Part shown: in pieces, positions 1 through 64,000 of the stretch
How the letters are laid out: each line of letters begins with the position of its first letter
Position numbering within the stretch: position 1 is the stretch's first letter
Source: Thermodesulfobacteriota bacterium
GTDB lineage: Bacteria; Desulfobacterota; WTBG01; CAIYCZ01; CAIRTM01
DNA: 64,000 bases
Assembly: GCA_028278025.1 (NCBI GenBank)
Contig: JANQFE010000073.1
Location: 1-64,000 of the forward strand
Reading direction: 5' to 3'
Program-made: the position numbers and the translations under genes
The notes under the pieces: model-generated
Told to the model about the DNA's origin: nothing
Databases searched by the model: none
Seen by the model: only the letters and a program-made list of their open reading frames with translations

Positions 1-8
1 TTAGCCAT
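1..8 (-). CDS. Possible start of a gene running off the left edge
   Basis: An ATG on the minus strand at position 8 is followed by GCT and then leaves the window. A strong purine-rich ribosome binding site (GGGAGGG) sits about seven bases upstream of it. It follows the membrane transferase gene at 103-1587 on the same strand, so it may be the next gene of that operon. Only two codons are visible, so the product cannot be named. Confidence 0.3.
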
Positions 9-102
9 TTTGCGGCCCTCCCTTATGTTTATAATTTAATAACAAGGGTAGCACACAAACTGACTTAATGCAACATTATTTATAGAACTTTATACTAGCA
101 CC

Positions 103-1587
103 TCATCCCTTACCCGCCCTGTTGCCACACTTCCATAAATAGCCCCAAACGGCCCAAAAAATGAGAAGAGGAATGATACTTGCAATATGGTGCGGGAAGA
201 AAAGCTCACCCAGATTGAACGAGTTGAAATTGGGGGACCAGTGTCGCGGGTCGCCCAGATCATAGAGATTCGGAAAAGCGGTAAAATTCATAAAAGGTAA
301 CGGATTTATCGAAACTTTTCCCTGTGCAAGATTGCTAAAAACAACTCCGAGAGGGTTTTTGACAGTAATGGGAATCTCATTTCCGACAACGGTTATTGAA
401 AAATTAATGAAGAAGGAAACAAGCGCAACAGCTGTAAATGTTTTCGGAAATTTTTTCAAGGCAAATACCGTCAGCATAAAGCCGAATGGAAATCCCGGCA
501 CCATGTAGCGCGGACCGACTGTTGAACCGGCCGGCCACCCGTAAAAGCTGGCCATAAATAGAAAAAAAATAATTGCGGTCGCTGTACACAGAAGAGCTTC
601 AGACAGCCACCGGCGCTCTTTAAAAAAGAGCACCATGCCGGGAAGTACCATAAGATAGATGGGCGATGTCACGAAAAGACCCCTGTAGGGCATCACTAAC
701 AACTCAAGCAATACTCTCGGCTTGGGGATACCGAAAAGCCGTCCGTCAACCTTCCACATAACAGGGCCTACCGCGTAGTTATAGCTTGAAGCAAAAGGGC
801 CGCCGAAGCAAACAGTATTATACGTACACTGCAGCAGTGCAGGTGGTATGCAACCCAGTATAAACAAAGGAACCAGCCGCCTGCCTTGCTTGCAACTGAG
901 CATATATACCACAACACACCCCAAGATAAAAACACTTGAAGGCTCAATCAGTACCGCTGTTGCCGACGAGAAACCGGCAAGCAAAGCCATGCTTTTTTTC
1001 CTGCCGGCAGCACCGTGTTTAATATGCATGGCCAGTACAAAGGAAAGAAAAGCAAAAAAGGCTGCAGGCACATGCGAAAAAAATGTTGTGCTGTAGGAAA
1101 AAATCAGGGTTCCCAGCCCGAAACAGAGGGTAAGCAGCAGACTCCGGGCAGAGTTGAAACCGAAAAAATGCTCAAAAACGTGCAACAAAAGCAGGCAGAG
1201 TAAAACAGCACTCGGCACCACCACAAACAGCGTGCTTACATAGGCGCTGAAGAGAACCCGTTTCTCGATATCCTCCGGGAATACGTATTGCAGGATATAG
1301 TCGGCTACGGCAAACGGTCCCACTGCCGCAAAAGACATGCCGGGGGATTTGTTGCTGTAGTAATGGCCGTCATAGTACGCCACATCAGCCGTATTTACAA
1401 ACTCAAAGTAGGGGTCCTGGGAATCCTCCCGGTATCGGTCAATGATAAATGAGTGCTGATCGATTATGGCGCGTGTCAGACAGAATCGTGAATTCTGGTT
1501 CCACCCGCCGCCCTGAAAAAAGTAGGCATAGGTTACCAGAAAAAAAACCGCCAGAAGAAGATAGTGCTTTTTTGTCTTTGCTGGCAT
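103..1587 (-). CDS. Multi-spanning membrane protein, GT-C (PMT/ArnT-like) glycosyltransferase candidate
   Basis: 494 residues with about a dozen hydrophobic segments. The first extracytoplasmic loop (about residues 30-80) has the pattern NQNSRFCLTRAI, then HSFIIDRY, then a GHYYSNKSPG motif, which I associate with uncharacterised GT-C fold membrane glycosyltransferases in environmental bacteria. Such enzymes transfer sugars from polyprenyl-phosphate donors on the outer face of the inner membrane. It starts with ATG six bases after the stop of the next GT-C-like gene, so the two are probably cotranscribed. The family assignment is by resemblance; donor and acceptor are unknown. Confidence 0.6.
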   Translation of the reverse strand: MPAKTKKHYLLLAVFFLVTYAYFFQGGGWNQNSRFCLTRAIIDQHSFIIDRYREDSQDPYFEFVNTADVAYYDGHYYSNKSPGMSFAAVGPFAVADYILQYVFPEDIEKRVLFSAYVSTLFVVVPSAVLLCLLLLHVFEHFFGFNSARSLLLTLCFGLGTLIFSYSTTFFSHVPAAFFAFLSFVLAMHIKHGAAGRKKSMALLAGFSSATAVLIEPSSVFILGCVVVYMLSCKQGRRLVPLFILGCIPPALLQCTYNTVCFGGPFASSYNYAVGPVMWKVDGRLFGIPKPRVLLELLVMPYRGLFVTSPIYLMVLPGMVLFFKERRWLSEALLCTATAIIFFLFMASFYGWPAGSTVGPRYMVPGFPFGFMLTVFALKKFPKTFTAVALVSFFINFSITVVGNEIPITVKNPLGVVFSNLAQGKVSINPLPFMNFTAFPNLYDLGDPRHWSPNFNSFNLGELFFPHHIASIIPLLIFWAVWGYLWKCGNRAGKG

Positions 1588-1593
1588 GGGCAG

Positions 1594-3084
1594 TTATCTC
1601 AAAGAATATATTCTTGTCGGAAATTTTGTAACAAACTCTTTTCGCAACATGAAATGCTTAATGACATAGTTGTAAATCTTTTCATGTTCCGGGTGCTCGG
1701 CGTAAAGAATCTCATCCTCGTGCGGAGCGCGCATTAACGGCAGCCAGGCACTCATTAAGCACCACACATGGGTGTACCGTGTTTTGTTGACCAGGACAAT
1801 AAATTCATCAAAGGTCTCAGGGTGGATAAGGGGAGCTTGGGAGTAATATTGAAAAAATCTGCCGGCGTAGCCAAGCGAGACCACAAGCACATCTTCGGTA
1901 ATTCCGCTCTCCTGTTCAACATACCTGACGGCTTCGCGGTAATTCTGGCGGTCCTCGGTTATTATTTTTTTTATAGATGGTGCCTGAATATATATGATCG
2001 CTCCCACAATAAGCAGCACGAATCCATTTTTATATGCTCCCTGTGCCCTTATAAGGTCTGCAACAGCACATATTCCGCAGCCGATAGTCAACAAAGCAAA
2101 CGGCAATGTAAAAAGAAAATATCTTTTAAAGAAAAACATCGGGTTTATCAGCAGGTACAGGTAAAACGGTACAAAAAAAAGGACCATTATATAGATAAAC
2201 AGCCGCCTGTCTTTTTTCCATATAAACACCAGCCCTGCTGCAACCAGAATGCTGTATAGAATAAAGCCCGGAAGGGACAGGACCCCCGGGAAAATTGTAT
2301 TTAAGAGATCGAAGATAAACGGCATGCGGTCCACACCGACTGTGCGGACTCTGTCCAGGTTTCCTATAAAGTGCCGCATGATAGGAAGATAGAGAACTAT
2401 GGTGATCAAGGCCGCGGAAAAAAGGGCATACCAGAATTTTTTGAACGTATTTCCAGAGAGCTGCAGGTGGAGATGCATACGTTGCAGAATATAAAAAATG
2501 AGCATGCTACAAAACTGGGCAATCGAAATCCATACCATATACACATGAAAGTAGAACCCCAGAACAGTACTCACTATAAACAAAACCCAGGTGTTCGTCC
2601 TGTTTGTCTTGAGGGCCACCAAATAGCAAAGGGATGAGAGTAAGGCGCAGAGCATCAAACCCGAATAACCGCGGGCCTCTGTGCTGTGGTCGATATGAAA
2701 CGCCGAAACGCTGAGCAGCAAAGCAGCAATCAAACCCGGTCCTGCACCTGCAAAACGCTGTCCGAGTTTAAAAAGCACATAGATGCCGGCTATCCCCATG
2801 AACAATGCAGGCAGCCTGGCGGAAAACTCATTCTCACCCAGCAGGTGTACTGAGACCCGGCACAGCAGCGAATACAATATGTGGTTGTTGTAGAAATAAC
2901 CCAGATCGCTGATTACGGTCCATAAACTGTCTGCACGGGCATAGGGGATAGTCCCCCACAGTTCATCCCACCAGAAACTTTGATTAATATTCCAGCATCG
3001 CAGAATCACACCGGTAAGCAAAAACAGGCTAAGCAAAAAAGCAAATTTTTTATCTTTCAGCAGGTTTTGAACAAACTGTTTCAT
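1594..3084 (-). CDS. Glycosyltransferase family 39-type (PMT_2/ArnT-like) membrane protein
   Basis: 496 residues and strongly hydrophobic. After the first transmembrane segment comes WWDELWG (about residues 38-44), the acidic loop motif of GT39/ArnT-like enzymes, followed by a second loop with FSARLPALFMG, also typical of the PMT_2 domain. The family moves a sugar from a lipid-phosphate carrier to protein, lipid A or another acceptor in the periplasm. It lies directly upstream of a second GT-C-like gene on the same strand, and a radical SAM gene and a GT2 gene follow at higher coordinates, which points to glycan or membrane-lipid modification. The specific acceptor cannot be told. Confidence 0.72.
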   Translation of the reverse strand: MKQFVQNLLKDKKFAFLLSLFLLTGVILRCWNINQSFWWDELWGTIPYARADSLWTVISDLGYFYNNHILYSLLCRVSVHLLGENEFSARLPALFMGIAGIYVLFKLGQRFAGAGPGLIAALLLSVSAFHIDHSTEARGYSGLMLCALLSSLCYLVALKTNRTNTWVLFIVSTVLGFYFHVYMVWISIAQFCSMLIFYILQRMHLHLQLSGNTFKKFWYALFSAALITIVLYLPIMRHFIGNLDRVRTVGVDRMPFIFDLLNTIFPGVLSLPGFILYSILVAAGLVFIWKKDRRLFIYIMVLFFVPFYLYLLINPMFFFKRYFLFTLPFALLTIGCGICAVADLIRAQGAYKNGFVLLIVGAIIYIQAPSIKKIITEDRQNYREAVRYVEQESGITEDVLVVSLGYAGRFFQYYSQAPLIHPETFDEFIVLVNKTRYTHVWCLMSAWLPLMRAPHEDEILYAEHPEHEKIYNYVIKHFMLRKEFVTKFPTRIYSLR

Positions 3085-3240
3085 TGATTTGACCTGAAAA
3101 AACGATACGGCAGATAAGATTTACGACTATCGAGATTTCTTTTTCAGTAAGCACACTATAGGAAAAATCCGGTGTAAGGTCAATAAGGTTACCTCATTTG
3201 TGTGCAAACTTCCGCACCCTGCAAAAAAGTACGGGGAGCT

Positions 3241-4662
3241 TCACTTGCCTGACCAGTTCAGATAGTCCTTGACTGCCTGCCACGACCGCCCGAGTGCAGT
3301 AACATCCATGAGTTTGAAGATCCGGTACCAAACAGTCGGACGGAAATAGAACTCTTTAAAAGCCCGGGAGCGAAACTGGTTGACAGCCTGTGTGGAAACA
3401 GTCGGTAAATTCATTACGGCCTGATCCTGGCTCAGGCTGGTAAAATTATTAGAAGCAATCCATCCTTGTTTTACGGCCTGTTCATAGAGCCTGCTTCCCG
3501 GGAACGGCACTGCACAGTAAAACTGGGCTATATCAAGCTCCAGTTTTTTTGAAAGTTGGATTGTTGATTCCATTGACTGCTCAGTGTCACCGGGCAGTCC
3601 GAATATAAAATGACCGGCAGTTTTTATGCCGGCCTTGTGTGCACAGCGAACAGCATTATGGAAATGCTCCACCTTTATACCTTTTTCAGTCTTATCAAGC
3701 ACATGCTGATCAGCCGACTCTATCCCATAGCTTATCATCCAGCATCCTGCCCGGGCCATCAGTTGCAAAAGCTGTTCGTCGACAATATCCACCCTGCTAT
3801 TGCAGGTCCATGAAATCCTGATTCCTTTCTTAAGGATCGCCCGGCACAGTTCGGCAACATAGTCTTTATCCACCACAAAGGTCTCCGCCCAGAAAAAAAA
3901 ATCATGGATGTTGAAGCGATCAAGGTCATATTCAATCTCGGCAACAACGTTATCAACTCTTCTCTTGCGCAGTTTTTTGCCGTAATATGTCTGACATGTA
4001 CAAAAACTGCACATGAACGGACACCCCCGCTGGGGTACAACAATAACGAATTTTTTGGCCTTCATCGGCAGGGTATAGTTATCAAGGTTTATGAGGTGCC
4101 ACGCCGGAAACGGCAGGCTGTCAAGATCATCAATAAACGGGCGGGGAGGATTTACAACAACCTGATTATTATGATCCCGAAATGTTATGCCGGCAACCGT
4201 TCGGAGGTCCGTGCGCTGCTGCACAGCAGCAGCCAGCTCCTGGACAGTCATCTCAGGTTCATTGCGGATTATACAGTCAATCCGTGGAAAAGCGTCCAGG
4301 CTCTGTCTGTCAAGCACGGTAACATGGGTACCGAAAACAGCGGTAAAAACCGAAGGATCAATCTTTTTAATATCTGCGGCAAGGCCGAGGTCACTGTATA
4401 TGGAGGGTGTGCCGGTGCTCCAGACAACCAGACCGGGCAGGAACTGCTGTAGATGCTGCAGCAGATCATCCCATTCCGCTCCGTCCGCAGGGCAATCTAT
4501 AATCCGTACATCATGACCGGCTCTTTCAAGAACAGCACCGATCATCACAAGCGATATCGGCGGCCACAGTGTGGCCCAAACGCCCTGTTCCTGGGTACAG
4601 CGCCCTTCCCGAATAAATTTTTTCTTGTCTCCTGTGGGAGGATTAAGCAACAGAATTTTCAT
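3241..4662 (-). CDS. B12-binding domain radical SAM protein
   Basis: About 473 residues from the ATG at 4662; a TTG 33 bases further upstream is possible, but MKILLLNPPTG is the usual start of this family. The N-terminal half (about 1-150) is a cobalamin-binding fold. The radical SAM core holds the cluster motif GCPFMCSFC (CxxxCxxC) near residue 210, and the core continues to about residue 400. Relatives act in methylation or rearrangement of lipids and secondary metabolites, using SAM and often cobalamin. Neighbouring glycosyltransferases suggest a role in making or decorating a membrane lipid or glycan, but the substrate is not evident. Confidence 0.85.
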   Translation of the reverse strand: MKILLLNPPTGDKKKFIREGRCTQEQGVWATLWPPISLVMIGAVLERAGHDVRIIDCPADGAEWDDLLQHLQQFLPGLVVWSTGTPSIYSDLGLAADIKKIDPSVFTAVFGTHVTVLDRQSLDAFPRIDCIIRNEPEMTVQELAAAVQQRTDLRTVAGITFRDHNNQVVVNPPRPFIDDLDSLPFPAWHLINLDNYTLPMKAKKFVIVVPQRGCPFMCSFCTCQTYYGKKLRKRRVDNVVAEIEYDLDRFNIHDFFFWAETFVVDKDYVAELCRAILKKGIRISWTCNSRVDIVDEQLLQLMARAGCWMISYGIESADQHVLDKTEKGIKVEHFHNAVRCAHKAGIKTAGHFIFGLPGDTEQSMESTIQLSKKLELDIAQFYCAVPFPGSRLYEQAVKQGWIASNNFTSLSQDQAVMNLPTVSTQAVNQFRSRAFKEFYFRPTVWYRIFKLMDVTALGRSWQAVKDYLNWSGK

Positions 4663-5100
4663 AACATACAATCTTGGAACCGTAGAATTGTACAAATTAT
4701 TATAGAGTAATTATCCTCGCCCATGGGCGAAGTTTTAGAAAGCTCCCTAACGGGGTCTTAAGAATCTTCAGCCATATCCCTGCAGTTCTGACCCAAAAGT
4801 CTTTACATCTTGTCAAACGTGGTTTTTCTGGTTCCCATTGCAACGCAGCCGAGTGCAGGGATTTCAGGCGGATTAAAGGGTCGACATGTCTGAGTCCCGG
4901 CTTGTCGGGATGAGTTTGTTGACCCGCCGTCTGAAATCCTGCCGCGAGGGTATCCCGACAAGTCGGGACAAGTTGCAGGGTGCCTTTTCTTTGGTTACTT
5001 TTCTTTGGAGCACGCAAAGAAAAGTAAATTTTTTATATTGTTGTACTGGCAGGTCGGCAGAATAGAGCTTTTGCGCGAGTGCCCATAGTCTTTTCTTATA
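4663..5100. other. Intergenic stretch occupied by dispersed repeat copy 1
   Basis: The 438 bases between the radical SAM gene and the GT2 gene hold no credible gene. A 105-codon minus-strand reading frame here is a by-product of the repeat described at 4794-5028. The flanks (4663-4793 and 5029-5100) show nothing I can name. Confidence 0.7.
4794..5028. repeat. Dispersed composite repeat, copy 1
   Basis: It shares two conserved modules with the copy at 28947-29153: a 20-base block (TGCAACGCAGCCGAGTGCAG, 4839-4858) and a 58-base right end (4970-5027) that differs at only two positions. The right end contains a perfect 13-bp inverted repeat, TTACTTTTCTTTG / CAAAGAAAAGTAA (4995-5007 and 5015-5027). 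The middle is not shared. It holds nested inverted repeats: 4860-4871 with 4927-4938, and 4894-4911 with 4952-4969, each with a single wobble mismatch. The reading frame across it is not believable as a protein. Confidence 0.85.
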
Positions 5101-5772
5101 TCAAAAGAACAAGTACTTCACCAGTGTATATACATACCGGAACCAGACTTTGCGCACACTGATTTTTGAATAACCCATTTTTCTTTCATGCTCGTGGCTG
5201 GGCACCTCCGCCATCCTGAAACCCTTTCTAAGGGTTTTCATGATCATTTCCTGTTCAATAGTGGTAATGTTTTCCTGCAAGTCAAGCTGCTGCATTACAT
5301 CCTTTCGTATGGCCCGAAACCCGTTTTGGCTTTCACTAAGCCTGACCTTAAATCGCCAATTAATACAGGCGGTTATAAAAGAGCTGCCCGCCAGGCGAAA
5401 AAACTCATCAAATCCCCCATGCAGCTCACTTGAACCGCCGATCAACCGTGAGGCTGAAACATGGTCGGCTTCACCTTTCTTGAGGGGCTCAATCAGTTTA
5501 GGAATATCAGCCGGATCATGGGACCCGTCTGCATCAATAAACACGATTATGTCACCTGTAACACACGAAATTGAATGTCGCAGTGCCTCACCTTTGCCTT
5601 TTTTATGGTCAAGCACTACCTTGACACCGGCAGCTTCAGCTACCCGGCGTGTCCGGTCGGTAGAATGCCCGTCAACAACAAGCAGCTCATCTGCATATGG
5701 AAGGCACTTTTCAATAACTTCACCGATAGTATGCTCTTCGTTGAGTGTCGGAATGACTAATGAGACTTTCAC
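5101..5772 (-). CDS. Family 2 glycosyltransferase, dolichol-phosphate mannosyltransferase-like
   Basis: 223 residues. A GTG start at 5772 is supported by an AGGAG site eight bases upstream. The sequence opens with VSLVIPTLNEE, then VVDGHSTDRT and the metal-binding DADGSHDP (about residues 78-85), the classic GT-A pattern of DPM1-like enzymes. These transfer a hexose or related sugar from a nucleotide donor to polyprenyl phosphate in the cytoplasm. There is no C-terminal membrane anchor pair. Such an enzyme would supply the lipid-linked sugar used by GT-C enzymes like those at 103-3084; that link is inference. Confidence 0.85.
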   Translation of the reverse strand: MKVSLVIPTLNEEHTIGEVIEKCLPYADELLVVDGHSTDRTRRVAEAAGVKVVLDHKKGKGEALRHSISCVTGDIIVFIDADGSHDPADIPKLIEPLKKGEADHVSASRLIGGSSELHGGFDEFFRLAGSSFITACINWRFKVRLSESQNGFRAIRKDVMQQLDLQENITTIEQEMIMKTLRKGFRMAEVPSHEHERKMGYSKISVRKVWFRYVYTLVKYLFF

Positions 5773-5869
5773 AATCCATCTCCTTTGAAAACGTCTGAAA
5801 TACTGTTATTCCGTCGCTTTTTACATTGCATAAAGTAACATACATTTTTTTAAAATTATATAAAAATAT

Positions 5870-6529
5870 TTATTGCCGGACTTTATCCGGGTTCAATGAA
5901 TAGAAAGTTCTTTTCTCAAAATCATGGGATCGGATCAGGGACGCTTGTTCCAGCTTTACAATAATACGCATGGCACGGCGCTTTGAAATGTTTGCGCAAC
6001 GGGCGAATTCATGAAGACTGATATGATCGTTTTTCTTCAGATGCGCTATAAGCTTTTGTTCATGGCGGTCAAGCCGCTTCATTGAAAGGGTTGCAGCCGG
6101 ACCTTCAGCCAATCTCCGGGCTGTTTTCCCGGAAGCCGGCAGGTTCTTGTCATGTACCCGTACGTATACAAGCGTATTCCCCCGGGGATCACGCACCCCA
6201 TGCTGTGCCGGGCTTTTTGGTATGTATATATCGATAAGTACTTTTTCCTGCAGCAAGACCGTTTTTACAGCAGGAGTAATCGGCGGAATGCAGACATTTG
6301 CGGCTGCATCATTAATGACTGCCAGTTCCTGTTCCGGATAGTCAACCCCCGGCACTGCTCCATTATCATCAACACCGACAATTATATTTCCTCCCATGGT
6401 ATTTGCCAGTGCCGTCATTTCCTTGGCGGCTTTAAACGCGGAAGAAAGACGTGCTTTAAATTCAAGATTCTCACATTCTCTTTTCTTAAGGAGCTGCAGA
6501 AAATGTGCTGTGGGATTTGAATAGTTCAT
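5870..6529 (-). CDS. AlbA_2 (Schlafen-type) domain protein with C-terminal winged helix
   Basis: 219 residues. The N-terminal part (about 12-130) matches the AlbA_2 / divergent AAA_4 domain: ECENLEFKA, then EMTALANTMGG and IIVGVDDNG. About residues 150-215 form a helix-turn-helix or winged-helix region (HISLHEFARCANISKRRA). Proteins of this kind are putative DNA-binding regulators, often autoregulatory. It stands alone, with an AT-rich gap to the GT2 gene and over 600 bases to hypF. The target is unknown. Confidence 0.75.
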   Translation of the reverse strand: MNYSNPTAHFLQLLKKRECENLEFKARLSSAFKAAKEMTALANTMGGNIIVGVDDNGAVPGVDYPEQELAVINDAAANVCIPPITPAVKTVLLQEKVLIDIYIPKSPAQHGVRDPRGNTLVYVRVHDKNLPASGKTARRLAEGPAATLSMKRLDRHEQKLIAHLKKNDHISLHEFARCANISKRRAMRIIVKLEQASLIRSHDFEKRTFYSLNPDKVRQ

Positions 6530-7195
6530 GTCTTTCTAAGTGTTACCTGCCGGTTAAAAAAAGCCGGGCGCCCCTGCTTTGCAAAAAACATGCGCTCACG
6601 ATACCGGGTTACATCCCTAACAAAAAGCCTGAATGAATATTTTTTAAGCTAAAGGTAATACTTTTCCATTATATGGGGCCCATCCCCTTTGGGGACAAGC
6701 AGAGCTTTTGTCGGGTTGACACACAAAACCTCAAAGCCCCTGCGTACAAGTCGTTGAGTAATAATATTCTGTGTATGCGTTTCTTGTGGAATGGCCATGT
6801 GCATACTGTATCATCTTGCACAATACTAATCAAGCAACTCTGAAGCAGCAGTTTTTCCCTTGGGTACTGTTCTGTTACCCGCCGGCGGATATGCCGTGAT
6901 AAAAAAGTCTTGATGCTTGAAATGTACTATCAGAAAGGGTACTATAAGGGCGTATGCTTATTCACAGGACATAATACCGGTACTCTGGGAGTGTTGCAAA
7001 AACCCTTTTAAAGGGGCTGTTCAAACATGTCCGGATAAAAGGCGTACGGAATCATAAGGAATGAGACGGGCTTTACCGTACCTTGCAATGACGAATGATG
7101 AGCACAATGCAACCCTTCGACTTTGCTCAGGGCCATGAGCCTGTCGAATGGCAGATGAACGTTTTTCAACAGTCCCACTATCACTATGTAATACT
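6530..7195. other. Long intergenic region before hypF
   Basis: 666 bases with no convincing gene. The only recognisable items are a 51-codon minus-strand frame (6649-6804, listed separately) and a hairpin at about 7114-7148, whose arms TTCGAC and GTCGAA enclose a GGCTCA/TGAGCC-like pair. That hairpin contains the CTTCGAC..GCTCAGG word also found in the inverted repeats at 9529-9636. Confidence 0.6.
6649..6804 (-). CDS. Small hypothetical frame (51 codons), possibly a remnant
   Basis: The frame reads ATG CAC ATG GCC and ends in TAG at 6649-6651. It contains TQRLVRRGFEVL, then VNPTKALLVPKGDG, which looks protein-like, but no ribosome binding site is visible and I do not recognise a family. It could be a decayed fragment of a larger gene. 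Confidence 0.2.
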   Translation of the reverse strand: MHMAIPQETHTQNIITQRLVRRGFEVLCVNPTKALLVPKGDGPHIMEKYYL

Positions 7196-9445
7196 ATGAA
7201 ACAGTCATTATCGATCAAAATCGAGGGCCTTGTACAGGGAGTCGGATTTCGCCCGTTTGTCTGGAAACTGGCCACATCGTTGTCACTGGCAGGCTGCGTG
7301 CAGAACAATCCTGATGGGGTACACATACGCCTGGAAGGCGACACAAACCGTATTAAGCAGTTTCTGGATCTACTGCAAACAAATCCGCCTCCCCTTGCAA
7401 AAATAATTTCAATCCAGACGGAAACGGCAGAGCTGCAAAACATGCAGGATTTTCAAATACAGCACAGCGAGACAGCCGGAGATTTCTCAACACACATTAT
7501 GCCCGACATGTCGCTGTGCGCCGATTGCCGCAGTGAGCTGCTTAACCCTGCCGACCGAAGATACCACTATCCTTTTATTAACTGCACTAATTGCGGGCCC
7601 CGGTTTTCAATCATTCAAAATCTGCCTTATGACCGGGCTGCAACAAGCATGTCCGTATTTGATATGTGTGCCGAGTGTGCGGCTGAATACAATAACCCTG
7701 CCGATAGAAGATACCATGCCCAGCCGGTTGCCTGCCCGGCATGCGGCCCCCGCATTATACCTATGCTGCCGGACGGTACAGCAATAGAGAGACCGTGGCG
7801 GGTTGTCTGGCAGGATGCCCTGGAGCAAGGCCGGATCGTTGCCATAAAAGGTATCGGGGGTTTTCATCTGGCCTGCAATGCCCTTGATGAAACGGCTGCA
7901 CACCTGCTGCGCACCAGGAAACAGCGTGAATCAAAACCTTTCGCCATAATGACCCCTGATCTTGACTGGGTCAGGTCTGTGTGCAGACTGGCTGCTGAAG
8001 AAGAAAAGCTGCTGACCTCGCGGGAACGTCCTATTGTAATCTTGAAGGTTAAAAACGATTTTCCGGCTCTTAAATATATTGCCCCCGGTCTGGATACCCT
8101 CGGCATCATGATCCCCTATTCTCCGCTGCATGAGCTGCTGGTTGCTTTCACAGATACGCCCCTGGTAATGACCAGTGCCAATTACAGCAGCGAACCCATG
8201 ATACACACAAATCAGGATGCTCTTTGCAAGCTACAGGATCTTGCCGATGTTTTTTTGATGCACAATAGAGATATTGTTAACAGATGCGATGATTCTGTCT
8301 GTATCAGTACAAACAATCATTTTTTTGTTACCAGACCGGGACGCGGCATAGCACCATTTTCGATTAATTGTAAAAACGCACAAGAGGCTGTTGCCTTTGG
8401 TGCAGACCTGAAGAATACCTTTGCGGTTGTCCACCATGACAGGGTTTCCATCAGTCAGTACATTGGCGATCTCGAGCATCCCGGCACCCAAAACATATTA
8501 ATGACAAATGTCAACCGCCACCTTGATTTTTTCAAGATTAAACCCCAAGTCGTCATTCACGACCTGCACCCGGATTATTTCTCTACCCGTCTGGCAACCC
8601 GGTTTGCACGAGATAAAAATGTTCCTGCAATTGCGGTGCAGCACCATCACGCCCATCTCGCTGCAGGTCATGCCGAGTATGGCCTTGCCGGCAAAGCCAT
8701 TGGTTTTGCCCTTGATGGTACCGGATATGGAACCGACGGCACAATCTGGGGAGGCGAGATCATGGTGTTTGACAGACAGCAGTTCCGCCGGGAACTTCAC
8801 CTGAAACCCGTTTGCCTGCCGGGTGGTGACATGGCCGTAAAGCACCCCCAGCGAATGCTTATTGCATATCTACATCAGGCTGGTCTGTTTGCTGCGGCAA
8901 AAGACTTTTTAGCGTTTTCACCGGACTGTGACGGAATCCTGCAGATGATCACGCTGGGAGTAAACTGCCCCCTGACATCAAGTACGGGCAGGCTGTTTGA
9001 CGCTGTCTCCTGTCTGCTTGGAATCTGCAATGTGCAAACCTATGACGGGGAAGCTGCCATGAGGCTTGAGGCTGCTGCATCACCGCATGAAATCGAAACG
9101 TTGCCCTACACGATTAACGAAAAAACCATAGACTGCTCGCTGATGTTTGCACACTTGCTTCAGCACATGCAGCATGAGGTGCCTGCCGACGTTCTGGCAG
9201 GACGCTTCCATAACATGCTTGCCGATATAATATTTGACTGTGCGGAGCGGCTCACGAAAAAGCATGGCAGCCTGCCGCTGGTCTTTGCCGGCGGGGTATT
9301 TCAAAACCGATTACTGGTAGAAAAAATTCTTACTCATAAAAAAGCAGCCGATCACAAACTGTTTTTTTGCTCTTATCCCAATGACAGCGGCATAGCCCTG
9401 GGACAGGCTTTTGTGGGGATTAGTAACGTAAAAAGTGATGAGTGA
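7196..9445 (+). CDS. hypF: HypF, carbamoyl phosphate-dependent [NiFe]-hydrogenase maturation factor
   Basis: About 749 residues, the usual length. I chose ATG 7196 because MKQSLSIKIEG leads straight into the acylphosphatase domain (VQGVGFRPF, residues 13-21). Two zinc-finger units follow: CADC..CTNCGP (108-133) and CAEC..CPACGP (158-183). Next come a YrdC-like domain (about 205-390) and a Kae1-like domain with HHHAH (483-487) and FAGGVFQNRLL near residue 700. HypF makes the carbamoyl-adenylate that is passed to HypE as precursor of the cyanide ligands of the NiFe site. Its last codons run into a 7-bp tandem repeat. hypCDE follow on the same strand after 333 bases. Confidence 0.97.
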   Translation: MKQSLSIKIEGLVQGVGFRPFVWKLATSLSLAGCVQNNPDGVHIRLEGDTNRIKQFLDLLQTNPPPLAKIISIQTETAELQNMQDFQIQHSETAGDFSTHIMPDMSLCADCRSELLNPADRRYHYPFINCTNCGPRFSIIQNLPYDRAATSMSVFDMCAECAAEYNNPADRRYHAQPVACPACGPRIIPMLPDGTAIERPWRVVWQDALEQGRIVAIKGIGGFHLACNALDETAAHLLRTRKQRESKPFAIMTPDLDWVRSVCRLAAEEEKLLTSRERPIVILKVKNDFPALKYIAPGLDTLGIMIPYSPLHELLVAFTDTPLVMTSANYSSEPMIHTNQDALCKLQDLADVFLMHNRDIVNRCDDSVCISTNNHFFVTRPGRGIAPFSINCKNAQEAVAFGADLKNTFAVVHHDRVSISQYIGDLEHPGTQNILMTNVNRHLDFFKIKPQVVIHDLHPDYFSTRLATRFARDKNVPAIAVQHHHAHLAAGHAEYGLAGKAIGFALDGTGYGTDGTIWGGEIMVFDRQQFRRELHLKPVCLPGGDMAVKHPQRMLIAYLHQAGLFAAAKDFLAFSPDCDGILQMITLGVNCPLTSSTGRLFDAVSCLLGICNVQTYDGEAAMRLEAAASPHEIETLPYTINEKTIDCSLMFAHLLQHMQHEVPADVLAGRFHNMLADIIFDCAERLTKKHGSLPLVFAGGVFQNRLLVEKILTHKKAADHKLFFCSYPNDSGIALGQAFVGISNVKSDE

Positions 9446-9498
9446 TAAGAAACAAGTGACGTAAAACGAGAAGCGTAATGAGTAAAACGTGAATAGTT
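9422..9498 (+). repeat. Degenerate 7-bp tandem repeat over the hypF stop codon
   Basis: Eleven consecutive heptamers can be read in phase, for example TGATGAG, TGATAAG, AAACAAG, TGACGTA, AAACGAG, AAGCGTA, ATGAGTA, AAACGTG. The hypF stop TGA (9443-9445) is the first three bases of one unit. Similar tracts lie at the ends of other genes in the window. Confidence 0.7.
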
Positions 9499-9778
9499 AC
9501 TTGTTGCTGATTTCATTTGACAGGATGTACCCTTCGGCTCCGCTCAGGACTAATGCAGGATTGACATGATTTTTCAACATGGCAGCGGCTATGTTGAAAA
9601 CAACATCCTGTGCAACCCTGAGCGAAGTCGAAGGGTTCATCTAGTTAATCCAGTCTAAGAAAAAAAAGACAGTCTGCTAGCTCATTGCTTAATTTTTTAA
9701 ATTTACAATTTGTTATTTGCTTTCATGCACATTAGTTGTTATCATTATTAATTAAATATCCACAGGGAGAGTACAATA
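9446..9778. other. hypF-hypC gap with heptamer tract and interleaved inverted repeats
   Basis: 333 bases without a gene. From left to right it holds the heptamer tract, the interleaved inverted repeat block at 9520-9636, and an AT-rich stretch just before hypC that could carry a promoter. I cannot pick clear -35 and -10 boxes there. Confidence 0.65.
9520..9636. repeat. Interleaved inverted repeats (pseudoknot-like order)
   Basis: Arm a ACAGGATGT (9520-9528) pairs with a' ACATCCTGT (9602-9610). Arm b, the 20 bases at 9529-9548 (ACCCTTCGGCTCCGCTCAGG), pairs with b' at 9617-9636 apart from two wobble positions. The order is a-b-a'-b', so both cannot form as simple nested hairpins. Between them TTTTCAACAT / ATGTTGAAAA (9571-9600) makes a third hairpin. 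The b arm resembles widespread dispersed CCTTCGAC..GCTCAGG repeats of bacterial genomes. Confidence 0.75.
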
Positions 9779-10006
9779 ATGTGCCTTGCAGTACCTTTAA
9801 AAATTATGGAGATAAAAGATAACGGTCTTGCCGTGGGCGAATACCAGGGAGTACAGGTTGAGTTCTCAACGCTGCTGCTTGATGAGCCCCAAGTCGGTAA
9901 ATATGCAATTGTGCACGCCGGAACGGCTATCGAGATGCTTGATGAAAAAGATGCCCTGGAAACCATTGCGCTGCTGGAGGAAATGACCCGGCATGGATCT
10001 GATTAA
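9779..10006 (+). CDS. hypC: HypC family hydrogenase assembly chaperone
   Basis: 75 residues beginning MCLAVPLKIMEI; the invariant second-position cysteine is present. HypC binds HypD and carries the Fe(CN)2CO unit to the hydrogenase large subunit. A GGGAG ribosome binding site lies upstream. Its 3' end overlaps hypD by 14 bases, typical of translational coupling. The C-terminal EMTRHGSD tail is slightly shorter than in some homologues. Confidence 0.96.
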   Translation: MCLAVPLKIMEIKDNGLAVGEYQGVQVEFSTLLLDEPQVGKYAIVHAGTAIEMLDEKDALETIALLEEMTRHGSD

Positions 10007-11072
10007 AGATTTTAGACGGCCTGATGCTGCCCGACCCATTTCCCGCGAAATCAACGAGCTGATCGGGAATAGAAACTTCAAGATCATGGAAGTATGCGGT
10101 GGGCAGACTCATACAATATATAAATATCGTTTAAAAGAAATCCTTCCTGAAAGCTTGAAGCTTGTTTCCGGACCGGGATGCCCGGTGTGCGTTACCCCTA
10201 TCAACTTTATCGACAGGGCCGTCTGGCTTGCACTTGAAAAACAGGCCGTCCTGCACACCTTTGGCGACCTGATGCGTGTGCCCGGCACCGGCCGTTCACT
10301 TGAAAAAGCACGGGCCGAAGGTGCCGCTGTCCGGGCAGTATACTCCCCCTTGCAGGCAATTGACTATGCCCAGCAACACAGGAAAACAGAGGTGGTTTTT
10401 CTCGGGATCGGTTTTGAAACAACAATGCCCGCTGTCGGTCTTGCAATTCAGAAGGCCGCTGAATTGCATCTTGATAATTTTTCGGTGCTGCTTTCGGGGA
10501 AAAGAGTTCCCCCGGTTTTGAAAACCCTATTATCATCAGAAAAAATTGATCTGGACGGGTTTATTACCCCCGGTCATGTTACTGCTATTATAGGGACCGA
10601 TGCATATGAGCCCCTCTGTGCAGAGTATAAGGTTCCTATGGTTGTGGGCGGCTTTGAACCCCTTGATCTTTTGCTTGCAATACGCATGCTTGCCCGGCTG
10701 CTGGCCAAAGGCAAGCATGCCAATGCCAATGCCTACACGCGGGTGGTTAAACCTGGTGGAAACCGCAAAGCTCAGGATATCCTCAGCACTTTTTTTATAC
10801 CTGCTGATGATGAACTAAGGGGCCTGGGGGTTGTTCCCCAGGGCGGTTTTCGCATACACCCGCAATACCGGCACTTTGATGCAGATTGCCGGTTTGATAT
10901 TACCGTTGAGAGTAAAGAGCCCAAAGGCTGCATTTGCGGTGAAATTCTTTCCGGAGTAAAGGAACCGTTTGACTGCAACCTGTTTAAAAAAGCATGTACA
11001 CCTGATTCACCGGTAGGCTCCTGCATGGTAAGCAATGAGGGCACATGTAATGCGGCATATTTATATAGCTAA
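9993..11072 (+). CDS. hypD: HypD, [NiFe]-hydrogenase Fe(CN)2CO assembly protein
   Basis: 359 residues, normal length. The conserved motifs CGGQTHT (about residue 31) and GPGCPVCVTP (about 62-71) are present, as is the C-terminal cysteine cluster (CICGEIL, DCNLF, ACTP, SCMVS, GTC) that holds the 4Fe-4S cluster. It acts with HypC and HypE as the scaffold on which iron receives CN and CO ligands. It overlaps hypC and is followed by hypE after seven bases. Confidence 0.97.
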   Translation: MDLIKDFRRPDAARPISREINELIGNRNFKIMEVCGGQTHTIYKYRLKEILPESLKLVSGPGCPVCVTPINFIDRAVWLALEKQAVLHTFGDLMRVPGTGRSLEKARAEGAAVRAVYSPLQAIDYAQQHRKTEVVFLGIGFETTMPAVGLAIQKAAELHLDNFSVLLSGKRVPPVLKTLLSSEKIDLDGFITPGHVTAIIGTDAYEPLCAEYKVPMVVGGFEPLDLLLAIRMLARLLAKGKHANANAYTRVVKPGGNRKAQDILSTFFIPADDELRGLGVVPQGGFRIHPQYRHFDADCRFDITVESKEPKGCICGEILSGVKEPFDCNLFKKACTPDSPVGSCMVSNEGTCNAAYLYS

Positions 11073-11079
11073 ATAGCCT

Positions 11080-12078
11080 ATGAATGATAGAATTCTGTTA
11101 GGCCATGGCAGCGGTGGCCGGCTGACACGTGAGCTCGTTGATGAACTTTTTGTCAAGGGGCTGCAGGAAGCTGCACCTCACAGCATGGATGACGCCGCCG
11201 TTCTGCCGCGGCAGGACCATAAGCTTGTTTTTACCACAGACTCCTATGTGGTAAGTCCTCTGGAGTTTCCCGGGGGTGATATCGGTACACTCGCCGTTGC
11301 CGGCACGGTAAATGACCTTGCAGTAATGGGGGCAACCCCCCTGTATATCTCCCTGGGAATAATTCTTGAAGAGGGTTTTGAAATATCGCGCTTAAAGAAC
11401 ATCGTCACTTCTATTGCTGATACTGCTAAAAAGTCAGGGGTTTGTATTGCCTGCGGTGACACCAAAGTGGTCGAAAAGGGCAAAGGTGACGGGTTGTTCA
11501 TTAATACGGCAGGCATCGGTGTATTGGCTTATCCGACCGACGAAACCCTGATTCAACCAGGGGACAAGGTAGTGATAAACGGCACCGTTGGGGATCATGG
11601 TATGACTATTCTAACCATGCGAAAGGGCTTTCCCCTTAAATCATCACTGCAAAGTGACTGTGCACCCCTCAATGGCCTTATTCACCAGGTTGCTCAACAG
11701 CAGCAGATTAAATGGATGCGGGACCCTACCCGAGGCGGTGTTGCAACCGCACTTAATGAGCTGGTTGAAAATAAACCTTGGGGTGTAATGCTTTCTGAAC
11801 CTGATCTGCCTTTTCATGAAGCTGTAGACGGGCTGGCAGAACTACTGGGCCTTGACCCCCTCTACAGTGCCAATGAAGGTAAAGTGCTCATGATAGTAAG
11901 TGCAGAGCACGCCTCTGAAACACTCAAGGCACTTCACGAACACCCTCTGGGCAAGCATGCCGCCATTATTGGAACGGTAACTGCAGATTACCCTGGTACG
12001 TTGATATTGCAGACTGAAATGGGAACAATGCGGACGCTGGGAATCCTGACTTCAGACCCCCTGCCGCGGATATGCTAG
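11080..12078 (+). CDS. hypE: HypE, hydrogenase carbamoyl dehydratase
   Basis: 332 residues of the AIR-synthase-like (PurM) fold. It starts with the glycine-rich LGHGSGGRL and contains DDAAVLP, FTTDSYVVSPL and GDTKVVEKG. It ends in the diagnostic PRIC, whose last cysteine is carbamoylated by HypF and dehydrated to thiocyanate. It closes the hypCDE group; hypA, hypB and hydrogenase structural genes are not in the window, so nickel insertion and the enzyme served must be encoded elsewhere. Confidence 0.97.
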   Translation: MNDRILLGHGSGGRLTRELVDELFVKGLQEAAPHSMDDAAVLPRQDHKLVFTTDSYVVSPLEFPGGDIGTLAVAGTVNDLAVMGATPLYISLGIILEEGFEISRLKNIVTSIADTAKKSGVCIACGDTKVVEKGKGDGLFINTAGIGVLAYPTDETLIQPGDKVVINGTVGDHGMTILTMRKGFPLKSSLQSDCAPLNGLIHQVAQQQQIKWMRDPTRGGVATALNELVENKPWGVMLSEPDLPFHEAVDGLAELLGLDPLYSANEGKVLMIVSAEHASETLKALHEHPLGKHAAIIGTVTADYPGTLILQTEMGTMRTLGILTSDPLPRIC

Positions 12079-12101
12079 AGCATTTTACACTGTTAGCATC
12101 A

Positions 12102-12494
12102 CTATTTTAAAATCTGTAACTCGAAATAGTTTGCTATCAGATCAAAATCTTTATCACTATGGAGCAAAGGAACTTTCTGTTCAATACAAACTGTTGCAAT
12201 CATACAATCAGCAGCATTTCTTATAGTTACTCCTTTTTTTCTCAACGTTCTGTATAAATGTGCCGCAAAAAGAAAGGTATCCTTTGTCATTGGAAAAAAA
12301 ATCAGGTTCTCCAGGATGTCTCTGGTGTGTCTATACTGTCGGTCGTTCCTGATCCCCTGTAGTATCTCACTAAGAACTATCCCGCATATACAGATGTCCT
12401 CATCATTTTCAATAAGCGATCTCAATTGAGCTGCTTGTCGAGTTTTTTTGCCCCCTAAAAAGCCGATCCAGACCGAAGTGTCTACCACTATCAC
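12102..12494 (-). CDS. vapC: PIN-domain ribonuclease toxin, VapC-like
   Basis: 130 residues. The PIN acidic residues are visible: VVDTSVW (Asp near 4), LSEILQG (Glu near 42), NAADCMIA (Asp near 98) and HSDKDFD (Asp near 117). VapC toxins cleave RNA and are held inactive by VapB. The gene overlaps the stop of the upstream antitoxin by four bases (ATGA-type), the usual arrangement. It converges on hypE with a 23-base gap. Confidence 0.9.
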   Translation of the reverse strand: MIVVDTSVWIGFLGGKKTRQAAQLRSLIENDEDICICGIVLSEILQGIRNDRQYRHTRDILENLIFFPMTKDTFLFAAHLYRTLRKKGVTIRNAADCMIATVCIEQKVPLLHSDKDFDLIANYFELQILK

Positions 12495-12694
12495 TTAATT
12501 TTCCGCCTCTGCCGCATATCTGAGAGATTGCCCTCCCAGGTTACTTTTCCCTGCAGCTCTAATATCTTTCTTTGTGATTTGCGGCGCAGCAATTCGCGCA
12601 GTGCATAATCAACAAGCGCTCTGCGGGTTTTCAGCCCTGTTGCTTTAAGGCCGTTTTCAACAAGCTTTTCGTCCAAAATAATATTTGTTCGCAT
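12491..12694 (-). CDS. vapB: VapB-type antitoxin
   Basis: 67 residues. MRTNIILDEKLV followed by LKTRRALVDYALREL is the ribbon-helix-helix pattern of the VapB_antitoxin (DUF2191) family. The basic, less ordered C-terminus (about 45-67, WEGNLSDMRQRRK) would wrap the toxin. Two inverted repeats immediately upstream are likely binding sites for the VapBC complex, consistent with autorepression. Confidence 0.88.
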   Translation of the reverse strand: MRTNIILDEKLVENGLKATGLKTRRALVDYALRELLRRKSQRKILELQGKVTWEGNLSDMRQRRKIK

Positions 12695-12713
12695 GACGGC
12701 ATGTACCCTTATA

Positions 12714-12756
12714 GTATAAAATATTTATACACATTATAGCATAAAAAATGTGTATA
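12714..12756. promoter_or_regulatory. Probable vapBC operator palindromes
   Basis: GTATAAA-ATA-TTTATAC (12714-12730) is a 7-bp inverted repeat. TATACACATT (12726-12735) and AATGTGTATA (12747-12756) form a perfect 10-bp inverted repeat with an 11-base spacer. Both lie 20-62 bases upstream of the vapB start in AT-rich DNA where the promoter should be. Confidence 0.6.
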
Positions 12757-12843
12757 TCAATAAAAAATACTTATATGTAAACGTTCCACATTTTCGGCAA
12801 TCGAATGTATTTATCCAGCATCCGGAAACAAGAAACCGGCCAC

Positions 12844-12968
12844 TATAGCATTTTTCAAAATAGTATGACCGGTAGGAACTGCCTCCGGCAGCGATTATCG
12901 CGACCAAAGGTCGCTCCCGCCCTGTGTCTAAAAACCTGTACGGCTACGATTTAATATGAAATGCTCTA
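12844..12968. repeat. REP-like palindromic unit with inverted ends
   Basis: The ends TATAGCATTT (12844-12853) and AAATGCTCTA (12959-12968) are inverted repeats with one mismatch. Inside are three small adjacent palindromes: CTGCC-tcc-GGCAG (12879-12891), GCGAT-t-ATCGC (12891-12901) and GCGACC-aaa-GGTCGC (12900-12914). The inner sequence resembles REP-type elements I recall from Gammaproteobacteria (GGAGCGACC..GGTCGCGAT); that match is from memory. Confidence 0.6.
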
Positions 12969-13021
12969 AATCTTTGTCCCATATTTGCTGACTTGTCCAA
13001 ACCGTTTAAGCTTTATCCTAA

Positions 13022-13060
13022 GAATAAAAAATCAGGCAGGGCCGTTGCTGGTCCTGCCTT
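13022..13060 (-). terminator. Intrinsic terminator of the beta-helix protein gene
   Basis: Read on the minus strand, GGCAGGACC and GGCCCTGCC (13050-13058 and 13035-13043) form a 9-bp stem with one G-U pair. It is followed by TGATTTTTT. It lies about 30 bases past the stop codon at 13090. Confidence 0.85.
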
Positions 13061-13089
13061 TTGTATTGTGTCCTTATCATACTGCTCTA

Positions 13090-15243
13090 TTACGGGCAGT
13101 CAGCTTCAAAATCATACGATTCAATTTGGCTTTGAGGTATTACGATACTGCTGTTGTCGGTCGGACTGAAGGTACAGTTGTCATATGTGGGTTGCACTTT
13201 GTATGTCCCGTTGTCGAGTCCGCCAAATGAATAATATCCAGCGGAATCTGTATAGCTTGTGCTTTCAGGATTATACGTTCCACAATTATTTTTAGACAGA
13301 TCAATTTGAACATTATTTTTGACATCTCCCGTGACATACCCATAAATAGTATCAGCATCACACACATCACCGGTACCGTCTGTATCTTTATCCGACTGAT
13401 CGAAATTTGCATCACTAGGACAATTGTCGCAGTCATCCCCCACGGTGTCATTATCCGTATCATCCTGATTGGCATTTGAATCAATGGGACAGTTGTCTTC
13501 ACAATCATCTACACTGTCATTATCAGCGTCGACACCCTCCGGATATTCATAGGCACCTATATCCGGATCTAAACATTGTGGAATAAGAGTTCCCTCGATG
13601 TCCTCGTCTAATTCAACATCTTCCCCTTTATTAATAGCCGGCGATGTCGGCGTGAGATGAAAATCATCTGTAGCATTGTCGACAAATAATGGATCTCCCT
13701 CAAGACCATTGGCTTCATATCCTTGATCTTGAAAAGTATCTAGATCTTTTTTGCCACCGTCCCAATAAATATAATTTCCCTGACCAACGTAAAAGTTATA
13801 ATCAATAACAGGACTTGCTACATCTGCAGTGTCATGTTCCCACAGAAGATAGCTGCTATTGGCGTCTATAAAAATATTGTTTTTTATTTCAACATTAGAC
13901 ATAGTGCCATCATAGAATAAAAGCGCTGCAGTGTTTCCAGCAAGAGTATTGTTGTAAATATTCAAGCCATTAACATCTCCTCTGACGATTATGGCATCAT
14001 AAGAATCACCCACAACATTATAATTAATATCAGCGGATATTTTTACATTATTAGATGCTGCGTAGATATATATACCATACGCACCATTCTGGTCACTATT
14101 TTGTTTAGAATTAGAACACCAATTTTTATTTATGATATATTTAGTACCATTATCCGTCGGAGTAACTTGTATACATTTAGAAGTTTGTGACGATTTTCCA
14201 ACATCATTTATTATATTATCTGCAATTGTACTATCTGCATTTGCTTGACAGGATATCCCACTGCCCTCAACATTAGTAACTGTATTCCCTGTAATTATTA
14301 TATTAGAAGTCCCTGGTTTTATATCTATAGCGTCAGCATCAGTGCCAGACCATCTATCAAAACCATTCATAAAATTATTATTAGTAATTGTTATTGTAGA
14401 AAGATTAGACGTTATGTAAATAGCTTCAGAACCGAAATTTTCAACAGTATTATTATCAAATGTCAAAGAGCCCGTATTCGAACTGAATACCGCATGGTGA
14501 TTATATTGATGTTGGGTATTTGTTATATGAATGTTATTACAAGCGCTGGGAAGCCTGGGAAGATATATACTGGTAGAAGTGTGTAAAAATTTTATATTTT
14601 GAATAGTAATAAATTTTTTATTACTTAACTTTATACCATCTTTATTTCCAGCAATCATCTCATCCTGGTTGAGTATCGTTCCTGATTCATTATCACGCAC
14701 ATAAATGGTAGGAAAATCTGTACCATTATCAATATTACACCATTGTCCAACCGTTAAATCAGCAGGATCGTCAATGTCCGTAGATCGCATCCCATCAAGA
14801 AGCGTAGAATTATCTCGCAAAATCCTCATCGTATTTCCAACACCTGGATCTCCACCGCCAGATTTTTTTAAATAATATAAAGTTGAATCATTGTCTGATG
14901 CAACCCACTCATGACCATGCGACTCACCCACTGGTATGCCACCGTCGATGGTTCCATTATCACCGGAACAGTCACCACTAATAACAATCGGGGAGTTTGC
15001 TGATCCATTATCTCCCACTTCTAATGTTTTTTTATGTTTACCACATACATACAGGGTATCACCGGCACTAACGCCGTTTATGCCCCAATCAATATTCTCA
15101 AAGCCACTCCAGGCATCATCATATGAACTCCCATCTCCCGCACCATACGTTGCGTTATCCGGCCTGACATAAAAGTCACCAGCATAAACATTGTTAATAA
15201 CAAACACCAAAGACATGATTAAAACGAAAAGTAATTTCTTCAT
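13090..15243 (-). CDS. Secreted right-handed beta-helix protein with thrombospondin type 3 repeats
   Basis: 717 residues. A signal peptide (about 1-21, ending VYA) is followed by a pectate-lyase/NosD-like parallel beta-helix (about 90-520) rich in short turns such as ITNNNF, IIITGNTV and GLNIYNNTLAG. Then come calcium-binding thrombospondin type 3 repeats (DNCP at about 575-625) and a C-terminal carboxypeptidase-regulatory-like module (YYSFGGLDNGTYK). The protein carries 15 Asp-Asn-x-Ser/Thr motifs. Its C-terminal 140 or so residues are homologous to those of the next gene, also at DNA level. It may bind or degrade a polysaccharide; no catalytic residues can be assigned. A leader cassette lies upstream (15555-15862). 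Confidence 0.8.
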   Translation of the reverse strand: MKKLLFVLIMSLVFVINNVYAGDFYVRPDNATYGAGDGSSYDDAWSGFENIDWGINGVSAGDTLYVCGKHKKTLEVGDNGSANSPIVISGDCSGDNGTIDGGIPVGESHGHEWVASDNDSTLYYLKKSGGGDPGVGNTMRILRDNSTLLDGMRSTDIDDPADLTVGQWCNIDNGTDFPTIYVRDNESGTILNQDEMIAGNKDGIKLSNKKFITIQNIKFLHTSTSIYLPRLPSACNNIHITNTQHQYNHHAVFSSNTGSLTFDNNTVENFGSEAIYITSNLSTITITNNNFMNGFDRWSGTDADAIDIKPGTSNIIITGNTVTNVEGSGISCQANADSTIADNIINDVGKSSQTSKCIQVTPTDNGTKYIINKNWCSNSKQNSDQNGAYGIYIYAASNNVKISADINYNVVGDSYDAIIVRGDVNGLNIYNNTLAGNTAALLFYDGTMSNVEIKNNIFIDANSSYLLWEHDTADVASPVIDYNFYVGQGNYIYWDGGKKDLDTFQDQGYEANGLEGDPLFVDNATDDFHLTPTSPAINKGEDVELDEDIEGTLIPQCLDPDIGAYEYPEGVDADNDSVDDCEDNCPIDSNANQDDTDNDTVGDDCDNCPSDANFDQSDKDTDGTGDVCDADTIYGYVTGDVKNNVQIDLSKNNCGTYNPESTSYTDSAGYYSFGGLDNGTYKVQPTYDNCTFSPTDNSSIVIPQSQIESYDFEADCP

Positions 15244-15557
15244 AACCGTTCCTCCTTTGTTGGTTTATAGTTTCATTTTTTTACTTCAAAATAATTATCC
15301 AGCATGCTTGTATACCAATTGTTTAATCCAAAGTCCGCAATCCAAAATTTATAAATCTGCCTACCGATTACTGATTACCAGCGCTGCCATTTGCGTTTCC
15401 CTCGAACAAATCGCTATACCGTCAAGCAATGCCGGCCAAGCAAAAAACGACACTCCTCCCCTGTTTATTGTGTGGCTTTTCGAAAGATTGAAGATAGTTG
15501 GTGGAGATGAGCCCCGATGCCCTTCCTTTTTACCTCCTTTTCCTTACAGACAACCTC

Positions 15558-15598
15558 AAAACAAAAAAGCCTCCAGACCTGATTTCAGATCTAAAGGC
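15558..15598 (-). terminator. Leader terminator (attenuator) in cassette A
   Basis: On the minus strand the arms at 15585-15598 (GCCTTTAGATCTGA) and 15569-15582 (TCAGGTCTGGAGGC) pair throughout with G-U wobbles. They are followed by TTTTTTGTTTT. It stands between the promoter and the start codon of the beta-helix gene, so it should limit read-through into that gene. Confidence 0.75.
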
Positions 15599-15668
15599 AT
15601 AAATTTACTCAGTTATATTAATTGATTTGACTTCTTTAAAGTGCTCCCTCACTTTTTCTACCCCTTCT

Positions 15669-15699
15669 TACAGGATCAAAAAACTGTTTAATGCCTGTA
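15669..15699 (-). ncRNA. Conserved leader hairpin A
   Basis: On the minus strand TACAGG-C-ATTAAA, loop CAGTTT, TTTGAT-CCTGTA forms a 12-bp stem with one bulge. It is identical in the copy at 20242-20272. It is followed by a purine-rich conserved run (AGAAGGGG, then AAAAGTGAGGGA) and the terminator. It does not match any riboswitch class I know; calling it a regulatory RNA is inference from position and conservation. Confidence 0.5.
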
Positions 15700-15718
15700 C
15701 CCTTTTTCTTTAGATTCA

Positions 15719-15746
15719 AATATATTTTGCAATTATTATTTGTCAA
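15719..15746 (-). promoter_or_regulatory. Sigma-70-type promoter in cassette A
   Basis: On the minus strand TTGACA (15746-15741) and TATATT (15724-15719) are separated by 16 bases. The region is AT-rich, and the -35 box is identical in the second copy. Confidence 0.6.
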
Positions 15747-15882
15747 GAACATTATTATTAATATTGAGTTAAAATTGTTCAATAATGATTATTGTTTTTA
15801 GATAAAAGAGGGTACGGTCCAGAGAGGAAAGGAGGGACCAAACCCCTCTGAACGTGGATACCCGCCCTCTTTCTATTGCCTC

Positions 15883-18800
15883 CTAGATTGTGGTTGTCGT
15901 GGTTGTGCAGCTTGACTCAAAGTCATACCCCGTCGGGGTACTCTGCGGAATGGTAATGTTGTCACTATCAGAAGGATCAAAACTGCACCCGTCTTCTGTC
16001 GGCTCCACTTTGTATGTTCCGTTGTCTAATCCACCAAAGGAATAATACCCAACAGAATCTGTATTGGTTGTGCTATCAAGACTAGGACCCCCACAAGCAT
16101 ATTTATAGAGATCAATTTGAACTTCATTTTCAACATCTCCCGTGACCGTACCATAGATGGTATCAGCATCACACATATCACCAATCCCGTCAGCATCACC
16201 ATCGGCCTGGCCCACATTAGCAGCATCAGGACAATTGTCGCAGTCATCCCCCACGGTGTCATTATCACTGTCGTTTTCATGGCAGTCAGAATCATCACAG
16301 TCTGTATCACCGTCTTCATCGTTATCAATACCGTCCGTGCAGCTGTATTCCTTGAAAAATACCTGCATTACTCCTTCCCCTGCGGGAAGGTCAATTTCAA
16401 TCTGATCGTTTACTTTTACATAGTCCAGCAGTATCGTCCTCTTCCACGGCATAGTGTACGTGGCATTGTCGGCATCTTTGGTTAAGGTAACTCTGTCGAC
16501 TTCATTGTCGACGTACAGCTCTATGGTCGCAGCTGTGGTTGCTTCAACATAGCCGACTATTTTTTCAGTCCGATAAGATAATGCTAGCTGGTGAATATCC
16601 GTTGCATTGTCTCCATTGCTGTCGCTGACCGGGAGTTCGTAAAGGGTAACCGCATCAACATCCAGCTGTACAGGCTCTTTCAGATAATAATCTGTAACAT
16701 CATGTGAACCGGCATCTCTGCGAAGCACCATCAGGTTACCCTGAAAACTTATATCTATATCCAGAGTTGCATTATCAATATCCAGCATGGTTTGGTTATC
16801 ATCAGCGTTGTGCACCACAACAATATCTTCATAGTCCTGCGAAACCGGTTCCAGCAGTGCCCCGGTACCGTTATCAATGTTATTCAATTTTGTTATCTCG
16901 ATAGATGCATTCTCCATATCCGAGCTGTTATCCGTAAAAATCAGATTCAGAAATTTTGCGTTCTGCGTATCATCCTGGACCTGCGAGACATATCCCAGTT
17001 TTAAATCACCTATAGAACAATAATCTCTCTCAGGAGTATATTCGCCGATATGCCACTCAGCAGGTACCAGCCCCTGAACATGAATATGTCCTTTTGCTTG
17101 TTCAGGTGTTTTATAGCCATAAGATGTTGTACAGTTAGGATTTCGTTTTAAAAATGCATTCCAAACCTCAACCCCGGCCCAGGATGCTGTCCTGTTTTCT
17201 GCATCAAATTCAGTTTCATTGTCCAGCCGGGGGGTAGGTAAAGATATTTCATAGTCATTGACTTCTGCGCCCTTTAATTCATCAAAAAGAAGGACATAGT
17301 CTTTTAAATACAGCACCTGCCGTGATACATCAACATCCCAAAAGCAGAGATGGCCCCAACAAGGGTTGTTTTTCCAGCCGATCTGGGCAGTTTGCAGAAA
17401 AGCATACTTTTCATTACCACCAGAGTAAGAAAAATAGTGTTCCAGTTCGCCATTGCCGTTACCATCGGCTATACAAAAGTCAAGGCCATCCCAATCATTA
17501 TTTACGGAAATAAATGATGTTTTATATTTATAAAGAGAGTCATTTTCAGAAGGGTTATAATAGGCCGGATCCGGGGTTATATAGTGCTCGCCGTTTTCAA
17601 AAAAAGCAATATGGGCCAGATCAACCCAGCCGGTCCATTCACTACCGAGACCTTCCGGTTTGCCGAACAGAAAAAACTGCCGGTCTTGTGTAGCATTATC
17701 CCAGGCATCCCTGAATACGGCCTGGTTGGCATGCGGAAAAAACTGTGTGGGCTGTTGCCAGATGGGGCGGGTGACATCCGAGGGGTCGTTGAGCCCCCAT
17801 TCTGCCGGTGAAAGGGACTGGGTATCAGGGCTAAAAATAAACAACCCGGGTACAATTCTAAAGTGGACAGGGTAACCGTAAATTCTCCCCGTTGCATCAC
17901 CCTCACCCTGTTTTTCAATTATCCACTGCATCATCCGTGCTAAGTGATCAGGAAACAATATGTCATTTTGAAACATTGAACTAAGGGGATGATATAGACT
18001 CCTGGTACCACCCCAATACGGCATGGTGCCATCACTGAAACGATCCTTTATCATGGCCTCAACCGCACGTTCGAACCGTGACCCTTTGATAAAGTTTTCT
18101 GGTGTAACGCGCTCATGGATAAAGGCAAGACACAGTACATCCCCCAACGCTGCATTGCGGTACGAATTACCGGTATTCTCGATACCGTCTTTGGTGATCC
18201 AATCATTTTCAAGCGCCCGGTTCACCAACTGGATAGCAGTATCCATCCATCCTGCTGGGTGGGTCATTATATGGCCTGCCGGCGGAACCCAGTCGGCCAG
18301 CGCATGCGCAAAGATTCCGGTTGAGTGGAACATATATCCGACAAAGTTCACTGTGCCTGTTCCATTACCGCTCTTGTACTTCCAGAGATTCGTCTTGTGG
18401 GAATTCACCGTTAAGTGGTCGATCAGCTTGGCAAGCTTGAGTCGTATCCGTTCCTCATAGTCCGTCCCGTGTGCAGTATCATCCTGAAGCAGCCGCTCTT
18501 TAAGCATATCATAGGCAAGGGCATAGGAGGCAAGACTATGGGCCGCGTAAGCAGAAGCACCGCCGTACATGGGATCATAGAGCAAAAGGTCCCGGGCAAG
18601 TTCATAATACTTCTCGTTTTCGGTTTCATTGTCTTCATAGATATAGGTATGTTCCTCCATACGGTATGCCAGGGCCGCCATTGCAATCATTGCCGGCGTT
18701 ACCCAGTTACGCATTCTGTATATGCGAATTTCTGTTTCCGCTTGAAATGATAACGGTGAATCAGGGATGCTCCTGAATTCGTCCTTATGATATCCATAGG

Positions 18801-19896
18801 CATAGTGAACTATCCATGTTTTTGTTGCATTGTCATACTGTGCTCCATTCACTGGAATAGCAAGAAACCTGCCTTTCTCTGCACCGCTTATTATTTCTAT
18901 ATAATCTCCCCCATAACCAGAACCTAGAATGCTTGCATTGTCCGGGATGCTGATATACAAGGTGTTGTTGTCGGGTTGCGTATCTTCAACAATGCTGCCG
19001 TTAAAAAGAAAATCATCTAAGGTCTTTACCGGTTCGTCGTTACTGACTGTATACGGAGGATGATCAAAAAATCCCAGGTTGGTCTTCCCACCTACATACG
19101 CCCGTAGATAATACATAAAACAATGATAGAGCCCCCGCGTGTAATAATCATTACTTGTCCTATAGCCCTTCACCCGCGCAAGATCAGCCGGGTCAAACAG
19201 GATTGTACTGTTGTCGCGTTCAGCCGGATCAACATAGGCTGAAGAAGCCAGCACCACCTCCCACTGTGACCCCAGAGCATTATAGGTAATGCATTTCTCC
19301 TCGGAGTTCTTTTCCGTGCCGTTATCGGCTTTAAAAACAATATCAAAGCACGTCGTGCTGTTATCGGTTAGTTCGGGCAGCCTAATATAGGGGTGGGGAT
19401 CTCCCGCAGTGATGGTAACAGACTCATTATCATCAACGTCGACATCATATGCATCCGTATTCAAATAAAGCCGAACCGGATTAACCCCCGTCTCCCATTC
19501 CTCTCGCCGGTCCATACAGGCCGGGCCGGCAGTAATCTTTTGCCATGTAGTCTCGTGTTTGCCATACGTATCGGTAACCCGCAATGAAACAGTGAACTCA
19601 TCGGCAACAGCATAGGTGTGAGTTGGTGACGTGCTGTTGTCGGTAGAACCATCACCAAAGTTCCAGAGGGATGCAACAACATTCAAACGTGAATTATTGG
19701 TAAATGCTACCACAAAGGTGCTGTTATCTATCTCATAGGAAAACTCTGCCGTGAGCGTAGGCGTTCGGTCTGTATTATTTGGGATGCCGTCACCATCGGT
19801 ATCACTTGCCGGATAACTAAAAACTGTGGTATTTACAAGACCTAAAAACAAAAGCACATAAATAAAAACAACCGCTGTTGATACTGTCTTTTTCAT
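15883..19896 (-). CDS. Large secreted PKD / heparinase II/III-like protein with thrombospondin type 3 repeats
   Basis: 1337 residues. Signal peptide (about 1-30), a short calcium-binding DTDGDGIPNN stretch, and a PKD domain (about 48-125, WNFGDGS..THTY). A long helical region (about 240-680) with an alpha/alpha-toroid look is followed by a beta-rich part (about 720-1000) containing GWVDLAHIAFFENGEHYI, which resembles the heparinase II/III C-terminal domain. The C-terminus has type 3 repeats, then the YYSFGGLDNGTYK module, ending in Thr-Thr-Thr-Thr-Thr-Thr-Ile. There are 21 Asp-Asn-x-Ser/Thr motifs. It is likely an exported polysaccharide lyase or binding protein; the family call is tentative. 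A leader cassette lies upstream. Confidence 0.65.
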   Translation of the reverse strand: MKKTVSTAVVFIYVLLFLGLVNTTVFSYPASDTDGDGIPNNTDRTPTLTAEFSYEIDNSTFVVAFTNNSRLNVVASLWNFGDGSTDNSTSPTHTYAVADEFTVSLRVTDTYGKHETTWQKITAGPACMDRREEWETGVNPVRLYLNTDAYDVDVDDNESVTITAGDPHPYIRLPELTDNSTTCFDIVFKADNGTEKNSEEKCITYNALGSQWEVVLASSAYVDPAERDNSTILFDPADLARVKGYRTSNDYYTRGLYHCFMYYLRAYVGGKTNLGFFDHPPYTVSNDEPVKTLDDFLFNGSIVEDTQPDNNTLYISIPDNASILGSGYGGDYIEIISGAEKGRFLAIPVNGAQYDNATKTWIVHYAYGYHKDEFRSIPDSPLSFQAETEIRIYRMRNWVTPAMIAMAALAYRMEEHTYIYEDNETENEKYYELARDLLLYDPMYGGASAYAAHSLASYALAYDMLKERLLQDDTAHGTDYEERIRLKLAKLIDHLTVNSHKTNLWKYKSGNGTGTVNFVGYMFHSTGIFAHALADWVPPAGHIMTHPAGWMDTAIQLVNRALENDWITKDGIENTGNSYRNAALGDVLCLAFIHERVTPENFIKGSRFERAVEAMIKDRFSDGTMPYWGGTRSLYHPLSSMFQNDILFPDHLARMMQWIIEKQGEGDATGRIYGYPVHFRIVPGLFIFSPDTQSLSPAEWGLNDPSDVTRPIWQQPTQFFPHANQAVFRDAWDNATQDRQFFLFGKPEGLGSEWTGWVDLAHIAFFENGEHYITPDPAYYNPSENDSLYKYKTSFISVNNDWDGLDFCIADGNGNGELEHYFSYSGGNEKYAFLQTAQIGWKNNPCWGHLCFWDVDVSRQVLYLKDYVLLFDELKGAEVNDYEISLPTPRLDNETEFDAENRTASWAGVEVWNAFLKRNPNCTTSYGYKTPEQAKGHIHVQGLVPAEWHIGEYTPERDYCSIGDLKLGYVSQVQDDTQNAKFLNLIFTDNSSDMENASIEITKLNNIDNGTGALLEPVSQDYEDIVVVHNADDNQTMLDIDNATLDIDISFQGNLMVLRRDAGSHDVTDYYLKEPVQLDVDAVTLYELPVSDSNGDNATDIHQLALSYRTEKIVGYVEATTAATIELYVDNEVDRVTLTKDADNATYTMPWKRTILLDYVKVNDQIEIDLPAGEGVMQVFFKEYSCTDGIDNDEDGDTDCDDSDCHENDSDNDTVGDDCDNCPDAANVGQADGDADGIGDMCDADTIYGTVTGDVENEVQIDLYKYACGGPSLDSTTNTDSVGYYSFGGLDNGTYKVEPTEDGCSFDPSDSDNITIPQSTPTGYDFESSCTTTTTTI

Positions 19897-20133
19897 TTTC
19901 TTTCCTCCTCTTTGTGTATACGTTTTGGTCTCTTTTTACGTCATAATATTTCTGCGGTTTTCAAGTGCGCTGATATTTCTCCAATAAATGGCCATATAGT
20001 TAGACAACTCCTGCCGGACAAAAAATGACAGTATTTCCCCGTCGGCTGGGCATTGGTGTTAACCTGAAGGGTGGTGGAGAGGGGTTATGGTGCCCCCTCT
20101 ACTACACCCCCTCTTTTGCCCCTCTATCAAAGC

Positions 20134-20186
20134 CAAAAAAAAACAAAAATGCCTTCAGATCTGGTTGTTGACCTGAAGGCATTTTT
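20134..20186 (-). terminator. Leader terminator (attenuator) in cassette B
   Basis: AAAAATGCCTTCAGATC (20145-20161) and GACCTGAAGGCATTTTT (20170-20186) form a 17-bp stem with one wobble and an 8-base loop. On the minus strand the stem is followed by a long T-rich run. It lies between the cassette promoter and the 1337-residue secreted protein. Confidence 0.88.
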
Positions 20187-20241
20187 CTACTCAATTATTT
20201 TGACTTTTTTAAAATGATCCCTCACTTTTGCTGCCCCTTCT

Positions 20242-20272
20242 TACAGGATCAAAAAACTGTTTAATGCCTGTA
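20242..20272 (-). ncRNA. Conserved leader hairpin B
   Basis: Identical in sequence to the hairpin at 15669-15699, in the same position relative to promoter and terminator. Conservation of the unpaired loop as well as the stem suggests a recognised structure rather than a simple stem. Confidence 0.5.
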
Positions 20273-20290
20273 CCCTTTTTCTTTACGAAT

Positions 20291-20319
20291 CTAATATATT
20301 TTCAATTATTATTTGTCAA
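20291..20319 (-). promoter_or_regulatory. Sigma-70-type promoter in cassette B
   Basis: On the minus strand TTGACA (20319-20314) is followed after 17 bases by TATTAG (20296-20291), or after 15 by TATATT. It would drive the leader and the 1337-residue protein. Confidence 0.6.
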
Positions 20320-20483
20320 GAACATTATTATTAATATTGAGTTAAAATTATTCCATAATGATTATTGTTTTTAGATAAAAGAGGGCACGGCCCAAAGAGG
20401 AAAGGAGGGACCAAATCCCTCTGAAGGTGGATACCGATTTCTAATAGTTTCCGCGGTTACTATAGAGAATACCGGTGAAACAT

Positions 20484-22352
20484 TTACTGTACCGTAATCC
20501 CGATACTTTCCAGCAAGGTTCCGTTCCGTATTTTCTGAATGACCAGATCGGCATAAAATACAAGTTTGGGTGAGCCTTCTTGCTTAAGGTCCTTGATAAA
20601 CGCAGTTATATCATCAACATTCTCTTCGGGTATAATTGCTGTACCGCTCTGAGCTGCATCAGCAGCAAAACCACTATTTTCAGCTACCAGGTTTTTCAAA
20701 CGGTTTCGCAGCTCCGGGTGATCCGACAATATACGGGTAACTTCATCCGCATTGGCATAAAAGACCTGCATAATAAATCTGCCGGAGAAATGATCCCGCC
20801 AGCTGTCTCTGAGCTGATAGAGCGTGGCAAGATGAGCCGCATTATCAAGGGTGGCTGCAAAAGGACATCTGCGTGAAACGGTTATGTAATCCTGCTTTGA
20901 GGCTGTTTCCATACGACCGTCTGTGGCGGTCACGGTTAATGAAACAGTATATGATCCCGGGTTGTCATAGGTGTGGAAGGTGTTTGGTTCAGAACCGGTT
21001 GTACCGTCACCGAAATCCCACACATACGTATCTAGGGGGCCTGAGGAGAGATCCTTAAATTCTACCATGAGCGGGGCAGATCCTGAGGTAGGACTGCCTT
21101 CAAAATCTACACTTAACGGCTCAGGAACTGATGTAGTTGTGGTTGCCATATCCGGCTGGGTTGTTGTTGTCGTGGTTTCTGCAGAAACGGTTGTCGTTGT
21201 GGTGGTGGTTTCAGCCGCGGTTGTTGTGGTTGTCAGTGCGGGGCCGCCTTCAGCAATAAAATCGATATCGGATACTGTTTCACCGGCAGCGACGTTAACC
21301 TCCTCGAAAGCATTAAGATCCGGTTCACTGTTACTCTCATCAACGCCATTGTAAAACTCTGTGGTTACCGGATCATCAAAGGAATCATCATTGCTGTCTG
21401 CCGTATACGGGCCGACGCCGGACCCCCCGGTGAATGCTGCATTAATCGGTTCGATAAAAAGCTTGTAGGTCCCCGGAGTAACCAGCATCTCAAATGCGCC
21501 GTCATTTTGCTGGTAGTAATCGGAAACACTGGAAAATCGGCTGAAATCTTCATCGCCGATCTGTACGGCCACTACGTTGGCACCCCGCACGGCCTTGCCG
21601 GTACCTCGCTTTACCGTCCCGGTTATTGTACCGTAGGCGGAATCAGCAGTGCTCCCCGGATAGAGAAGTGTCAAAGCGGCTTCATCATCCGGGTTCAATT
21701 CTGCCAGCAGGGTATCGTCATCGGTTGATGTAGGGAACATGGTGGGCAGGTTTGCATCATTCGATGTATTGCCGTCGCCGGCAAATTCAAGGTTTATCTG
21801 GGTATGGTCAAGCCCTAAAAAATGTCCGAATTCATGCACAAAGGTGGCCCTGAACTGCTCAAAGCTGAACATGGCGGTGAACTTTCCGTTAAGCACTGCA
21901 AGACCTTCTACATAACGGCCGGTCGCGGTGGAAAAGGCCGAACCGGCAAAACCGATTACAAAATCACTTGCTCCGGTACCGAATTCCTGTTCAATAATAG
22001 CGCCGTCTGTATCAAAAATAATAGGATTGAGCCCATCAGTATAATTGCTGTCATAAACTCCGTAATTACCGGGGATTATATCTACGGGCAGCTGTCCGCC
22101 ATTTGTAAACGTGATGGTAGCTGTAGAAACGTCCTGCCATTCCTGAAAGCTGCTGTCAACCAGAGATGTGCCTTCAGAGTTGCTGAGGGAGCCCAGGCTG
22201 CCCTGGTCTACGTGGTATGGTATGGGGAAGTCACTATCCGGGTATACAACTGCTTCACCGTCAACTGTATTAAGGGGCCCGCCGGCATAGCTGCGGGCAC
22301 CGTAAAGCATCATAAACACTATTAAGACTACAAGCATCAGGACTCTTTTCAC
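20484..22352 (-). CDS. Secreted matrixin-type metalloprotease with PKD domain
   Basis: 622 residues. Signal peptide (1-23, ending SYA). The catalytic domain holds the zinc motif HEFGHFLGLDH (about 173-183), an exact metzincin HExxHxxGxxH, and a Met-turn candidate in LPTMFP (about 202-207), which points to the matrixin (M10) type. Next come a carboxypeptidase-regulatory-like beta domain (about 240-310), a Thr-rich linker (about 375-410), a PKD domain (WDFGDGTTG) and an unassigned C-terminal domain (about 500-622). Unlike the two secreted proteins after it, it has no Asp-Asn-x-Ser/Thr motif. It is 39 bases downstream of a small exported protein gene, with which it probably forms an operon. Confidence 0.85.
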   Translation of the reverse strand: MKRVLMLVVLIVFMMLYGARSYAGGPLNTVDGEAVVYPDSDFPIPYHVDQGSLGSLSNSEGTSLVDSSFQEWQDVSTATITFTNGGQLPVDIIPGNYGVYDSNYTDGLNPIIFDTDGAIIEQEFGTGASDFVIGFAGSAFSTATGRYVEGLAVLNGKFTAMFSFEQFRATFVHEFGHFLGLDHTQINLEFAGDGNTSNDANLPTMFPTSTDDDTLLAELNPDDEAALTLLYPGSTADSAYGTITGTVKRGTGKAVRGANVVAVQIGDEDFSRFSSVSDYYQQNDGAFEMLVTPGTYKLFIEPINAAFTGGSGVGPYTADSNDDSFDDPVTTEFYNGVDESNSEPDLNAFEEVNVAAGETVSDIDFIAEGGPALTTTTTAAETTTTTTTVSAETTTTTTQPDMATTTTSVPEPLSVDFEGSPTSGSAPLMVEFKDLSSGPLDTYVWDFGDGTTGSEPNTFHTYDNPGSYTVSLTVTATDGRMETASKQDYITVSRRCPFAATLDNAAHLATLYQLRDSWRDHFSGRFIMQVFYANADEVTRILSDHPELRNRLKNLVAENSGFAADAAQSGTAIIPEENVDDITAFIKDLKQEGSPKLVFYADLVIQKIRNGTLLESIGITVQ

Positions 22353-22391
22353 GGATAACTCCTTCCTATCAAAGTGCAGTAAAACGTTATG

Positions 22392-22988
22392 TTATTGCAT
22401 CAGGACATTCACCAGGGTTATGAATCTGTCATAGGTAATCGCACCTGAGGTCTGCTGCAGACTCTTTAGGATACTCTCTCTGCGGGGATTATCCGAAAGT
22501 TTATCGGCAATGGTTTCGGTGTTTATACCTTTAAAAAGATTATGGTTGTTGTTTGCATTGACAACTTTTTTTGTTCCCTGCCGATCATATATCACTGAAA
22601 ACTTACCCTGCCCTAAACCAACCGGGCTTGAAAACCCCAGAGAACTCTTCGTATGCAGAAACAAAACGACTTCATCTCCTACAGAATACGTCGGCACCTG
22701 CCCCATCTCCACAAGCGTCTTACTTGTTGTAACAGTATACACCTCCTGCTTTTCACCCTTAAGCATAAGGTTTACCTTAAAAGTCACAACGTATACATCC
22801 CGCTGGATAGCTTCATCAAACGTCATCTGCCTGTCAATGCAGACACCTGAAAAAATATCCCCGGCAGAAGCGATGATTTCAGCCAGGTTGGCCTGTCTGA
22901 CAGTAATGGCAGGGGCAACAGGCACACACAACACTGCGACAATCAACCAAGCAACCGCAAAAAAACCTCTGGATTTAAGTCTTGTCAT
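22392..22988 (-). CDS. Exported protein of unknown function upstream of the metalloprotease
   Basis: 198 residues with a signal peptide (about 1-29). The mature part is mostly predicted beta strand (VYVVTFKVNLMLKGEK, YSVGDEVVLFLHTKS), then a helical tail. I do not recognise a named family. Because it is cotranscribed with an M10-type protease, it could be an inhibitor, chaperone or substrate; that is only a guess from position. Confidence 0.7.
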   Translation of the reverse strand: MTRLKSRGFFAVAWLIVAVLCVPVAPAITVRQANLAEIIASAGDIFSGVCIDRQMTFDEAIQRDVYVVTFKVNLMLKGEKQEVYTVTTSKTLVEMGQVPTYSVGDEVVLFLHTKSSLGFSSPVGLGQGKFSVIYDRQGTKKVVNANNNHNLFKGINTETIADKLSDNPRRESILKSLQQTSGAITYDRFITLVNVLMQ

Positions 22989-23133
22989 AAGTCCTCCAAC
23001 TTTGTAATGTAACTACAGTTCCTGCTACTCTGCACCGGGCAGATTGATCATGGATACGTATAAATCACTGCATTGTCAATATCTTTTAGCATTTTTATTG
23101 ATCCCGGAAAGCATTTGCCCTATGGTATGAAAT

Positions 23134-23931
23134 ATGAAACTTAACTCCGTTATAACATTTACAACAGATTTTGCCAGTGCTGATCCCTATGTCGGCATCA
23201 TGCAAGGGGTGATTCTTTCAATTAATCCACAATGCACCTTCATTGACATCACCCACGAGATTACCCCTCAGGATATTATACACGGCTGCTTTGCCCTCTC
23301 AGTCTCCTATAACTACTTCCCCAAAGGAACAATCCATGTTGCCGTGGTAGACCCGGGTGTGGGCAGCAATAGGCGTGCGATTATAGTTGAAACTGACATG
23401 TATATCTTTGTGGGCCCGGATAATGGTATCTTCAGCTTTGTACTCGACAGCCCGGATGTTGCAAAAGTCACTGAAATCACCAATGCAGCCTATTTCCGGC
23501 CCTCTCCCAGCACCACCTTTCACGGCCGGGACATCTTTGCTCCCGTTGCTGCCCATCTGTCTAAGGGGATACCGCCCCAGCGCTTCGGCAGCCCCGTTAC
23601 CGATTATGTTCTCATCCGGACCCCCGAACCGGTGCTTCAGAGCACTGGTGCAATAGAAGGCGAAATACTTCACATAGACCGGTTCGGCAACCTCATTACA
23701 AACATCACCCGCCGGTTTCTGGAAAAGCACTTAGGTGACACTATAATCGCTGGCATAAATGGAATAAAGGCCACACGCCTGCTGCAAACCTACACACAGG
23801 CGGAAGATGATGAACTTTTCTGCCTGTTCGGCAGCAGCGGACACCTGGAGGTGTCGGTGAAAAACAAAAGCGCCCAGGAGATAACCCGGGCACGCAGGGG
23901 GGATAAAATAATAGTAATTTGTGACTCATAA
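23134..23931 (+). CDS. SAM hydroxide adenosyltransferase (DUF62 / SAM_HAT family)
   Basis: 265 residues, normal length. The N-terminal TTDFASADPYVG, VVDPGVGSNRR and TFHGRDIFAPVAA carry the Asp, Arg and His residues of the family's Asp-Arg-His site. The C-terminal domain (about 165-265) is the beta barrel containing HIDRFGNLITNI. The enzyme hydrolyses S-adenosylmethionine to adenosine and methionine, related to fluorinase. It is divergently placed to the exported protein gene and appears monocistronic. A heptamer repeat tract overlaps its stop codon. Confidence 0.93.
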   Translation: MKLNSVITFTTDFASADPYVGIMQGVILSINPQCTFIDITHEITPQDIIHGCFALSVSYNYFPKGTIHVAVVDPGVGSNRRAIIVETDMYIFVGPDNGIFSFVLDSPDVAKVTEITNAAYFRPSPSTTFHGRDIFAPVAAHLSKGIPPQRFGSPVTDYVLIRTPEPVLQSTGAIEGEILHIDRFGNLITNITRRFLEKHLGDTIIAGINGIKATRLLQTYTQAEDDELFCLFGSSGHLEVSVKNKSAQEITRARRGDKIIVICDS

Positions 23932-23952
23932 TTCGTGATTAGTTAGACTGAT
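23918..23952 (+). repeat. Degenerate 7-bp repeat over the SAM_HAT gene stop codon
   Basis: Units TTTGTGA, CTCATAA, TTCGTGA, TTAGTTA, GACTGAT; the stop TAA (23929-23931) ends the second unit. Shorter and weaker than the tract after hypF. Confidence 0.5.
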
Positions 23953-24175
23953 TGCTGGTCATAGCGGAGCGGAGATCTCGCCAAAAGTCAGGCGATTTCA
24001 ATATGATATATTAAAGTATTAATTTAATATTACATGATATTTTAAATAAAATACTCCTTTACTCTGCTACTGTCAATAAAAAATCATCCAAAGATGAAAA
24101 TATTTGCATTCTTCTTTGAAATAATTAAGCAGTGTGTGGACAGTTGAAAAACCCCCAGTGGCCCCGGGTTCCCCT

Positions 24176-24664
24176 CTATTTGTCGGGTTCATCGCATTGT
24201 TCGACAACGCCTTTCTGTGGGAAGCGGATATCACAATAGCAGAATCCCGTTTTGCGCCGCTCTTCCTGTTCCCGAACCCACGACTCCACCCCAATTTCCT
24301 TGAGGCGATTGCCATCAGCAATCAGATTGGGATATCGCTGCGCAAGGGCGTTGATGTGCTTGCAGGGGTACTCTGCGCAGAGCGGGCAAAGCTCCGTCTC
24401 CCGCTCCTTCGCACATTTCCGAATATTGCATCCGGGATCACCGCACCCTCCCCGGCAATCAGGACATTCTTCCTCAAATCCGGCAAGCTTATTCAAGGTG
24501 GACCAGAATGTCTTGAAGTCAGGTGTGATGTATTCACCATAGTCTTCCCAACCGTCGACAGCGAGGGTATTTCTGAGCGCAGTCGCTGCCTGAGGGATTC
24601 TCGCCTTCGTTGCACACAGTCTGCAATATAGTCCGCAATATGTTACGTTTCGTAAATCACTCAC
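24176..24664 (-). CDS. DUF3795 domain cysteine-rich protein
   Basis: 162 residues. The GTG start at 24664 has a good AGGAG site. Many cysteines are arranged as CGLYCRLC near the N-terminus, ECPDCRGGCGDPGC in the middle and LCPLCAEYPC further on, the pattern of DUF3795 proteins, presumed zinc-binding. Function is unknown. The gene begins just beyond an attC-like structure, and its neighbour on the other side of that structure is a nucleotidyltransferase, so both might be mobile cassette genes. Confidence 0.8.
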   Translation of the reverse strand: MSDLRNVTYCGLYCRLCATKARIPQAATALRNTLAVDGWEDYGEYITPDFKTFWSTLNKLAGFEEECPDCRGGCGDPGCNIRKCAKERETELCPLCAEYPCKHINALAQRYPNLIADGNRLKEIGVESWVREQEERRKTGFCYCDIRFPQKGVVEQCDEPDK

Positions 24665-24677
24665 TCCATCTCCTCTC

Positions 24678-24734
24678 GTTGAACGCGAGCAGATGAGCGG
24701 CGACCTGGGCGTCCGCTCAATTTGCTTGTTATGG
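24678..24734. other. attC-like recombination site candidate
   Basis: GTTGAAC (24678-24684) and GTTATGG (24728-24734) resemble degenerate attC outer cores. Between them GAGCGG (24695-24700) pairs with CCGCTC (24713-24718), and AGCA (24688-24691) with TGCT (24723-24726). Unpaired bases between these stems and a 12-base terminal loop are as in attC hairpins. The stop codon of the nucleotidyltransferase gene lies inside GTTATGG, as is common for integron cassettes. No integron integrase is in the window. Confidence 0.4.
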
Positions 24735-25259
24735 ATTTTCAGCCATCTTATTTCTAATTGATTCCGGAAGGTTTTCTTTTAATTCAGGATACGCTTCAAT
24801 GATCCGAAAAATATCTGCTAAATCTTTTTGACGCTTACTTGCTCGTCTTTTTTCATCTGAGTAAGCCCAAACTTTCCCTTGTAAAACATCTTCAAGGCAA
24901 GCGGCCTTCATTTGATAACCCATAATTTCTTTCATCGATGCTTTTTCTATAAAATCTTGGTACCTTTTATCAATTTGTAACTGTATACGAATATCAGATT
25001 TAGCACTGGTTAAATTAATGCTATGCTCGAAACTTTCAATTTTGAAAGTATATTGTGCCCCCTCAATAAGCTTTTCAATACAATCCATAACAACGACAAT
25101 ATCCAAATCTAAACTCACGACAGGATCAACATATGCATTAACAGCTAATCCACCAATGATACAATAATCTATATCCAGTTCTGTGAGCAAATTTAATAAT
25201 TGTTGTATAATGTCTTGTTCACCATTACTGAGTCCATTTAGGAAAGTTCTTTTATTCAT
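24729..25259 (-). CDS. Nucleotidyltransferase-fold protein (AbiEii/MNT-like)
   Basis: 176 residues starting at an ATG with a strong GGAGG site. CIIGGLAVNAY followed by VSLDLDIVV (about 33-55) is the GG..x..DxD pattern of the nucleotidyltransferase fold seen in AbiEii-type antitoxin/toxin and related proteins. The rest is helical and basic (KRRASKRQKDLADI). No obvious HEPN or AbiEi partner lies next to it. The stop codon overlaps an attC-like site, so it may be a stand-alone cassette gene. Confidence 0.7.
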   Translation of the reverse strand: MNKRTFLNGLSNGEQDIIQQLLNLLTELDIDYCIIGGLAVNAYVDPVVSLDLDIVVVMDCIEKLIEGAQYTFKIESFEHSINLTSAKSDIRIQLQIDKRYQDFIEKASMKEIMGYQMKAACLEDVLQGKVWAYSDEKRRASKRQKDLADIFRIIEAYPELKENLPESIRNKMAENP

Positions 25260-25638
25260 TTATTACCTCCAAGCTTTAAAACCTTTTTCTAACTCGCTTA
25301 TTACAAATGATCGGGATGTTGTCAAATAAATTGTTTTTTTAAAAATGTTTATCGATAACGAGATATTATACGAATTCTATATAGTATGGTGTTTTTGGCA
25401 AAGCGGATAACAATGTTGTTTTGGGGTTTTTAGAAGTTTTTAAAAACACACAGAGGAATTAGCGGTGGCAGTTGATGTTTGCTTTAAAAATTACATTATA
25501 TGGAAATATTTGTGCTTATTACCAAAAAAGAAAAAAAGAGGCAGCGCATCTTAGCACCCTGCCTCTTATAAGTTTTTCCCTATTGGCTTTTTTGAAATCG
25601 AAAACGTTTTACGCTTTACACTTTACGTTTTACGTTTC
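25260..25638. other. Intergenic region before the ppiC-type gene end
   Basis: 379 bases without a gene. It contains the terminator at 25522-25567 and the start of the heptamer tract at 25603-25644. The AT-rich right flank of the nucleotidyltransferase gene shows a weak hairpin (TTATT..ACAA at about 25300-25330) that I could not confirm as a second attC. Confidence 0.6.
25522..25567 (-). terminator. Intrinsic terminator of the PpiC foldase gene
   Basis: AAGAGGCAG (25559-25567 on the minus strand) and CTGCCTCTT (25536-25544) form a perfect 9-bp stem. The minus strand then continues into a run of T (TTTTTCTTTTTT). It is about 70 bases past the stop at 25639. Confidence 0.88.
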
Positions 25639-25644
25639 TCACTG
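25603..25644 (-). repeat. 7-bp tandem repeat over the PpiC gene stop codon
   Basis: Plus-strand units AACGTTT, TACGCTT, TACACTT, TACGTTT, TACGTTT, CTCACTG in perfect phase. On the coding strand these read CAGTGAG, AAACGTA, AAACGTA, AAGTGTA, AAGCGTA. The stop TGA lies in the first unit. This is the clearest heptamer tract in the window. Confidence 0.85.
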
Positions 25645-26523
25645 CTCCACCATCTTGACCGGATATTTTTTCTTCAACTCTTCCACATAGCTGTCATACA
25701 CCTCTTTCTGTTTGGCCTGCTTCAGCTTTCGTTCAATCCGGCTTTTAGCCTGTTCCAGGCTCTGCTGCTCCTCAGCTTTTTTCTCAGTAACCTTTACAAT
25801 ATAAAAGCCTTTTTTGCTTTCAAACACATCACTGAGCTCACCCTGTTTCAGGGAAAAGGCAACCTCTTCAAATTTCTCGCCATAGGTGTTTTTGCGGCGT
25901 CCCTCTGAGAAGAACCCGGTGCTGCCGCCGCGTTTTTTCGTGCGCTTATCATCGGAAACCTGTTTGGCCAGCTCTTCAAAATCAGCCCCATCCTTTATTT
26001 TTTTCAGTGTCTCCCGGGCCTTGGCTTCCTTTTCCTTCTTTACATCCGTGCTGTCACCTTCCTTTACCTCAAACAGAATCAGATTAGCTTTAATTTTTTC
26101 CGGCTTAATAAACTCCTGATTATTTTCATCGTAGTACGTTTTAATATCTTCATCACTGGCAGACACCCTGTCCGAGACTTCCTGCTTGGTAAGCTCCTGG
26201 ATAATAATATTGTCGGAAATCTCTTTTATCTTTTTGGCAACTTCATCCTTCTTGTCAATGCCCTGAGCCCGTGCTTCCTGAGAAAGCAGGCTGAATTTTA
26301 TGGTCTGATCAAGCAGTTTTTTCTTGCCGTCAGGAGTCTCATAACGGGCGCGAAACTGGGGCGGCAGCGTCGATATTTTAGCAAAAAGGTCGGCTTCGGT
26401 GATTTTCTCACTGCCTACCGTGGCCAGCACCTTGTCAGCTTTTTCTTCTTCTGCAAACGCGGCAAAAGACAGTGCACTCACAGCTACCATTGTAATTAAA
26501 ACAATTCTCTTTACTCTTTTCAT
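25639..26523 (-). CDS. Peptidyl-prolyl isomerase, PpiC/SurA-type periplasmic foldase
   Basis: 294 residues. The signal peptide ends near AFA (residue 24). A SurA-N-like helical region (about 30-150) is followed by a parvulin rotamase domain (about 140-260): KIKANLILFEV, DFEELAKQVSDD, GGSTGFFSEGR and FEVAFSLKQGELSDV. A helical C-terminal tail follows. It would help outer-membrane protein folding in the periplasm. The lysine/arginine biosynthesis genes lie upstream, with no clear functional link. Confidence 0.9.
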   Translation of the reverse strand: MKRVKRIVLITMVAVSALSFAAFAEEEKADKVLATVGSEKITEADLFAKISTLPPQFRARYETPDGKKKLLDQTIKFSLLSQEARAQGIDKKDEVAKKIKEISDNIIIQELTKQEVSDRVSASDEDIKTYYDENNQEFIKPEKIKANLILFEVKEGDSTDVKKEKEAKARETLKKIKDGADFEELAKQVSDDKRTKKRGGSTGFFSEGRRKNTYGEKFEEVAFSLKQGELSDVFESKKGFYIVKVTEKKAEEQQSLEQAKSRIERKLKQAKQKEVYDSYVEELKKKYPVKMVEQ

Positions 26524-26684
26524 TAACCCTCTCCTTTCATAAAAAAATTAATTTAAGATTAGATACATAGTTAACTATTGTATTCATCAAACAAATCGTG
26601 AAACAATTTTAAGGTTACTATTCTTATCCTATACCCACCTCCCTCCAGGCAATGTATTCAGAATAAAGTATTTCCATTGAATCA

Positions 26685-26727
26685 GTTTACTGTTTTCTGT
26701 CACTATTCCCTGTTCACTGTTTACCGT

Positions 26728-26733
<6 letters not shown>
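26685..26733 (-). repeat. 7-bp tandem repeat over the dapF stop codon
   Basis: Seven plus-strand heptamers in phase: GTTTACT, GTTTTCT, GTCACTA, TTCCCTG, TTCACTG, TTTACCG, TTCACTG. The dapF stop TGA (26728-26730) lies in the last unit, so the tract starts within the final codons and runs downstream of the gene. Confidence 0.8.
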
Positions 26734-27558
<825 letters not shown>

Positions 27559-27583
27559 ACAATATCCCTCAGACAATATTATA

Positions 27584-28837
27584 TTAGAGCTCTTCCGGAA
27601 CCGTTTCCAGCCTTACAAGATCCTCATAGCTTTCGCGCCTGCGGACCACAAAGTAGCGCGTGTTGTCAACCAGCACCTCCGGTACCCGGGGCCGTGAGTT
27701 GTAATTGGAAGACATGCTGAAACCATAGGCCCCTGCGCTCATTACAGCAATACAATCGCCGCTTACAAACTCGGGAACCTCTCTTTGACGTGCTATAAAA
27801 TCTCCCGTTTCACAAATAGGCCCGACTATATCCGCTGTAACCTGGGGCCCCTGTCTTTTGGCTACCGGCTGTATATCATGGTAGGCTTCATACAGGCTGG
27901 GCCTTACAAGATCATTCATGGCAGCATCAACAACAACGAATTTTTTTTCATCGGTTTGTTTCGTATACAGTACTTTTGTTACTAGGATTCCTGCATTGCC
28001 TACTATTACCCTACCCGGCTCCAGTATAAGAGTACAGGGCAGGCCGTCCATCTCCCTGATTATTGCATCCGCATACTCACTGGGATGGGGGGGCTGTTCA
28101 TCTTCATAGGTGATGCCGAGCCCGCCACCCAGATCAAGGTATTCAATCCGGATTCCCTGTGTAGAAAGCTTCTGAACAAACTGCTTTACCCGGCGCAGAG
28201 TATCAACAAATGGACTCACCTCAGTGATCTGTGAGCCGATATGGCAGGCGACCCCGGCTATCTCAAAATGGGTTGTGGTTACAGCCCGGGTGTATGCCTG
28301 CAGGGCCTCTTCAATCTTTATCCCGAATTTATTCTTTTTGAGCCCTGTCGAAATATAGGGATGGGTCTTGGGATCAATATCAGGATTGATGCGCAGGGCA
28401 ATCCGGGCTTTTCTGCCCGCGGACTGCGCAACTGCACCGAGCAGTTCAAGCTCCTGAGATGATTCAACATTAAACATCAATATATCCGTATTGAGAGCAT
28501 ACTCAAGCTCCTGTCTGCTTTTGCCCACACCGGAATATACGATTTTTTGTGGAGAAATGCCTGCTGTGACTGCCCGAAAAATTTCTCCGCCTGAAACCAC
28601 GTCAACGCCGGCCCCCAGATCGGCAAAAACTTTGAGCACCCCGAGATTTGAATTTGCCTTGACCGAATAGCAGGTGAGGTGCGGTATGCGCTCAAATGCT
28701 CCGTCAAAGACCCTGAAATGATCCTCAAGTGTCTTGCGGCTGTATAGATAAAATGGTGTGCCTATTTCAGAGGCAATAACGTGTAGGGGAACATCTTCGC
28801 AATAAAGGTCATCTCCATGGTACGTAAAGCTATGCAT
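27584..28837 (-). CDS. lysA: Diaminopimelate decarboxylase
   Basis: 417 residues from the ATG at 28837, which has AAGGA just upstream and gives the usual MHSFTYHGDDLYCEDVPL opening. The PLP lysine is in YSVKANSN (about residue 58). Other motifs are VVSGGEI, HIGSQI, LDLGGGLG, EPGRVIVGNAG and CETGDF. It converts meso-diaminopimelate to lysine. It precedes dapF and follows the lipoprotein gene after a dispersed repeat that may separate it from the arg genes. Confidence 0.97.
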   Translation of the reverse strand: MHSFTYHGDDLYCEDVPLHVIASEIGTPFYLYSRKTLEDHFRVFDGAFERIPHLTCYSVKANSNLGVLKVFADLGAGVDVVSGGEIFRAVTAGISPQKIVYSGVGKSRQELEYALNTDILMFNVESSQELELLGAVAQSAGRKARIALRINPDIDPKTHPYISTGLKKNKFGIKIEEALQAYTRAVTTTHFEIAGVACHIGSQITEVSPFVDTLRRVKQFVQKLSTQGIRIEYLDLGGGLGITYEDEQPPHPSEYADAIIREMDGLPCTLILEPGRVIVGNAGILVTKVLYTKQTDEKKFVVVDAAMNDLVRPSLYEAYHDIQPVAKRQGPQVTADIVGPICETGDFIARQREVPEFVSGDCIAVMSAGAYGFSMSSNYNSRPRVPEVLVDNTRYFVVRRRESYEDLVRLETVPEEL

Positions 28838-29272
28838 TGTCCTTCTCTTCAAAAAAATTAGCACTTATCTTCGCCTATATGTGAGGCGTTAGGAATCTCC
28901 CCCAAAAGGGATTATCACTCACCACCGTTATGCACACAGATCTAATTTAAAAAGCCTTTACGGTTTGTTCTTTGTCCCGTTGCAACGCAGCCGAGTGCAG
29001 TGGTTGCTCTGCGGGTCAAGGAGGCAAACTGTTTGAGCGTAGCGAGTTTTTGCCTCCGCCGCAGGCAAGCGCTGTGCGAGGGAAGCCGTAGGCCAAGTTG
29101 CAGGGTGCCTTTTCTTTTGTTACTTTTCTTTGGAGCAAGCAAAGAAAAGTAAGTTTCTATGTATATTTCCTATGCTGCAAATACAGCATGTTTATTTCAC
29201 CCCCAATCGCAAAAAGTGATTCTACTCATACCTCTCATTCTGTCCACTAACTGATTTAGCTATTCTAACCTG
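28838..29272. other. Intergenic stretch occupied by dispersed repeat copy 2
   Basis: 435 bases between the lipoprotein gene and lysA. Apart from the repeat at 28947-29153 I see no gene and no recognisable lysine riboswitch. Confidence 0.7.
28947..29153. repeat. Dispersed composite repeat, copy 2
   Basis: The same end modules as copy 1: TGCAACGCAGCCGAGTGCAG (28981-29000) and the 58-base right end (29095-29152). The right end has its 13-bp inverted repeat at 29120-29132 and 29140-29152. The middle is unrelated to copy 1 but again holds a hairpin: GGAGGCAAA (29020-29028) with TTTGCCTCC (29049-29057), enclosing GAGCGTAGCGAG. A 66-codon frame across it is an artefact. Confidence 0.85.
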
Positions 29273-30352
29273 TTACTTGATAATATACAACACCTCTGCC
29301 GGTTTTGAAAAATCGCTCTCATTGGCCTGGGCTGATTTATCCACTGATGTAACCGCATAGATATACCGTTTTCGTTTCCTGGCTGTTGTGTCGACCCAGG
29401 AGCTCTGGGATATACGTTTCTCATTTAATCTGATAAATTCTTTTGCCGGAAGCTCCCTTCTATACAGGTTAAATCCGGCGAAATCCTGCTCTGCTTTGGG
29501 CATCCATTTCAGGACTATACCGTCTGCTGTAGGGATGGCTGTCAGGGCCTGAGGTATTCCGGGAGGTTTTATATCACTGTAGACTATTTTAATCTCTGCT
29601 GAGGCAGCACTTTCAATCAGGCTGCCCTGTACGGCCCGTACAGCCCGTACGCTGTAATAATACACAGTGTCCTGCTTCTCGGGAATATCTTCAAACCATG
29701 TATCTATAAGTATCTCCTCATGGAGGGGCAACTGTTCAGTTACCCCCGGATCTGCAGCACGATACACATTATATCCTGCAATATTATCGGCAGGGGTTCC
29801 ATCCGCCAGCGTCAGTGTTTTATCCCACTGCAGTTCTACAACACGGTAGCGCCGGGAAACCGAAAACCCGCCCGGAGCAGCAGGCGGCACATCCCAGTAG
29901 ATATGGACCTTCCTTGAGTACGGCCCCGGCACGTCCTTTTCATTATAGCACTGTATGGTATACGTGTAGAGGTTCTGTACCGTTATATCACGGTCATAGT
30001 AGAGCACCCATTCTCTACCCGGGGTTTTTCCCCGGGGACCACGGTACTCATAGTCAAATATCTGAATAAAGTTTTTAGGGCACTTCAGACAGGCTTGTTC
30101 AAAAGGCACTTCTTCTCTGAATATTCTGCAGCCTGCCAGATCGTGAAGAGACGACTCATTTGTATTTTGCCGGGGAAATTTCCACACGAGCACAACGGCT
30201 TCATCACGGGCAAAGGCATACAGCCTCTCTGCGGGCTGTGGTGCGATGGTAAGGGGCAGCCCCGGATCAGCCTTTCTGCCGCATGCAAAAAAAAACAGCA
30301 CCAAGAGAAGACCGGCTGCGCGTTGCAGGGTGCGTACAGCAGGTTTACTCAT
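29273..30352 (-). CDS. Lipoprotein with LptM-like start and fibronectin type III domains
   Basis: About 359 residues from the ATG at 30352; upstream codons are made of heptamer repeats and are unlikely to be translated. Signal peptide II with cleavage at FFACG, then RKADPGLPL, resembling the CGxKGPLxxP start of the small lipoprotein LptM found beside lysA or dapF in proteobacteria. Two or three fibronectin type III domains follow (about 60-355: VVLVWKFP, VELQWDKTL, IVLKWMPKAEQDF). It sits between argH and lysA. It is probably anchored in the outer membrane; its partner is unknown. Confidence 0.8.
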   Translation of the reverse strand: MSKPAVRTLQRAAGLLLVLFFFACGRKADPGLPLTIAPQPAERLYAFARDEAVVLVWKFPRQNTNESSLHDLAGCRIFREEVPFEQACLKCPKNFIQIFDYEYRGPRGKTPGREWVLYYDRDITVQNLYTYTIQCYNEKDVPGPYSRKVHIYWDVPPAAPGGFSVSRRYRVVELQWDKTLTLADGTPADNIAGYNVYRAADPGVTEQLPLHEEILIDTWFEDIPEKQDTVYYYSVRAVRAVQGSLIESAASAEIKIVYSDIKPPGIPQALTAIPTADGIVLKWMPKAEQDFAGFNLYRRELPAKEFIRLNEKRISQSSWVDTTARKRKRYIYAVTSVDKSAQANESDFSKPAEVLYIIK

Positions 30353-30376
30353 CAGCGCTTGCCCCAGCATCCTTTT

Positions 30377-30411
30377 GTGTTTACTGTTTAACGCGTAACC
30401 CGTAACGTATA
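30377..30411 (-). repeat. 7-bp tandem repeat between argH and the lipoprotein gene
   Basis: Plus-strand units GTGTTTA, CTGTTTA, ACGCGTA, ACCCGTA, ACGTATA in phase. It begins 45 bases past the argH stop and ends 25 bases before the lipoprotein start, so here the tract does not touch the stop codon. Confidence 0.75.
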
Positions 30412-30455
30412 ATAATATGTTTTTCACCTGAGTTTCCACTAATCCCATGAACAGT

Positions 30456-31895
30456 TTACTTCACGTCGGCCATTTTCCTGCGGGTAGTCTCTGCCTGTTC
30501 AATAAATTTTTTGCCCTTACGCAGTTCTGCAGCCGCCTTTCGAATAGCCTGTTTAACAGCGGTCCTGCCGGTCCCGCCGACACAGGTCCTGCGGTTTATG
30601 GATGCCGTAAGGGCTATAGTGTTTAGAACATCAGCCCCAATATTTTTGTTAAAACGTTTGAGTTCATTAACCGACAGATCCCAAAGACTTTTCTTTTTCC
30701 GGATACAATATGAAACTATACGACCCACGATGTCATGGGCGGTCCTGAAGGCAACACCTTTTTCCACAAGATAATCGGCGAGATCGGTGGCCGTTAAAAA
30801 TCCGCTCTGAGCGGCTTCAGCCATTTTTTCTTTATTAACCTTAATCTCCGGGAGCATTAAGGCAAAAACGGCAAGACAGCTTTTTACCGTCTCAACTGTA
30901 TCAAAAAGGGCTTCTTTATCTTCCTGCAGGTCACGGTTGTAGGTCAGGGGCAGCGATTTCATCAGGGTCAGCAGCGCCATCAGGCTGCCGTAGACCCGGC
31001 CTGTTTTTCCCCGTATCAGTTCGGGCACATCAGGGTTCTTTTTCTGAGGCATGATGCTGCTGCCCGTGCAGAAAGAATCTGAGATCTCAACAAACTGAAA
31101 TTCAGAGGATGTCCACAAAATAAGCTCTTCACAAAAACGGCTCAGATGCATCATTACAATGGCAGCATTGCTGCAAAATTCGATGAGTGTATCCCGATCA
31201 CTTACCGAGTCCATGCTGTTGGCAGTAACTGCCGGGTAGCCAAGCAGCCCGGCTACATACTGCCTGTCAATAGGATGCGGCGTTCCGGCCAGGGCACCGG
31301 CCCCCAGCGGCATCCTGTTGACCCTGCCGTAGCATGCCTCCATTCTGGCCCTGTCCCTCTGGAGCATCTCAAAATAGGCCATCACATGATGGGCAAACAA
31401 AAGGGGCTGGGCATGCTGCAAATGGGTAAACCCAGGCAGAAAAACATCTATGTGCTTTTCAGCCATAGTGATCAGAGCCTGTTGAACCTGATCTAATAAG
31501 CAAACAGTGTCAACAAGTGCGTCCCTCAGATACAGGCTGACATCCAGGGCAATCTGGTCATTTCTGCTTCGGGCGGTATGGATTTTTCCCCCGACCGCTC
31601 CCACTTTTTGAATCAGCCTGGATTCAATGAGCATATGAATATCTTCTTTTTGCGGGGCAAAGGCCAGCTTGCCGTTCTCTATTTCCTTTTCAATCTCTTT
31701 AAGAGCGCCGATGATCGTGCGGGCATCCCGGGCCGGTATGATTTTCTGTTTTGAGAGCATGCGGCAGTGAGCAATACTGCCCATGATGTCATACCGGTAC
31801 AGAATATGATCAAACGCAATTGATGCTGTAAATTCATCTACAGCTTTCGATGTTGCTGTGCCAAAACGACCGGCCCAAAGCTTCTTAGCGGCCAT
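30456..31895 (-). CDS. argH: Argininosuccinate lyase
   Basis: 479 residues. The fumarase/aspartase superfamily signature [12 protein letters not shown] is present (about 283-294), along with TARSRNDQ and [10 protein letters not shown]. It splits argininosuccinate into arginine and fumarate, the last step of arginine synthesis. Its start overlaps the end of argG by 11 bases, so the two are translationally coupled. Confidence 0.98.
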
Positions 31896-33105
31896 CCCTC
31901 TCCCTCCGGCACAATGCGTTTACTCGCAGTCGCAGGGCATTGAGACGAATAAACCCATCGGCATCACTCTGTTTGTAAACACTGTCCTCTTCAAAAGTAG
32001 CAAAATCTTCCCGGTACAGGCTTGTGGGTGACTGCCTGCCTACAACCGTGCAGGTGCCTTTATACAACTTAAGCCTTACTGTTCCCATAACGTTTTTCTG
32101 ACTCTCATCAATAGCCTTCTGCAATACTTCCCGTTCAGGAGCAAACCAATAGCCGTAATACACAAGCTCTGCATAACGGGGCATCATTTCATCTTTGAAA
32201 TGCATAATCTCCCGGTCAAGCGTAAGGGACTCAATTGCCCGATGGGCATGATGCAGGATTGTGCCGCCCGGGGTTTCATACACCCCCCGTGACTTCATCC
32301 CTACATAGCGGTTCTCAACAATGTCGGCTCTGCCGATACCGTTTTGTCCCCCCAGCCTGTTGAGATGCTCGAGCAGGCTGGCAGGGCTCATCTCTTTTCC
32401 ATCAACTGAAACCGGGTCCCCGTTACTGTAACCTATTTCAATATAGGTAGGCTTATCAGGTGCTTTTTCCGGGGCAACACTCATGACAAACATATCCTCA
32501 CGGGGTTCGGCCCACGGATCTTCAAGTATGCCGCCTTCAAAGCTTATATGAAAAAGATTGCGGTCACTGCTGTATGGTTTTTGAGCGGTTACGGGCACAG
32601 GAATATCGTGTTTTCTGGCATACTCTATTAAGGCATTACGCGAGTTAAGCTTCCAGCAGGGGTGTCTCCATGGAGCAATAATTTTTATATCAGGATTAAG
32701 CGACAGATAAGAAAGCTCAAAACGAACCTGATCATTTCCTTTGCCGGTTGCCCCGTGGGAAACCGCGTCGGCACCCTCTGCTGAGGCAATCTCAATTTGT
32801 TTCTTGGCAATAAGGGGCCGGGCAATAGAAGTACCAAGCATATAACTTCCCTCGTAAAGCGCATTAGCTCTCAGCATGGGGAAGATAAAATCTTTAACAA
32901 ACGCTTCCTTTAAGTCCTCAACATACACACTGCTCGCACCTGTTGCCAGGGCCTTTTCTTGAATGCCGGCAAGCTCCTCAGCCTGTCCTAAATCAGCAGC
33001 AAAGGCGATAACTTCACAATCGAAAGTTTCTTTGAGCCAGGTTAAAATAACAGAGGTATCAAGGCCCCCGGAATATGCAAGGACAGCTTTTTTAATACTC
33101 TCCAT
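31885..33105 (-). CDS. argG: Argininosuccinate synthase
   Basis: 406 residues. The N-type ATP pyrophosphatase P-loop [10 protein letters not shown] (about 9-18) is present, with [13 protein letters not shown] (about 118-130). It joins citrulline and aspartate using ATP. The order argF-argG-argH on this strand follows the pathway. Confidence 0.98.
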
Positions 33106-33178
33106 GTAAGTAATCTCCGCTTTTTGCTTGATTGGTAATTAGCAAAACATGTTATTGAAAAAAATTATATACCATATT

Positions 33179-34099
33179 CTATGCCTTACGGCCCATTAAC
33201 AGCTCAAGTACTGCTTTTTGTACATGCATGCGGTTCTCGGCCTGGTCAAAGACAACCGAGTTTTTACCATCCATAACACCATCGGTTATTTCTTCTCCTC
33301 TATGAGCCGGAAGACAGTGCATAACCATCACATCGTCTTTTGAAGCAGCCACTAGCTCTTCATTTACCTGAAACCCCTTAAAGGCCCTTATGCGCTCACG
33401 GTATTCTTTTTCCTGCCCCATGCTGACCCAGGTATCAGTGCTGATAACATCTGCCCCTTTAACAGCCTTATAGGGATCATGCACCAGTGAAATATTTGAT
33501 GATGCTTCTTTTTGCGCCCTCTTCAAAATAGCATCTTTAGGCGTGTGATTTCTGGGACAGGCCAGAGTCAGATCAAAATCAAGACGCAGGGCAGCATTAA
33601 TCCATGAATGGGCAATATTATTTCCATCACCAATATAGGCGACTTTACGGTTTGCATACCCTCCCCTTTGCTCGGTCATCGTAAAAACATCGGCCAGCGT
33701 CTGACAGGGGTGATAAAGGTCTGTGAGACCGTTTATAACCGGAATATCAGCACTACGGGCAAGCTCCTCAACGGTTTCCTGCTTAAACGTTCGAATCATA
33801 ATCCCGTCCAGGTACCGCGAGAGAGCTCTGGCAGTATCCGGAATTGATTCGCCCCTGCCAAGCTGCGTGTCGGTCCAGCGCAGATACAGGGCCAGGCCGC
33901 CCAGCTGAAATGTGCCCACCTCAAAAGAGACTCTGGTTCTGGTTGAAGGTTTTTCAAAAATCATTCCAAGGGTTTTACCTTTCAAGGGATGATACACTTC
34001 ACCTTGCTTCTGTTTCTTCTTCAGGACCGATGCCCTGCTGAAAATTTTGTCGAAATCCTTTTTTGTCAGATCATATAGACATAACAGATCTTTTTGCAT
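33179..34099 (-). CDS. argF: Ornithine carbamoyltransferase
   Basis: 306 residues. The carbamoyl phosphate site STRTRVSFE (about 52-60), ornithine-site HPCQTLAD (about 130-137) and the loop HCLPAHRGEEI (about 265-275) are intact. It makes citrulline from ornithine and carbamoyl phosphate. It follows argD after 137 bases. Confidence 0.97.
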   Translation of the reverse strand: MQKDLLCLYDLTKKDFDKIFSRASVLKKKQKQGEVYHPLKGKTLGMIFEKPSTRTRVSFEVGTFQLGGLALYLRWTDTQLGRGESIPDTARALSRYLDGIMIRTFKQETVEELARSADIPVINGLTDLYHPCQTLADVFTMTEQRGGYANRKVAYIGDGNNIAHSWINAALRLDFDLTLACPRNHTPKDAILKRAQKEASSNISLVHDPYKAVKGADVISTDTWVSMGQEKEYRERIRAFKGFQVNEELVAASKDDVMVMHCLPAHRGEEITDGVMDGKNSVVFDQAENRMHVQKAVLELLMGRKA

Positions 34100-34236
34100 A
34101 ATGTTCTCATTAAATAATTTATAATGTCAAAGTACCAAAGATGTGTTGATACATGCGGCAGCAACTATGCATTAGCTGCTGCACTAACAAACCAGTAATT
34201 TAAAATGCCAAAGCAATTCTCGAAGTTCAATTTTAC

Positions 34237-35436
34237 TTATTTACCCTTCTGAATTTCTGCAAAAATTGTATGCAATACCTCTATACACGTATCTATGTCA
34301 CTTCCGGTTACGATCAGCGGCGGAACAAACCGTAACACCCTGTCAAGGGTACAATTAATTATAATACCCCTGGCAAGACATTCCTGCACAATCTGTTTTC
34401 CGTCTATGCTGAGCTCCATACCAATGATGAGGCCTTTGCCCCTGACATCAGCGATAATATCCGGGTAGGCTTCTTTGAGATCTACAAGCTTTTCACGAAA
34501 ATAGCTCCCCATCCTGGCACAGTTGTGCAACACATCACTGTTGACCAGTTCTTTTAAAACAGCCACGGCAGCGGCCATAACAACCGGGTTACCGCCGAAT
34601 GTAGAGGCATGTGTTCCTGGGGTAAAGCTTTGCGCAACGTTATCGGTTGCCAGCATGGCACCAGCAGGAAGCCCGCCGGCCAGCGCTTTTGCCAGGGTCA
34701 TAATATCGGGGGCGACACCATAATGCTCGTAAGCGAACATCTTACCGGTCCTGCCCATACCAACCTGGACCTCATCGAAAATCAGCAGCAGGCCTTCCCG
34801 GTCACACAGCTGCCGTACCTGTTTGAGATAGTCATCGGCAGGGACATTTACCCCGCCCTCACCTTGGATAGGCTCAAGCATTACCGCGCAGGTTTTGTCA
34901 GTGATGGCATGCTCAAGCGCCTGGATATCATTAAAAGGCACATAGGTAAAACCGGCAAGCAAGGGGTCAAATCCTTTATGAAACTTATCCTGACCGGTTG
35001 CCGTCAGTGTTGCCAGGGTCCTGCCATGAAAAGAAGATTCCATGGTGACAATTTCAAACCGCTTTCCGTTAGAATGCGCATAGGCACATTTGCGCGCAAG
35101 TTTAAGGGCGGCCTCATTGGCCTCTGCACCACTGTTGCAAAAAAACACTTTGTCTGCAAAAGAATGCCGGGTTAAAAGGGCCGCAAGCTCTGCCTGGGGC
35201 TGCGTATAAAACAGGTTTGAAACATGTACCAGCCTGTCAACCTGGGACTGCACTGCTTTGGCAACACCGGCATGGCAGTGTCCCAGGTTACAGACAGCAA
35301 TACCGCTAAGGAAATCAAGATACTGCCTGCCCTTATCGTCCCAGACCTGAACCCCTTTTCCCCGTGAGAGCACGATAGGGTATCTGCCGTACGTATGAAA
35401 AATATTCTGATCGGTCTTTTCTATTGTATCATTCAT
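34237..35436 (-). CDS. argD: Acetylornithine/succinyl-diaminopimelate aminotransferase family
   Basis: 399 residues of the class III PLP aminotransferase family. GNSGAEANEAALK binds the cofactor phosphate, LIFDEVQVGMGRTG contains the conserved aspartate, and TLAKALAGGLPAGAM holds the PLP lysine (about residue 256). In this context it makes N-acetylornithine. ArgD enzymes often also serve as DapC, which would fit the nearby lysA-dapF; that is inference. Confidence 0.95.
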   Translation of the reverse strand: MNDTIEKTDQNIFHTYGRYPIVLSRGKGVQVWDDKGRQYLDFLSGIAVCNLGHCHAGVAKAVQSQVDRLVHVSNLFYTQPQAELAALLTRHSFADKVFFCNSGAEANEAALKLARKCAYAHSNGKRFEIVTMESSFHGRTLATLTATGQDKFHKGFDPLLAGFTYVPFNDIQALEHAITDKTCAVMLEPIQGEGGVNVPADDYLKQVRQLCDREGLLLIFDEVQVGMGRTGKMFAYEHYGVAPDIMTLAKALAGGLPAGAMLATDNVAQSFTPGTHASTFGGNPVVMAAAVAVLKELVNSDVLHNCARMGSYFREKLVDLKEAYPDIIADVRGKGLIIGMELSIDGKQIVQECLARGIIINCTLDRVLRFVPPLIVTGSDIDTCIEVLHTIFAEIQKGK

Positions 35437-35919
35437 TGCAAGCTCAACATGTTAGCATAAGTATACAAACCTGTCTGATGTTAACTGATCGCTTCGCTTG
35501 AGGAGCATTCTGCCGGGGCAGAATTCGAGGAGCGTTGCGACTTGTTTTTTGACAGGATTACAGGATCAACATGCTTTTACCACTGGTATATCTAATCATT
35601 TTTTCATAAATTATTGCCGCAGACTGACGTCGACCGCCGCAGACCTTTCAAGCGGACGACCTGTCCGCTTGAAAACAGCAATCACTTCGTGATGTCTATA
35701 AAAAACCTTAATCCCTGGAACCCTTGGCACCTTGTATCCCCAATTCTTTTTTTGCTTAACAGCTTATTAGCTCAAAAGCTTTTATAACCTCAAGGCCAAA
35801 GGCCGATCCTCAAAGCCCGCTTGAGCGGGATGATTCTAATGCTTAATAAGCATTCAGCAACAAGAGTTTTCTTGTTCCTTCTTTGCTTACCAGTAATCAG
35901 CTCAACAGCTTTTTCACTG
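35437..35919. other. argB-argD gap with small palindromes
   Basis: 483 bases without a gene. Visible structures are the hairpin TCAAGCGGAC-gacct-GTCCGCTTGA (35648-35672), the palindrome CCCGCTTGAGCGGG (about 35816-35829) and a GACAGGATTACAGGAT word (about 35550-35566) that also occurs in part at 9519. No arginine operator is recognisable. Confidence 0.6.
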
Positions 35920-35937
35920 TCAACTGTCCACTATCTG
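35910..35937 (-). repeat. 7-bp tandem repeat over the argB stop codon
   Basis: Plus-strand units TTTTTCA, CTGTCAA, CTGTCCA, CTATCTG. The stop TGA (35920-35922) lies within the second unit. Confidence 0.65.
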
Positions 35938-36795
35938 TGTGCCGATGCCTACATCGGTAAAGATTTCCAGAAGCACAGCATGTTCAATCCGGCCGTCGAT
36001 AATATGGGCTTTTTTAACACCATTATCTAAAGCTTTACAGCAGCAATTAACTTTGGGTATCATGCCGCCGCTGATTTCTCCTTTTTTAATAAACTGTTTT
36101 ATTTCCTTTTCCGTGAGAGTTGAAATAAGCCGACCCTTTTTATCCTTAACGCCCGCAACATCCGTAAGCAGGATAAGTTTTTCTGCTTTAAGGGCCGCAG
36201 AAATTTCACCGGCCGCCATATCTGCATTAATATTATAGGTTTCTCCATTATCACCGACACCAAGCGGTGCAATAACCGGTATAAACTGATGCGTGTCAAG
36301 GGTATTAATAACATGCGGGTTGACCGCAGTTATTTCTCCCACCATACCCAGATCGACTGTTTTTGACTCGTCGTGCTTATCTTTCAGACACAGCTTTTTT
36401 GCCTTAATCAGGCTGCCGTCCTTGCCGCTTAATCCTACTGCCCGGCCGCCATTTTGGTTGATATGATTTACTATCTCCTTGTTTATCTTACCAACAAGAA
36501 CCATTTCAACGATATCAACAGTCTCCTTATCAGTAATCCGCATGCCGTCTATAAACGTGGATTTTTTTCCCAGTTTCTCCATGAGCTCGCCGATCTGCGG
36601 TCCGCCGCCATGGACTATAACGGGCCGGATACCTACATAGTTAAGTAGGATAATATCCAGTGCAAAGCTATGGCTCAGTGCACTGTCAATCATTGCATTT
36701 CCGCCGAATTTAATCACAAATGTTTTGTTATTAAACGCCCTGATATAAGGTAGAGCTTCCATCAGGGTTTTGGCTTTTGTGATTGCTTTCTGCAT
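35920..36795 (-). CDS. argB: Acetylglutamate kinase
   Basis: 291 residues of the amino acid kinase fold: [10 protein letters not shown] (about 26-35), [14 protein letters not shown] (about 58-71) and [10 protein letters not shown] (about 186-195). It phosphorylates N-acetylglutamate, usually the arginine-inhibited step. The N-terminal helix (1-22) is present, which in arginine-sensitive hexameric enzymes links the subunits. Confidence 0.97.
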
Positions 36796-36962
36796 AACAA
36801 CCCACCCATGTTAGAGCAATGTTCTTTTTTCCATAGCCCTTGAGCTATACTAATAGTCGTTCCAGCGAGCAGGTTGCCCGCAGCAATCAAACAGGTGCGA
36901 GCCCAGCTTACGCCCACCTCACGTACTATTTTATTGCGTGCACCTGAAACTTCAGTGCCCCT

Positions 36963-38351
36963 TTACAGAATATATCTGCTCAAGTCCTCATCTTTTATTA
37001 AATCATCCAGTCGTCCAGAAACATAGGAGGCATCAACAATAACTTCCTGGCCTTTCATTTCAGGGGCATTAAAAGAAATCTCTTCGAACTGCTTTTCCAT
37101 TATGGTATGCAGCCTGCGGGCGCCAATATTTTCAGTTCTTTCATTTACTGAAGTTGCTATTTCGGCAATCTTCTCTATGGCGTCCTCTTTAAAGATAAGG
37201 GCTACACCTTCGGTTTTCATAAGTTCGATGTATTGCTTTATCAAGGCATTTTGCGGTTCTGTGAGTATCCTGACAAAATCCTCTTTGCTCAGGGAATTCA
37301 GCTCAACACGTATCGGGAATCGCCCCTGCAGTTCAGGGATCAAATCCGCAGGCTTTGAAACATAAAACGCCCCTGAAGCAATAAAAAGGATATGATCGGT
37401 TTTTACCATTCCGTATTTTGTTGTAACCGTAGAGCCTTCAACAATTGGCAGCAGATCACGCTGGACCCCTTCGCGTGATACGTCAGGTCCCTGACCGTAG
37501 TCTCTGCTGGCAATTTTGTCAATCTCGTCAAGAAAAATAATACCTGACTGCTCAACCCGCTGGATAGCCATTTTCATCACTTTATCCATGTCAATAAGTT
37601 TCTGAGCCTCTTCTTTGGCAACAATTTCCAGCGCCTCGGGTATTTTTACCTTCCGTTTTTTAGTTTTTTTCGGCAGCATGCTGCCGAACATGTCTTTGAG
37701 ATTAATGTCCATCTCTTCAAGCCCGGCAGCCGAAAAAATTTCCACTACAGGCATATTCTGCTGGGTAATCTCAAGCTCTACCTCACGATCATCCAGTTTG
37801 CCCCCCTTGAGCATTGTACGCAGTTTTTCTCGGGTTGAAACTGAGGCGGACTGCTCGGGTGCAGCTGATAGGGGCTTTGCCGTTGTCTCCACTTCCTGGA
37901 CACCCGGCATGGGAGTTGCGGAGGCCCTGCGCGGCGGGGGCGGCAGTAAAAGGTCAAGGATCTTCTCCTCGGCAATCTCATAGGACTTGGCCTGAACATT
38001 CTCAGTTTCTTCATCCTTGACCTGCTTTACGGCTAGTTCCGTGAGATCCCGCACCATTGACTCAACATCACGGCCTACATATCCAACCTCTGTAAACTTT
38101 GATGCTTCTATTTTCAAAAACGGAGATTGCGCCAGTTTTGCAAGTCGCCGGGCTATTTCTGTTTTACCGACACCTGTCGGTCCTATCATTATGATATTTT
38201 TAGGTGCAATTTCATCCCGCAATTCCTCAGGGACCTGCTGCCGGCGCCATCTGTTTCGCAAAGCTATAGCTACAGCCTTCTTGGCCATATCCTGGCCGAT
38301 AATATATTTATCAAGCTCTGCAACAATTTCTTTGGGATTGAGTGGTTTCAT
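36963..38351 (-). CDS. hslU: HslU, ATPase subunit of the HslUV protease
   Basis: 462 residues. Walker [10 protein letters not shown] (about 53-61) and Walker [12 protein letters not shown] (about 272-282) are present. The long I-domain insertion (about 110-240) has a Pro/Ala-rich part ([14 protein letters not shown]), and the family C-terminus LSRYIL inserts into HslV. The ATPase unfolds substrates for HslV. It follows hslV after 137 bases. Confidence 0.98.
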
Positions 38352-38488
38352 AGTGTTACACAGTATCCTGTTACTATTTATGCAATGAAAATGTCTGCTT
38401 TCATTACCTGCCCGCAGACAAACACCATTCAGCCGGTGAAAAACTAAAGCTAACCGTTAAAAAATTTTGCTTTCACCTTGTACCTTAT

Positions 38489-39022
38489 CTACAATTCCTC
38501 TATAGTCAAATCCGTGTTGGTATATATACATAGTTCTGCTGCACCACAGAGTGCTTCTTCAACAATCTGCCGGTTGCTTAAACTGGAGTGTTTTAAAAGC
38601 GCCCGGGCAGCAGCAAGTGCATAGGGACCGCCTGAACCAATTGCGGCGGCATTGTCATCCGGCTCAACCACATCCCCGTTACCTGAAATAATGTACAGGT
38701 GCTGCTCATTTGCCACTATAAGCAGGGCTTCCAGTTTTCTCAGTATTTTATCTGATCTCCAATCCTTGGCAAGTTCCACGGCTGAACGGGCAATATTTCC
38801 GCTGTACTGCTCAAGCTTACTTTCAAACCGCTCAAACAACGTGAATGCATCTGCAGTTGCACCTGCAAACCCGGCAATAACTTTGTCCTGATAGAGTCGT
38901 CGGATCTTTTTAGCCCTGTGTTTCAGCACTATCGTGCCAAGGGTCACCTGTCCGTCTCCCCCTATGCATACGTTTTTGTCTCGCTTAACAGCAAGTATGG
39001 TTGTTCCATGCGGTTTTTCCAT
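38489..39022 (-). CDS. hslV: HslV, peptidase subunit of the HslUV protease
   Basis: 177 residues. After a six-residue leader (MEKPHG) the catalytic N-terminal threonine begins [18 protein letters not shown] and [16 protein letters not shown] are the family motifs. It forms the double hexamer that degrades unfolded proteins. The start is two bases past the end of xerC, so xerC-hslV-hslU are an operon, as in many bacteria. Confidence 0.98.
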
Positions 39023-39024
39023 AG

Positions 39025-39957
39025 TTACAAAACCTCTTTTTTCTTTCTGCTTCTGGGGTGTGTTTTATCATAGATCTCCATCAGTTTGTCTATGTTCAGA
39101 TGCGTATATTTCTGGGTCGTCGACAAACTGGTATGACCCAGCAGTTCCTGTATGGATCGTAAGTCGGCACCTGCATTCAGCATATGTGTTGCAAAGGTAT
39201 GCCGTATGGCATGAGGGCTCATCTTGTGCAGCAATCCGCATGTAAGCACATATTTATCAACAATTCTAGCCACGCTTCGTGTGGTAAGACGCCCGCCCCT
39301 TCTGTTAAGAAATACCGGTATGTCCTGTACAGCACGGCCTGCATAACACTTTTTGCAGAGCTCTGCGCTTTTTTGTATGTAATTCTCAAGACAGCTAGAA
39401 GCTTTTGTGCCTATAGGGACAACCCTTTCTTTTTTTCCCTTTCCAAAAACCCGTATACTGCCGCTGCCCGGCTCCAGATTGCCACGGTTGATGTGGACAA
39501 GTTCGCTTACCCGTATTCCTGTTGAGTAGAGAACTTCCAGAATGGCCTTGTCTCTGGTCTGCATCACTGTATCATCAGGAACAGAATCCAAGAGCGTAAA
39601 AACCTCATCAACACTCAAATGGCGGGGAAGAAATTGTTCACGCTTTGGAGTCTTAACAGCTTGTGCCGGATTGTGTGAGAGGACACCTTCCCGCATCAGA
39701 AAATTAAAAAATGATCTCAGACAAGCAAGCTTGCGTGATTGTGTCGATCGTTTATTCCTTTTAGAAAGAAATGCCAGGAATGCCCGAATGGCGAAATTGT
39801 CGATAGCATCAACTGAGTCAGCAGCCCCGGCATTACTATCCAGCAAAAATGTATCAAACTCCCGTAAATCATGAAGGTAATTCCTGCATGTATGCGCTGA
39901 TGCATTCTGTGCAACCCTTAAATATCGCTCAAAATCAAGGATATAGGGTTCTAGCAT
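39025..39957 (-). CDS. xerC: Tyrosine recombinase XerC
   Basis: 310 residues. N-terminal SAM-like core-binding domain (about 1-95). The catalytic Arg is in STGIRVSEL (about 172), the HxxR is in [12 protein letters not shown] (about 250-261), the second His is in LLGHTSL and the nucleophilic Tyr is in TTQKYTH (about 286). It resolves chromosome dimers at dif with XerD. Position next to hslVU supports the housekeeping role rather than an integron or phage integrase. Confidence 0.93.
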
Positions 39958-40377
39958 ACGTAGTATAATCCATTATGAATAGTATAAAATAAAAAAACAT
40001 ATAATCTTTTTTCAAAATAAGCAATGAAAAAATATAAGGTTAATTGCCGGCAGGTTCTTGCAGCATCCGCCTAAAGCGCTATTTTTAATACACATATACG
40101 GGCCCCTGTACTGACGGGTACAGCGTGCTGTCATTACTCATGTGGGTGTTTTACATACATTTTTTAAGACTCTTTTTTATATTTTCTTTCTTGCTAAAAA
40201 TATTTAAATTAGTTAAAAGTCAATAACCGGTCCGATCTATCGGGGCGGCTTGAAAAAGGCTCTGCTGCACATTACGATTGCCCTGGTGGAAAGGGCCTTA
40301 TTGAAAGGGTATGACAGAGCCCGCAAGTGGTTTCAGTTTTTGAACAGTCTGCTGAACAGTTTACAAAGGGAAGTGGT
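39958..40377. other. Divergent gap between xerC and coaD
   Basis: 420 bases, AT-rich on the left. A 60-codon frame at 40250-40432 runs into coaD out of frame and is probably not a gene. I see no RNA gene, and no promoter that I can pin down. Confidence 0.55.
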
Positions 40378-40878
40378 ATGCCGGAAAAAAAGGCCAGTAT
40401 ATGCATTTATCCCGGTTCTTTTGATCCATTAACAAATGGTCATATGAACCTGATTGAACGCGCCCTGCATATTTTTGACAAGGTGATTGTGGCTGTTGCT
40501 ATCAATCCTGACAAAAACCCTCTTTTTTCTGCAGAAGAAAGAAAAGAAATGATTCAGATAGCCACAGAAAACAATCCGCGGATCATTGTTGATTCTTTTG
40601 AGGGACTCCTTGTTGAGTATGCCAGGCGCAAAGGTGTTCATGTTATCCTGAGGGGGATGCGGGCAATATCAGATTTTGAGTACGAATATGAAATGACCTT
40701 TATGAACAGAAAGCTGGACAGGGAGATTGAAACGATATTCATGATGACGGGCCTGAGATGGGTTTTTGTGCATTCCAAGGGTATAAAAGCCGCTGTTAAG
40801 GCCGGTGCATCGGTAGCAGGGCTGGCCCCTGACATTGTATGTGAACGATTGAAACAAAAATTCAGAACCGCTACATAA
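40378..40878 (+). CDS. coaD: Phosphopantetheine adenylyltransferase
   Basis: 166 residues from ATG 40378, which has GGGAAG upstream; a GTG 51 bases earlier would add a non-homologous tail. YPGSFDPLTNGHMNLIERA holds the TxGH nucleotide-binding motif (about residues 17-20), and RGMRAISDFEYE (about 91-102) follows. The usual ISSSxVKE stretch near the C-terminus reads SKGIKAAVKAG here, a small departure. It makes dephospho-CoA. coaD is followed by an aminotransferase after 27 bases. Confidence 0.95.
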   Translation: MPEKKASICIYPGSFDPLTNGHMNLIERALHIFDKVIVAVAINPDKNPLFSAEERKEMIQIATENNPRIIVDSFEGLLVEYARRKGVHVILRGMRAISDFEYEYEMTFMNRKLDREIETIFMMTGLRWVFVHSKGIKAAVKAGASVAGLAPDIVCERLKQKFRTAT

Positions 40879-40905
40879 TAAACAATAAAAGAGGAATATA
40901 CTACA

Positions 40906-42099
40906 ATGAAACTTTCAAAACGCATGGCAAACATAAAACCTTCACCAACTCTGGCAGTCTCTGCCAAAGCAAAGGCCATGAAAGCCAGAGGCATCGATGT
41001 AATCGGGTTCGGTGCCGGCGAGCCCGACTTTGACACCCCGGATCACATAAAAAAGGCTGCTGTTAAAGCCCTGGATGACGGATTTACGAAATATACCCCG
41101 GCAGGCGGCATAGATGAACTCAAGAAGGCCGTATGTGTAAAATTTAAAAAAGATAATAACCTGGATTATGAACCGGGTGAAATTCTTGTTTCCTGCGGTG
41201 CAAAACACAGCCTGTACAATATCTTCCAGGCCCTGGTATATGAAGGTGACGAAGTCATTATCCCATCACCCTACTGGGTTTCCTATCCTGACATGGTATA
41301 CCTTGCCGGCGGGACTCCCGTAATCGTCACGGCACGTGAAGAGAACGATTTCAAAGTTACAGCCGAAGATTTATCCAGTCACATAACCCCTAAAACAAAA
41401 GCATTTGTACTGAACTCACCTTCCAACCCCACCGGGTCGGCGTACACCAGACAGGAACTGCAGGAACTTGCCCAGATTTTACTTAAAAAAGGCCTAATGG
41501 TAATAAGTGATGAGATTTATGAAAAAATAGTATATGACAATTTTGACTTCTATAGCATTGTGACCGTTGAACCAAAACTGAAGGACTCCACGGTTATTGT
41601 TAACGGAGTATCAAAAACCTATTCCATGACCGGATGGAGAATCGGGTATGCTGCCGGGCCTGGTGACATTATTAAAGCAATGACTAATATCCAGAGTCAG
41701 AGCACCTCGAATCCAACCTCTATTGCCCAAATAGCAAGCCTCGAAGCCCTTACCGGCCCGCAGGATTGCATCAGTGACATGCTGCAGGAGTTTGACAAAA
41801 GAAGAACGTATATGGTGGAGCGGTTAAACGCAATCCCCGGTGTTTCCTGTTTCTCCCCTCAAGGTGCATTTTATACCTTTCCCAATGTGGCGGGTGTTTA
41901 TGGGCGCAGATCGGGAGACGTTGAAATCAGCGACTCAACTTCCCTGGCCGCCTATCTGCTGGAATCGGTCAATGTAGCCGTTGTGGCAGGAGTCGGTTTT
42001 GGGGCTGATGACAACATCCGCCTTTCATATGCTACATCTTTTGAGAACATCGAGAAAGGACTGAATCGTATTCAAAAAGCTATAGAGCAATTACAGTAA
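40906..42099 (+). CDS. Class I/II aminotransferase, aspartate aminotransferase type
   Basis: 397 residues. GFGAGEPDFDTP near the N-terminus, NSPSNPTG (about 168-175), DEIYEK (about 204) and the PLP-lysine motif VSKTYSMTGWRIG (about 237-249) place it with the aspartate aminotransferases of the AspB/thermophile subgroup. It exchanges aspartate or glutamate with 2-oxoacids and could also act on aromatic amino acids or prephenate, which sequence alone does not settle. An RBS (GAGGAA) precedes the start. Confidence 0.92.
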   Translation: MKLSKRMANIKPSPTLAVSAKAKAMKARGIDVIGFGAGEPDFDTPDHIKKAAVKALDDGFTKYTPAGGIDELKKAVCVKFKKDNNLDYEPGEILVSCGAKHSLYNIFQALVYEGDEVIIPSPYWVSYPDMVYLAGGTPVIVTAREENDFKVTAEDLSSHITPKTKAFVLNSPSNPTGSAYTRQELQELAQILLKKGLMVISDEIYEKIVYDNFDFYSIVTVEPKLKDSTVIVNGVSKTYSMTGWRIGYAAGPGDIIKAMTNIQSQSTSNPTSIAQIASLEALTGPQDCISDMLQEFDKRRTYMVERLNAIPGVSCFSPQGAFYTFPNVAGVYGRRSGDVEISDSTSLAAYLLESVNVAVVAGVGFGADDNIRLSYATSFENIEKGLNRIQKAIEQLQ

Positions 42100-42205
42100 A
42101 AGGGCTTTAATCAGCCTGACACACTGTTGCAGCTATCCTTTTACAGAGTGTGATTGATGTAACCACTATAATCTTGTGCTATACTTTTTCTAAGGGACTG
42201 TGCAC

Positions 42206-42991
42206 ATGCCATATTTCATAACTAATTATCTTACACCTCTGGTAGTAACAACCACTGATATAACCTCCGGGTTAAGAGGTGATGTATGGGAACTCATCCT
42301 TCATTCCGGGCCCGTTGTAAAGACTGTTATTGCCATCCTCATACTGCTCTCGATATGCTGCTGGGGTATTATATTTTTCAAATTTCTGGTAATGCGCTCT
42401 GCCATAAAAGAATCGGAAATATTTCTTAACATGTTCTGGGAAAGCACCAGTCTGTCCCAGGCATACCAGCAAGCCAAACAACTGCAGCAGAGCCCCCTGG
42501 CCGAAATTTTCAGATCCGGATATATGGAATTGCAAAAATTTAAAAACCTGAAAAAAAGCCCTTCTTCAGAACCTGACATCGACCGTTCCCAGGTGTTTGG
42601 GATGGGGACTATAAAAAGAGCCTTAGACCAGGCGGCTATTGCAGAACAGGCCCGGCTTGAAAAAAATCTGAGCTTCCTTGCTACAACCGGCAATACAGCC
42701 CCTTTTATCGGCCTTTTTGGTACTGTCTGGGGCATTATGGAATCATTCCGTCAGATCGGTTTGCGGGGTTCGGCGAATCTTGCCACAGTTGCACCGGGTA
42801 TCTCTGAAGCGCTTATTGCCACGGCATTTGGCCTTATTGCCGCTATCCCTGCAGTTGTTGGCTATAACTACTTTGTAAGTAAAACCCGCATGATTACATC
42901 CGAGATGGATAACTTCTCCTCGGAGTTTTTAAACATTATTGAAAGACATTTCGAGACCATTAAAGACAATGACAGGAACAAACAACAGTAG
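42206..42991 (+). CDS. tolQ: TolQ/ExbB-family proton channel subunit
   Basis: 261 residues from ATG 42206 (AAGGGA eight to ten bases upstream). Three membrane segments: about 35-58 (VIAILILLSICCWGIIFFKF), about 165-190 and about 210-235. The MotA/ExbB motifs ATTGNTAPFIGLFGTVWGIM and GISEALIATAFGLIAAIP are present. It is the motor of the Tol system, coupling proton flow to outer-membrane constriction. Its 3' end overlaps tolR by 23 bases. Confidence 0.95.
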   Translation: MPYFITNYLTPLVVTTTDITSGLRGDVWELILHSGPVVKTVIAILILLSICCWGIIFFKFLVMRSAIKESEIFLNMFWESTSLSQAYQQAKQLQQSPLAEIFRSGYMELQKFKNLKKSPSSEPDIDRSQVFGMGTIKRALDQAAIAEQARLEKNLSFLATTGNTAPFIGLFGTVWGIMESFRQIGLRGSANLATVAPGISEALIATAFGLIAAIPAVVGYNYFVSKTRMITSEMDNFSSEFLNIIERHFETIKDNDRNKQQ

Positions 42992-43385
42992 GGACTCCCG
43001 CCTGTTATCTGAAATTAATGTAACACCTTTTGTAGATGTTATGCTTGTTCTGCTGGTGATCTTTATGGTTACTGCTCCGCTTGTTCAGCACGGGGTCGAT
43101 GTGGATCTGCCACGGGCAACCACAAAAAACATTACCGCGGAAGAAGAACATTTGACGGTAACGCTCACGCAGGACAGGAAAATCTTCATCAATAAAATGC
43201 AGGTGGACAAATCCCAGCTTAGAGAACGGCTTACAAGAATTTTTAAACAGAGAACTGATAACCAGCTCTTTTTCAAAGCAGATAAGACGCTTCCCTATGA
43301 ATTTGTTATTCAGATAATGGCTGAAATAAAAAATGCAGGCATCGAGAAACTGGGCATTATAACCACACCTCTTGAGGAAAATTGA
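42969..43385 (+). CDS. tolR: TolR/ExbD-family protein
   Basis: 138 residues from ATG 42969. The single membrane helix begins right after SEINVTPFVDVMLVLLVIF; the aspartate of FVDV is the proton-conducting residue. The C-terminal periplasmic domain (about 55-138) is intact. It works with TolQ and TolA. Confidence 0.95.
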   Translation: MTGTNNSRDSRLLSEINVTPFVDVMLVLLVIFMVTAPLVQHGVDVDLPRATTKNITAEEEHLTVTLTQDRKIFINKMQVDKSQLRERLTRIFKQRTDNQLFFKADKTLPYEFVIQIMAEIKNAGIEKLGIITTPLEEN

Positions 43386-43555
43386 ACTGCCACCGGTTAG
43401 AAGCTGGTGGATTCAGTAGCCCGCTAAAGCGGACTAAGGGGAAAAAACAAAACCACAAAAATTCTCCTGAGGAGTGCATACGATTGATAAGCAACAGCCA
43501 ATTAAGTAAACATTTTTAATCTGAAGGGTGAGGGTTTCAAACCCCGAAGGAGACA

Positions 43556-44341
43556 ATGACCGCCCGACATTTTATCCTGAAAGCATATGCTTCTGATCAC
43601 AGGTTGCGATGGATGCTTGTGCTTTCTTTCATAATCCATCTTATTATTTTTGTTCTTTTTATGGGAAGACCTCCGGACTCCTCACAAAAAATATTTTTTT
43701 CACCGGTATACTCTGTCAGCCTGGTCGAGATGCCCCCTTCGTCCGCTGGCGGCACAAGAGCAGGGTCTGCCGGAAAACCCGGCATGGCACTATGGCAAGG
43801 TCCCAGCGCTGTCAGTTCCCAGGTCAAATCCATGAGCAAAAGGAGTCATCCGGTACTGACGATCTCTAAAAAAAGCCAGGATACAGCCTCAACGACAAAA
43901 ACAACCCAGAGCGCATCGCAAGCCGAGCAGCACGGCACTGGTGGCGCACAGGCAACTCAATCCGGCCCTGCAGGCTCGGGAGTACAAGGCACCACCGGCA
44001 GCCCGTATCCCTACGGCAGGGGCAGACCGGACGCTACAACAGCAGATCTGCGTTTTAACCAGTATTATCAAGCTGTCTGGGGTAAAATAAAAAGTGCCTG
44101 GATTCTGCCGAAATATGGCGACAGCAGGAAAACTCTTGAGGCAATTGTTATTATTAGAATAAATAAAAACGGCAGAATATTAAAAATAGATTTTGAAAAA
44201 AAATCAGGAGATGCTAATCTGGACCGGTCTGTTATCAGAGCCATCAAGAAAGCTGATCCTCTGCCGCCTCTGCCTGTTGCTTTCAGGGAAAATGTTTTAG
44301 AGCTGGGAATCCGGTTTATTCCTGGTGAGGAATTCTTATAA
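43556..44341 (+). CDS. tolA: TolA-like energy-transducing protein (TonB C-terminal domain)
   Basis: 261 residues. N-terminal membrane helix (about 17-37, WMLVLSFIIHLIIFVLFMG). The linker (about 60-165) is Ser/Thr/Gly/Gln-rich instead of the long Ala/Lys helix of enterobacterial TolA. The C-terminal TonB/TolA domain (about 170-258) contains IKSAWILPKYG and SVIRAIKKADPLPPLP. It links TolQR in the inner membrane to TolB-Pal. It is separated from tolR by 170 bases with small hairpins; GAAGGAG precedes the start. Confidence 0.88.
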   Translation: MTARHFILKAYASDHRLRWMLVLSFIIHLIIFVLFMGRPPDSSQKIFFSPVYSVSLVEMPPSSAGGTRAGSAGKPGMALWQGPSAVSSQVKSMSKRSHPVLTISKKSQDTASTTKTTQSASQAEQHGTGGAQATQSGPAGSGVQGTTGSPYPYGRGRPDATTADLRFNQYYQAVWGKIKSAWILPKYGDSRKTLEAIVIIRINKNGRILKIDFEKKSGDANLDRSVIRAIKKADPLPPLPVAFRENVLELGIRFIPGEEFL

Positions 44342-44345
44342 AATT

Positions 44346-45662
44346 ATGAAAAAATGTTATTTTGTTGCACTTTTGGTGATCCTGGCAATCTGCACCGGCC
44401 AGGGAGCCGGCCATGCAAAAGTATACATCGATATCTACTCACCGTCTTCTTCCCGCTTGCCCATAGTAATCCCTGCTTTTAAAAATATGGGCTCCCGTTC
44501 AGATACCCGCAGCCTCGCAGCGAACATGCCCCGGGTTATCAGGGACGATCTTGAATTTTCAGGGTTCTTTAAAATACTTGACCCCGCTGTTCTTGATGAA
44601 GCCCTCCTGCGGGGTCTTACCAGGAACGAAATAAAATGGGACAGTCTTTCAATAATCGGTGCAGAGGCAATCATAACCGGAGGGTTCAGTTACAAAAAAA
44701 ACAAGAAAATCACTGCTGAACTTCGCCTGTTTGATGCCGTACAGGGCCGCTTCATTACCGGAAAAAAATATGAGGGTACTGTTGATGATTATAGGCTCAT
44801 ATGTCACAGATTCTCCGATGAGATTTTTAAAAAACTTACCGGAGCAGACAGTGTGTTTAATACAAAAATAGCCTATGTAAAAGATATCGGCGCAAAAAAA
44901 GATCTGCATATTATGGACTATGACGGAAAGAACAGTAAACAAATCACCTGGTATGGCTCCCTGACGCTGTCTCCCGCATGGTCGCCGGATGGTGAAAAGA
45001 TTGCCTTTACCTCATATAAGAACGGTAATCCCGATCTGTATGTTAAGGAGATCTATACCGGCAACGTCAAAAACATTTCACGAAAAAAGGGCATTAACAT
45101 TGCCCCTTCATGGTCACCGGACGGTAAAAAAATTGCCTTGACATTAAGCCTGAATAACGGTAATTCTGAAATCTACACAGTAGACCTTACAAGCGGTAAG
45201 CTGGTAAGGTTGACACACGACTGGGCCACAGACGTGTCACCGGCATGGTCGCCGGATGGTAAAAAAATTGCCTTTGTATCAAGTCGTTCAGGAACCCCTC
45301 AAATCTATCGCCTTACTTTAAAAACAGGAAAAGTAAAACGACTAACATATGAAGGCAATTATAATACATCCCCGGCATGGTCACCCCGCGGAGACCTCAT
45401 TGCCTATGCGGGGCTGGCCGGAGGCACATTTAATATCCATGTCGTCAGCAGTGACGGGACCTTTAGCAATCAGACCACATTTGCTGGAGACAATGAAGAT
45501 CCGGCATGGTCACCTGATGGCCGTTTTATAACATTCAGCTCCACCAGAACCGGCCGGAAAGAGATTTTCATCATGAGGGCTGACGGCACCGGCCAAAAAC
45601 AGATTACATCAGGAAGGGGAGAAAAATCAGACCCGGCATGGTCACCCTTACTTGGAAGATAA
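44346..45662 (+). CDS. tolB: TolB periplasmic beta-propeller protein
   Basis: 438 residues from ATG 44346, four bases after tolA. Signal peptide (about 1-25), an N-terminal alpha/beta domain (about 28-165) and six propeller repeats marked by PAWSPDG or close variants (PSWSPDG, PAWSPRG) between about 195 and 435. TolB binds Pal and TolA. It ends 26 bases before pal. Confidence 0.97.
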   Translation: MKKCYFVALLVILAICTGQGAGHAKVYIDIYSPSSSRLPIVIPAFKNMGSRSDTRSLAANMPRVIRDDLEFSGFFKILDPAVLDEALLRGLTRNEIKWDSLSIIGAEAIITGGFSYKKNKKITAELRLFDAVQGRFITGKKYEGTVDDYRLICHRFSDEIFKKLTGADSVFNTKIAYVKDIGAKKDLHIMDYDGKNSKQITWYGSLTLSPAWSPDGEKIAFTSYKNGNPDLYVKEIYTGNVKNISRKKGINIAPSWSPDGKKIALTLSLNNGNSEIYTVDLTSGKLVRLTHDWATDVSPAWSPDGKKIAFVSSRSGTPQIYRLTLKTGKVKRLTYEGNYNTSPAWSPRGDLIAYAGLAGGTFNIHVVSSDGTFSNQTTFAGDNEDPAWSPDGRFITFSSTRTGRKEIFIMRADGTGQKQITSGRGEKSDPAWSPLLGR

Positions 45663-45688
45663 ATAATTTTTAAATAGGAGGTGAAAAG

Positions 45689-46243
45689 ATGAAACAGTAT
45701 GTAAAACGGTGCATGAGCATTTTTTTCATCATTACCCTGGCAAGCTGTCTTGCCTGTGCAAAAAAACAGGTAAAAGATGATACCACCGCAATGCAGCCCC
45801 CTGCCGGCACTGCAGCCGAACAGCCTGAAGCAATGCAGGAGGGTGTGTTGGAAGAATCCGACCTTGGGTCAAAAGAGTTTAAAGAAATCACAGAAGATGA
45901 AGCTGAATTAAGAACAGTATTCAAAGATATTCATTTTGATTTTGATGATTTCTCTTTACGCCCCGATGCAAAGGAAACACTCAATGGTATTGCCGAGTGG
46001 CTTTTGAAAAATACTGCGACACAAATATTGATCGAAGGCCACTGTGACGAACGGGGTACCAATGAATATAACTTGGCACTGGGAGAACGGCGGGCCAAGA
46101 GTGCCAAAAAATATTTAGTGCAGCTCGGTCTTGCACCTAAAAGAATATCAACGATCAGCTACGGTGAGGAAAAGCCCCTAGATCCTGGACATACTGAAGA
46201 GGCTTGGGCTAAAAACAGAAGAGATCATTTTCTAATCCGATAA
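45689..46243 (+). CDS. pal: Peptidoglycan-associated lipoprotein Pal
   Basis: 184 residues with a perfect AGGAGGTGAAAAG ribosome binding site. Lipoprotein signal with cleavage at LASC (about residue 20), an acidic linker, then the OmpA-C peptidoglycan-binding domain (about 80-183): IHFDFDDFSLRPDA, IEGHCDERGTNEYN, LGERRAKSAKKYL. It anchors the outer membrane to peptidoglycan and binds TolB. It is followed directly by an intrinsic terminator. Confidence 0.97.
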   Translation: MKQYVKRCMSIFFIITLASCLACAKKQVKDDTTAMQPPAGTAAEQPEAMQEGVLEESDLGSKEFKEITEDEAELRTVFKDIHFDFDDFSLRPDAKETLNGIAEWLLKNTATQILIEGHCDERGTNEYNLALGERRAKSAKKYLVQLGLAPKRISTISYGEEKPLDPGHTEEAWAKNRRDHFLIR

Positions 46244-46250
46244 GAGCTGA

Positions 46251-46293
46251 AGGGGAGTCTTCCCGCATCGCTGCTGGAAAACTCCCCTTTTTT
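46251..46293 (+). terminator. Intrinsic terminator after pal
   Basis: GGGGAGTCTTCC (46251-46262) and GGAAAACTCCCC (46275-46286) form a 12-bp stem with one mismatch, followed by seven T. cpoB lies beyond it, so it depends on read-through or on its own promoter. Confidence 0.93.
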
Positions 46294-46335
46294 TGTGCCC
46301 CGCATAAAAAAATCAAACGCAGTTGTAGAAGTGCT

Positions 46336-47076
46336 ATGTATTCTATCTTACTAGCTTTGCTTTTCTTCGCTTCCCTGTTATCAGGTTGCACACTTCATCT
46401 GCAAAACCAGCTCGATGAACAAAAGCAGTACCTGCAACAAATTGATAAGTCCCTGCGAAGATATCAGGCAGATTCTTCCAGCGAGTTTGATAAAATTCGG
46501 CGTGAAATTCAAATCATTAAAGGTACCCTTGACGAAAACTCCCACCATGCTCAACAAGATATTACAGAGCTTAAAGCCAGAATTGACAAGATAATTATTG
46601 CACTTAAAAAAAAGCAAGGGCAACTCGATCAGCTTCAAAAAAACTACGCTGCTACGGATGCTAAAACAGATACGCCATCTGCGCCCGCGGTTTCAAGCCC
46701 GTCAGATGAACAGACCATGTATGACCGTGCTTATGGCGATTTTAAGAACGGTCGGTACCAGCAAGCACGCGTTAGATTTGAAAAATTTCTCAAAACATAT
46801 CCTAAAAGTGATCTTGCAGATAATGCGCTGTACTGGATCGGCAACTCTTTTTTTAAGGAAAAAAATTTTAAGGAATCTATTACCGCCTTTGAGGATGTTA
46901 TTAAAAAATTTCCTCGGGGCAATAAAGTTCCCGATGCATATTACCTGCAGGCTCTAGCTTTCTATGAACTGCAGGACCAATTAACAGCTCAGATACTGTT
47001 GGAAACAGTGATCCAAAATTTTCCCGCCTCACAAGCCGCATCCTTAGCCCAAAAAAAACATGCTGAAATAAAATAA
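46336..47076 (+). CDS. cpoB: CpoB/YbgF-type tol-pal cell division coordinator
   Basis: 246 residues. Signal peptide with a lipobox-like LLSGC (about residue 18), unlike the soluble E. coli protein, so it is probably a lipoprotein. A coiled coil (about 25-95) is followed by a Pro/Ser linker and three TPR-like repeats (about 120-245): YDRAYGDFKNGRYQQA, DNALYWIGNSFF and ADAYYLQALAFY-like. It coordinates peptidoglycan synthesis with Tol-driven constriction. Position after pal is the usual one. Confidence 0.92.
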   Translation: MYSILLALLFFASLLSGCTLHLQNQLDEQKQYLQQIDKSLRRYQADSSSEFDKIRREIQIIKGTLDENSHHAQQDITELKARIDKIIIALKKKQGQLDQLQKNYAATDAKTDTPSAPAVSSPSDEQTMYDRAYGDFKNGRYQQARVRFEKFLKTYPKSDLADNALYWIGNSFFKEKNFKESITAFEDVIKKFPRGNKVPDAYYLQALAFYELQDQLTAQILLETVIQNFPASQAASLAQKKHAEIK

Positions 47077-47103
47077 AAAATTTTGAAAGCGGAGCGTGCT
47101 CCT

Positions 47104-48255
47104 ATGAAGGTACCACTGTTAGATCTGAAATTGCAGTACCAGTCCCTGAAAAATGAAATACTGCCTGCGCTACACGAAATTATGGAAACCCAACAATTTA
47201 TTTTAGGCCCGCATGTTGCAAAAATCGAGGAGGAAATCGCAGGTTACTGTGAAAGCAAACATGCTGTTGGTGTAAGCTCCGGTACAGATGCTCTGCTTAT
47301 ATCCATGATGGCTATTGATGTAGCATCCGGGGACCGAGTAATAACGACACCGTATACATTTTTTGCTACGGTCGGATCAATATCACGTCTAGGCGCCCTG
47401 CCGCTTTTTGTGGACATTGAACCGGATACGTATACTATTGATCCCCGCAAATTGGATGAACTGCTGGATTCTCTTTCACCCCGGGAAAAGGAAAAAATAA
47501 AAGCAATCATCCCGGTACATCTCTTTGGACAGTGTGCCGATATGGAGCCGGTTTTCCATATAGCCCGGCATAACAATCTGAATGTCATTGAAGATGCTGC
47601 CCAAGCTATTGGTTCTACAGGTATCATCAATGGAAAGGTTACCAAAGCCTGTTCATTGGGTGATTGCGGTTGTTTGTCATTTTTTCCATCCAAAAATCTC
47701 GGGTGCTTTGGAGATGGCGGAATGATAACCACAAACAACACCGCACTGGCCGATAAAATACGCTCTTTGCGGGTACATGGACAGGCTGCAAGTTATTACC
47801 ATACCCACATAGGAATTAATGGCCGTCTTGATGCTATTCAGGCTGCGGTCCTTCAAGTAAAGTTGCCCCACCTCGACAGCTGGGCACAAAAAAGGCAGGA
47901 AAATGCGGCATATTACATAAAGCTTTTGTCTGAGTCCGGCGTGGACGATTATATCAGCTTACCCTACACCCGCAAGGGTAATACACATGTTTTTAATCAA
48001 TTTGTCATAAAGGCACACCAGCGTGATGCCTTAAAGCAGCACCTTGAACAAAATGGGGTTGGATGCGCCATATATTACCCGCTGCCGCTGCATCTCCAGG
48101 ACTGCTACAGGTTCCTGGGCAACAAAACAGGCGACTATCCTGAATCGGAAAGAGCAGCACGTGAGACCCTTGCCCTGCCCGTTTACCCTGAACTCGCCAG
48201 GGAGCAAATAGAATATGTGGTGGAGCAGATAATGAAATTTTATAAAAAGGTGTAA
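47104..48255 (+). CDS. DegT/DnrJ/EryC1/StrS-family sugar aminotransferase
   Basis: 383 residues from ATG 47104 (MKVPLLDLK, the usual family start). SSGTDALL (about 65-72) binds PLP phosphate, EDAAQAIG (about 170-177) carries the aspartate, and SFFPSKNLGCFGDGG (about 197-211) holds the PLP lysine. This subgroup aminates keto-sugars such as UDP-3-keto-GlcNAcA or dTDP-keto sugars for surface glycans. It stands next to the Tol genes rather than in the polysaccharide cluster. Confidence 0.92.
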   Translation: MKVPLLDLKLQYQSLKNEILPALHEIMETQQFILGPHVAKIEEEIAGYCESKHAVGVSSGTDALLISMMAIDVASGDRVITTPYTFFATVGSISRLGALPLFVDIEPDTYTIDPRKLDELLDSLSPREKEKIKAIIPVHLFGQCADMEPVFHIARHNNLNVIEDAAQAIGSTGIINGKVTKACSLGDCGCLSFFPSKNLGCFGDGGMITTNNTALADKIRSLRVHGQAASYYHTHIGINGRLDAIQAAVLQVKLPHLDSWAQKRQENAAYYIKLLSESGVDDYISLPYTRKGNTHVFNQFVIKAHQRDALKQHLEQNGVGCAIYYPLPLHLQDCYRFLGNKTGDYPESERAARETLALPVYPELAREQIEYVVEQIMKFYKKV

Positions 48256-48301
48256 TGTGTTTTGCTGTGGCAGGATACATTCCCCTGTTACCGATTCATG
48301 C

Positions 48302-48682
48302 TTATTGTTTTTTATACTCTGCAGTAATCATGGTCGTAATACCACCGCGTGGGGTCCATTTGGAAACCAATTGCATAAAACGGGGTGAACATGCCGCTAC
48401 CAGATCATTAAGAATCTTATTGGTTATATCCTCGTAAAAGATACCTTCATTACGATACTGCTGTAAATAAAACTTCAGGCTTTTAAGCTCAATACATGTT
48501 TTGTCAGGAATATAGGTGATATGTATTGTTGCAAAATCCGGCTGACCTGTTTTGGGGCATACAGATGTAAACTCAGGTGATTCGATATCAATGTGGTAAT
48601 CACGTTGCGGCTGAGGATTTGGAAAAACCTCGAGCAAAGGAACGTTTGTTTTTATTACAACAGGCTTCTTTTTTTTCGGCAT
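48302..48682 (-). CDS. queF: NADPH-dependent 7-cyano-7-deazaguanine reductase
   Basis: 126 residues, the short (type I) form. The catalytic cysteine is in [14 protein letters not shown] (about 38-51), and the QueF motif [21 protein letters not shown] (about 65-85) is complete but for its usual E-S variation. It reduces preQ0 to preQ1 in queuosine synthesis. It follows the CBS gene by 17 bases on the same strand. No preQ1 riboswitch is visible because there is no room for one. Confidence 0.95.
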
Positions 48683-48699
48683 AGTAAGGAATACTCTCT

Positions 48700-49305
48700 C
48701 TATTCAATAACTGAGACTACCTCATATCCTTTGGCTGCTATGGATTCAGCTATCTGATCCACATCACATTTTTTTAAACGGAAAAAGTAGAATTTCTTGT
48801 CCCTGTCAGCCGCGTCACCCATGCCGACACTTATAATATCACCGCCATTCTGCTTTATAATCCGTGAAACTTCTTCAAAAGCCTCCGGGTTCTCACCCAG
48901 TATCACATCAATTCTGGAACTTGCCTGCAAAACACCCATAATCTGAATAAATGCCGCCAGGATATCGCCAACCGTTATGATACCAACCAGTTTGCCATCC
49001 TCCAGTACGGGCAGTCCACCCAATTTATAATGATAGATAAGTTTGGCCGCCTCTTCCAGGTTTTCTTCAGGGCCTATAGTTATTGGATCTTTATTCATAA
49101 CCTCTTCGATCTTTATTTCATTTCCGCCGGGTAAAAGAAGCACTTGTCTGATATCTGATTCCGAGACAAACCCCACAAACTCCTCGCCATCCACCACTAA
49201 TAAATGACGGATATCGTTTTGATGCAGTAAGTTTAATGCATCCAGGACATTTGCCCGGGGGCTGATGGTAATAAGCTTACGGGCCATTCTTCTTTTGATC
49301 TTCAC
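48700..49305 (-). CDS. CBS-pair domain protein with C-terminal ACT-like domain
   Basis: 201 residues. Two CBS motifs: about 10-60 ([22 protein letters not shown]) and about 70-125 ([21 protein letters not shown]). The C-terminal part (about 130-201) resembles an ACT domain ([19 protein letters not shown]). CBS pairs bind adenosyl ligands. Such small proteins regulate partner enzymes or transporters; the partner is not evident here. Confidence 0.87.
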
Positions 49306-49456
49306 AGCATGCTCCTTTACATAAAATTATCTCATATTTCAGGGTCACTACCATCTTATATTCATTTTACATCCATGTCAAATGCTTAAAGAGACCAAAC
49401 AGCAGCGCACAAAAAACATTTCTTTTTTTTTACAGAAGATATATTATACTGCACAT

Positions 49457-51466
49457 ATGAATATAAAAAACGTTGCTATTATCACACTACTTATTCTTGC
49501 AGCATGTCTGCAGGGCTGCCTGCGATCAGCGCTGCCGCCACTGTCTCCCCTTGACCTGTCTCTGCTTGATACAAGTCCATTGAAGGAAAAAATAATAATT
49601 ATTGATCCAGGCCATGGAGGCATAGAACATGGGGCTGTCGGTATTAAAGGTTTAAGGGAGTCCGAGGTAAATCTGGGAGTTGCTCTGCATTTGTGGGGCC
49701 TGCTCAAACGTGCCGGAGCGCATCCTATCCTTACCCGTACTGCTGATACAAGCGTGTTGCCCGGCAAAGAATTTATCCTTAAACAAGATTTAGAAAAACG
49801 CTCCTATATCAGCAATACCAATAACGCTGATCTGTTTATCAGTATTCATCACAACTCTGCCACAAACAGCAGAAAGAAAAATCATATGATGATATTTTAC
49901 AAAATATCTGACCCCTGGAGGTCACGTGACATAGCCCGTGAAGTGCTCAATTCGCTTAAACAGACCTTACAAACTGAAACAGCCTATGTGCTTCCGGGCA
50001 ATTACCACGTGCTGCGCAACACAGCAGCCCCGGCAATTTTAGGGGAGGCATCTTTTATGACTAATAAAAAAAATGAGGCTTTGCTGTCGTTTACTAGAAC
50101 ACTCGCTCAAGAAGCCGAAGCCTACTTTGTGGGAATATTAAACTATTACCGCAAAGGTGTGCCGGTTATAACTGATACATATCCCGATAACGCCAGCCTG
50201 ACAACCCCGCAACCCCGCATTACGCTGTACATTCACCCAGGATATACCTCTGCCTCAATTGACCAATCCTCAATTGGGATCATGCTGGACGGTGCCCCGG
50301 TTACAGATTTTTCTTTTAGTAAAGACGGCCTAGTGAGCTTTAGACCTGAGACCCCTTTGTCAAACAACCGGCATCAGTACTGCATCACAGCCCGTAATAC
50401 GGCCGGCAATGCTGCAGCTCAAAAATGTGTTTCGTTCTCTGTGGCACTGCCGCCTCGTCATATATCAGCTACACCTTTGTTCCCGGAAATACCTGCTGAT
50501 GGAATGGTTACGACCCCGGTAGATATCGAAGTCCTTGACGAGCTGCAACGCCCGGTTATTGACGGAACCGAAGTGCATGTTTCCTCTACAGCCGGTAGTG
50601 TGTTAGATCCGGTATTGACAACACAAGAAGGCACGGTGCGCGCGATACTTGTTTCAGGTGAAACCAAACAAAAAGCTATCGTAACCGTTACATCCGGTGC
50701 AATACGTACCCAATGTACTGTTTTGTTTAAAAACCCCCAAAAATCACTTTTTATGGCAACCATACGAGACTCCTCCGGCAAACCGGTTGCAGAAGCAACC
50801 CTTATGAGAAATGACCGGCCGGTTGCGCTTTCAGATTCTGAAGGATTTATTTACGATAGCCTTGATACTGAAGAAAAGATAGCCTATAGCCTTTCAAAAA
50901 AGGGATATCTGCCCCTGAGCTTGTCACCGGAACTTGCAACCGGAACAATAACAGTTGAAAACCTGCTGCTTAAACCGATAGACAACGGTGTTTTTTTTAA
51001 CCGGACTGTCATCCTTGATCCGGCCGGTTCATTACCGGAATCACTATCGATACTGACCGAACTGAAAAACATGATTGAGCGTGCCGGAGGTAACGCGATC
51101 CTCACCTGGTCGAAACCGCCTGCTCCCTCAGTACACAACAGGGTAAGGCAGGCAGCAAAAGCACAGGCAGACATATTTTTGGCAGTTAAGATTACCAAAA
51201 AAAGATCGTCGATAGGATATTATGGGAAAAGTATCCGGGGCAAACAGCTTGCATCACTGATTGTTGACAATCTGGCTGAACGCGCAGTGTGTAAAAAGAG
51301 TAGATGCAGGCTGGTAGCATCAATACATTATGTGGTTATTCACACTTCTATGCCTGCTGTCAGAGTATTACTGCCTTCACCAGCAGCCGAATCATATAGT
51401 GCCGTAGCTCAAAGCATATATGCTGCCTTAAGAGATATGTTTAAAAATACAGCCCCTGAAAGTTAA
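49457..51466 (+). CDS. Lipoprotein N-acetylmuramoyl-L-alanine amidase with degenerate second copy
   Basis: About 669 residues from ATG 49457. Lipobox region LAACLQGC (cysteines 17 and 21). Amidase_3 domain about 44-240 with zinc ligands in IIDPGHGG (His 53), RESEVNL (Glu 68) and SIHHNSA, and the catalytic Glu in LGEASF. Middle beta-rich regions (about 250-500) look like Ig/carboxypeptidase-regulatory folds. The last about 160 residues look like a second amidase_3 fold in which the His motif reads ILDPAGS, so it should not bind zinc. It would cleave septal peptidoglycan. Divergent from the CBS gene. Confidence 0.85.
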   Translation: MNIKNVAIITLLILAACLQGCLRSALPPLSPLDLSLLDTSPLKEKIIIIDPGHGGIEHGAVGIKGLRESEVNLGVALHLWGLLKRAGAHPILTRTADTSVLPGKEFILKQDLEKRSYISNTNNADLFISIHHNSATNSRKKNHMMIFYKISDPWRSRDIAREVLNSLKQTLQTETAYVLPGNYHVLRNTAAPAILGEASFMTNKKNEALLSFTRTLAQEAEAYFVGILNYYRKGVPVITDTYPDNASLTTPQPRITLYIHPGYTSASIDQSSIGIMLDGAPVTDFSFSKDGLVSFRPETPLSNNRHQYCITARNTAGNAAAQKCVSFSVALPPRHISATPLFPEIPADGMVTTPVDIEVLDELQRPVIDGTEVHVSSTAGSVLDPVLTTQEGTVRAILVSGETKQKAIVTVTSGAIRTQCTVLFKNPQKSLFMATIRDSSGKPVAEATLMRNDRPVALSDSEGFIYDSLDTEEKIAYSLSKKGYLPLSLSPELATGTITVENLLLKPIDNGVFFNRTVILDPAGSLPESLSILTELKNMIERAGGNAILTWSKPPAPSVHNRVRQAAKAQADIFLAVKITKKRSSIGYYGKSIRGKQLASLIVDNLAERAVCKKSRCRLVASIHYVVIHTSMPAVRVLLPSPAAESYSAVAQSIYAALRDMFKNTAPES

Positions 51467-51521
51467 CAAAGCCGCCGGCGACATCCCGGCTTCAATTTCT
51501 CAAAGGCTTAATAAAAAAGAG

Positions 51522-52388
51522 TTATTGCACCTGCTTTAAAAGGCTTGCGCATACATAAAGAAAATTCTTTAAGAAAAACGGTGAAAGTGTTTGAGCTTTT
51601 TTGAGATAACATCTGCCTTCGGCTACATTACCTGCCGTGAGATAATGCCGACCGATATAGTGACAGGTATCTGCAATTCTTCGATTATATATTTTGAGGG
51701 GAATTTTTTCCCGCAAATACTCTTTCTCCAGAACCTTTAACCTGAAAAGGCGACCGGCAAGGCTGTCGGTGCTTATGCCTTCTGGGTTGTCGACATAGAC
51801 TGCCAATGATTCGTTTATAAAACCGACACTGTACTGTGCAGCAATACGCAACCACAAATCATATTCTTCACACTCCCGCAGCTCTTCATCGAAAAGGCCC
51901 ACCTTTTCAAAGCACGCTTTCTTTATTACAACTGAGGATGTCCGGATAAAGTTTTTAATGAACAGATCTGTAAGAACCCGACCTGATTTGCCCGGCCTAT
52001 TTTTTTCCCTGAAGCTGCCGTCAAGCCGCACCGAGGCACAGCACGAGGCAACAAGACCGTATTCCCTGTGCTCATGGAAAAGTGCCATCTGGCGCTCCAG
52101 CTTCTCGGGCCGCCAGTAATCATCTGAATCAAGAAAGGCTATATAGGATCCGCAACTTTTTTTAATACCTGCATTGCGGGCACCGGCAATGCCCTTATTG
52201 CGCTGATAAAAATAATGAACTTTCTCGCCATACGCCTGAACAACATCACGGGTATTGTCAGTGGATCCATCATCGATAACCACAACTTCAAAATGCTGGT
52301 ACGTCTGCGCCATTACGGAATCAAGCGCTTTGGTAATAAATGTCTCGCGGTTATACGTTGGAATAACAATGCTGACTGTATCTGCCAT
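51522..52388 (-). CDS. Family 2 glycosyltransferase
   Basis: 288 residues from ATG 52388 (MADTVSIVIPTYNRE). VVIDDGSTDNT (about 34-44) and FLDSDDYWRPEK (about 79-90) are the GT-A nucleotide-sugar and metal motifs; the rest is helical and less conserved. Cytoplasmic or membrane-associated transfer of a sugar to a growing surface glycan is likely. It converges on the amidase gene and is divergent from the CapD-like gene. Confidence 0.9.
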   Translation of the reverse strand: MADTVSIVIPTYNRETFITKALDSVMAQTYQHFEVVVIDDGSTDNTRDVVQAYGEKVHYFYQRNKGIAGARNAGIKKSCGSYIAFLDSDDYWRPEKLERQMALFHEHREYGLVASCCASVRLDGSFREKNRPGKSGRVLTDLFIKNFIRTSSVVIKKACFEKVGLFDEELRECEEYDLWLRIAAQYSVGFINESLAVYVDNPEGISTDSLAGRLFRLKVLEKEYLREKIPLKIYNRRIADTCHYIGRHYLTAGNVAEGRCYLKKAQTLSPFFLKNFLYVCASLLKQVQ

Positions 52389-52644
52389 GGGTATCCATAA
52401 AAAATTCACTATTATGCCGGTTGCCACTATGGCCATTCAGAATGCCACTTTATCAAAAATTAAACAGATATACAATCCCCGTTAACCGAAGGGCCCGTTT
52501 ATGACCGGCAGGCTATATTTTTAATAAAAACAACAATAAAATATAATAAAATATTTTTAATATATGATAATATCAAACAATAAATAAAAAATTGCTCACT
52601 TAATTTATTATCTATTTTATATGTAAATATTTAAATCTATTTGT

Positions 52645-52673
52645 TTGACAAAAAAGTATATTTTTGATAAAAT
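52645..52673 (+). promoter_or_regulatory. Sigma-70 promoter of the CapD-like gene
   Basis: TTGACA (52645-52650), a 17-base spacer and TAAAAT (52668-52673), 35 bases before the ATG at 52708. The surrounding DNA is very AT-rich. This is the best promoter match outside the leader cassettes. Confidence 0.8.
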
Positions 52674-52707
52674 TCTAATTTAATAGAGGTAAAATACAAA
52701 ATATATT

Positions 52708-54606
52708 ATGGACATATCTAACTCCTTTAATGATCTTATCATTAGATACAGGCGGGCGTTTATAATTATAACCCAAATTCTGCTCGTACCTTTATCCTAT
52801 TTTTTTGCCTTCCTCCTCAGATTTGATTTTTATATGGATCAGACTATCCTGGCAAAAATTTTAAAAACACTTCCGCTGCTGATCGTTTCCCGCTTGATAT
52901 TCTTTTATTATGTAGATCTTTTCAGCGGATGGTGGCGCTATGTAGGCATAGAAGACATCATAAGAATAGCCAATGCCGTACTATTCAGCACCCTCCTGTT
53001 TATTGCTTCAATCGTTTTTGTTTTTGGCCTGGAAGGGTTTCCCCGCTCAGTGTTTATAACTGATGCGGTTTTTCTATTCCTTTTTCTTTCCGGAATCCGC
53101 GTCTCAACCAAACTGCTGAGAGAAAAACTCGAATACAGAAAAACTTTCGGCACTGCCAAAAATGTTCTTATTGTTGGTGCCGGTAATACAGGCATAACAG
53201 TTCTCAATGAGATAAAAAACAGTCCTGATTTAAACCTCAAGCCGATCGGGTTTGTAGACGACGATTCTGCTAAAAAGGGTTTCCATATCAGGAACATTGA
53301 AGTACTGGGTAATCAAAATGACATACCCGAACTTGTTAAGCGCTACAATATAAGCGAACTGCTTATTGCTATTCCTTCAGCCCCCTATAAGAAACTACGG
53401 AAAATATTCGAGATATGCGAATCTGTATCTGTTACATACAAAACCCTGCCCGGCATGTCCAAGATTATCTCGGGAAAAACGTTTGTTAGTCAGATGAGGG
53501 ACGTAAATCCTGATGAACTCTTGGGAAGACCCGTAGTCTCTTTCGAAAACGAAAAAAACAGCCTGCAACATGATCTTTTTCATAAGTGTATAATGGTTAC
53601 AGGAGCCGGCGGATCAATCGGATCTGAACTGTGCCATCAGATTTCTGAGTTTAAACCTAAATGTCTTATTATGTATGAAAGAAGTGAAAGCAGTCTCTAT
53701 TTTATGGAACTTGAGATGAGAAAAAAATTTCCTCATCTCAACATTGTTCCGGTAATTGGTGATATTCTTAATAATGAAAAGGTTGACTATATTTTGCAGA
53801 CATATGAGCCCTATATCATCTATCACGCAGCAGCATATAAACACGTTCCCATGATGGAAAAGGATCCAATTGAGGCGGTAAGAAATAATTTTTTTGGCAC
53901 AAAAGCTTTAAGTGACCTTAGTGTAAAATACGAGGTAAAAAAATTTGTCTTTATATCAACCGACAAAGCGGTCAATCCGTCCAGCATTATGGGCACATCA
54001 AAAAGGATGACTGAAAAACTACTGCAAACATACGGTTCACAGCCAACGCAATTCATTTCAGTACGATTTGGTAATGTTATCGGAAGCAGCGGCAGTGTAA
54101 TTCCTCTTTTCAAAAAACAGATTGCCGCAGGGGGGCCGGTAACGGTTACACATCCGGAAACAACCAGGTTCCTGATGACTATCCCAGAAGCGGTCCATCT
54201 TGTTCTGCTGGCAGGATCTATGGGAAAGGGTAACGAAATCTTTCTGCTTGATATGGGTGAACCCGCTAATATCACTGAGCTTGCAAAAAGCCTCATAGAA
54301 CTCTCCGGACTGACTCCTTATAAAGATATAAACATTGAGTTTATCGGACTGCGTGAGGGAGAAAAACTACACGAAGAACTCTACTGGGAGGGAGAAGATA
54401 TTCTGCCCACCACTCACAAAAAAATCAGGGTGCTATCAAAAACCCGCTTCAATTATCTCAATTATAAAATTCAAGTCTCAAAAATGGAACGAGCTTTAGC
54501 AAAATCAACGGATAATGAACATGTTATTTTCCCATTGATGAAAACCATGGTACCTGAAGCCACTATAAATCCAGTCATAAATAATAGAAAGAAGCAGACC
54601 GTATAA
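52708..54606 (+). CDS. Membrane-bound nucleotide-sugar 4,6-dehydratase (FlaA1/CapD/PglF type)
   Basis: 632 residues. Four to five membrane helices (about 10-135), a first Rossmann domain (about 145-270, VGAGNTGITVL) and the catalytic SDR domain (about 290-600) with TGAGGSIGSELC and YHAAAYKHVPMME. In this subgroup the usual Tyr-x-x-x-Lys is altered; here VFISTDKAVNPSSIMGTSKR carries the active-site lysine and Met replaces Tyr. It converts UDP-GlcNAc (or similar) to the 4-keto-6-deoxy sugar, the substrate for DegT-type aminotransferases such as the gene at 54689-55858. Confidence 0.93.
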   Translation: MDISNSFNDLIIRYRRAFIIITQILLVPLSYFFAFLLRFDFYMDQTILAKILKTLPLLIVSRLIFFYYVDLFSGWWRYVGIEDIIRIANAVLFSTLLFIASIVFVFGLEGFPRSVFITDAVFLFLFLSGIRVSTKLLREKLEYRKTFGTAKNVLIVGAGNTGITVLNEIKNSPDLNLKPIGFVDDDSAKKGFHIRNIEVLGNQNDIPELVKRYNISELLIAIPSAPYKKLRKIFEICESVSVTYKTLPGMSKIISGKTFVSQMRDVNPDELLGRPVVSFENEKNSLQHDLFHKCIMVTGAGGSIGSELCHQISEFKPKCLIMYERSESSLYFMELEMRKKFPHLNIVPVIGDILNNEKVDYILQTYEPYIIYHAAAYKHVPMMEKDPIEAVRNNFFGTKALSDLSVKYEVKKFVFISTDKAVNPSSIMGTSKRMTEKLLQTYGSQPTQFISVRFGNVIGSSGSVIPLFKKQIAAGGPVTVTHPETTRFLMTIPEAVHLVLLAGSMGKGNEIFLLDMGEPANITELAKSLIELSGLTPYKDINIEFIGLREGEKLHEELYWEGEDILPTTHKKIRVLSKTRFNYLNYKIQVSKMERALAKSTDNEHVIFPLMKTMVPEATINPVINNRKKQTV

Positions 54607-54688
54607 CCGCAGAGAAGCCTGCCTGCTTTTTTTTCATGTAAAAGCACTTATGGCCCACACACAAATATAATGTGAACTGCTGTGGAAA

Positions 54689-55858
54689 TTATATATTTTC
54701 CTTCATTATTTCTTTTAAACTTTCGGTAATATAAACTATCTCTGAGGTTTTTAAAGCAGTAAAAAATGGCAGTGCTATCGTCCTGTCGGCGACCTGCTCA
54801 GTAACAGGAAAATCGCCCTTACGAAAACCAAACGTCTTTCGATAGAAAGGCTGGAGGTGAATAGGTGAAAAGTAATTACTGGAGGCAATCCCCCTCTCGC
54901 GCAGTTTTGTGAGTACCCTGTCACGATCTTTTCTTATATAGTGCCTGGTCAACCGAACCACATATACAAACCAGCTCATAGTCACATGCGGAGCACTGTA
55001 TGGAACTCTAATACTGTCCAATGATTGAAGCCTTCTGTTATACAGCTCTGCTATACGTGCTCTTTTCTGTAAAATTTTTTTTATTCTCTGCAGCTGCACA
55101 ATGCCCAGAACACAGTTTATATCACTGAGCCTGTAATTATATCCCAGCCGTATATGATTAAACCAGCTTGAGCCGTTGCCCCGGCCTTGATTTCGCAGGC
55201 TGCAGCATAGATCATATATTTTTTTACTGTCAGTTACAACCAGTCCGCCTTCGCCGGTTGTAATCTGCTTGTTTGGATAAAAGGCAAACACACCGGCTTC
55301 ACCGAATGAGCCTGCTTTTTTACTGTGCTTCCATCTTCTTGTGCGAGCATTTTCAGGGCTTTGATACTCTGCCCCAATGGCTTCACAGCTATCCTCAATA
55401 AGTTTTAAGTTATATTTTTGTGCTATATCATACAGGGCATCCCATTCAGCAGGGTGACCAAAAACATCAACGGCAAGTATAGCTTTCATTCCGGCCGTAC
55501 GGTGTTTTTTTATTGTTTCAACAATCTTCTCAGGAGCTATATTGAGCGTATCCTCATCTATATCCACAAAAACAGGTCGAGCGCCTTCAAAAAGAACACA
55601 ATTTGCAGAAGCAACAAAACTGAACGGCGAAGTGATGACAAGATCGCCTCTCCCAATTCCAAGTGATTTTATGATAAGATGCAGACCGCTTGTCCCGCTG
55701 TTGACCGCAGCAGCATATTTTCTACCCACATAACGTGCCCCTGCTTTTTCAAATTCTTGCAGCTTTGGGCCCAGACTAAGCTGAGGAGATCTGAGGACAT
55801 CCATAACTGCTTTGCGTTCTTTTGCAGTAATATCCGGACTGGATAGCGGGATATTCAT
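54689..55858 (-). CDS. DegT/DnrJ/EryC1/StrS-family aminotransferase
   Basis: 389 residues. NSGTSGLHL (about 53-61), EDSCEAIGA (about 156-164) and FYPNKQITTGEGG (about 189-201, with the PLP lysine) are intact. It would aminate a keto-sugar, plausibly the product of the dehydratase at 52708-54606 (inference). It is the third gene of an operon after an ATP-grasp and a HAD gene, 23 bases after the latter. The strand is opposite to the dehydratase, so the two are convergent. Confidence 0.92.
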   Translation of the reverse strand: MNIPLSSPDITAKERKAVMDVLRSPQLSLGPKLQEFEKAGARYVGRKYAAAVNSGTSGLHLIIKSLGIGRGDLVITSPFSFVASANCVLFEGARPVFVDIDEDTLNIAPEKIVETIKKHRTAGMKAILAVDVFGHPAEWDALYDIAQKYNLKLIEDSCEAIGAEYQSPENARTRRWKHSKKAGSFGEAGVFAFYPNKQITTGEGGLVVTDSKKIYDLCCSLRNQGRGNGSSWFNHIRLGYNYRLSDINCVLGIVQLQRIKKILQKRARIAELYNRRLQSLDSIRVPYSAPHVTMSWFVYVVRLTRHYIRKDRDRVLTKLRERGIASSNYFSPIHLQPFYRKTFGFRKGDFPVTEQVADRTIALPFFTALKTSEIVYITESLKEIMKENI

Positions 55859-55881
55859 TGTAGCTCTCCCAACCTTCTCGA

Positions 55882-56568
55882 TTATTGTATCATAGCAGCC
55901 AGATGATGAAGATCTGAAACCATAATATCAGCACTGTAGTCAGCGTCGGGAGGCTTCTCATCTTTATACACTCCGTCAGCCCTGTATATATGTATTGTTT
56001 TCCACTCAAGACTGCGTGCCCCATAGAAATCCTTGAGAGGATTGTCTGCAACGTAGAGACATTCCGGGCCACTATACCCCACATGATCCATTATCTTTTG
56101 ATATCCGGCAGGATGCGGTTTCCAAAACTGCCTTCCCAATGCATCAGTAAAAACAATAGTGTCAAAAAAATCTTTAACATTCAGCACCTCCAATTTATTT
56201 TTTTGGGTTTGCAGATAGCCGTCACTTAGCAGTCCCATTTTCAGTGTGCCCTGAAAGTGCCGCAAAACAAACGCTGCATCAGGATAGAGCGTTATGCGAG
56301 GCGGATGAGTTCGATAAATATATACAAGTTCTCTAACAAGCGTCTCATCTGCTTCAATCCCGGCACAATGCAGAACCTCATTGAAGATCGCACCTCGTGC
56401 ACCTGCACAGAACCGTTGCCACATTTCAGTAAACAGATCAGATGCAGAAAGGCCTTTGTCCTGCAGGTACGAGCTGACAGCGTGAAAACCGCTTTGCACA
56501 AACTGTTGTTCTGAACAGAGTGTATCATCAAGGTCAAAAACAACAATTTTAATACCATGCAAAGACAC
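55882..56568 (-). CDS. HAD-superfamily hydrolase
   Basis: 228 residues. All four HAD motifs are visible: VFDLDDTLC (about 10-18), LLSDGY (about 118-123), KPHPAGY (about 150-156) and YVADNPLKDF (about 170-179). A helical cap lies between motifs I and II. It is likely a phosphatase acting on a sugar phosphate or related metabolite made by its operon partners. Confidence 0.9.
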   Translation of the reverse strand: MSLHGIKIVVFDLDDTLCSEQQFVQSGFHAVSSYLQDKGLSASDLFTEMWQRFCAGARGAIFNEVLHCAGIEADETLVRELVYIYRTHPPRITLYPDAAFVLRHFQGTLKMGLLSDGYLQTQKNKLEVLNVKDFFDTIVFTDALGRQFWKPHPAGYQKIMDHVGYSGPECLYVADNPLKDFYGARSLEWKTIHIYRADGVYKDEKPPDADYSADIMVSDLHHLAAMIQ

Positions 56569-56730
56569 GTGGATACAATCCTGTTAAAGGGAAAAAAGAC
56601 AAAAAGGTTAAGAAGTTAAAAGGCTATATAATATTTTGTTTACCTTTTAACATGTTCAGTGTTTAGCCTTTCACCACTGTTTCCAACCGTAAATGTAAAC
56701 TGTATTTAGTGCTGTTAAAAAATATGCATG

Positions 56731-57726
56731 TTATTCATTGGATGGCAGTCCATCAAGAAAAATTGCATCATCATAACGCAGCATATACATATTTTTTTTA
56801 AAAGCATCCCTGATGTCACCCGGGTCGTTACCTCTAGCTATTTCAATAATCCATTTTGGAAAATCTGCACCAGCGCTAATGGAAAGCGGGACCCCTCCCC
56901 CAAACCGAGGGTTTATTTCGATAAACTTCACTTTGTTATCATCGGTGAGAAAACACTGCACATTTATACAGCCCCTGCATCCCTGCAGCAAACTGCCGAC
57001 ACGCCAGCCCTCTTCCATAACATGTCGGTTATCAATAATTACAGCTTTACTTACCTCTCCCGCCCGCACCTCAATTCTCATTCTGGGCACCACACATCGA
57101 ACGACACCATTAAAGTCAAACAATATATCAAGCGTAATCTCTCTACCCTGCAGAAACTCCTGGAGGATAGGTTTCTTTACATAATCTTTAAAAAACAGCA
57201 GCTCTGTTTGATTGTTAACCTTAAAGATTCCTATACTTGCACTGCCATCCTGCGGTTTAATAAAAACAGGATAGGTAATCTCTTGTGGACGTATGTCCTC
57301 AATTGTAAAAACCTTGGGCGTATCCACATCGTGGGCAACAAAAAAATTATGTGTTTTGTATTTATTACAGGCAATCTGCATAATGTCAGGGTCTGAAACG
57401 ACTGCAGTGGTACCAACTGCAGCAAAACGCTGCCTGCTTTCTGACAGGATAAGCAAATCAGTATCAATGAGAGGAAAGAGCAATGTGATACGCTCTTTTT
57501 TACACAGCTCTACCAGGGTTGGTATATAGGCTTGATCATCAATACGGCAGATTTGGTAAGCTTTATCAACGACATGAAAAGCAGGCGCAGTGTGGGAAAC
57601 ATCCACACCGACAATTTTACCATTCAAGCCTAACTCCTTCAATGTGTTTTGAAAATGCCTGATAAGGGCAACCCTTCGACCAACACTCGTAAACAGTATG
57701 TTGAACGCTTCATCCTGTTTCTGCAC
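56731..57726 (-). CDS. ATP-grasp protein (carbamoyl-phosphate synthase large-chain-like)
   Basis: 331 residues. N-terminal pre-ATP-grasp domain beginning NILFTSVGRRVALI (about 9-22). ATP-grasp core about 115-300 with PVFIKPQDGSASIGIF, a glutamate pair in LQEFLQGREIT, and metal-binding FIEINPRFGGG (about 278-288). Such proteins ligate a carboxylate to an amine or carbamoylate. With the HAD and DegT genes it may decorate an amino sugar; the reaction is not determined. It is divergent from murB across 87 AT-rich bases. Confidence 0.85.
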   Translation of the reverse strand: MQKQDEAFNILFTSVGRRVALIRHFQNTLKELGLNGKIVGVDVSHTAPAFHVVDKAYQICRIDDQAYIPTLVELCKKERITLLFPLIDTDLLILSESRQRFAAVGTTAVVSDPDIMQIACNKYKTHNFFVAHDVDTPKVFTIEDIRPQEITYPVFIKPQDGSASIGIFKVNNQTELLFFKDYVKKPILQEFLQGREITLDILFDFNGVVRCVVPRMRIEVRAGEVSKAVIIDNRHVMEEGWRVGSLLQGCRGCINVQCFLTDDNKVKFIEINPRFGGGVPLSISAGADFPKWIIEIARGNDPGDIRDAFKKNMYMLRYDDAIFLDGLPSNE

Positions 57727-57813
57727 TACGGGTCCCCCGTTTATTTTATAGTTTACAAAAACTTAGAATATATTAACATAGTTAAACAAACTTTAAAATA
57801 AAAATTAAAGCAG

Positions 57814-58743
57814 ATGTGTTTAGAAAAAAAATTATGTCACTGTAGCGTGATAAAAAACTATCCGTTGGGATCAACAAGTAGAATCAGGACAGGTGGTACC
57901 GCCCTGTATTATGCGCCTGTTTCAACCATTGACCAGTTACATGAAATCCTCTTTTACTGCCGAGGGGAAAAATTACCATTTTATATTCTGGGTAAGGGCT
58001 CAAATGTCCTGATTAGTGACGAAAAATTTAATGGCGTTGTCATAAGGCTGGCGGGCAATTTCAAAACCATACAATTTGATACCCAGAATAGAACTGTTAC
58101 AGCCGGGGCAGGGGCTTCATTAATGAAATTAGGACAACAGATAGCATTACGAGGCTATGCAGGTTGTGCCTATATGGGTGTTATTCCTGGAACGGTTGGT
58201 GGTGCAGTAACAATGAATGCAGGCACAAAAAAAGAGGGGGCTATACAGAATATTTTCCTAAGCGCCATAATTCTTGATCCTACAACAGGCTGTACACAAC
58301 TATATAATAAGAATGATATGAATTTTGATTATCGCACAAGTGCGCTTTTATTATCAACAAAAATAGTATTGCAAGCTACTTTCACTCTTGATTATCAAAG
58401 TGAGATTTCCCCTGGTGAAGCATGTAATGAAATAAAAAAACTTCATTCTCTTCGCCGCTCCAAGCAGCCAAAAAACCAGCATACCTTTGGTTCAGTATTT
58501 AAGAATCCCCCAAACCGCCCCCATGCTGCCGGGTGGTATCTTGAAAATGTCGGCATGAAGAACTTTCGTATAGGCGAAGCGGTTGTAGCAAATGAACATG
58601 CTAATTGGATAATTAATACGGGAAATGCTTCAGCGAATGACATAAAAGAAATTATTCATATTGGACAGAAGCGCGTTTTGGAGGAATTTGGTGTCAGCCT
58701 CGATCGTGAGGTAATCTACCTGCCTGATGATTTGCTGGCATAG
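57814..58743 (+). CDS. murB: UDP-N-acetylenolpyruvoylglucosamine reductase
   Basis: 309 residues. FAD-binding region GKGSNVLISDEKF (about 63-75) and IPGTVGGAVTMNAGT (about 131-145). The proton-donor serine is in FGSVFKNP (about 228-235), the last glutamate in SLDREVIYLP, and YRTS (about 173-176) is present. It completes UDP-MurNAc synthesis. It stands alone, away from a mur/fts cluster, between glycan genes, so it may be a second or displaced copy. Confidence 0.93.
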   Translation: MCLEKKLCHCSVIKNYPLGSTSRIRTGGTALYYAPVSTIDQLHEILFYCRGEKLPFYILGKGSNVLISDEKFNGVVIRLAGNFKTIQFDTQNRTVTAGAGASLMKLGQQIALRGYAGCAYMGVIPGTVGGAVTMNAGTKKEGAIQNIFLSAIILDPTTGCTQLYNKNDMNFDYRTSALLLSTKIVLQATFTLDYQSEISPGEACNEIKKLHSLRRSKQPKNQHTFGSVFKNPPNRPHAAGWYLENVGMKNFRIGEAVVANEHANWIINTGNASANDIKEIIHIGQKRVLEEFGVSLDREVIYLPDDLLA

Positions 58744-58854
58744 ACCTGAATAACAAAACGACCCTCATAAAATTTTTTCCTTATACTGTTTTTTTGAATA
58801 ACCTTTATGAAAAAATTGGGGGTAGCAGCTTTCAGTCCTTTTACTGGATGTGTT

Positions 58855-60102
58855 TTATTTTTGTTTAGCTATGTTTTCTATTTTAAGTATCTTGTCAAGA
58901 ATGATCGGCAGCACCAAACAGATCCATAGCATAACTTGTCTCTGAATAGAAATAAAACATGCACATAGCATATACCCCATTAAGCTTATCTGTAAATACC
59001 ATGCAAGTTCCCGAAAAAAAACTTCCTCTTGTTTTTTGAGTCGCCGTATAGCACCCAAGGCCAAAATAAAAAAACCCATGAAGACTGCGAAGCCCAGAAT
59101 GCCGTGCTCAGACAAAATTGTCAGGTAAGCATTATGCACAGTATGATGAATCCTGGTACCCAATTGCTTGTTGCTGGCATCTGGGAATTGTGTTGTGCCG
59201 ACTCCCCAAATAGGATTGCGAAGCCATAACCTAAAAGCATAGCCTGCAAAGACCAGACGGGAATATGCACTTGCCTCAACAGTTGTTTTGCCGGATAAAG
59301 ATGTCTGAACTGTTTGCCTCTCTTCAAACAACTGCTGTGCGACATTTACAAAGAATGTTAATACAATAATCACAACAATTATCGTTGATATTTTCTTTAT
59401 ATTCTTAAGAAAGATACATCCCATTACCAGCACAAGCCCTAATAACCCTCCCCGCGAAACAGTACAAAGGGTCCCCGTGATTAATAAACCGATTGTTACA
59501 ACATAAAACCTTCTTAAAAATTTCTTTTCACCATGCAGGAAAAGGTAATAGGCAATCGGGATAATAGCTATCAGGAGGGCAGCAAGGTAATTAGGATCAC
59601 CCTGAAAAGCACTGGGCCTGCCTTTATCTGTAAGCATACTTTTGATTTGAAAAACTTGAATAAGTAATGCATATGCCCCGTTGCACATGCTAAAAAAAAC
59701 GCATGTTTTTATTAACAGCAGCAAATCTTTTCTATTATTTATGCAGCTTGCAATAATAATGACAAACAGGGAATTTTTAACAAAAACAAACAGGACAGAC
59801 TTTACCTCCGTTATTCCCAAGACTCCGTTTATAAGCGCAGAAAGATAAGCAAGCCCCAGAAACATTACTACTAACACTGTATGTTGATTGGTCCTTACCG
59901 GTGAATTCCTGAATACCGTACTAACAAACAAAATCACTGATAGAACAAGATTGGGACGCCATGCCTGCAACCCTTTTAAATCAAAGTACGTATAAGGCAT
60001 TATCAAAAAAGTAAAAATTAAATAACAAACCCCGTACAGAGGCTTAAGAACCTCGATAAATGCAATAAAAACAGTCATGAAAAAAAATAAAGGTTCTAAC
60101 AT
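58855..60102 (-). CDS. O-antigen ligase/polymerase family membrane protein (Wzy_C)
   Basis: 415 residues with ten or more membrane helices. The large periplasmic loop (about 260-325) contains YSRLVFAGYAF, NPIWGVGTTQF and the conserved HHTVHNAYLTILSEHG, the Wzy_C/WaaL signature. It would ligate or polymerise a lipid-linked glycan on the periplasmic face, or act in O-glycosylation of exported proteins. It converges on murB; a 9-bp inverted repeat lies between them. Confidence 0.88.
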   Translation of the reverse strand: MLEPLFFFMTVFIAFIEVLKPLYGVCYLIFTFLIMPYTYFDLKGLQAWRPNLVLSVILFVSTVFRNSPVRTNQHTVLVVMFLGLAYLSALINGVLGITEVKSVLFVFVKNSLFVIIIASCINNRKDLLLLIKTCVFFSMCNGAYALLIQVFQIKSMLTDKGRPSAFQGDPNYLAALLIAIIPIAYYLFLHGEKKFLRRFYVVTIGLLITGTLCTVSRGGLLGLVLVMGCIFLKNIKKISTIIVVIIVLTFFVNVAQQLFEERQTVQTSLSGKTTVEASAYSRLVFAGYAFRLWLRNPIWGVGTTQFPDASNKQLGTRIHHTVHNAYLTILSEHGILGFAVFMGFFILALGAIRRLKKQEEVFFRELAWYLQISLMGYMLCACFISIQRQVMLWICLVLPIILDKILKIENIAKQK

Positions 60103-60497
60103 ACAGATACCCTGTTATTGAAATATCCGCTCCTTTTTAACATAATTATACTCATCATGTCTTAATAAAAAATGTAGATTATAAAAATACTACTGCAATA
60201 TGAAAACAGAGCGGCTGTATGGCAACAGGCTGAAGCAACATATGCATAACCTGCAGTAATTTATATCGGCAAAAAATTAAACTTTTTAAATAAGCCTTAT
60301 GTCTGTCCGATATAATTCCCGCAGGAATAATCTTAAGCTGTATCAGTCAAAATAAAATTGATTCACTACTTGCAAAGTAGCTGATTGTTAGTTAAAATAG
60401 TATTTTATGAATTTATTTCTTGTTTTTTATTTTATTAATAGAAGATTTTATAAAATTTATTTATACAAAGAAATAAATCAAAATATATCAAATCGTA
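60103..60497. other. AT-rich divergent intergenic region
   Basis: 395 bases between the O-antigen ligase and nucleotidyltransferase starts. It is very rich in A and T, so both promoters should be here, but many weak matches prevent a confident choice. No gene or RNA was recognised. Confidence 0.55.
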
Positions 60498-61793
60498 ATG
60501 ACCTATTTAAAATTATCTAATGAAGTCACCCTGATTTTACTCTGCTGCTGCATAAAGCCTGATACAATCAGAAAAAAAAGAATTGCCACAATCCTGTCAG
60601 AAAAACTTGACTGGGACTATATATATATGATTGCCAATGCGCATGGTATACTAGGTCTTTTATATAAAAATCTTGAAAGCTACAAAAATAAGGTTTATAT
60701 CCCGCCACACATTTTGAAAAATCTTGAAAAATACTACCACACTACAGCATATAGAAATTTAGTGTTTACATATGAATTTGATAAAATTATAGCTTGTTTC
60801 AATAATAAAGATATAAACATAATGCCCCTGAAAGGTATAGATTTCATCAGGCACCTTTACAATAACCTGGGTTTTCGATCGTTTTCTGATATTGATTTTC
60901 TGGTTGAGAAAAAAAACATACCTCAGGCTGAACAAATATTATTTAATATGGACTATAAAAGAAAAAAAGAGCGAGCCCGGAAAGACGAACGACACTTCCA
61001 TTCAATATACTGGCAGCACAAGAGAGGAATGCTGATCTTTTTGGAACTGCATTGGGATATTGATTTCCAGGATTCGCCTTTCAGTATCAGAATTGCAGAT
61101 TGTTGGGACAGGGCTGAATTGATCCGGAATAATGATAACTTTTTTTACAGGCAATCATTAGAGGACTGCATTATTTTTAATGCATTTCACATTTTCAGGG
61201 AAGACCAGTTTAAAATTCTACCGCTAAAAAACTTTTGCGATCTTTTTGAATTAATCAAAAAATACAACAATACAATAAAATGGAATGAAATAGCGAAAAT
61301 ATCGGAGACATATAATGTAACACGTCCTGTTTTTGTAGTGTTATTGCTTTTGCAGGAACTTTTTCACATTAATGTGCCTCTTGAACTTACCAGGGTTTTA
61401 TGCAGCCAGGGCTTTCAAACAAGAATGTTAACTAAACTTGTCGAAGAAAAAATTTTTTTCAAATATCAGAAAGATTTTATTATCCCTTCCAATATTATCG
61501 AACTGGCATCTGAAGAAAAATTTGCCGGCAAACTAAAACATATGCTATATATCTTTAAAACTTTTTGCTATGATTATATACGGGCATATTACGCTGATTT
61601 AAATCATTCAATAATAAACGCAGTTACAAAAACATCCCGGCAACATTTAAAAACCCTTGGCCGCTATTTCAAAACATTTGGTCTTTCTCTTCTTTATCCG
61701 AAAAAGAAAAGTGAACTTTTTGAAAGCACAAAAAATTCCAAAAGCAGCATCGTTGAAATAAGTCACTGGATACGCGATACTGTAAAAAAATAG
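60498..61793 (+). CDS. NTP_transf_5-type putative nucleotidyltransferase
   Basis: 431 residues. MPLKGIDFIRHLYNNLGFRSFSDIDFLV (about 111-138) is the LKG..G.R..DID pattern of the uncharacterised nucleotidyltransferase family PF14907; the two aspartates of SDID would bind metal. ELHWDI further on (about 185-190) is also family-like. These proteins often sit in polysaccharide or exosortase-type clusters. No function is known. It is AT-rich, with many AAA and ATA codons compared with neighbours, which could reflect transfer. Confidence 0.8.
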   Translation: MTYLKLSNEVTLILLCCCIKPDTIRKKRIATILSEKLDWDYIYMIANAHGILGLLYKNLESYKNKVYIPPHILKNLEKYYHTTAYRNLVFTYEFDKIIACFNNKDINIMPLKGIDFIRHLYNNLGFRSFSDIDFLVEKKNIPQAEQILFNMDYKRKKERARKDERHFHSIYWQHKRGMLIFLELHWDIDFQDSPFSIRIADCWDRAELIRNNDNFFYRQSLEDCIIFNAFHIFREDQFKILPLKNFCDLFELIKKYNNTIKWNEIAKISETYNVTRPVFVVLLLLQELFHINVPLELTRVLCSQGFQTRMLTKLVEEKIFFKYQKDFIIPSNIIELASEEKFAGKLKHMLYIFKTFCYDYIRAYYADLNHSIINAVTKTSRQHLKTLGRYFKTFGLSLLYPKKKSELFESTKNSKSSIVEISHWIRDTVKK

Positions 61794-61825
61794 ATTGTTG
61801 TAAGTTCTCTTAATAGAAGTGTTTT

Positions 61826-61829
61826 AAAT
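61826..61829. repeat. Target site duplication, left (AAAT)
   Basis: AAAT directly precedes the left inverted repeat, and the same four bases follow the right one at 63313-63316. Four-base duplications fit the IS5 family. Confidence 0.7.
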
Positions 61830-63312
61830 AGTCGTCCTTGAAAAAAAGCTAACACGTTAAGATAACAGCTTTTATTGAGCAAAAGGCTGTGGCATAATCA
61901 CCAGAAAAAGCAATGAGAACCTCAAAAAGCTGGTGATTTATGCAACCTAAAAACAACAAAGAAAGAGGCAAACAAGCCCCGCTATTCAAGACGCCTCTGG
62001 AGCAGATCATAAGCCAGGAGCATCCGCTGTATCAGCTATCCAGGAAGATAGACTGGGGTGTGTTTGAGCAGGAATTCGGGTCGTTGTATGTGGAGAATGT
62101 GGGACGGCCCGGCAAGGCAATCCGCTTGCTGGTAGGGCTTCACTATCTGAAATACACCTACAGCCAAAGCGATGAAAACGTGGTGGAGAGGTTTCTGGAG
62201 AATCCGTACTGGCAGTACTTTTGTGGGTTTGAATATTTTCAGCATGAGTTGCCGATCGATCCAAGCTCGCTGACGCGTTGGCGCAAGAGAGTGGGAGCGG
62301 AAGGCATGGAGAAGCTGCTGAAGGAAACGGTAGAGACAGCCAAACGGGGCAAGCTGATCACAAGGCGGGATACCCAGCGGGTAAATGTAGATACGACGGT
62401 GCAGGAGAAAGCAATTGCGTTTCCAACCGATGCCCGGCTGTACTACAAAATGCTCAGAGCCCTCGTGCGAGCAGCAAAACAGCGGGGCATAGAGCTTCGA
62501 CAAAGCTATGAGCGAGTTGGCAAGAAAGCGCTGGCCAGGCAGGGCCAGTACCGACATGCACGTCAGATGAAGCGAGCGCAGCGAGAGACCAAAAAACTCA
62601 AGACGTACCTGGGGCGTGTCAGCCGGGACATTCAGCGAAAAGAGGCAGTGCCGGATGAGGCCCTGGGAAAACAGCTTGAACTGGCACAGCGTTTATTGAA
62701 GCAGCAGCGTCATGACAAGGGCAAACTCTACAGTATCCATGCACCGGAGGTTGAGTGTATCGCAAAAGGCAAAGCTCACAAGCCCTATGAGTTTGGTTGT
62801 AAAGTATCGATGGTCAGCACGTCCAGAAGCAACTGGATTGTAGGAATCAATGCCGTTCATGGGAACCCCTAGGATGGGCACACGTTGGAAGCAGCCTTGC
62901 AGCAGGCCAAGCGGATAATGGGCCGGCAACCCGACAATGCATACTGTGACAGAGGTTACCGAGGCAATACCACAAAGATTGACGGCACCCAGGTTCATGT
63001 AGTTGGGCGCAGGAAGAAAAGCATGAGCCGGTCTTCCTGGAGGTGGTTCAAACGGCGCGCGGCCATAGAGCCAATGTTTGGTCATCTGAAGGCACAAAAC
63101 AGAATGGATCGCAACCTGTTACAGGGTAAAGAGGGTGACCGCATCAATGCGATTTTGTCCGGGTGTGGCTACAATATGAGAAAGCTGCTCAGGGCTTTCT
63201 TTTTGTTCATTTTTAAATGGCTCTTTTTTGATCAAAAAGCCCAAAAGCGAGCCGGTTTAGCCGTTTGCCCTGTTGTGTCTGCGGCTTAAAAAGGACTTTT
63301 TCAGTAACGACT
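61830..63312 (+). mobile_element. IS5-family insertion sequence (1483 bp)
   Basis: The left end AGTCGTCCTTGAAAAA and the right end read inward AGTCGTTACTGAAAAA form 16-base inverted repeats with three mismatches, bounded by AAAT on both sides. Inside is one transposase frame interrupted by a TAG codon. GC content and codon choice are clearly higher than in the AT-rich genes on either side. It is inserted between the NTP_transf_5 gene and the WecA-like gene and interrupts neither. Confidence 0.88.
61940..63289 (+). pseudogene. IS5-family transposase with an in-frame TAG
   Basis: 449 codons in a single frame, broken only by TAG at codon 311 (62870-62872). The first part has the N-terminal DUF772-type region (PLYQLSRKIDWGVFEQEF, ELPIDPSSLTRWRKRVG) and the first catalytic Asp in VNVDTTVQEKAI. 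The second part has YCDRGYRGN and the DDE glutamate region RRAAIEPMFGHLK. Around the stop the sequence reads HGNP-TAG-DGHTL, where relatives have HGNPYDGHTL, so one base change of a Tyr codon explains it. Without suppression the product lacks two catalytic residues and is dead. Confidence 0.9.
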
Positions 63313-63316
63313 AAAT
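63313..63316. repeat. Target site duplication, right (AAAT)
   Basis: The right-hand copy of the AAAT flanking the insertion sequence. Confidence 0.7.
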
Positions 63317-63401
63317 AGTGTCAAGCACACTGTGAAAAGGCCTTTACATGAGAAAACAATGATCCGCATTTAAAACCAATAAAATAATTGAGAGATATTT
63401 T

Positions 63402-64000
63402 ATGTGGCTCGTTTTTATCTATATTTTTTCTTTTTCTTGTATTTTGAGCATATTGTTCGTCAAATTTTTTCTTTTATTCGCTCCCAGATGGGGTTTTGTT
63501 GATCACCCGGGACATCGAAAAATCCATGACAAACCAACACCTCTTCTTGGCGGCGCAGCCATCTTTCTGTCAATTAATGTAACAATAATTATTCACATTT
63601 TTCTCCATCAATTTGGCGTACATAGCTATGTTGCTGAGATAATCTTCTTGGACATACCGAAGGGATTCTTATCATTTAGTGCTGACATGCCGAAAACATC
63701 TACCTACTTTCTGGGGGGGGCGATCATCTTTATTCTTGGGCTTATTGATGACAAAGTGGGACTTAGCCCCATTGTAAGGCTTGTTAGTGTTACGCTTATT
63801 GCAGTTGTCATTGTGTCTATTAGTGTGAAACCCGGTGCTTTTGAGTCTTCACATTTTTTAGGATTTGTGATTGCTGTCCTTTGGATCGTGGGAATAACCA
63901 ACGGATTTAATCTTATTGACGGTGTAAATGGGCTCTGTGCAGGTAACGCAATGCTATCTTCCATGATGTTCCTGATAATTGCAATAAGAGGCGGACATCA
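63402..64000 (+). CDS. WecA/TagO-like polyprenyl-phosphate sugar-1-phosphate transferase (partial)
   Basis: 199 codons are visible from ATG 63402; the gene runs off the right edge. The family motifs are GFVDHPGHRKIHDKPTPLLGG (about 31-51), LGLIDDKVGLSP (about 112-123) with the Asp pair that binds Mg, and GITNGFNLIDGVNGLCAG (about 165-182). The enzyme transfers a HexNAc-1-phosphate from UDP to undecaprenyl phosphate, starting O-antigen or capsule synthesis. An uninterrupted run of eight G (63713-63720) lies within the coding sequence. The IS element ends about 90 bases upstream and may affect its promoter. Confidence 0.93.
   Translation, partial: MWLVFIYIFSFSCILSILFVKFFLLFAPRWGFVDHPGHRKIHDKPTPLLGGAAIFLSINVTIIIHIFLHQFGVHSYVAEIIFLDIPKGFLSFSADMPKTSTYFLGGAIIFILGLIDDKVGLSPIVRLVSVTLIAVVIVSISVKPGAFESSHFLGFVIAVLWIVGITNGFNLIDGVNGLCAGNAMLSSMMFLIIAIRGGH

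Follow-up and report, generated by a model that had tools for sequence, protein, structure and literature searches.

A duplicated promoter, short-RNA and terminator cassette, probably a regulatory unit, upstream of two exported-protein genes in a Thermodesulfobacteriota genome

In the 64,000-nucleotide stretch of DNA analyzed here (the window), two genes for large exported proteins are preceded by almost the same intergenic segment, in which an initial annotation had recognized a promoter, a hairpin and an intrinsic terminator. This raises the question of whether the duplicated segment is a regulatory unit of the genes behind it and, if so, whether it acts as a leader that feeds transcription into them or produces an RNA of its own.

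Organization of the duplicated cassette

The two segments (15646-15862 and 20219-20435) have the same length of 217 nt and are 89.9% identical in an ungapped alignment; the identity of about 94% given in the initial annotation is reached when two one-base gaps that compensate each other are introduced near 15713-15729. Exact blocks of 52 nt (15661-15712), 47 nt (15730-15776, previously counted as 46), 31 nt and 20 nt are shared; the first of these covers the RNA start including hairpin 1, the second the promoter region. Homology between the copies begins at 15862 (20435 in the second copy) and continues as far as the terminator at 15558 (20134), with 87% identity overall. Since about 240 nt of shared identity excludes chance, the two segments are, judging from their alignment, a true duplication. 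A search of the genome (4.8 Mb in 170 contigs, 93.5% complete) revealed exactly two copies, 4.6 kb apart. Cassettes and downstream genes are all located on the minus strand, with the order upstream hairpin, AT-rich palindrome stretch, promoter, short RNA, terminator, long UTR, SD and ATG in 5′ to 3′ direction. The following features were annotated:

15620-15862, minus strand: copy 1 of the cassette, with upstream hairpin, AT-rich operator/UP region, promoter and the short RNA's 5′ portion; identity with copy 2, about 94%
20193-20435, minus strand: cassette copy 2, about 94% identical to copy 1
15803-15862, minus strand: upstream hairpin of copy 1, AGAGGG..GGTCC..GGACC..CCCTCTTTT, 92% identical between the copies
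20376-20435, minus strand: upstream hairpin of copy 2, 92% identical between the copies
15719-15746, minus strand: predicted promoter of copy 1, TTGACA-16-TATATT, 11 of 12 consensus positions
20293-20319, minus strand: predicted promoter of copy 2, TTGACA-15-TATATT, spacer one base shorter, 11 of 12 consensus positions
15669-15699, minus strand: hairpin 1 of copy 1, UACAGG-C-AUUAAA/UUUGAU-CCUGUA, 12 pairs, about -10 kcal/mol
20242-20272, minus strand: hairpin 1 of copy 2, same sequence as in copy 1, 31 nt, 12 pairs
15638-15655, minus strand: hairpin 2 of copy 1, AAAGUG-AGGGAG-CACUUU, 6 pairs
20211-20228, minus strand: hairpin 2 of copy 2, AAAGUG-AGGGAU-CAUUUU, 6 pairs
15569-15598, minus strand: intrinsic terminator of copy 1, 13-pair stem followed by TTTTTTGTTTT
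20145-20186, minus strand: intrinsic terminator of copy 2, 17-pair stem followed by GTTTTTTTTT

The upstream hairpin lies 21-49 nt past the stop codon of the gene before it (about 20 nt past that of 15883-19896 for copy 1) and is a probable terminator of this gene that was duplicated along with the cassette. The 31-base hairpin 1 is indeed identical in both copies, as had been noted before. It is joined to hairpin 2 by the G-rich linker AAGAAGGGG, and in hairpin 2 a single G-C to G-U exchange separates the copies. From its predicted start to the terminator, the RNA would have a length of about 150-155 nt.

Downstream and neighboring genes

13090-15243, minus strand: gene 1, exported protein of 717 aa with right-handed beta-helix, thrombospondin type 3 and a CarboxypepD_reg-like C-terminal module
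15883-19896, minus strand: gene 2, exported protein of 1337 aa with PKD domain, central region and a C-terminal module as in gene 1

The products of the two genes have only the C-terminal thrombospondin-type-3/CarboxypepD_reg-like module in common (61% identical). The central region of the gene 2 product matches no Pfam domain, and a search of 146 related genomes yielded no homolog of it. The C-terminal module was also seen on several further exported proteins, encoded in this genome and in that of one family member, and the cassette is absent from the genes of all of these. The module of about 150 aa (13180-13479 and 15991-16290), possibly a tail for sorting or anchoring, is found on many otherwise unrelated exported proteins (contigs C2, C96 and C129; family member G005). 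The gene upstream of copy 2 (20484-22352) codes for a protein that resembles M43-type metallopeptidases and has a PKD domain, and three such large proteins, all probably exported, are encoded in succession in the cluster 13090-22352.

When 464 kb of the genome were sampled, 3 of 27 signal-peptide genes had a terminator in their 5′ region, compared with 17 of 122. As terminators are not enriched before signal-peptide genes, the cassette is regarded as a local device and not as a rule for exported proteins; promoter-plus-terminator leaders are not general among the secreted genes of this genome. A general role ahead of exported proteins finds no support, given this ratio and the genes with the same module that lack the cassette. 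One other gene for an exported protein, a 950-aa ORF (G000:C129, L030), is preceded by a TTGACA-like element and by an intrinsic terminator whose end lies 96 nt ahead of the ATG; their sequence is unrelated to that of the cassette.

Local conservation of promoter and RNA start

The segments between terminator and gene were aligned as well:

15244-15557, minus strand: 5′ UTR from terminator to gene, copy 1, with weak 8/12 promoter-like sites at most
19897-20133, minus strand: 5′ UTR from terminator to gene, copy 2, without promoter-like sites of at least 8/12

These UTRs are homologous (local score of 113.5 versus 66 ± 9 for shuffled sequences) yet only about 72% identical. In one contiguous alignment, the identity amounts to 96% in the AT-rich palindrome stretch, 97% in the promoter and 93% in the 5′ part of the RNA, of which the first 52 nt are 100% identical, and then decreases to 79% in the terminator and about 72% in the following UTR. 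In support of the initial view, a duplicated promoter, hairpin and terminator precede two secreted-protein genes and are far more conserved than their surroundings; this sharply local conservation is, as far as two aligned copies can tell, the strongest new result. For the shared 3′ coding module of the genes, dN is 0.29 and dS about 1.3. If the duplication included all of these parts at once, the promoter and the start of the RNA would have stayed near-constant while silent sites neared saturation, and promoter and RNA would have evolved many times slower than synonymous sites. With n = 2 copies, local gene conversion is an alternative source of the high identity.

Along this line, a recent recombination or gene conversion event could have transferred an ordinary constitutive promoter region between the two neighboring genes, so that the identity would reflect homogenization and hairpin and short RNA would have no role. 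Conversion tracts likewise yield sharp identity edges, and the cassette exists only twice, in a single genome and at a distance of 4.6 kb. Moreover, the genes combine a common 3′ module with unrelated central parts, which indicates that the locus recombines. The differences between the copies are, however, unevenly distributed: the first 52 nt of the RNA and the block of -35 box and upstream sequence are invariant, and the terminator varies solely by pair-preserving wobble in its 11 kept pairs. We consider this explanation quite unlikely.

Terminators and read-through

Both terminators rank among the strongest within 12000-24000. Including their tails, they occupy 15558-15598 and 20134-20186, about 240-315 nt ahead of the start codon, and stem and U-tract are kept in both despite sequence drift. 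Of the 11 terminator pairs common to both copies, four differ by a G-U exchange on one side, and double-sided changes are absent; hairpin 1 is invariant, and the changes in hairpin 2 are one-sided, too. The terminators had been described as mutated in a compensatory or wobble fashion, of which the wobble part holds and the compensatory part does not. Because all changes in terminator and hairpin 2 are one-sided, the conserved RNA structure that had been deduced from compensatory terminator mutations is not upheld. Each of the 29 pairs tested forms in either copy, but two sequences are too few to prove a structure.

A sigma-70-like promoter was searched for between terminator and gene, and no obvious second promoter was detected, copy 2 having none and copy 1 only the weak 8/12 sites. 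At the level of sequence order, an intrinsic terminator stands between the predicted promoter and the first gene, and there is no clear second promoter. This order of promoter, RNA, strong terminator and gene favors a leader with two outputs, in which a promoter under PerR/Fur-type regulation would give rise to a short RNA, ending at the terminator, as the main product, and read-through would feed the secreted-protein gene. We tentatively prefer this explanation and give it a nearly even chance. Against it stand the gap of 240-315 nt after the terminator, which is long for an attenuator, the promoter spacer of just 15 nt in copy 2, and the result for antiterminator pairings, none of which was better than chance when compared with shuffled sequence. 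The complementarity AGGCAU(U)/(A)AUGCCU between leader and 5′ arm of the terminator was equaled in 10-21% of the shuffles (Watson-Crick pairs only), and the mutually exclusive antiterminator structure of terminator-type attenuators was not found in the cassette RNA. In the preferred explanation, the terminator would govern read-through instead of ending an independent sRNA.

The independent sRNA is a close rival. Here, the region from promoter to terminator would be a unit of its own, present as tandem siblings, for an RNA of about 150 nt that acts in trans, and the secreted-protein genes would be neighbors with their own undetected promoters. An orphan promoter and an orphan terminator in a strongly conserved segment whose conservation declines at the terminator, as observed here, are the classic layout of sRNA genes. 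The lack of an antiterminator above chance points in the same direction, as does the presence of a candidate Fur/PerR-family site (described below). Two highly similar RNAs with a promoter and a terminator each, as in sibling sRNAs, are found at the sequence level only. This explanation is weakened by the gap before the gene in copy 2, which has no promoter-like site, and by the position of both copies, which is kept relative to a related 5′ UTR and a related gene 3′ end, so that cassette and gene were duplicated together. In addition, iron and peroxide sRNAs are usually common to close relatives, and a homolog is absent from the family members. Sibling sRNAs are thus considered possible but somewhat unlikely.

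A translation-coupled attenuation was considered as well, in which a ribosome at the stop codon of a GTG leader ORF of 12-15 codons would block the folding of the terminator:

15605-15652, minus strand: weak candidate short leader ORF of copy 1, GTG..TAA (VREHFKEVKSINITE), after AAGGGG
20187-20225, minus strand: weak candidate short leader ORF of copy 2, GTG..TAG (VRDHFKKVKIIE)

These ORFs end 0-6 nt before the terminator stem and differ by a 9-nt in-frame indel. The SD-like AAGGGG, its spacing, the frame across the 9-nt deletion and the stop codon are kept in both copies; as there are just five substitutions between the copies, though, the conservation of the frame is not significant. In view of the GTG start, the imperfect SD and the absence of a stalling-type codon run, such a mechanism is very improbable.

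Candidate PerR/Fur-type operator

The AT-rich stretch upstream of the promoter contains a palindrome in both copies:

15780-15794, unstranded: palindrome of copy 1, CAATAATCATTATTG, core AATAATCATTATT, candidate PerR/Fur-family operator
20353-20367, unstranded: palindrome of copy 2, CAATAATCATTATGG, 11 of 12 core positions

The core AATAATCATTATT (13 bases) is identical to a candidate operator in the perR-rubrerythrin intergenic region of the same genome. The 12-mer AATAATCATTAT occurs nine times genome-wide, compared with a single occurrence of the reversed control, and a 12/12 core was reached in 0.02% of resampled segments of equal composition. Exact or near-exact non-coding sites are those of the two cassettes, the perR-rubrerythrin region and the promoter of an RpoD-like sigma factor. 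Based on these matches, a PerR/Fur-type control of the cassette promoter is plausible. Several observations stand against this part of the preferred explanation. At two mismatches, the motif is hardly enriched genome-wide (153 versus 136 in the control), and five of the nine exact 12-mers are located within or at the edge of coding sequence. The comparison sites sit over the promoter, whereas the cassette palindrome is centered about 41 bp ahead of the -35 box, from where repression is not obvious. Weaker 9/12 half-matches are found closer to and inside the cassette promoter.

In the perR-rubrerythrin region (G000:C55, L113:1488-3284 and 3494-4009), a perR-like gene (L113:1488-1880) and the genes for rubrerythrin, desulfoferrodoxin and ferritin are divergently oriented, and a perfect palindrome of 25 bp, AGTAATAATAATCATTATTATTACT, is located at the promoter of rubrerythrin. 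PerR is the best NCBIfam match of the PerR-like gene, with a score below the equivalog cut-off. The RpoD-like factor (G000:C124, L117:635-2017) has 460 aa and an acidic N-terminus, and the operator core lies between its -35 and -10 boxes, which suggests a stress-controlled alternative sigma factor.

Search for homologs

In line with the initial view, the cassette RNA falls into no known Rfam family: there was no match at gathering or relaxed thresholds, and the best sub-threshold candidates, PyrG_leader and IS128 RNA, were far below the cut-offs. Further copies in relatives, which had been anticipated, were found neither with covariance models nor with BLAST. No credible homolog was detected with covariance models in 9 family genomes or 395 phylum genomes, a set without a genome of the same genus, and BLAST against 98 relatives returned the cassette's own two copies and, for the remainder, short AT-rich matches. 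The exact hairpin pattern was absent from viral and genome contigs, and plasmid and phage records contained no useful match to the cassette.

Two covariance models were used, R1 for the whole RNA and R2, run on the 395 genomes, for the RNA without terminator. The best outside matches of R1 (20-24 bits) were driven by terminator or composition. A candidate at G004:C148:19643 with promoter, GGGGTAG and terminator was rejected due to 13.5 bits of bias and the absence of an adjoining homologous gene. The matches of R2, with E-values down to 3e-5 that are unreliable for the A-rich cassette RNA, either lay in coding sequence or in the gap between two neighboring genes on one strand, or spanned a gene junction, and are therefore regarded as composition artifacts. 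A CsrA-controlled leader (ANGGAN hexaloop; AGGGAG loop of hairpin 2) was discarded, as the 93.5%-complete genome contains no PF02599 match.

Proposed function and comparison with known systems

The cassette is probably a real regulatory unit, on record from one genome only; it is an orphan in sequence and of a known general kind of regulatory element. According to the preferred explanation, in which we infer the transcription start, the identity of the regulator and any regulation of read-through, it would be a 5′ regulatory unit that was duplicated in tandem. Transcription would start about 155 nt before the terminator, from a sigma-70-type promoter behind an AT-rich region with a PerR/Fur-type operator. 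Most transcripts would stop there and form a short RNA with the constant hairpin 1, the G-rich linker and a second hairpin, while a read-through fraction would continue over a 5′ UTR of 240-315 nt into the exported-protein gene. Output could be set at two levels, by a peroxide- or iron-sensing control of the promoter and by termination versus read-through. The stronger claim, that an undescribed lineage-restricted RNA is produced from twin PerR/Fur-type-controlled promoters as a discrete short regulatory RNA together with regulated read-through into exported proteins, is doubtful and judged unlikely.

If true, oxidative or iron status would be linked to the repertoire of exported proteins, an orphan family of stress-controlled short RNAs would be added to a poorly sampled lineage, and a clean natural pair would be available for asking whether a terminator-ended RNA before a gene acts as leader, as sRNA or in both ways. 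Otherwise, the locus would still be a clear case of a near-constant promoter region driving genes with unrelated central domains.

Terminator-type 5′ leaders such as attenuators and riboswitches likewise consist of promoter, structured 5′ RNA, intrinsic terminator and downstream gene; the cassette differs from them by the lack of a known aptamer or an above-chance antiterminator and by the long gap after the terminator. Similar AT-rich palindromes were predicted as PerR sites in Desulfotalea by Rodionov et al. (PMC545781), and the AT-rich 7-1-7 palindrome of PerR/Fur-family operators, e.g., the candidate Desulfotalea psychrophila site GTTAATGATAATCATTAct (PMC545781), is also present here, in a different position relative to the promoter. 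PrrF1 and PrrF2 of Pseudomonas aeruginosa are iron-regulated tandem sibling sRNAs with about 95% identity that were found by a search for Fur site and terminator (PMC4211561). The cassette has no sequence similarity to them and no Rfam match, its candidate site is located at some distance ahead of the -35 box, and each copy precedes a same-strand secreted-protein gene without another clear promoter. Common to both systems are the tandem, highly similar copies, a site of the metal-regulator type at the promoter, a candidate one in the cassette, and a short RNA, predicted for the cassette, that ends at an intrinsic terminator.

Follow-up and report, generated by a model that had tools for sequence, protein, structure and literature searches.

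The window is a 64,000-nucleotide stretch of one contig from a Thermodesulfobacteriota bacterium, whose genome is a draft of 4.8 Mb in 170 contigs; among named relatives, unclassified deltaproteobacterial MAGs have the most similar ArgG (best identity 81%). At or near the 3′ ends of hypF, a SAM_HAT gene, ppiC, dapF, argH and argB, and within one long spacer, it carries tracts of degenerate heptamers (Table 1). Below, R denotes the strand with the GT core, which is usually purine-rich, and F the opposite strand.

Table 1. Heptamer tracts of the window, with the number of shuffles that reach the observed lag-7 identities, and S23 genes found inside operons elsewhere
Feature	Positions	Strand	Description	Lag-7 identities	Shuffles reaching
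hypF tract	9422-9498	+	R-type heptamer array over hypF stop codon; gene 7148-9445, HypF domains	38/70	0/2000
Spacer runs	15325-15383	.	Short, degenerate, period-7; in 666-bp spacer 15217-15882	26/52	0/2000
SAM_HAT tract	23918-23952	+	Weak R-type array over SAM_HAT stop codon	12/28	127/2000
ppiC tract	25603-25644	-	R-type on ppiC coding strand; starts at stop codon 25639-25641	25/35	0/2000
dapF tract	26685-26733	-	R-type array over dapF stop codon 26728-26730	28/42	0/2000
argH tract	30377-30411	-	Past argH; 6 bp from called 5′ edge of next gene	19/28	0/2000
argB tract	35910-35937	-	Short R-type array over argB stop codon 35920-35922	13/21	2/2000
S23 gene in cas or nrd operon	L273 9989-10348
S23 gene in cas or nrd operon	L303 1483-1851
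S23 gene in cas or nrd operon	L299 1483-1839
S23 gene in cas or nrd operon	L268 9983-10351

When lags 4-13 are compared, 7 is the best lag for all seven tracts, and in six of them at most 2 of 2000 shuffles do as well, although these counts are optimistic because the tracts were chosen by eye. The SAM_HAT tract is not significant alone, since 127 shuffles reach its score. An earlier note, made from the sequence alone, had described such tracts and is borne out on several counts: the repeats are real, at gene ends the coding strand carries their purine-rich form, and in five of six cases (hypF, SAM_HAT, ppiC, dapF and argB) the stop codon lies inside a unit. The units belong to GTRAANN-like dialects; those such as AGTGAAC and AGTAATG contain TGA or TAA and, as 7 is not a multiple of 3, an in-frame stop follows within three units.

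In syntenic relatives, the ppiC tract is missing at the same place in L139, L141 and L142, the dapF tract in the three relatives compared, and the argH tract in two. The proteins end near the same residue with or without a tract, which simply takes over the last codons. The SAM_HAT tail differs from that of the nearest relative, L139, and at the argB junction L139 has a different hairpin, a two-armed array of the R..F type. At 26524-26727 of the window the heptamer tract marks an altered junction: dapA directly follows dapF in L139, L141 and L142, and does not do so here. Scars of synteny breakpoints, a reading that dapF/dapA would fit, were rejected on the grounds that argB-argD keeps its gene order, as do the genes around a conserved Desulfobacterales array (L170:13431-13846, matching L168, L192 and L194).

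Period 7 is a property of the genome at large. In a sample of 1.43 Mb of the 4.8 Mb (the first 20 stretches on contigs with matches, the remainder taken mostly regardless of matches), 28-pair windows with at least 20 matches numbered 47 at lag 7 and 18 at its harmonic, lag 14, versus 0-11 at each remaining lag from 4 to 20. Under a stricter score, 39 lag-7 tracts were found, 36 of them intergenic; other non-harmonic lags tried gave 0-6. The pattern TTYACNNTTYACNNTTYAC, which represents three TTYACNN units, matches the whole genome 31 times, and its reversed control 0 times. Four-unit matches occur in 30 of 98 genomes, comprising our own and members of its family, order, class and phylum, and the dialect varies by genome.

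The earlier note had tied the arrays to gene ends and proposed a period-7 excess at stop codons. That excess exists. In the 1.43-Mb sample, lag-7 windows (at least 15/21) number 52, 130, 141, 64 and 10 in successive 20-base bins from −40 outward around stops. Around starts, however, the same bins hold 8, 2, 108, 98 and 7, while lags 5, 8, 10, 11 and 13 give at most 23 windows per bin at either edge. Period 7 is therefore in excess at stops and, to a similar degree, ahead of starts; the feature peculiar to stops is the reach into coding sequence. Among the arrays of the sample, 19 overlap a 3′ end, one overlaps a 5′ end and 92 are free. So the proposed link to gene ends holds for coding-sequence overlap, which occurs almost only at stops, but both kinds of edge are adjoined.

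As the main rule, attachment to gene ends gives way to polarity. The R strand runs away from the nearest gene edge, whether that edge is 3′ or 5′. In our own genome, arrays within 20 bp of an edge are 13 R and 0 F at left edges, and 10 F and 2 R at right edges. Pooled over five sequence sets, 38 arrays point outward and 3 inward at 0-10 bp from a 3′ edge, and 20 outward and 2 inward at 0-10 bp from a 5′ edge; these orientation counts require an in-phase GT or AC core, so that 66 of 112 lag-7 segments of our own genome are excluded, and the stretches of G037 and G054 were partly or wholly picked around array matches. The rule fades past about 10-25 bp from 3′ edges, and the argH tract runs contrary to it. 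Where two arrays share a spacer, 57 pairs across the five sets lie head to head (R..F) and 2 tail to tail (F..R), an excess that holds for tandem, convergent and divergent spacers alike. The 57 pairs include both gene-less and gene-bearing ones, and the two arms often share a dialect (L194, L149, L150, L174). Cyanobacterial plasmid spacers away from S23 genes hold few arrays, with three R..F and no F..R pairs.

The first lead to a gene came from G054, where some R..F pairs enclosed pieces of an apparent four-helix-bundle gene. We collected copies of the corresponding family, PF05635 (23S_rRNA_IVP, S23, a four-helix bundle), from plasmids (22 loci from 39 matching plasmid records), viral contigs and the 98 genomes. 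A first profile built from few seeds found 8 places in the sequence examined and was not used for counts. The scoring of inverted repeats omitted one of the 22 viral loci (L287, with no open frame) and three of the seven places in our own genome (L263, which is broken, and L266 and L267, which are weak). Of the 52 PF05635-type genes scored, among which some loci are near-identical (L276-L278 with L297; L282, L283 and L285; L289 and L290; L302 and L305), 36 are flanked by inverted repeats at a score of at least 24 and 39 at a score of 20; of 78 control genes taken from these loci, none has such repeats at a score of at least 24. An inverted repeat at score 24 is lacking in the other 16 of 52; in L273 and L311 the repeats that flank the S23 gene are direct. 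With wider flanks, 39 elements reach a score of at least 24 (31 after collapse at 80% identity), and in these the best lag is 7 for 33 of the 39 left arms and for 35 of the 39 right arms; the median arm length is 4.4 units.

The two arms of an element resemble each other closely (similarity 0.83), while arms of different elements do not (0.10). Inheritance of the dialect along with the S23 protein was rejected: arm dialect shows no correlation with protein phylogeny (Mantel r −0.08, a value equalled or exceeded in 1576 of 2000 permutations). Examples include an S23 gene that has (AGTAGGG)n..(CCCTACT)n arms and separates the ribonucleotide reductase gene pair on a Nostoc plasmid, and one with (CGTAAAT)n arms in G054. 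R..F pairs in G054 and G037 are of the same dialect as the S23 elements there; the window tracts are single arms. In those sequences that were scanned, the cargo that recurs most between inverted heptamer arms about 350-450 bp apart is the S23 gene, and in all four elements that were folded the arms form the predicted closing stem. Besides the Nostoc-plasmid case, S23 genes were seen inside CRISPR operons: two of type I-D have one between cas6 and cas4, and one of type III-B has it between cas10 and cmr3. One report gives 18 S23 genes in cas loci (PMC3936711), and another describes the Avd homology (PMC10053308).

Comparison of filled and empty sites shows what is inserted. In phages, an element lies antisense between the decoration and capsid genes of L312, L313 and L319, and is not present in L314, L316, L317, L320 and more; the capsid proteins of the compared loci are 92-98% identical, and junctions were printed for 28 of 80 capsid loci. 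Empty loci (L314, L316, L320 and others) read GTAAAGGAGTATAACCATC followed by ATG, with 5 nt between the decoration and capsid genes, while filled loci (L312/L285) read GTAAAGGAGT-GTGAGGAAGGTTTTAGGGTGTAGGG..gene..CCCTACACCCTAAAACCTCCAACCTCAAGGAATCACC followed by ATG. In the filled form, the element brings a TGA at one end, which replaces the TAA of the upstream gene, and at its other end an AAGGA, which precedes the capsid start. On Nostoc plasmids, the filled site L269 compares with the empty L397/L399, an overlapping TAATG having been split, and filled L274/L396 with empty L393/L394. None of these four Nostoc empties contains either the S23 gene or the arrays. Because empty sites lack gene and arrays alike, the arms arrive with the gene. 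This also led us to set aside a telomerase-like extension of broken ends, which the outward rule had raised. Two-armed copies without the gene exist: in L395, R..F arrays without a gene occupy the site where L274 and L396 hold the whole element. At the phage and Nostoc junctions examined, there is no clear target-site duplication; the empties differ by replacement at the stop/start.

PF05635 is present in 62 of the 98 genomes: in 28 of the 30 with arrays and in 34 of the 68 without (Spearman 0.54), a co-occurrence whose significance is overstated in that the genomes are related to each other, and for which a single dialect served as the array pattern. One genome, G024, has 18 array matches and no PF05635. 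In the window's own genome the family has seven places, four above the cut-off and none on the window's contig (C148), and is thus far rarer than the arrays, of which 112 were counted in 30% of the genome. One of the seven, L263, is a broken S23 copy with window-type heptamers on both sides: the TGA stop of the upstream gene lies inside the left array AACAGTAAACAGTGAATGGCAGTGAAC, and the right array GTTTACTATTCAC ends just ahead of the next gene. As an inverted repeat its decayed arms score 19, not above shuffles (maximum 22). Another S23 gene of this genome (L262, 1471-1827) has AAAGTGCCTAAAGTT-type repeats as its arms, and similar repeats recur before start codons in the Desulfobacterales relatives L168, L170 and L194.

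The existence of an S23 element is well supported. A complete copy measures about 0.45 kb: some four to five degenerate heptamers, usually purine-rich, make up the 5′ arm, a PF05635 four-helix-bundle gene follows, and the 3′ arm repeats the first in reverse complement. Insertions fall between protein genes, in many cases precisely at a stop/start junction; the upstream gene then takes its stop codon from the outer end of the element, and the other end adjoins the downstream start, where in at least one phage case it brings a new ribosome-binding site. Loss of the gene from many copies would have left R..F hairpins or single arms, and we think it probable that the window tracts are such solitary arms, partly decayed, of a small IVS/S23-type mobile element. 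The stop codon would lie inside a unit because an element end lies at that point. None of the window tracts has a partner arm above shuffles within 600 bp, complementary ends that would form a closing stem over that same distance, or an enclosed S23 (PF05635) ORF. With L263 decayed as well, the origin of the single arms from S23 elements is therefore what we infer as the best reading of polarity, dialect and co-occurrence.

How such insertions might be tolerated is suggested by the intervening sequences (IVSs) of 23S rRNA. In Coxiella burnetii, according to one study, the 23S rRNA IVS contains an S23-family ORF enclosed by a 28-bp stem that is cut by RNase III, and heptameric repeats that vary among strains lie at its 5′ side (PMC4990558). 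Going by that same text, the two systems are alike in protein family and in having the ORF inside complementary, stem-forming ends (PMC4990558). By analogy, the arms of an intergenic copy are predicted to pair in RNA as a closing stem around the gene; RNase III may cut this stem and excise the element from the mRNA, which would leave the operon unharmed and the insertion tolerated. The differences are that 23S rRNA IVSs sit in 23S rRNA helices, whereas the window tracts and the annotated S23-element relatives lie between protein genes, and that the copies described here have heptamer arms on both sides and gene-less derivatives.

It is also possible, if unlikely, that the arrays arise on their own, by heptamer slippage in unconstrained spacers, and that S23 elements merely share the habit or land there. 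In many bacteria no long simple repeats are commoner than heptamers, and slippage linked to a 7-nt polymerase footprint has been proposed (PMC4679880). Perfect arrays do occur (L092 8321-8414, L081 4819-4912), and the window tracts stand without partner arms. Slippage, however, does not predict the 57-to-2 preference for R..F, nor the absence of arrays from empties and their arrival with the gene (L393, L394, L397, L399 and the phage capsid loci), nor the association of PF05635 with arrays. Quite unlikely, too, is a heptamer hairpin that is itself the mobile or self-propagating unit, the S23 gene being a frequent passenger in its loop. Two-armed copies with another loop or nearly none are common (G054 C48:32049-32123 and others; L395), but the predominance of S23 genes as recurrent cargo at the 350-450-bp arm spacing speaks against it.

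A further reading, which we regard as very improbable, makes the arrays working gene-end signals (all-frame translation stops, terminators or mRNA 3′ stabilisers): GTRA units give stops in all frames within 21 bp, the ppiC array stands between the ppiC stop and a terminator-like hairpin, and coding overlap in the sample is largely confined to 3′ ends, but abundance is comparable upstream of starts, the same outward rule applies at 5′ edges, relatives lack the ppiC and dapF tracts at the corresponding gene ends, and the window gave no match to any Rfam family. A translation-stop or terminator signal was rejected as main cause in view of the 5′ edges, with their like polarity and abundance.

The S23-element reading has to be placed among other known repeats. 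Cyanobacterial STRRs are tandem heptanucleotides in spacers, as are the arrays here, and a likeness in kind that the earlier note had drawn stands. MITE-like and REP elements are short, gene-less, palindromic and intergenic and derive from a gene-bearing parent, features that the gene-less copies would share. Their ends are fixed terminal repeats, in contrast to degenerate heptamer arrays, and where phage and Nostoc junctions were examined no target duplication is clear. To our knowledge, the heptamer repeats of bacterial spacers have been catalogued with no agreed origin, and we know of no established role for S23/four-helix-bundle genes, which are present in many copies across bacteria. In the literature covered by our search, in which subscription journals were mostly not included, we found no description of intergenic S23 elements bounded by heptamer arms. 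Another comparison is with the direct repeats of TAACTGA in Beggiatoaceae, Cyanobacteria and some Bacteroidetes, for which a role in translational regulation was suggested (PMC4679880). These too are intergenic heptamer arrays oriented relative to starts; as described there, they consist of one nearly fixed heptamer near starts, whereas we see degenerate dialects at both edges (PMC4679880). By our convention TAACTGA is an F-type unit and, as far as that description goes, it lies upstream of starts, as the outward rule predicts. The exact unit does not occur in tandem in the window tracts. Cyanobacteria and some Bacteroidetes carry S23 genes on plasmids.

This raises a broader and more doubtful idea, that the arrays of Desulfobacterota, Cyanobacteria, Beggiatoaceae and Bacteroidetes might all be arms of S23 elements, a single large superfamily so far unrecognised, and that a ring of five S23 bundles might read the array, with one heptamer for each protomer and some five in an arm. 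The closest solved relatives of the S23 protein, 2gsc and 2rld, have five chains each, and Xcc0516, going by the title of its structure paper, reportedly assembles from five four-helix bundles. That five protomers would face four to five heptamers is no more than a hint that the ring reads the array. If it does, the period of 7, the arm length of about 31-35 nt, the free dialect and the strict matching of arms would all be explained. More generally, linking heptamer repeats with S23 genes turns two problems into one testable question: is there an inter-gene mobile element whose protein binds its arms? Such an element would explain stops inside repeats and the altered protein C-termini at these junctions, as well as S23 genes inside operons such as nrd and cas, and it would account for a long-puzzling class of bacterial repeats.

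Finally, other repeats were seen along the way. A PF13366 (PDDEXK_3) gene, a family that we take to be GxxExxY, has TTGACAGGATTACAGGATTAA-type repeats on both sides (L047, G000:C62:27400-27738), and a stretch at 35552 of the window, in the argB-argD spacer, resembles these flanks. This could be a further small mobile cassette, bounded by short repeats of its own; the idea that PF13366 genes also travel between heptamer arms was dropped, since the three copies examined lack such arms. Just past argG in a Desulfobacterales MAG, tandem repeats of about 46 bp begin (L187 11204-11430). In its sampled stretches, G037 (70% GC) is full of dispersed period-7 repeats, with GGGGCCTTCGGCCCC-type hairpins beside arrays, and its GGTCGTC and CTAGTCT arrays are paired about 150 bp apart.
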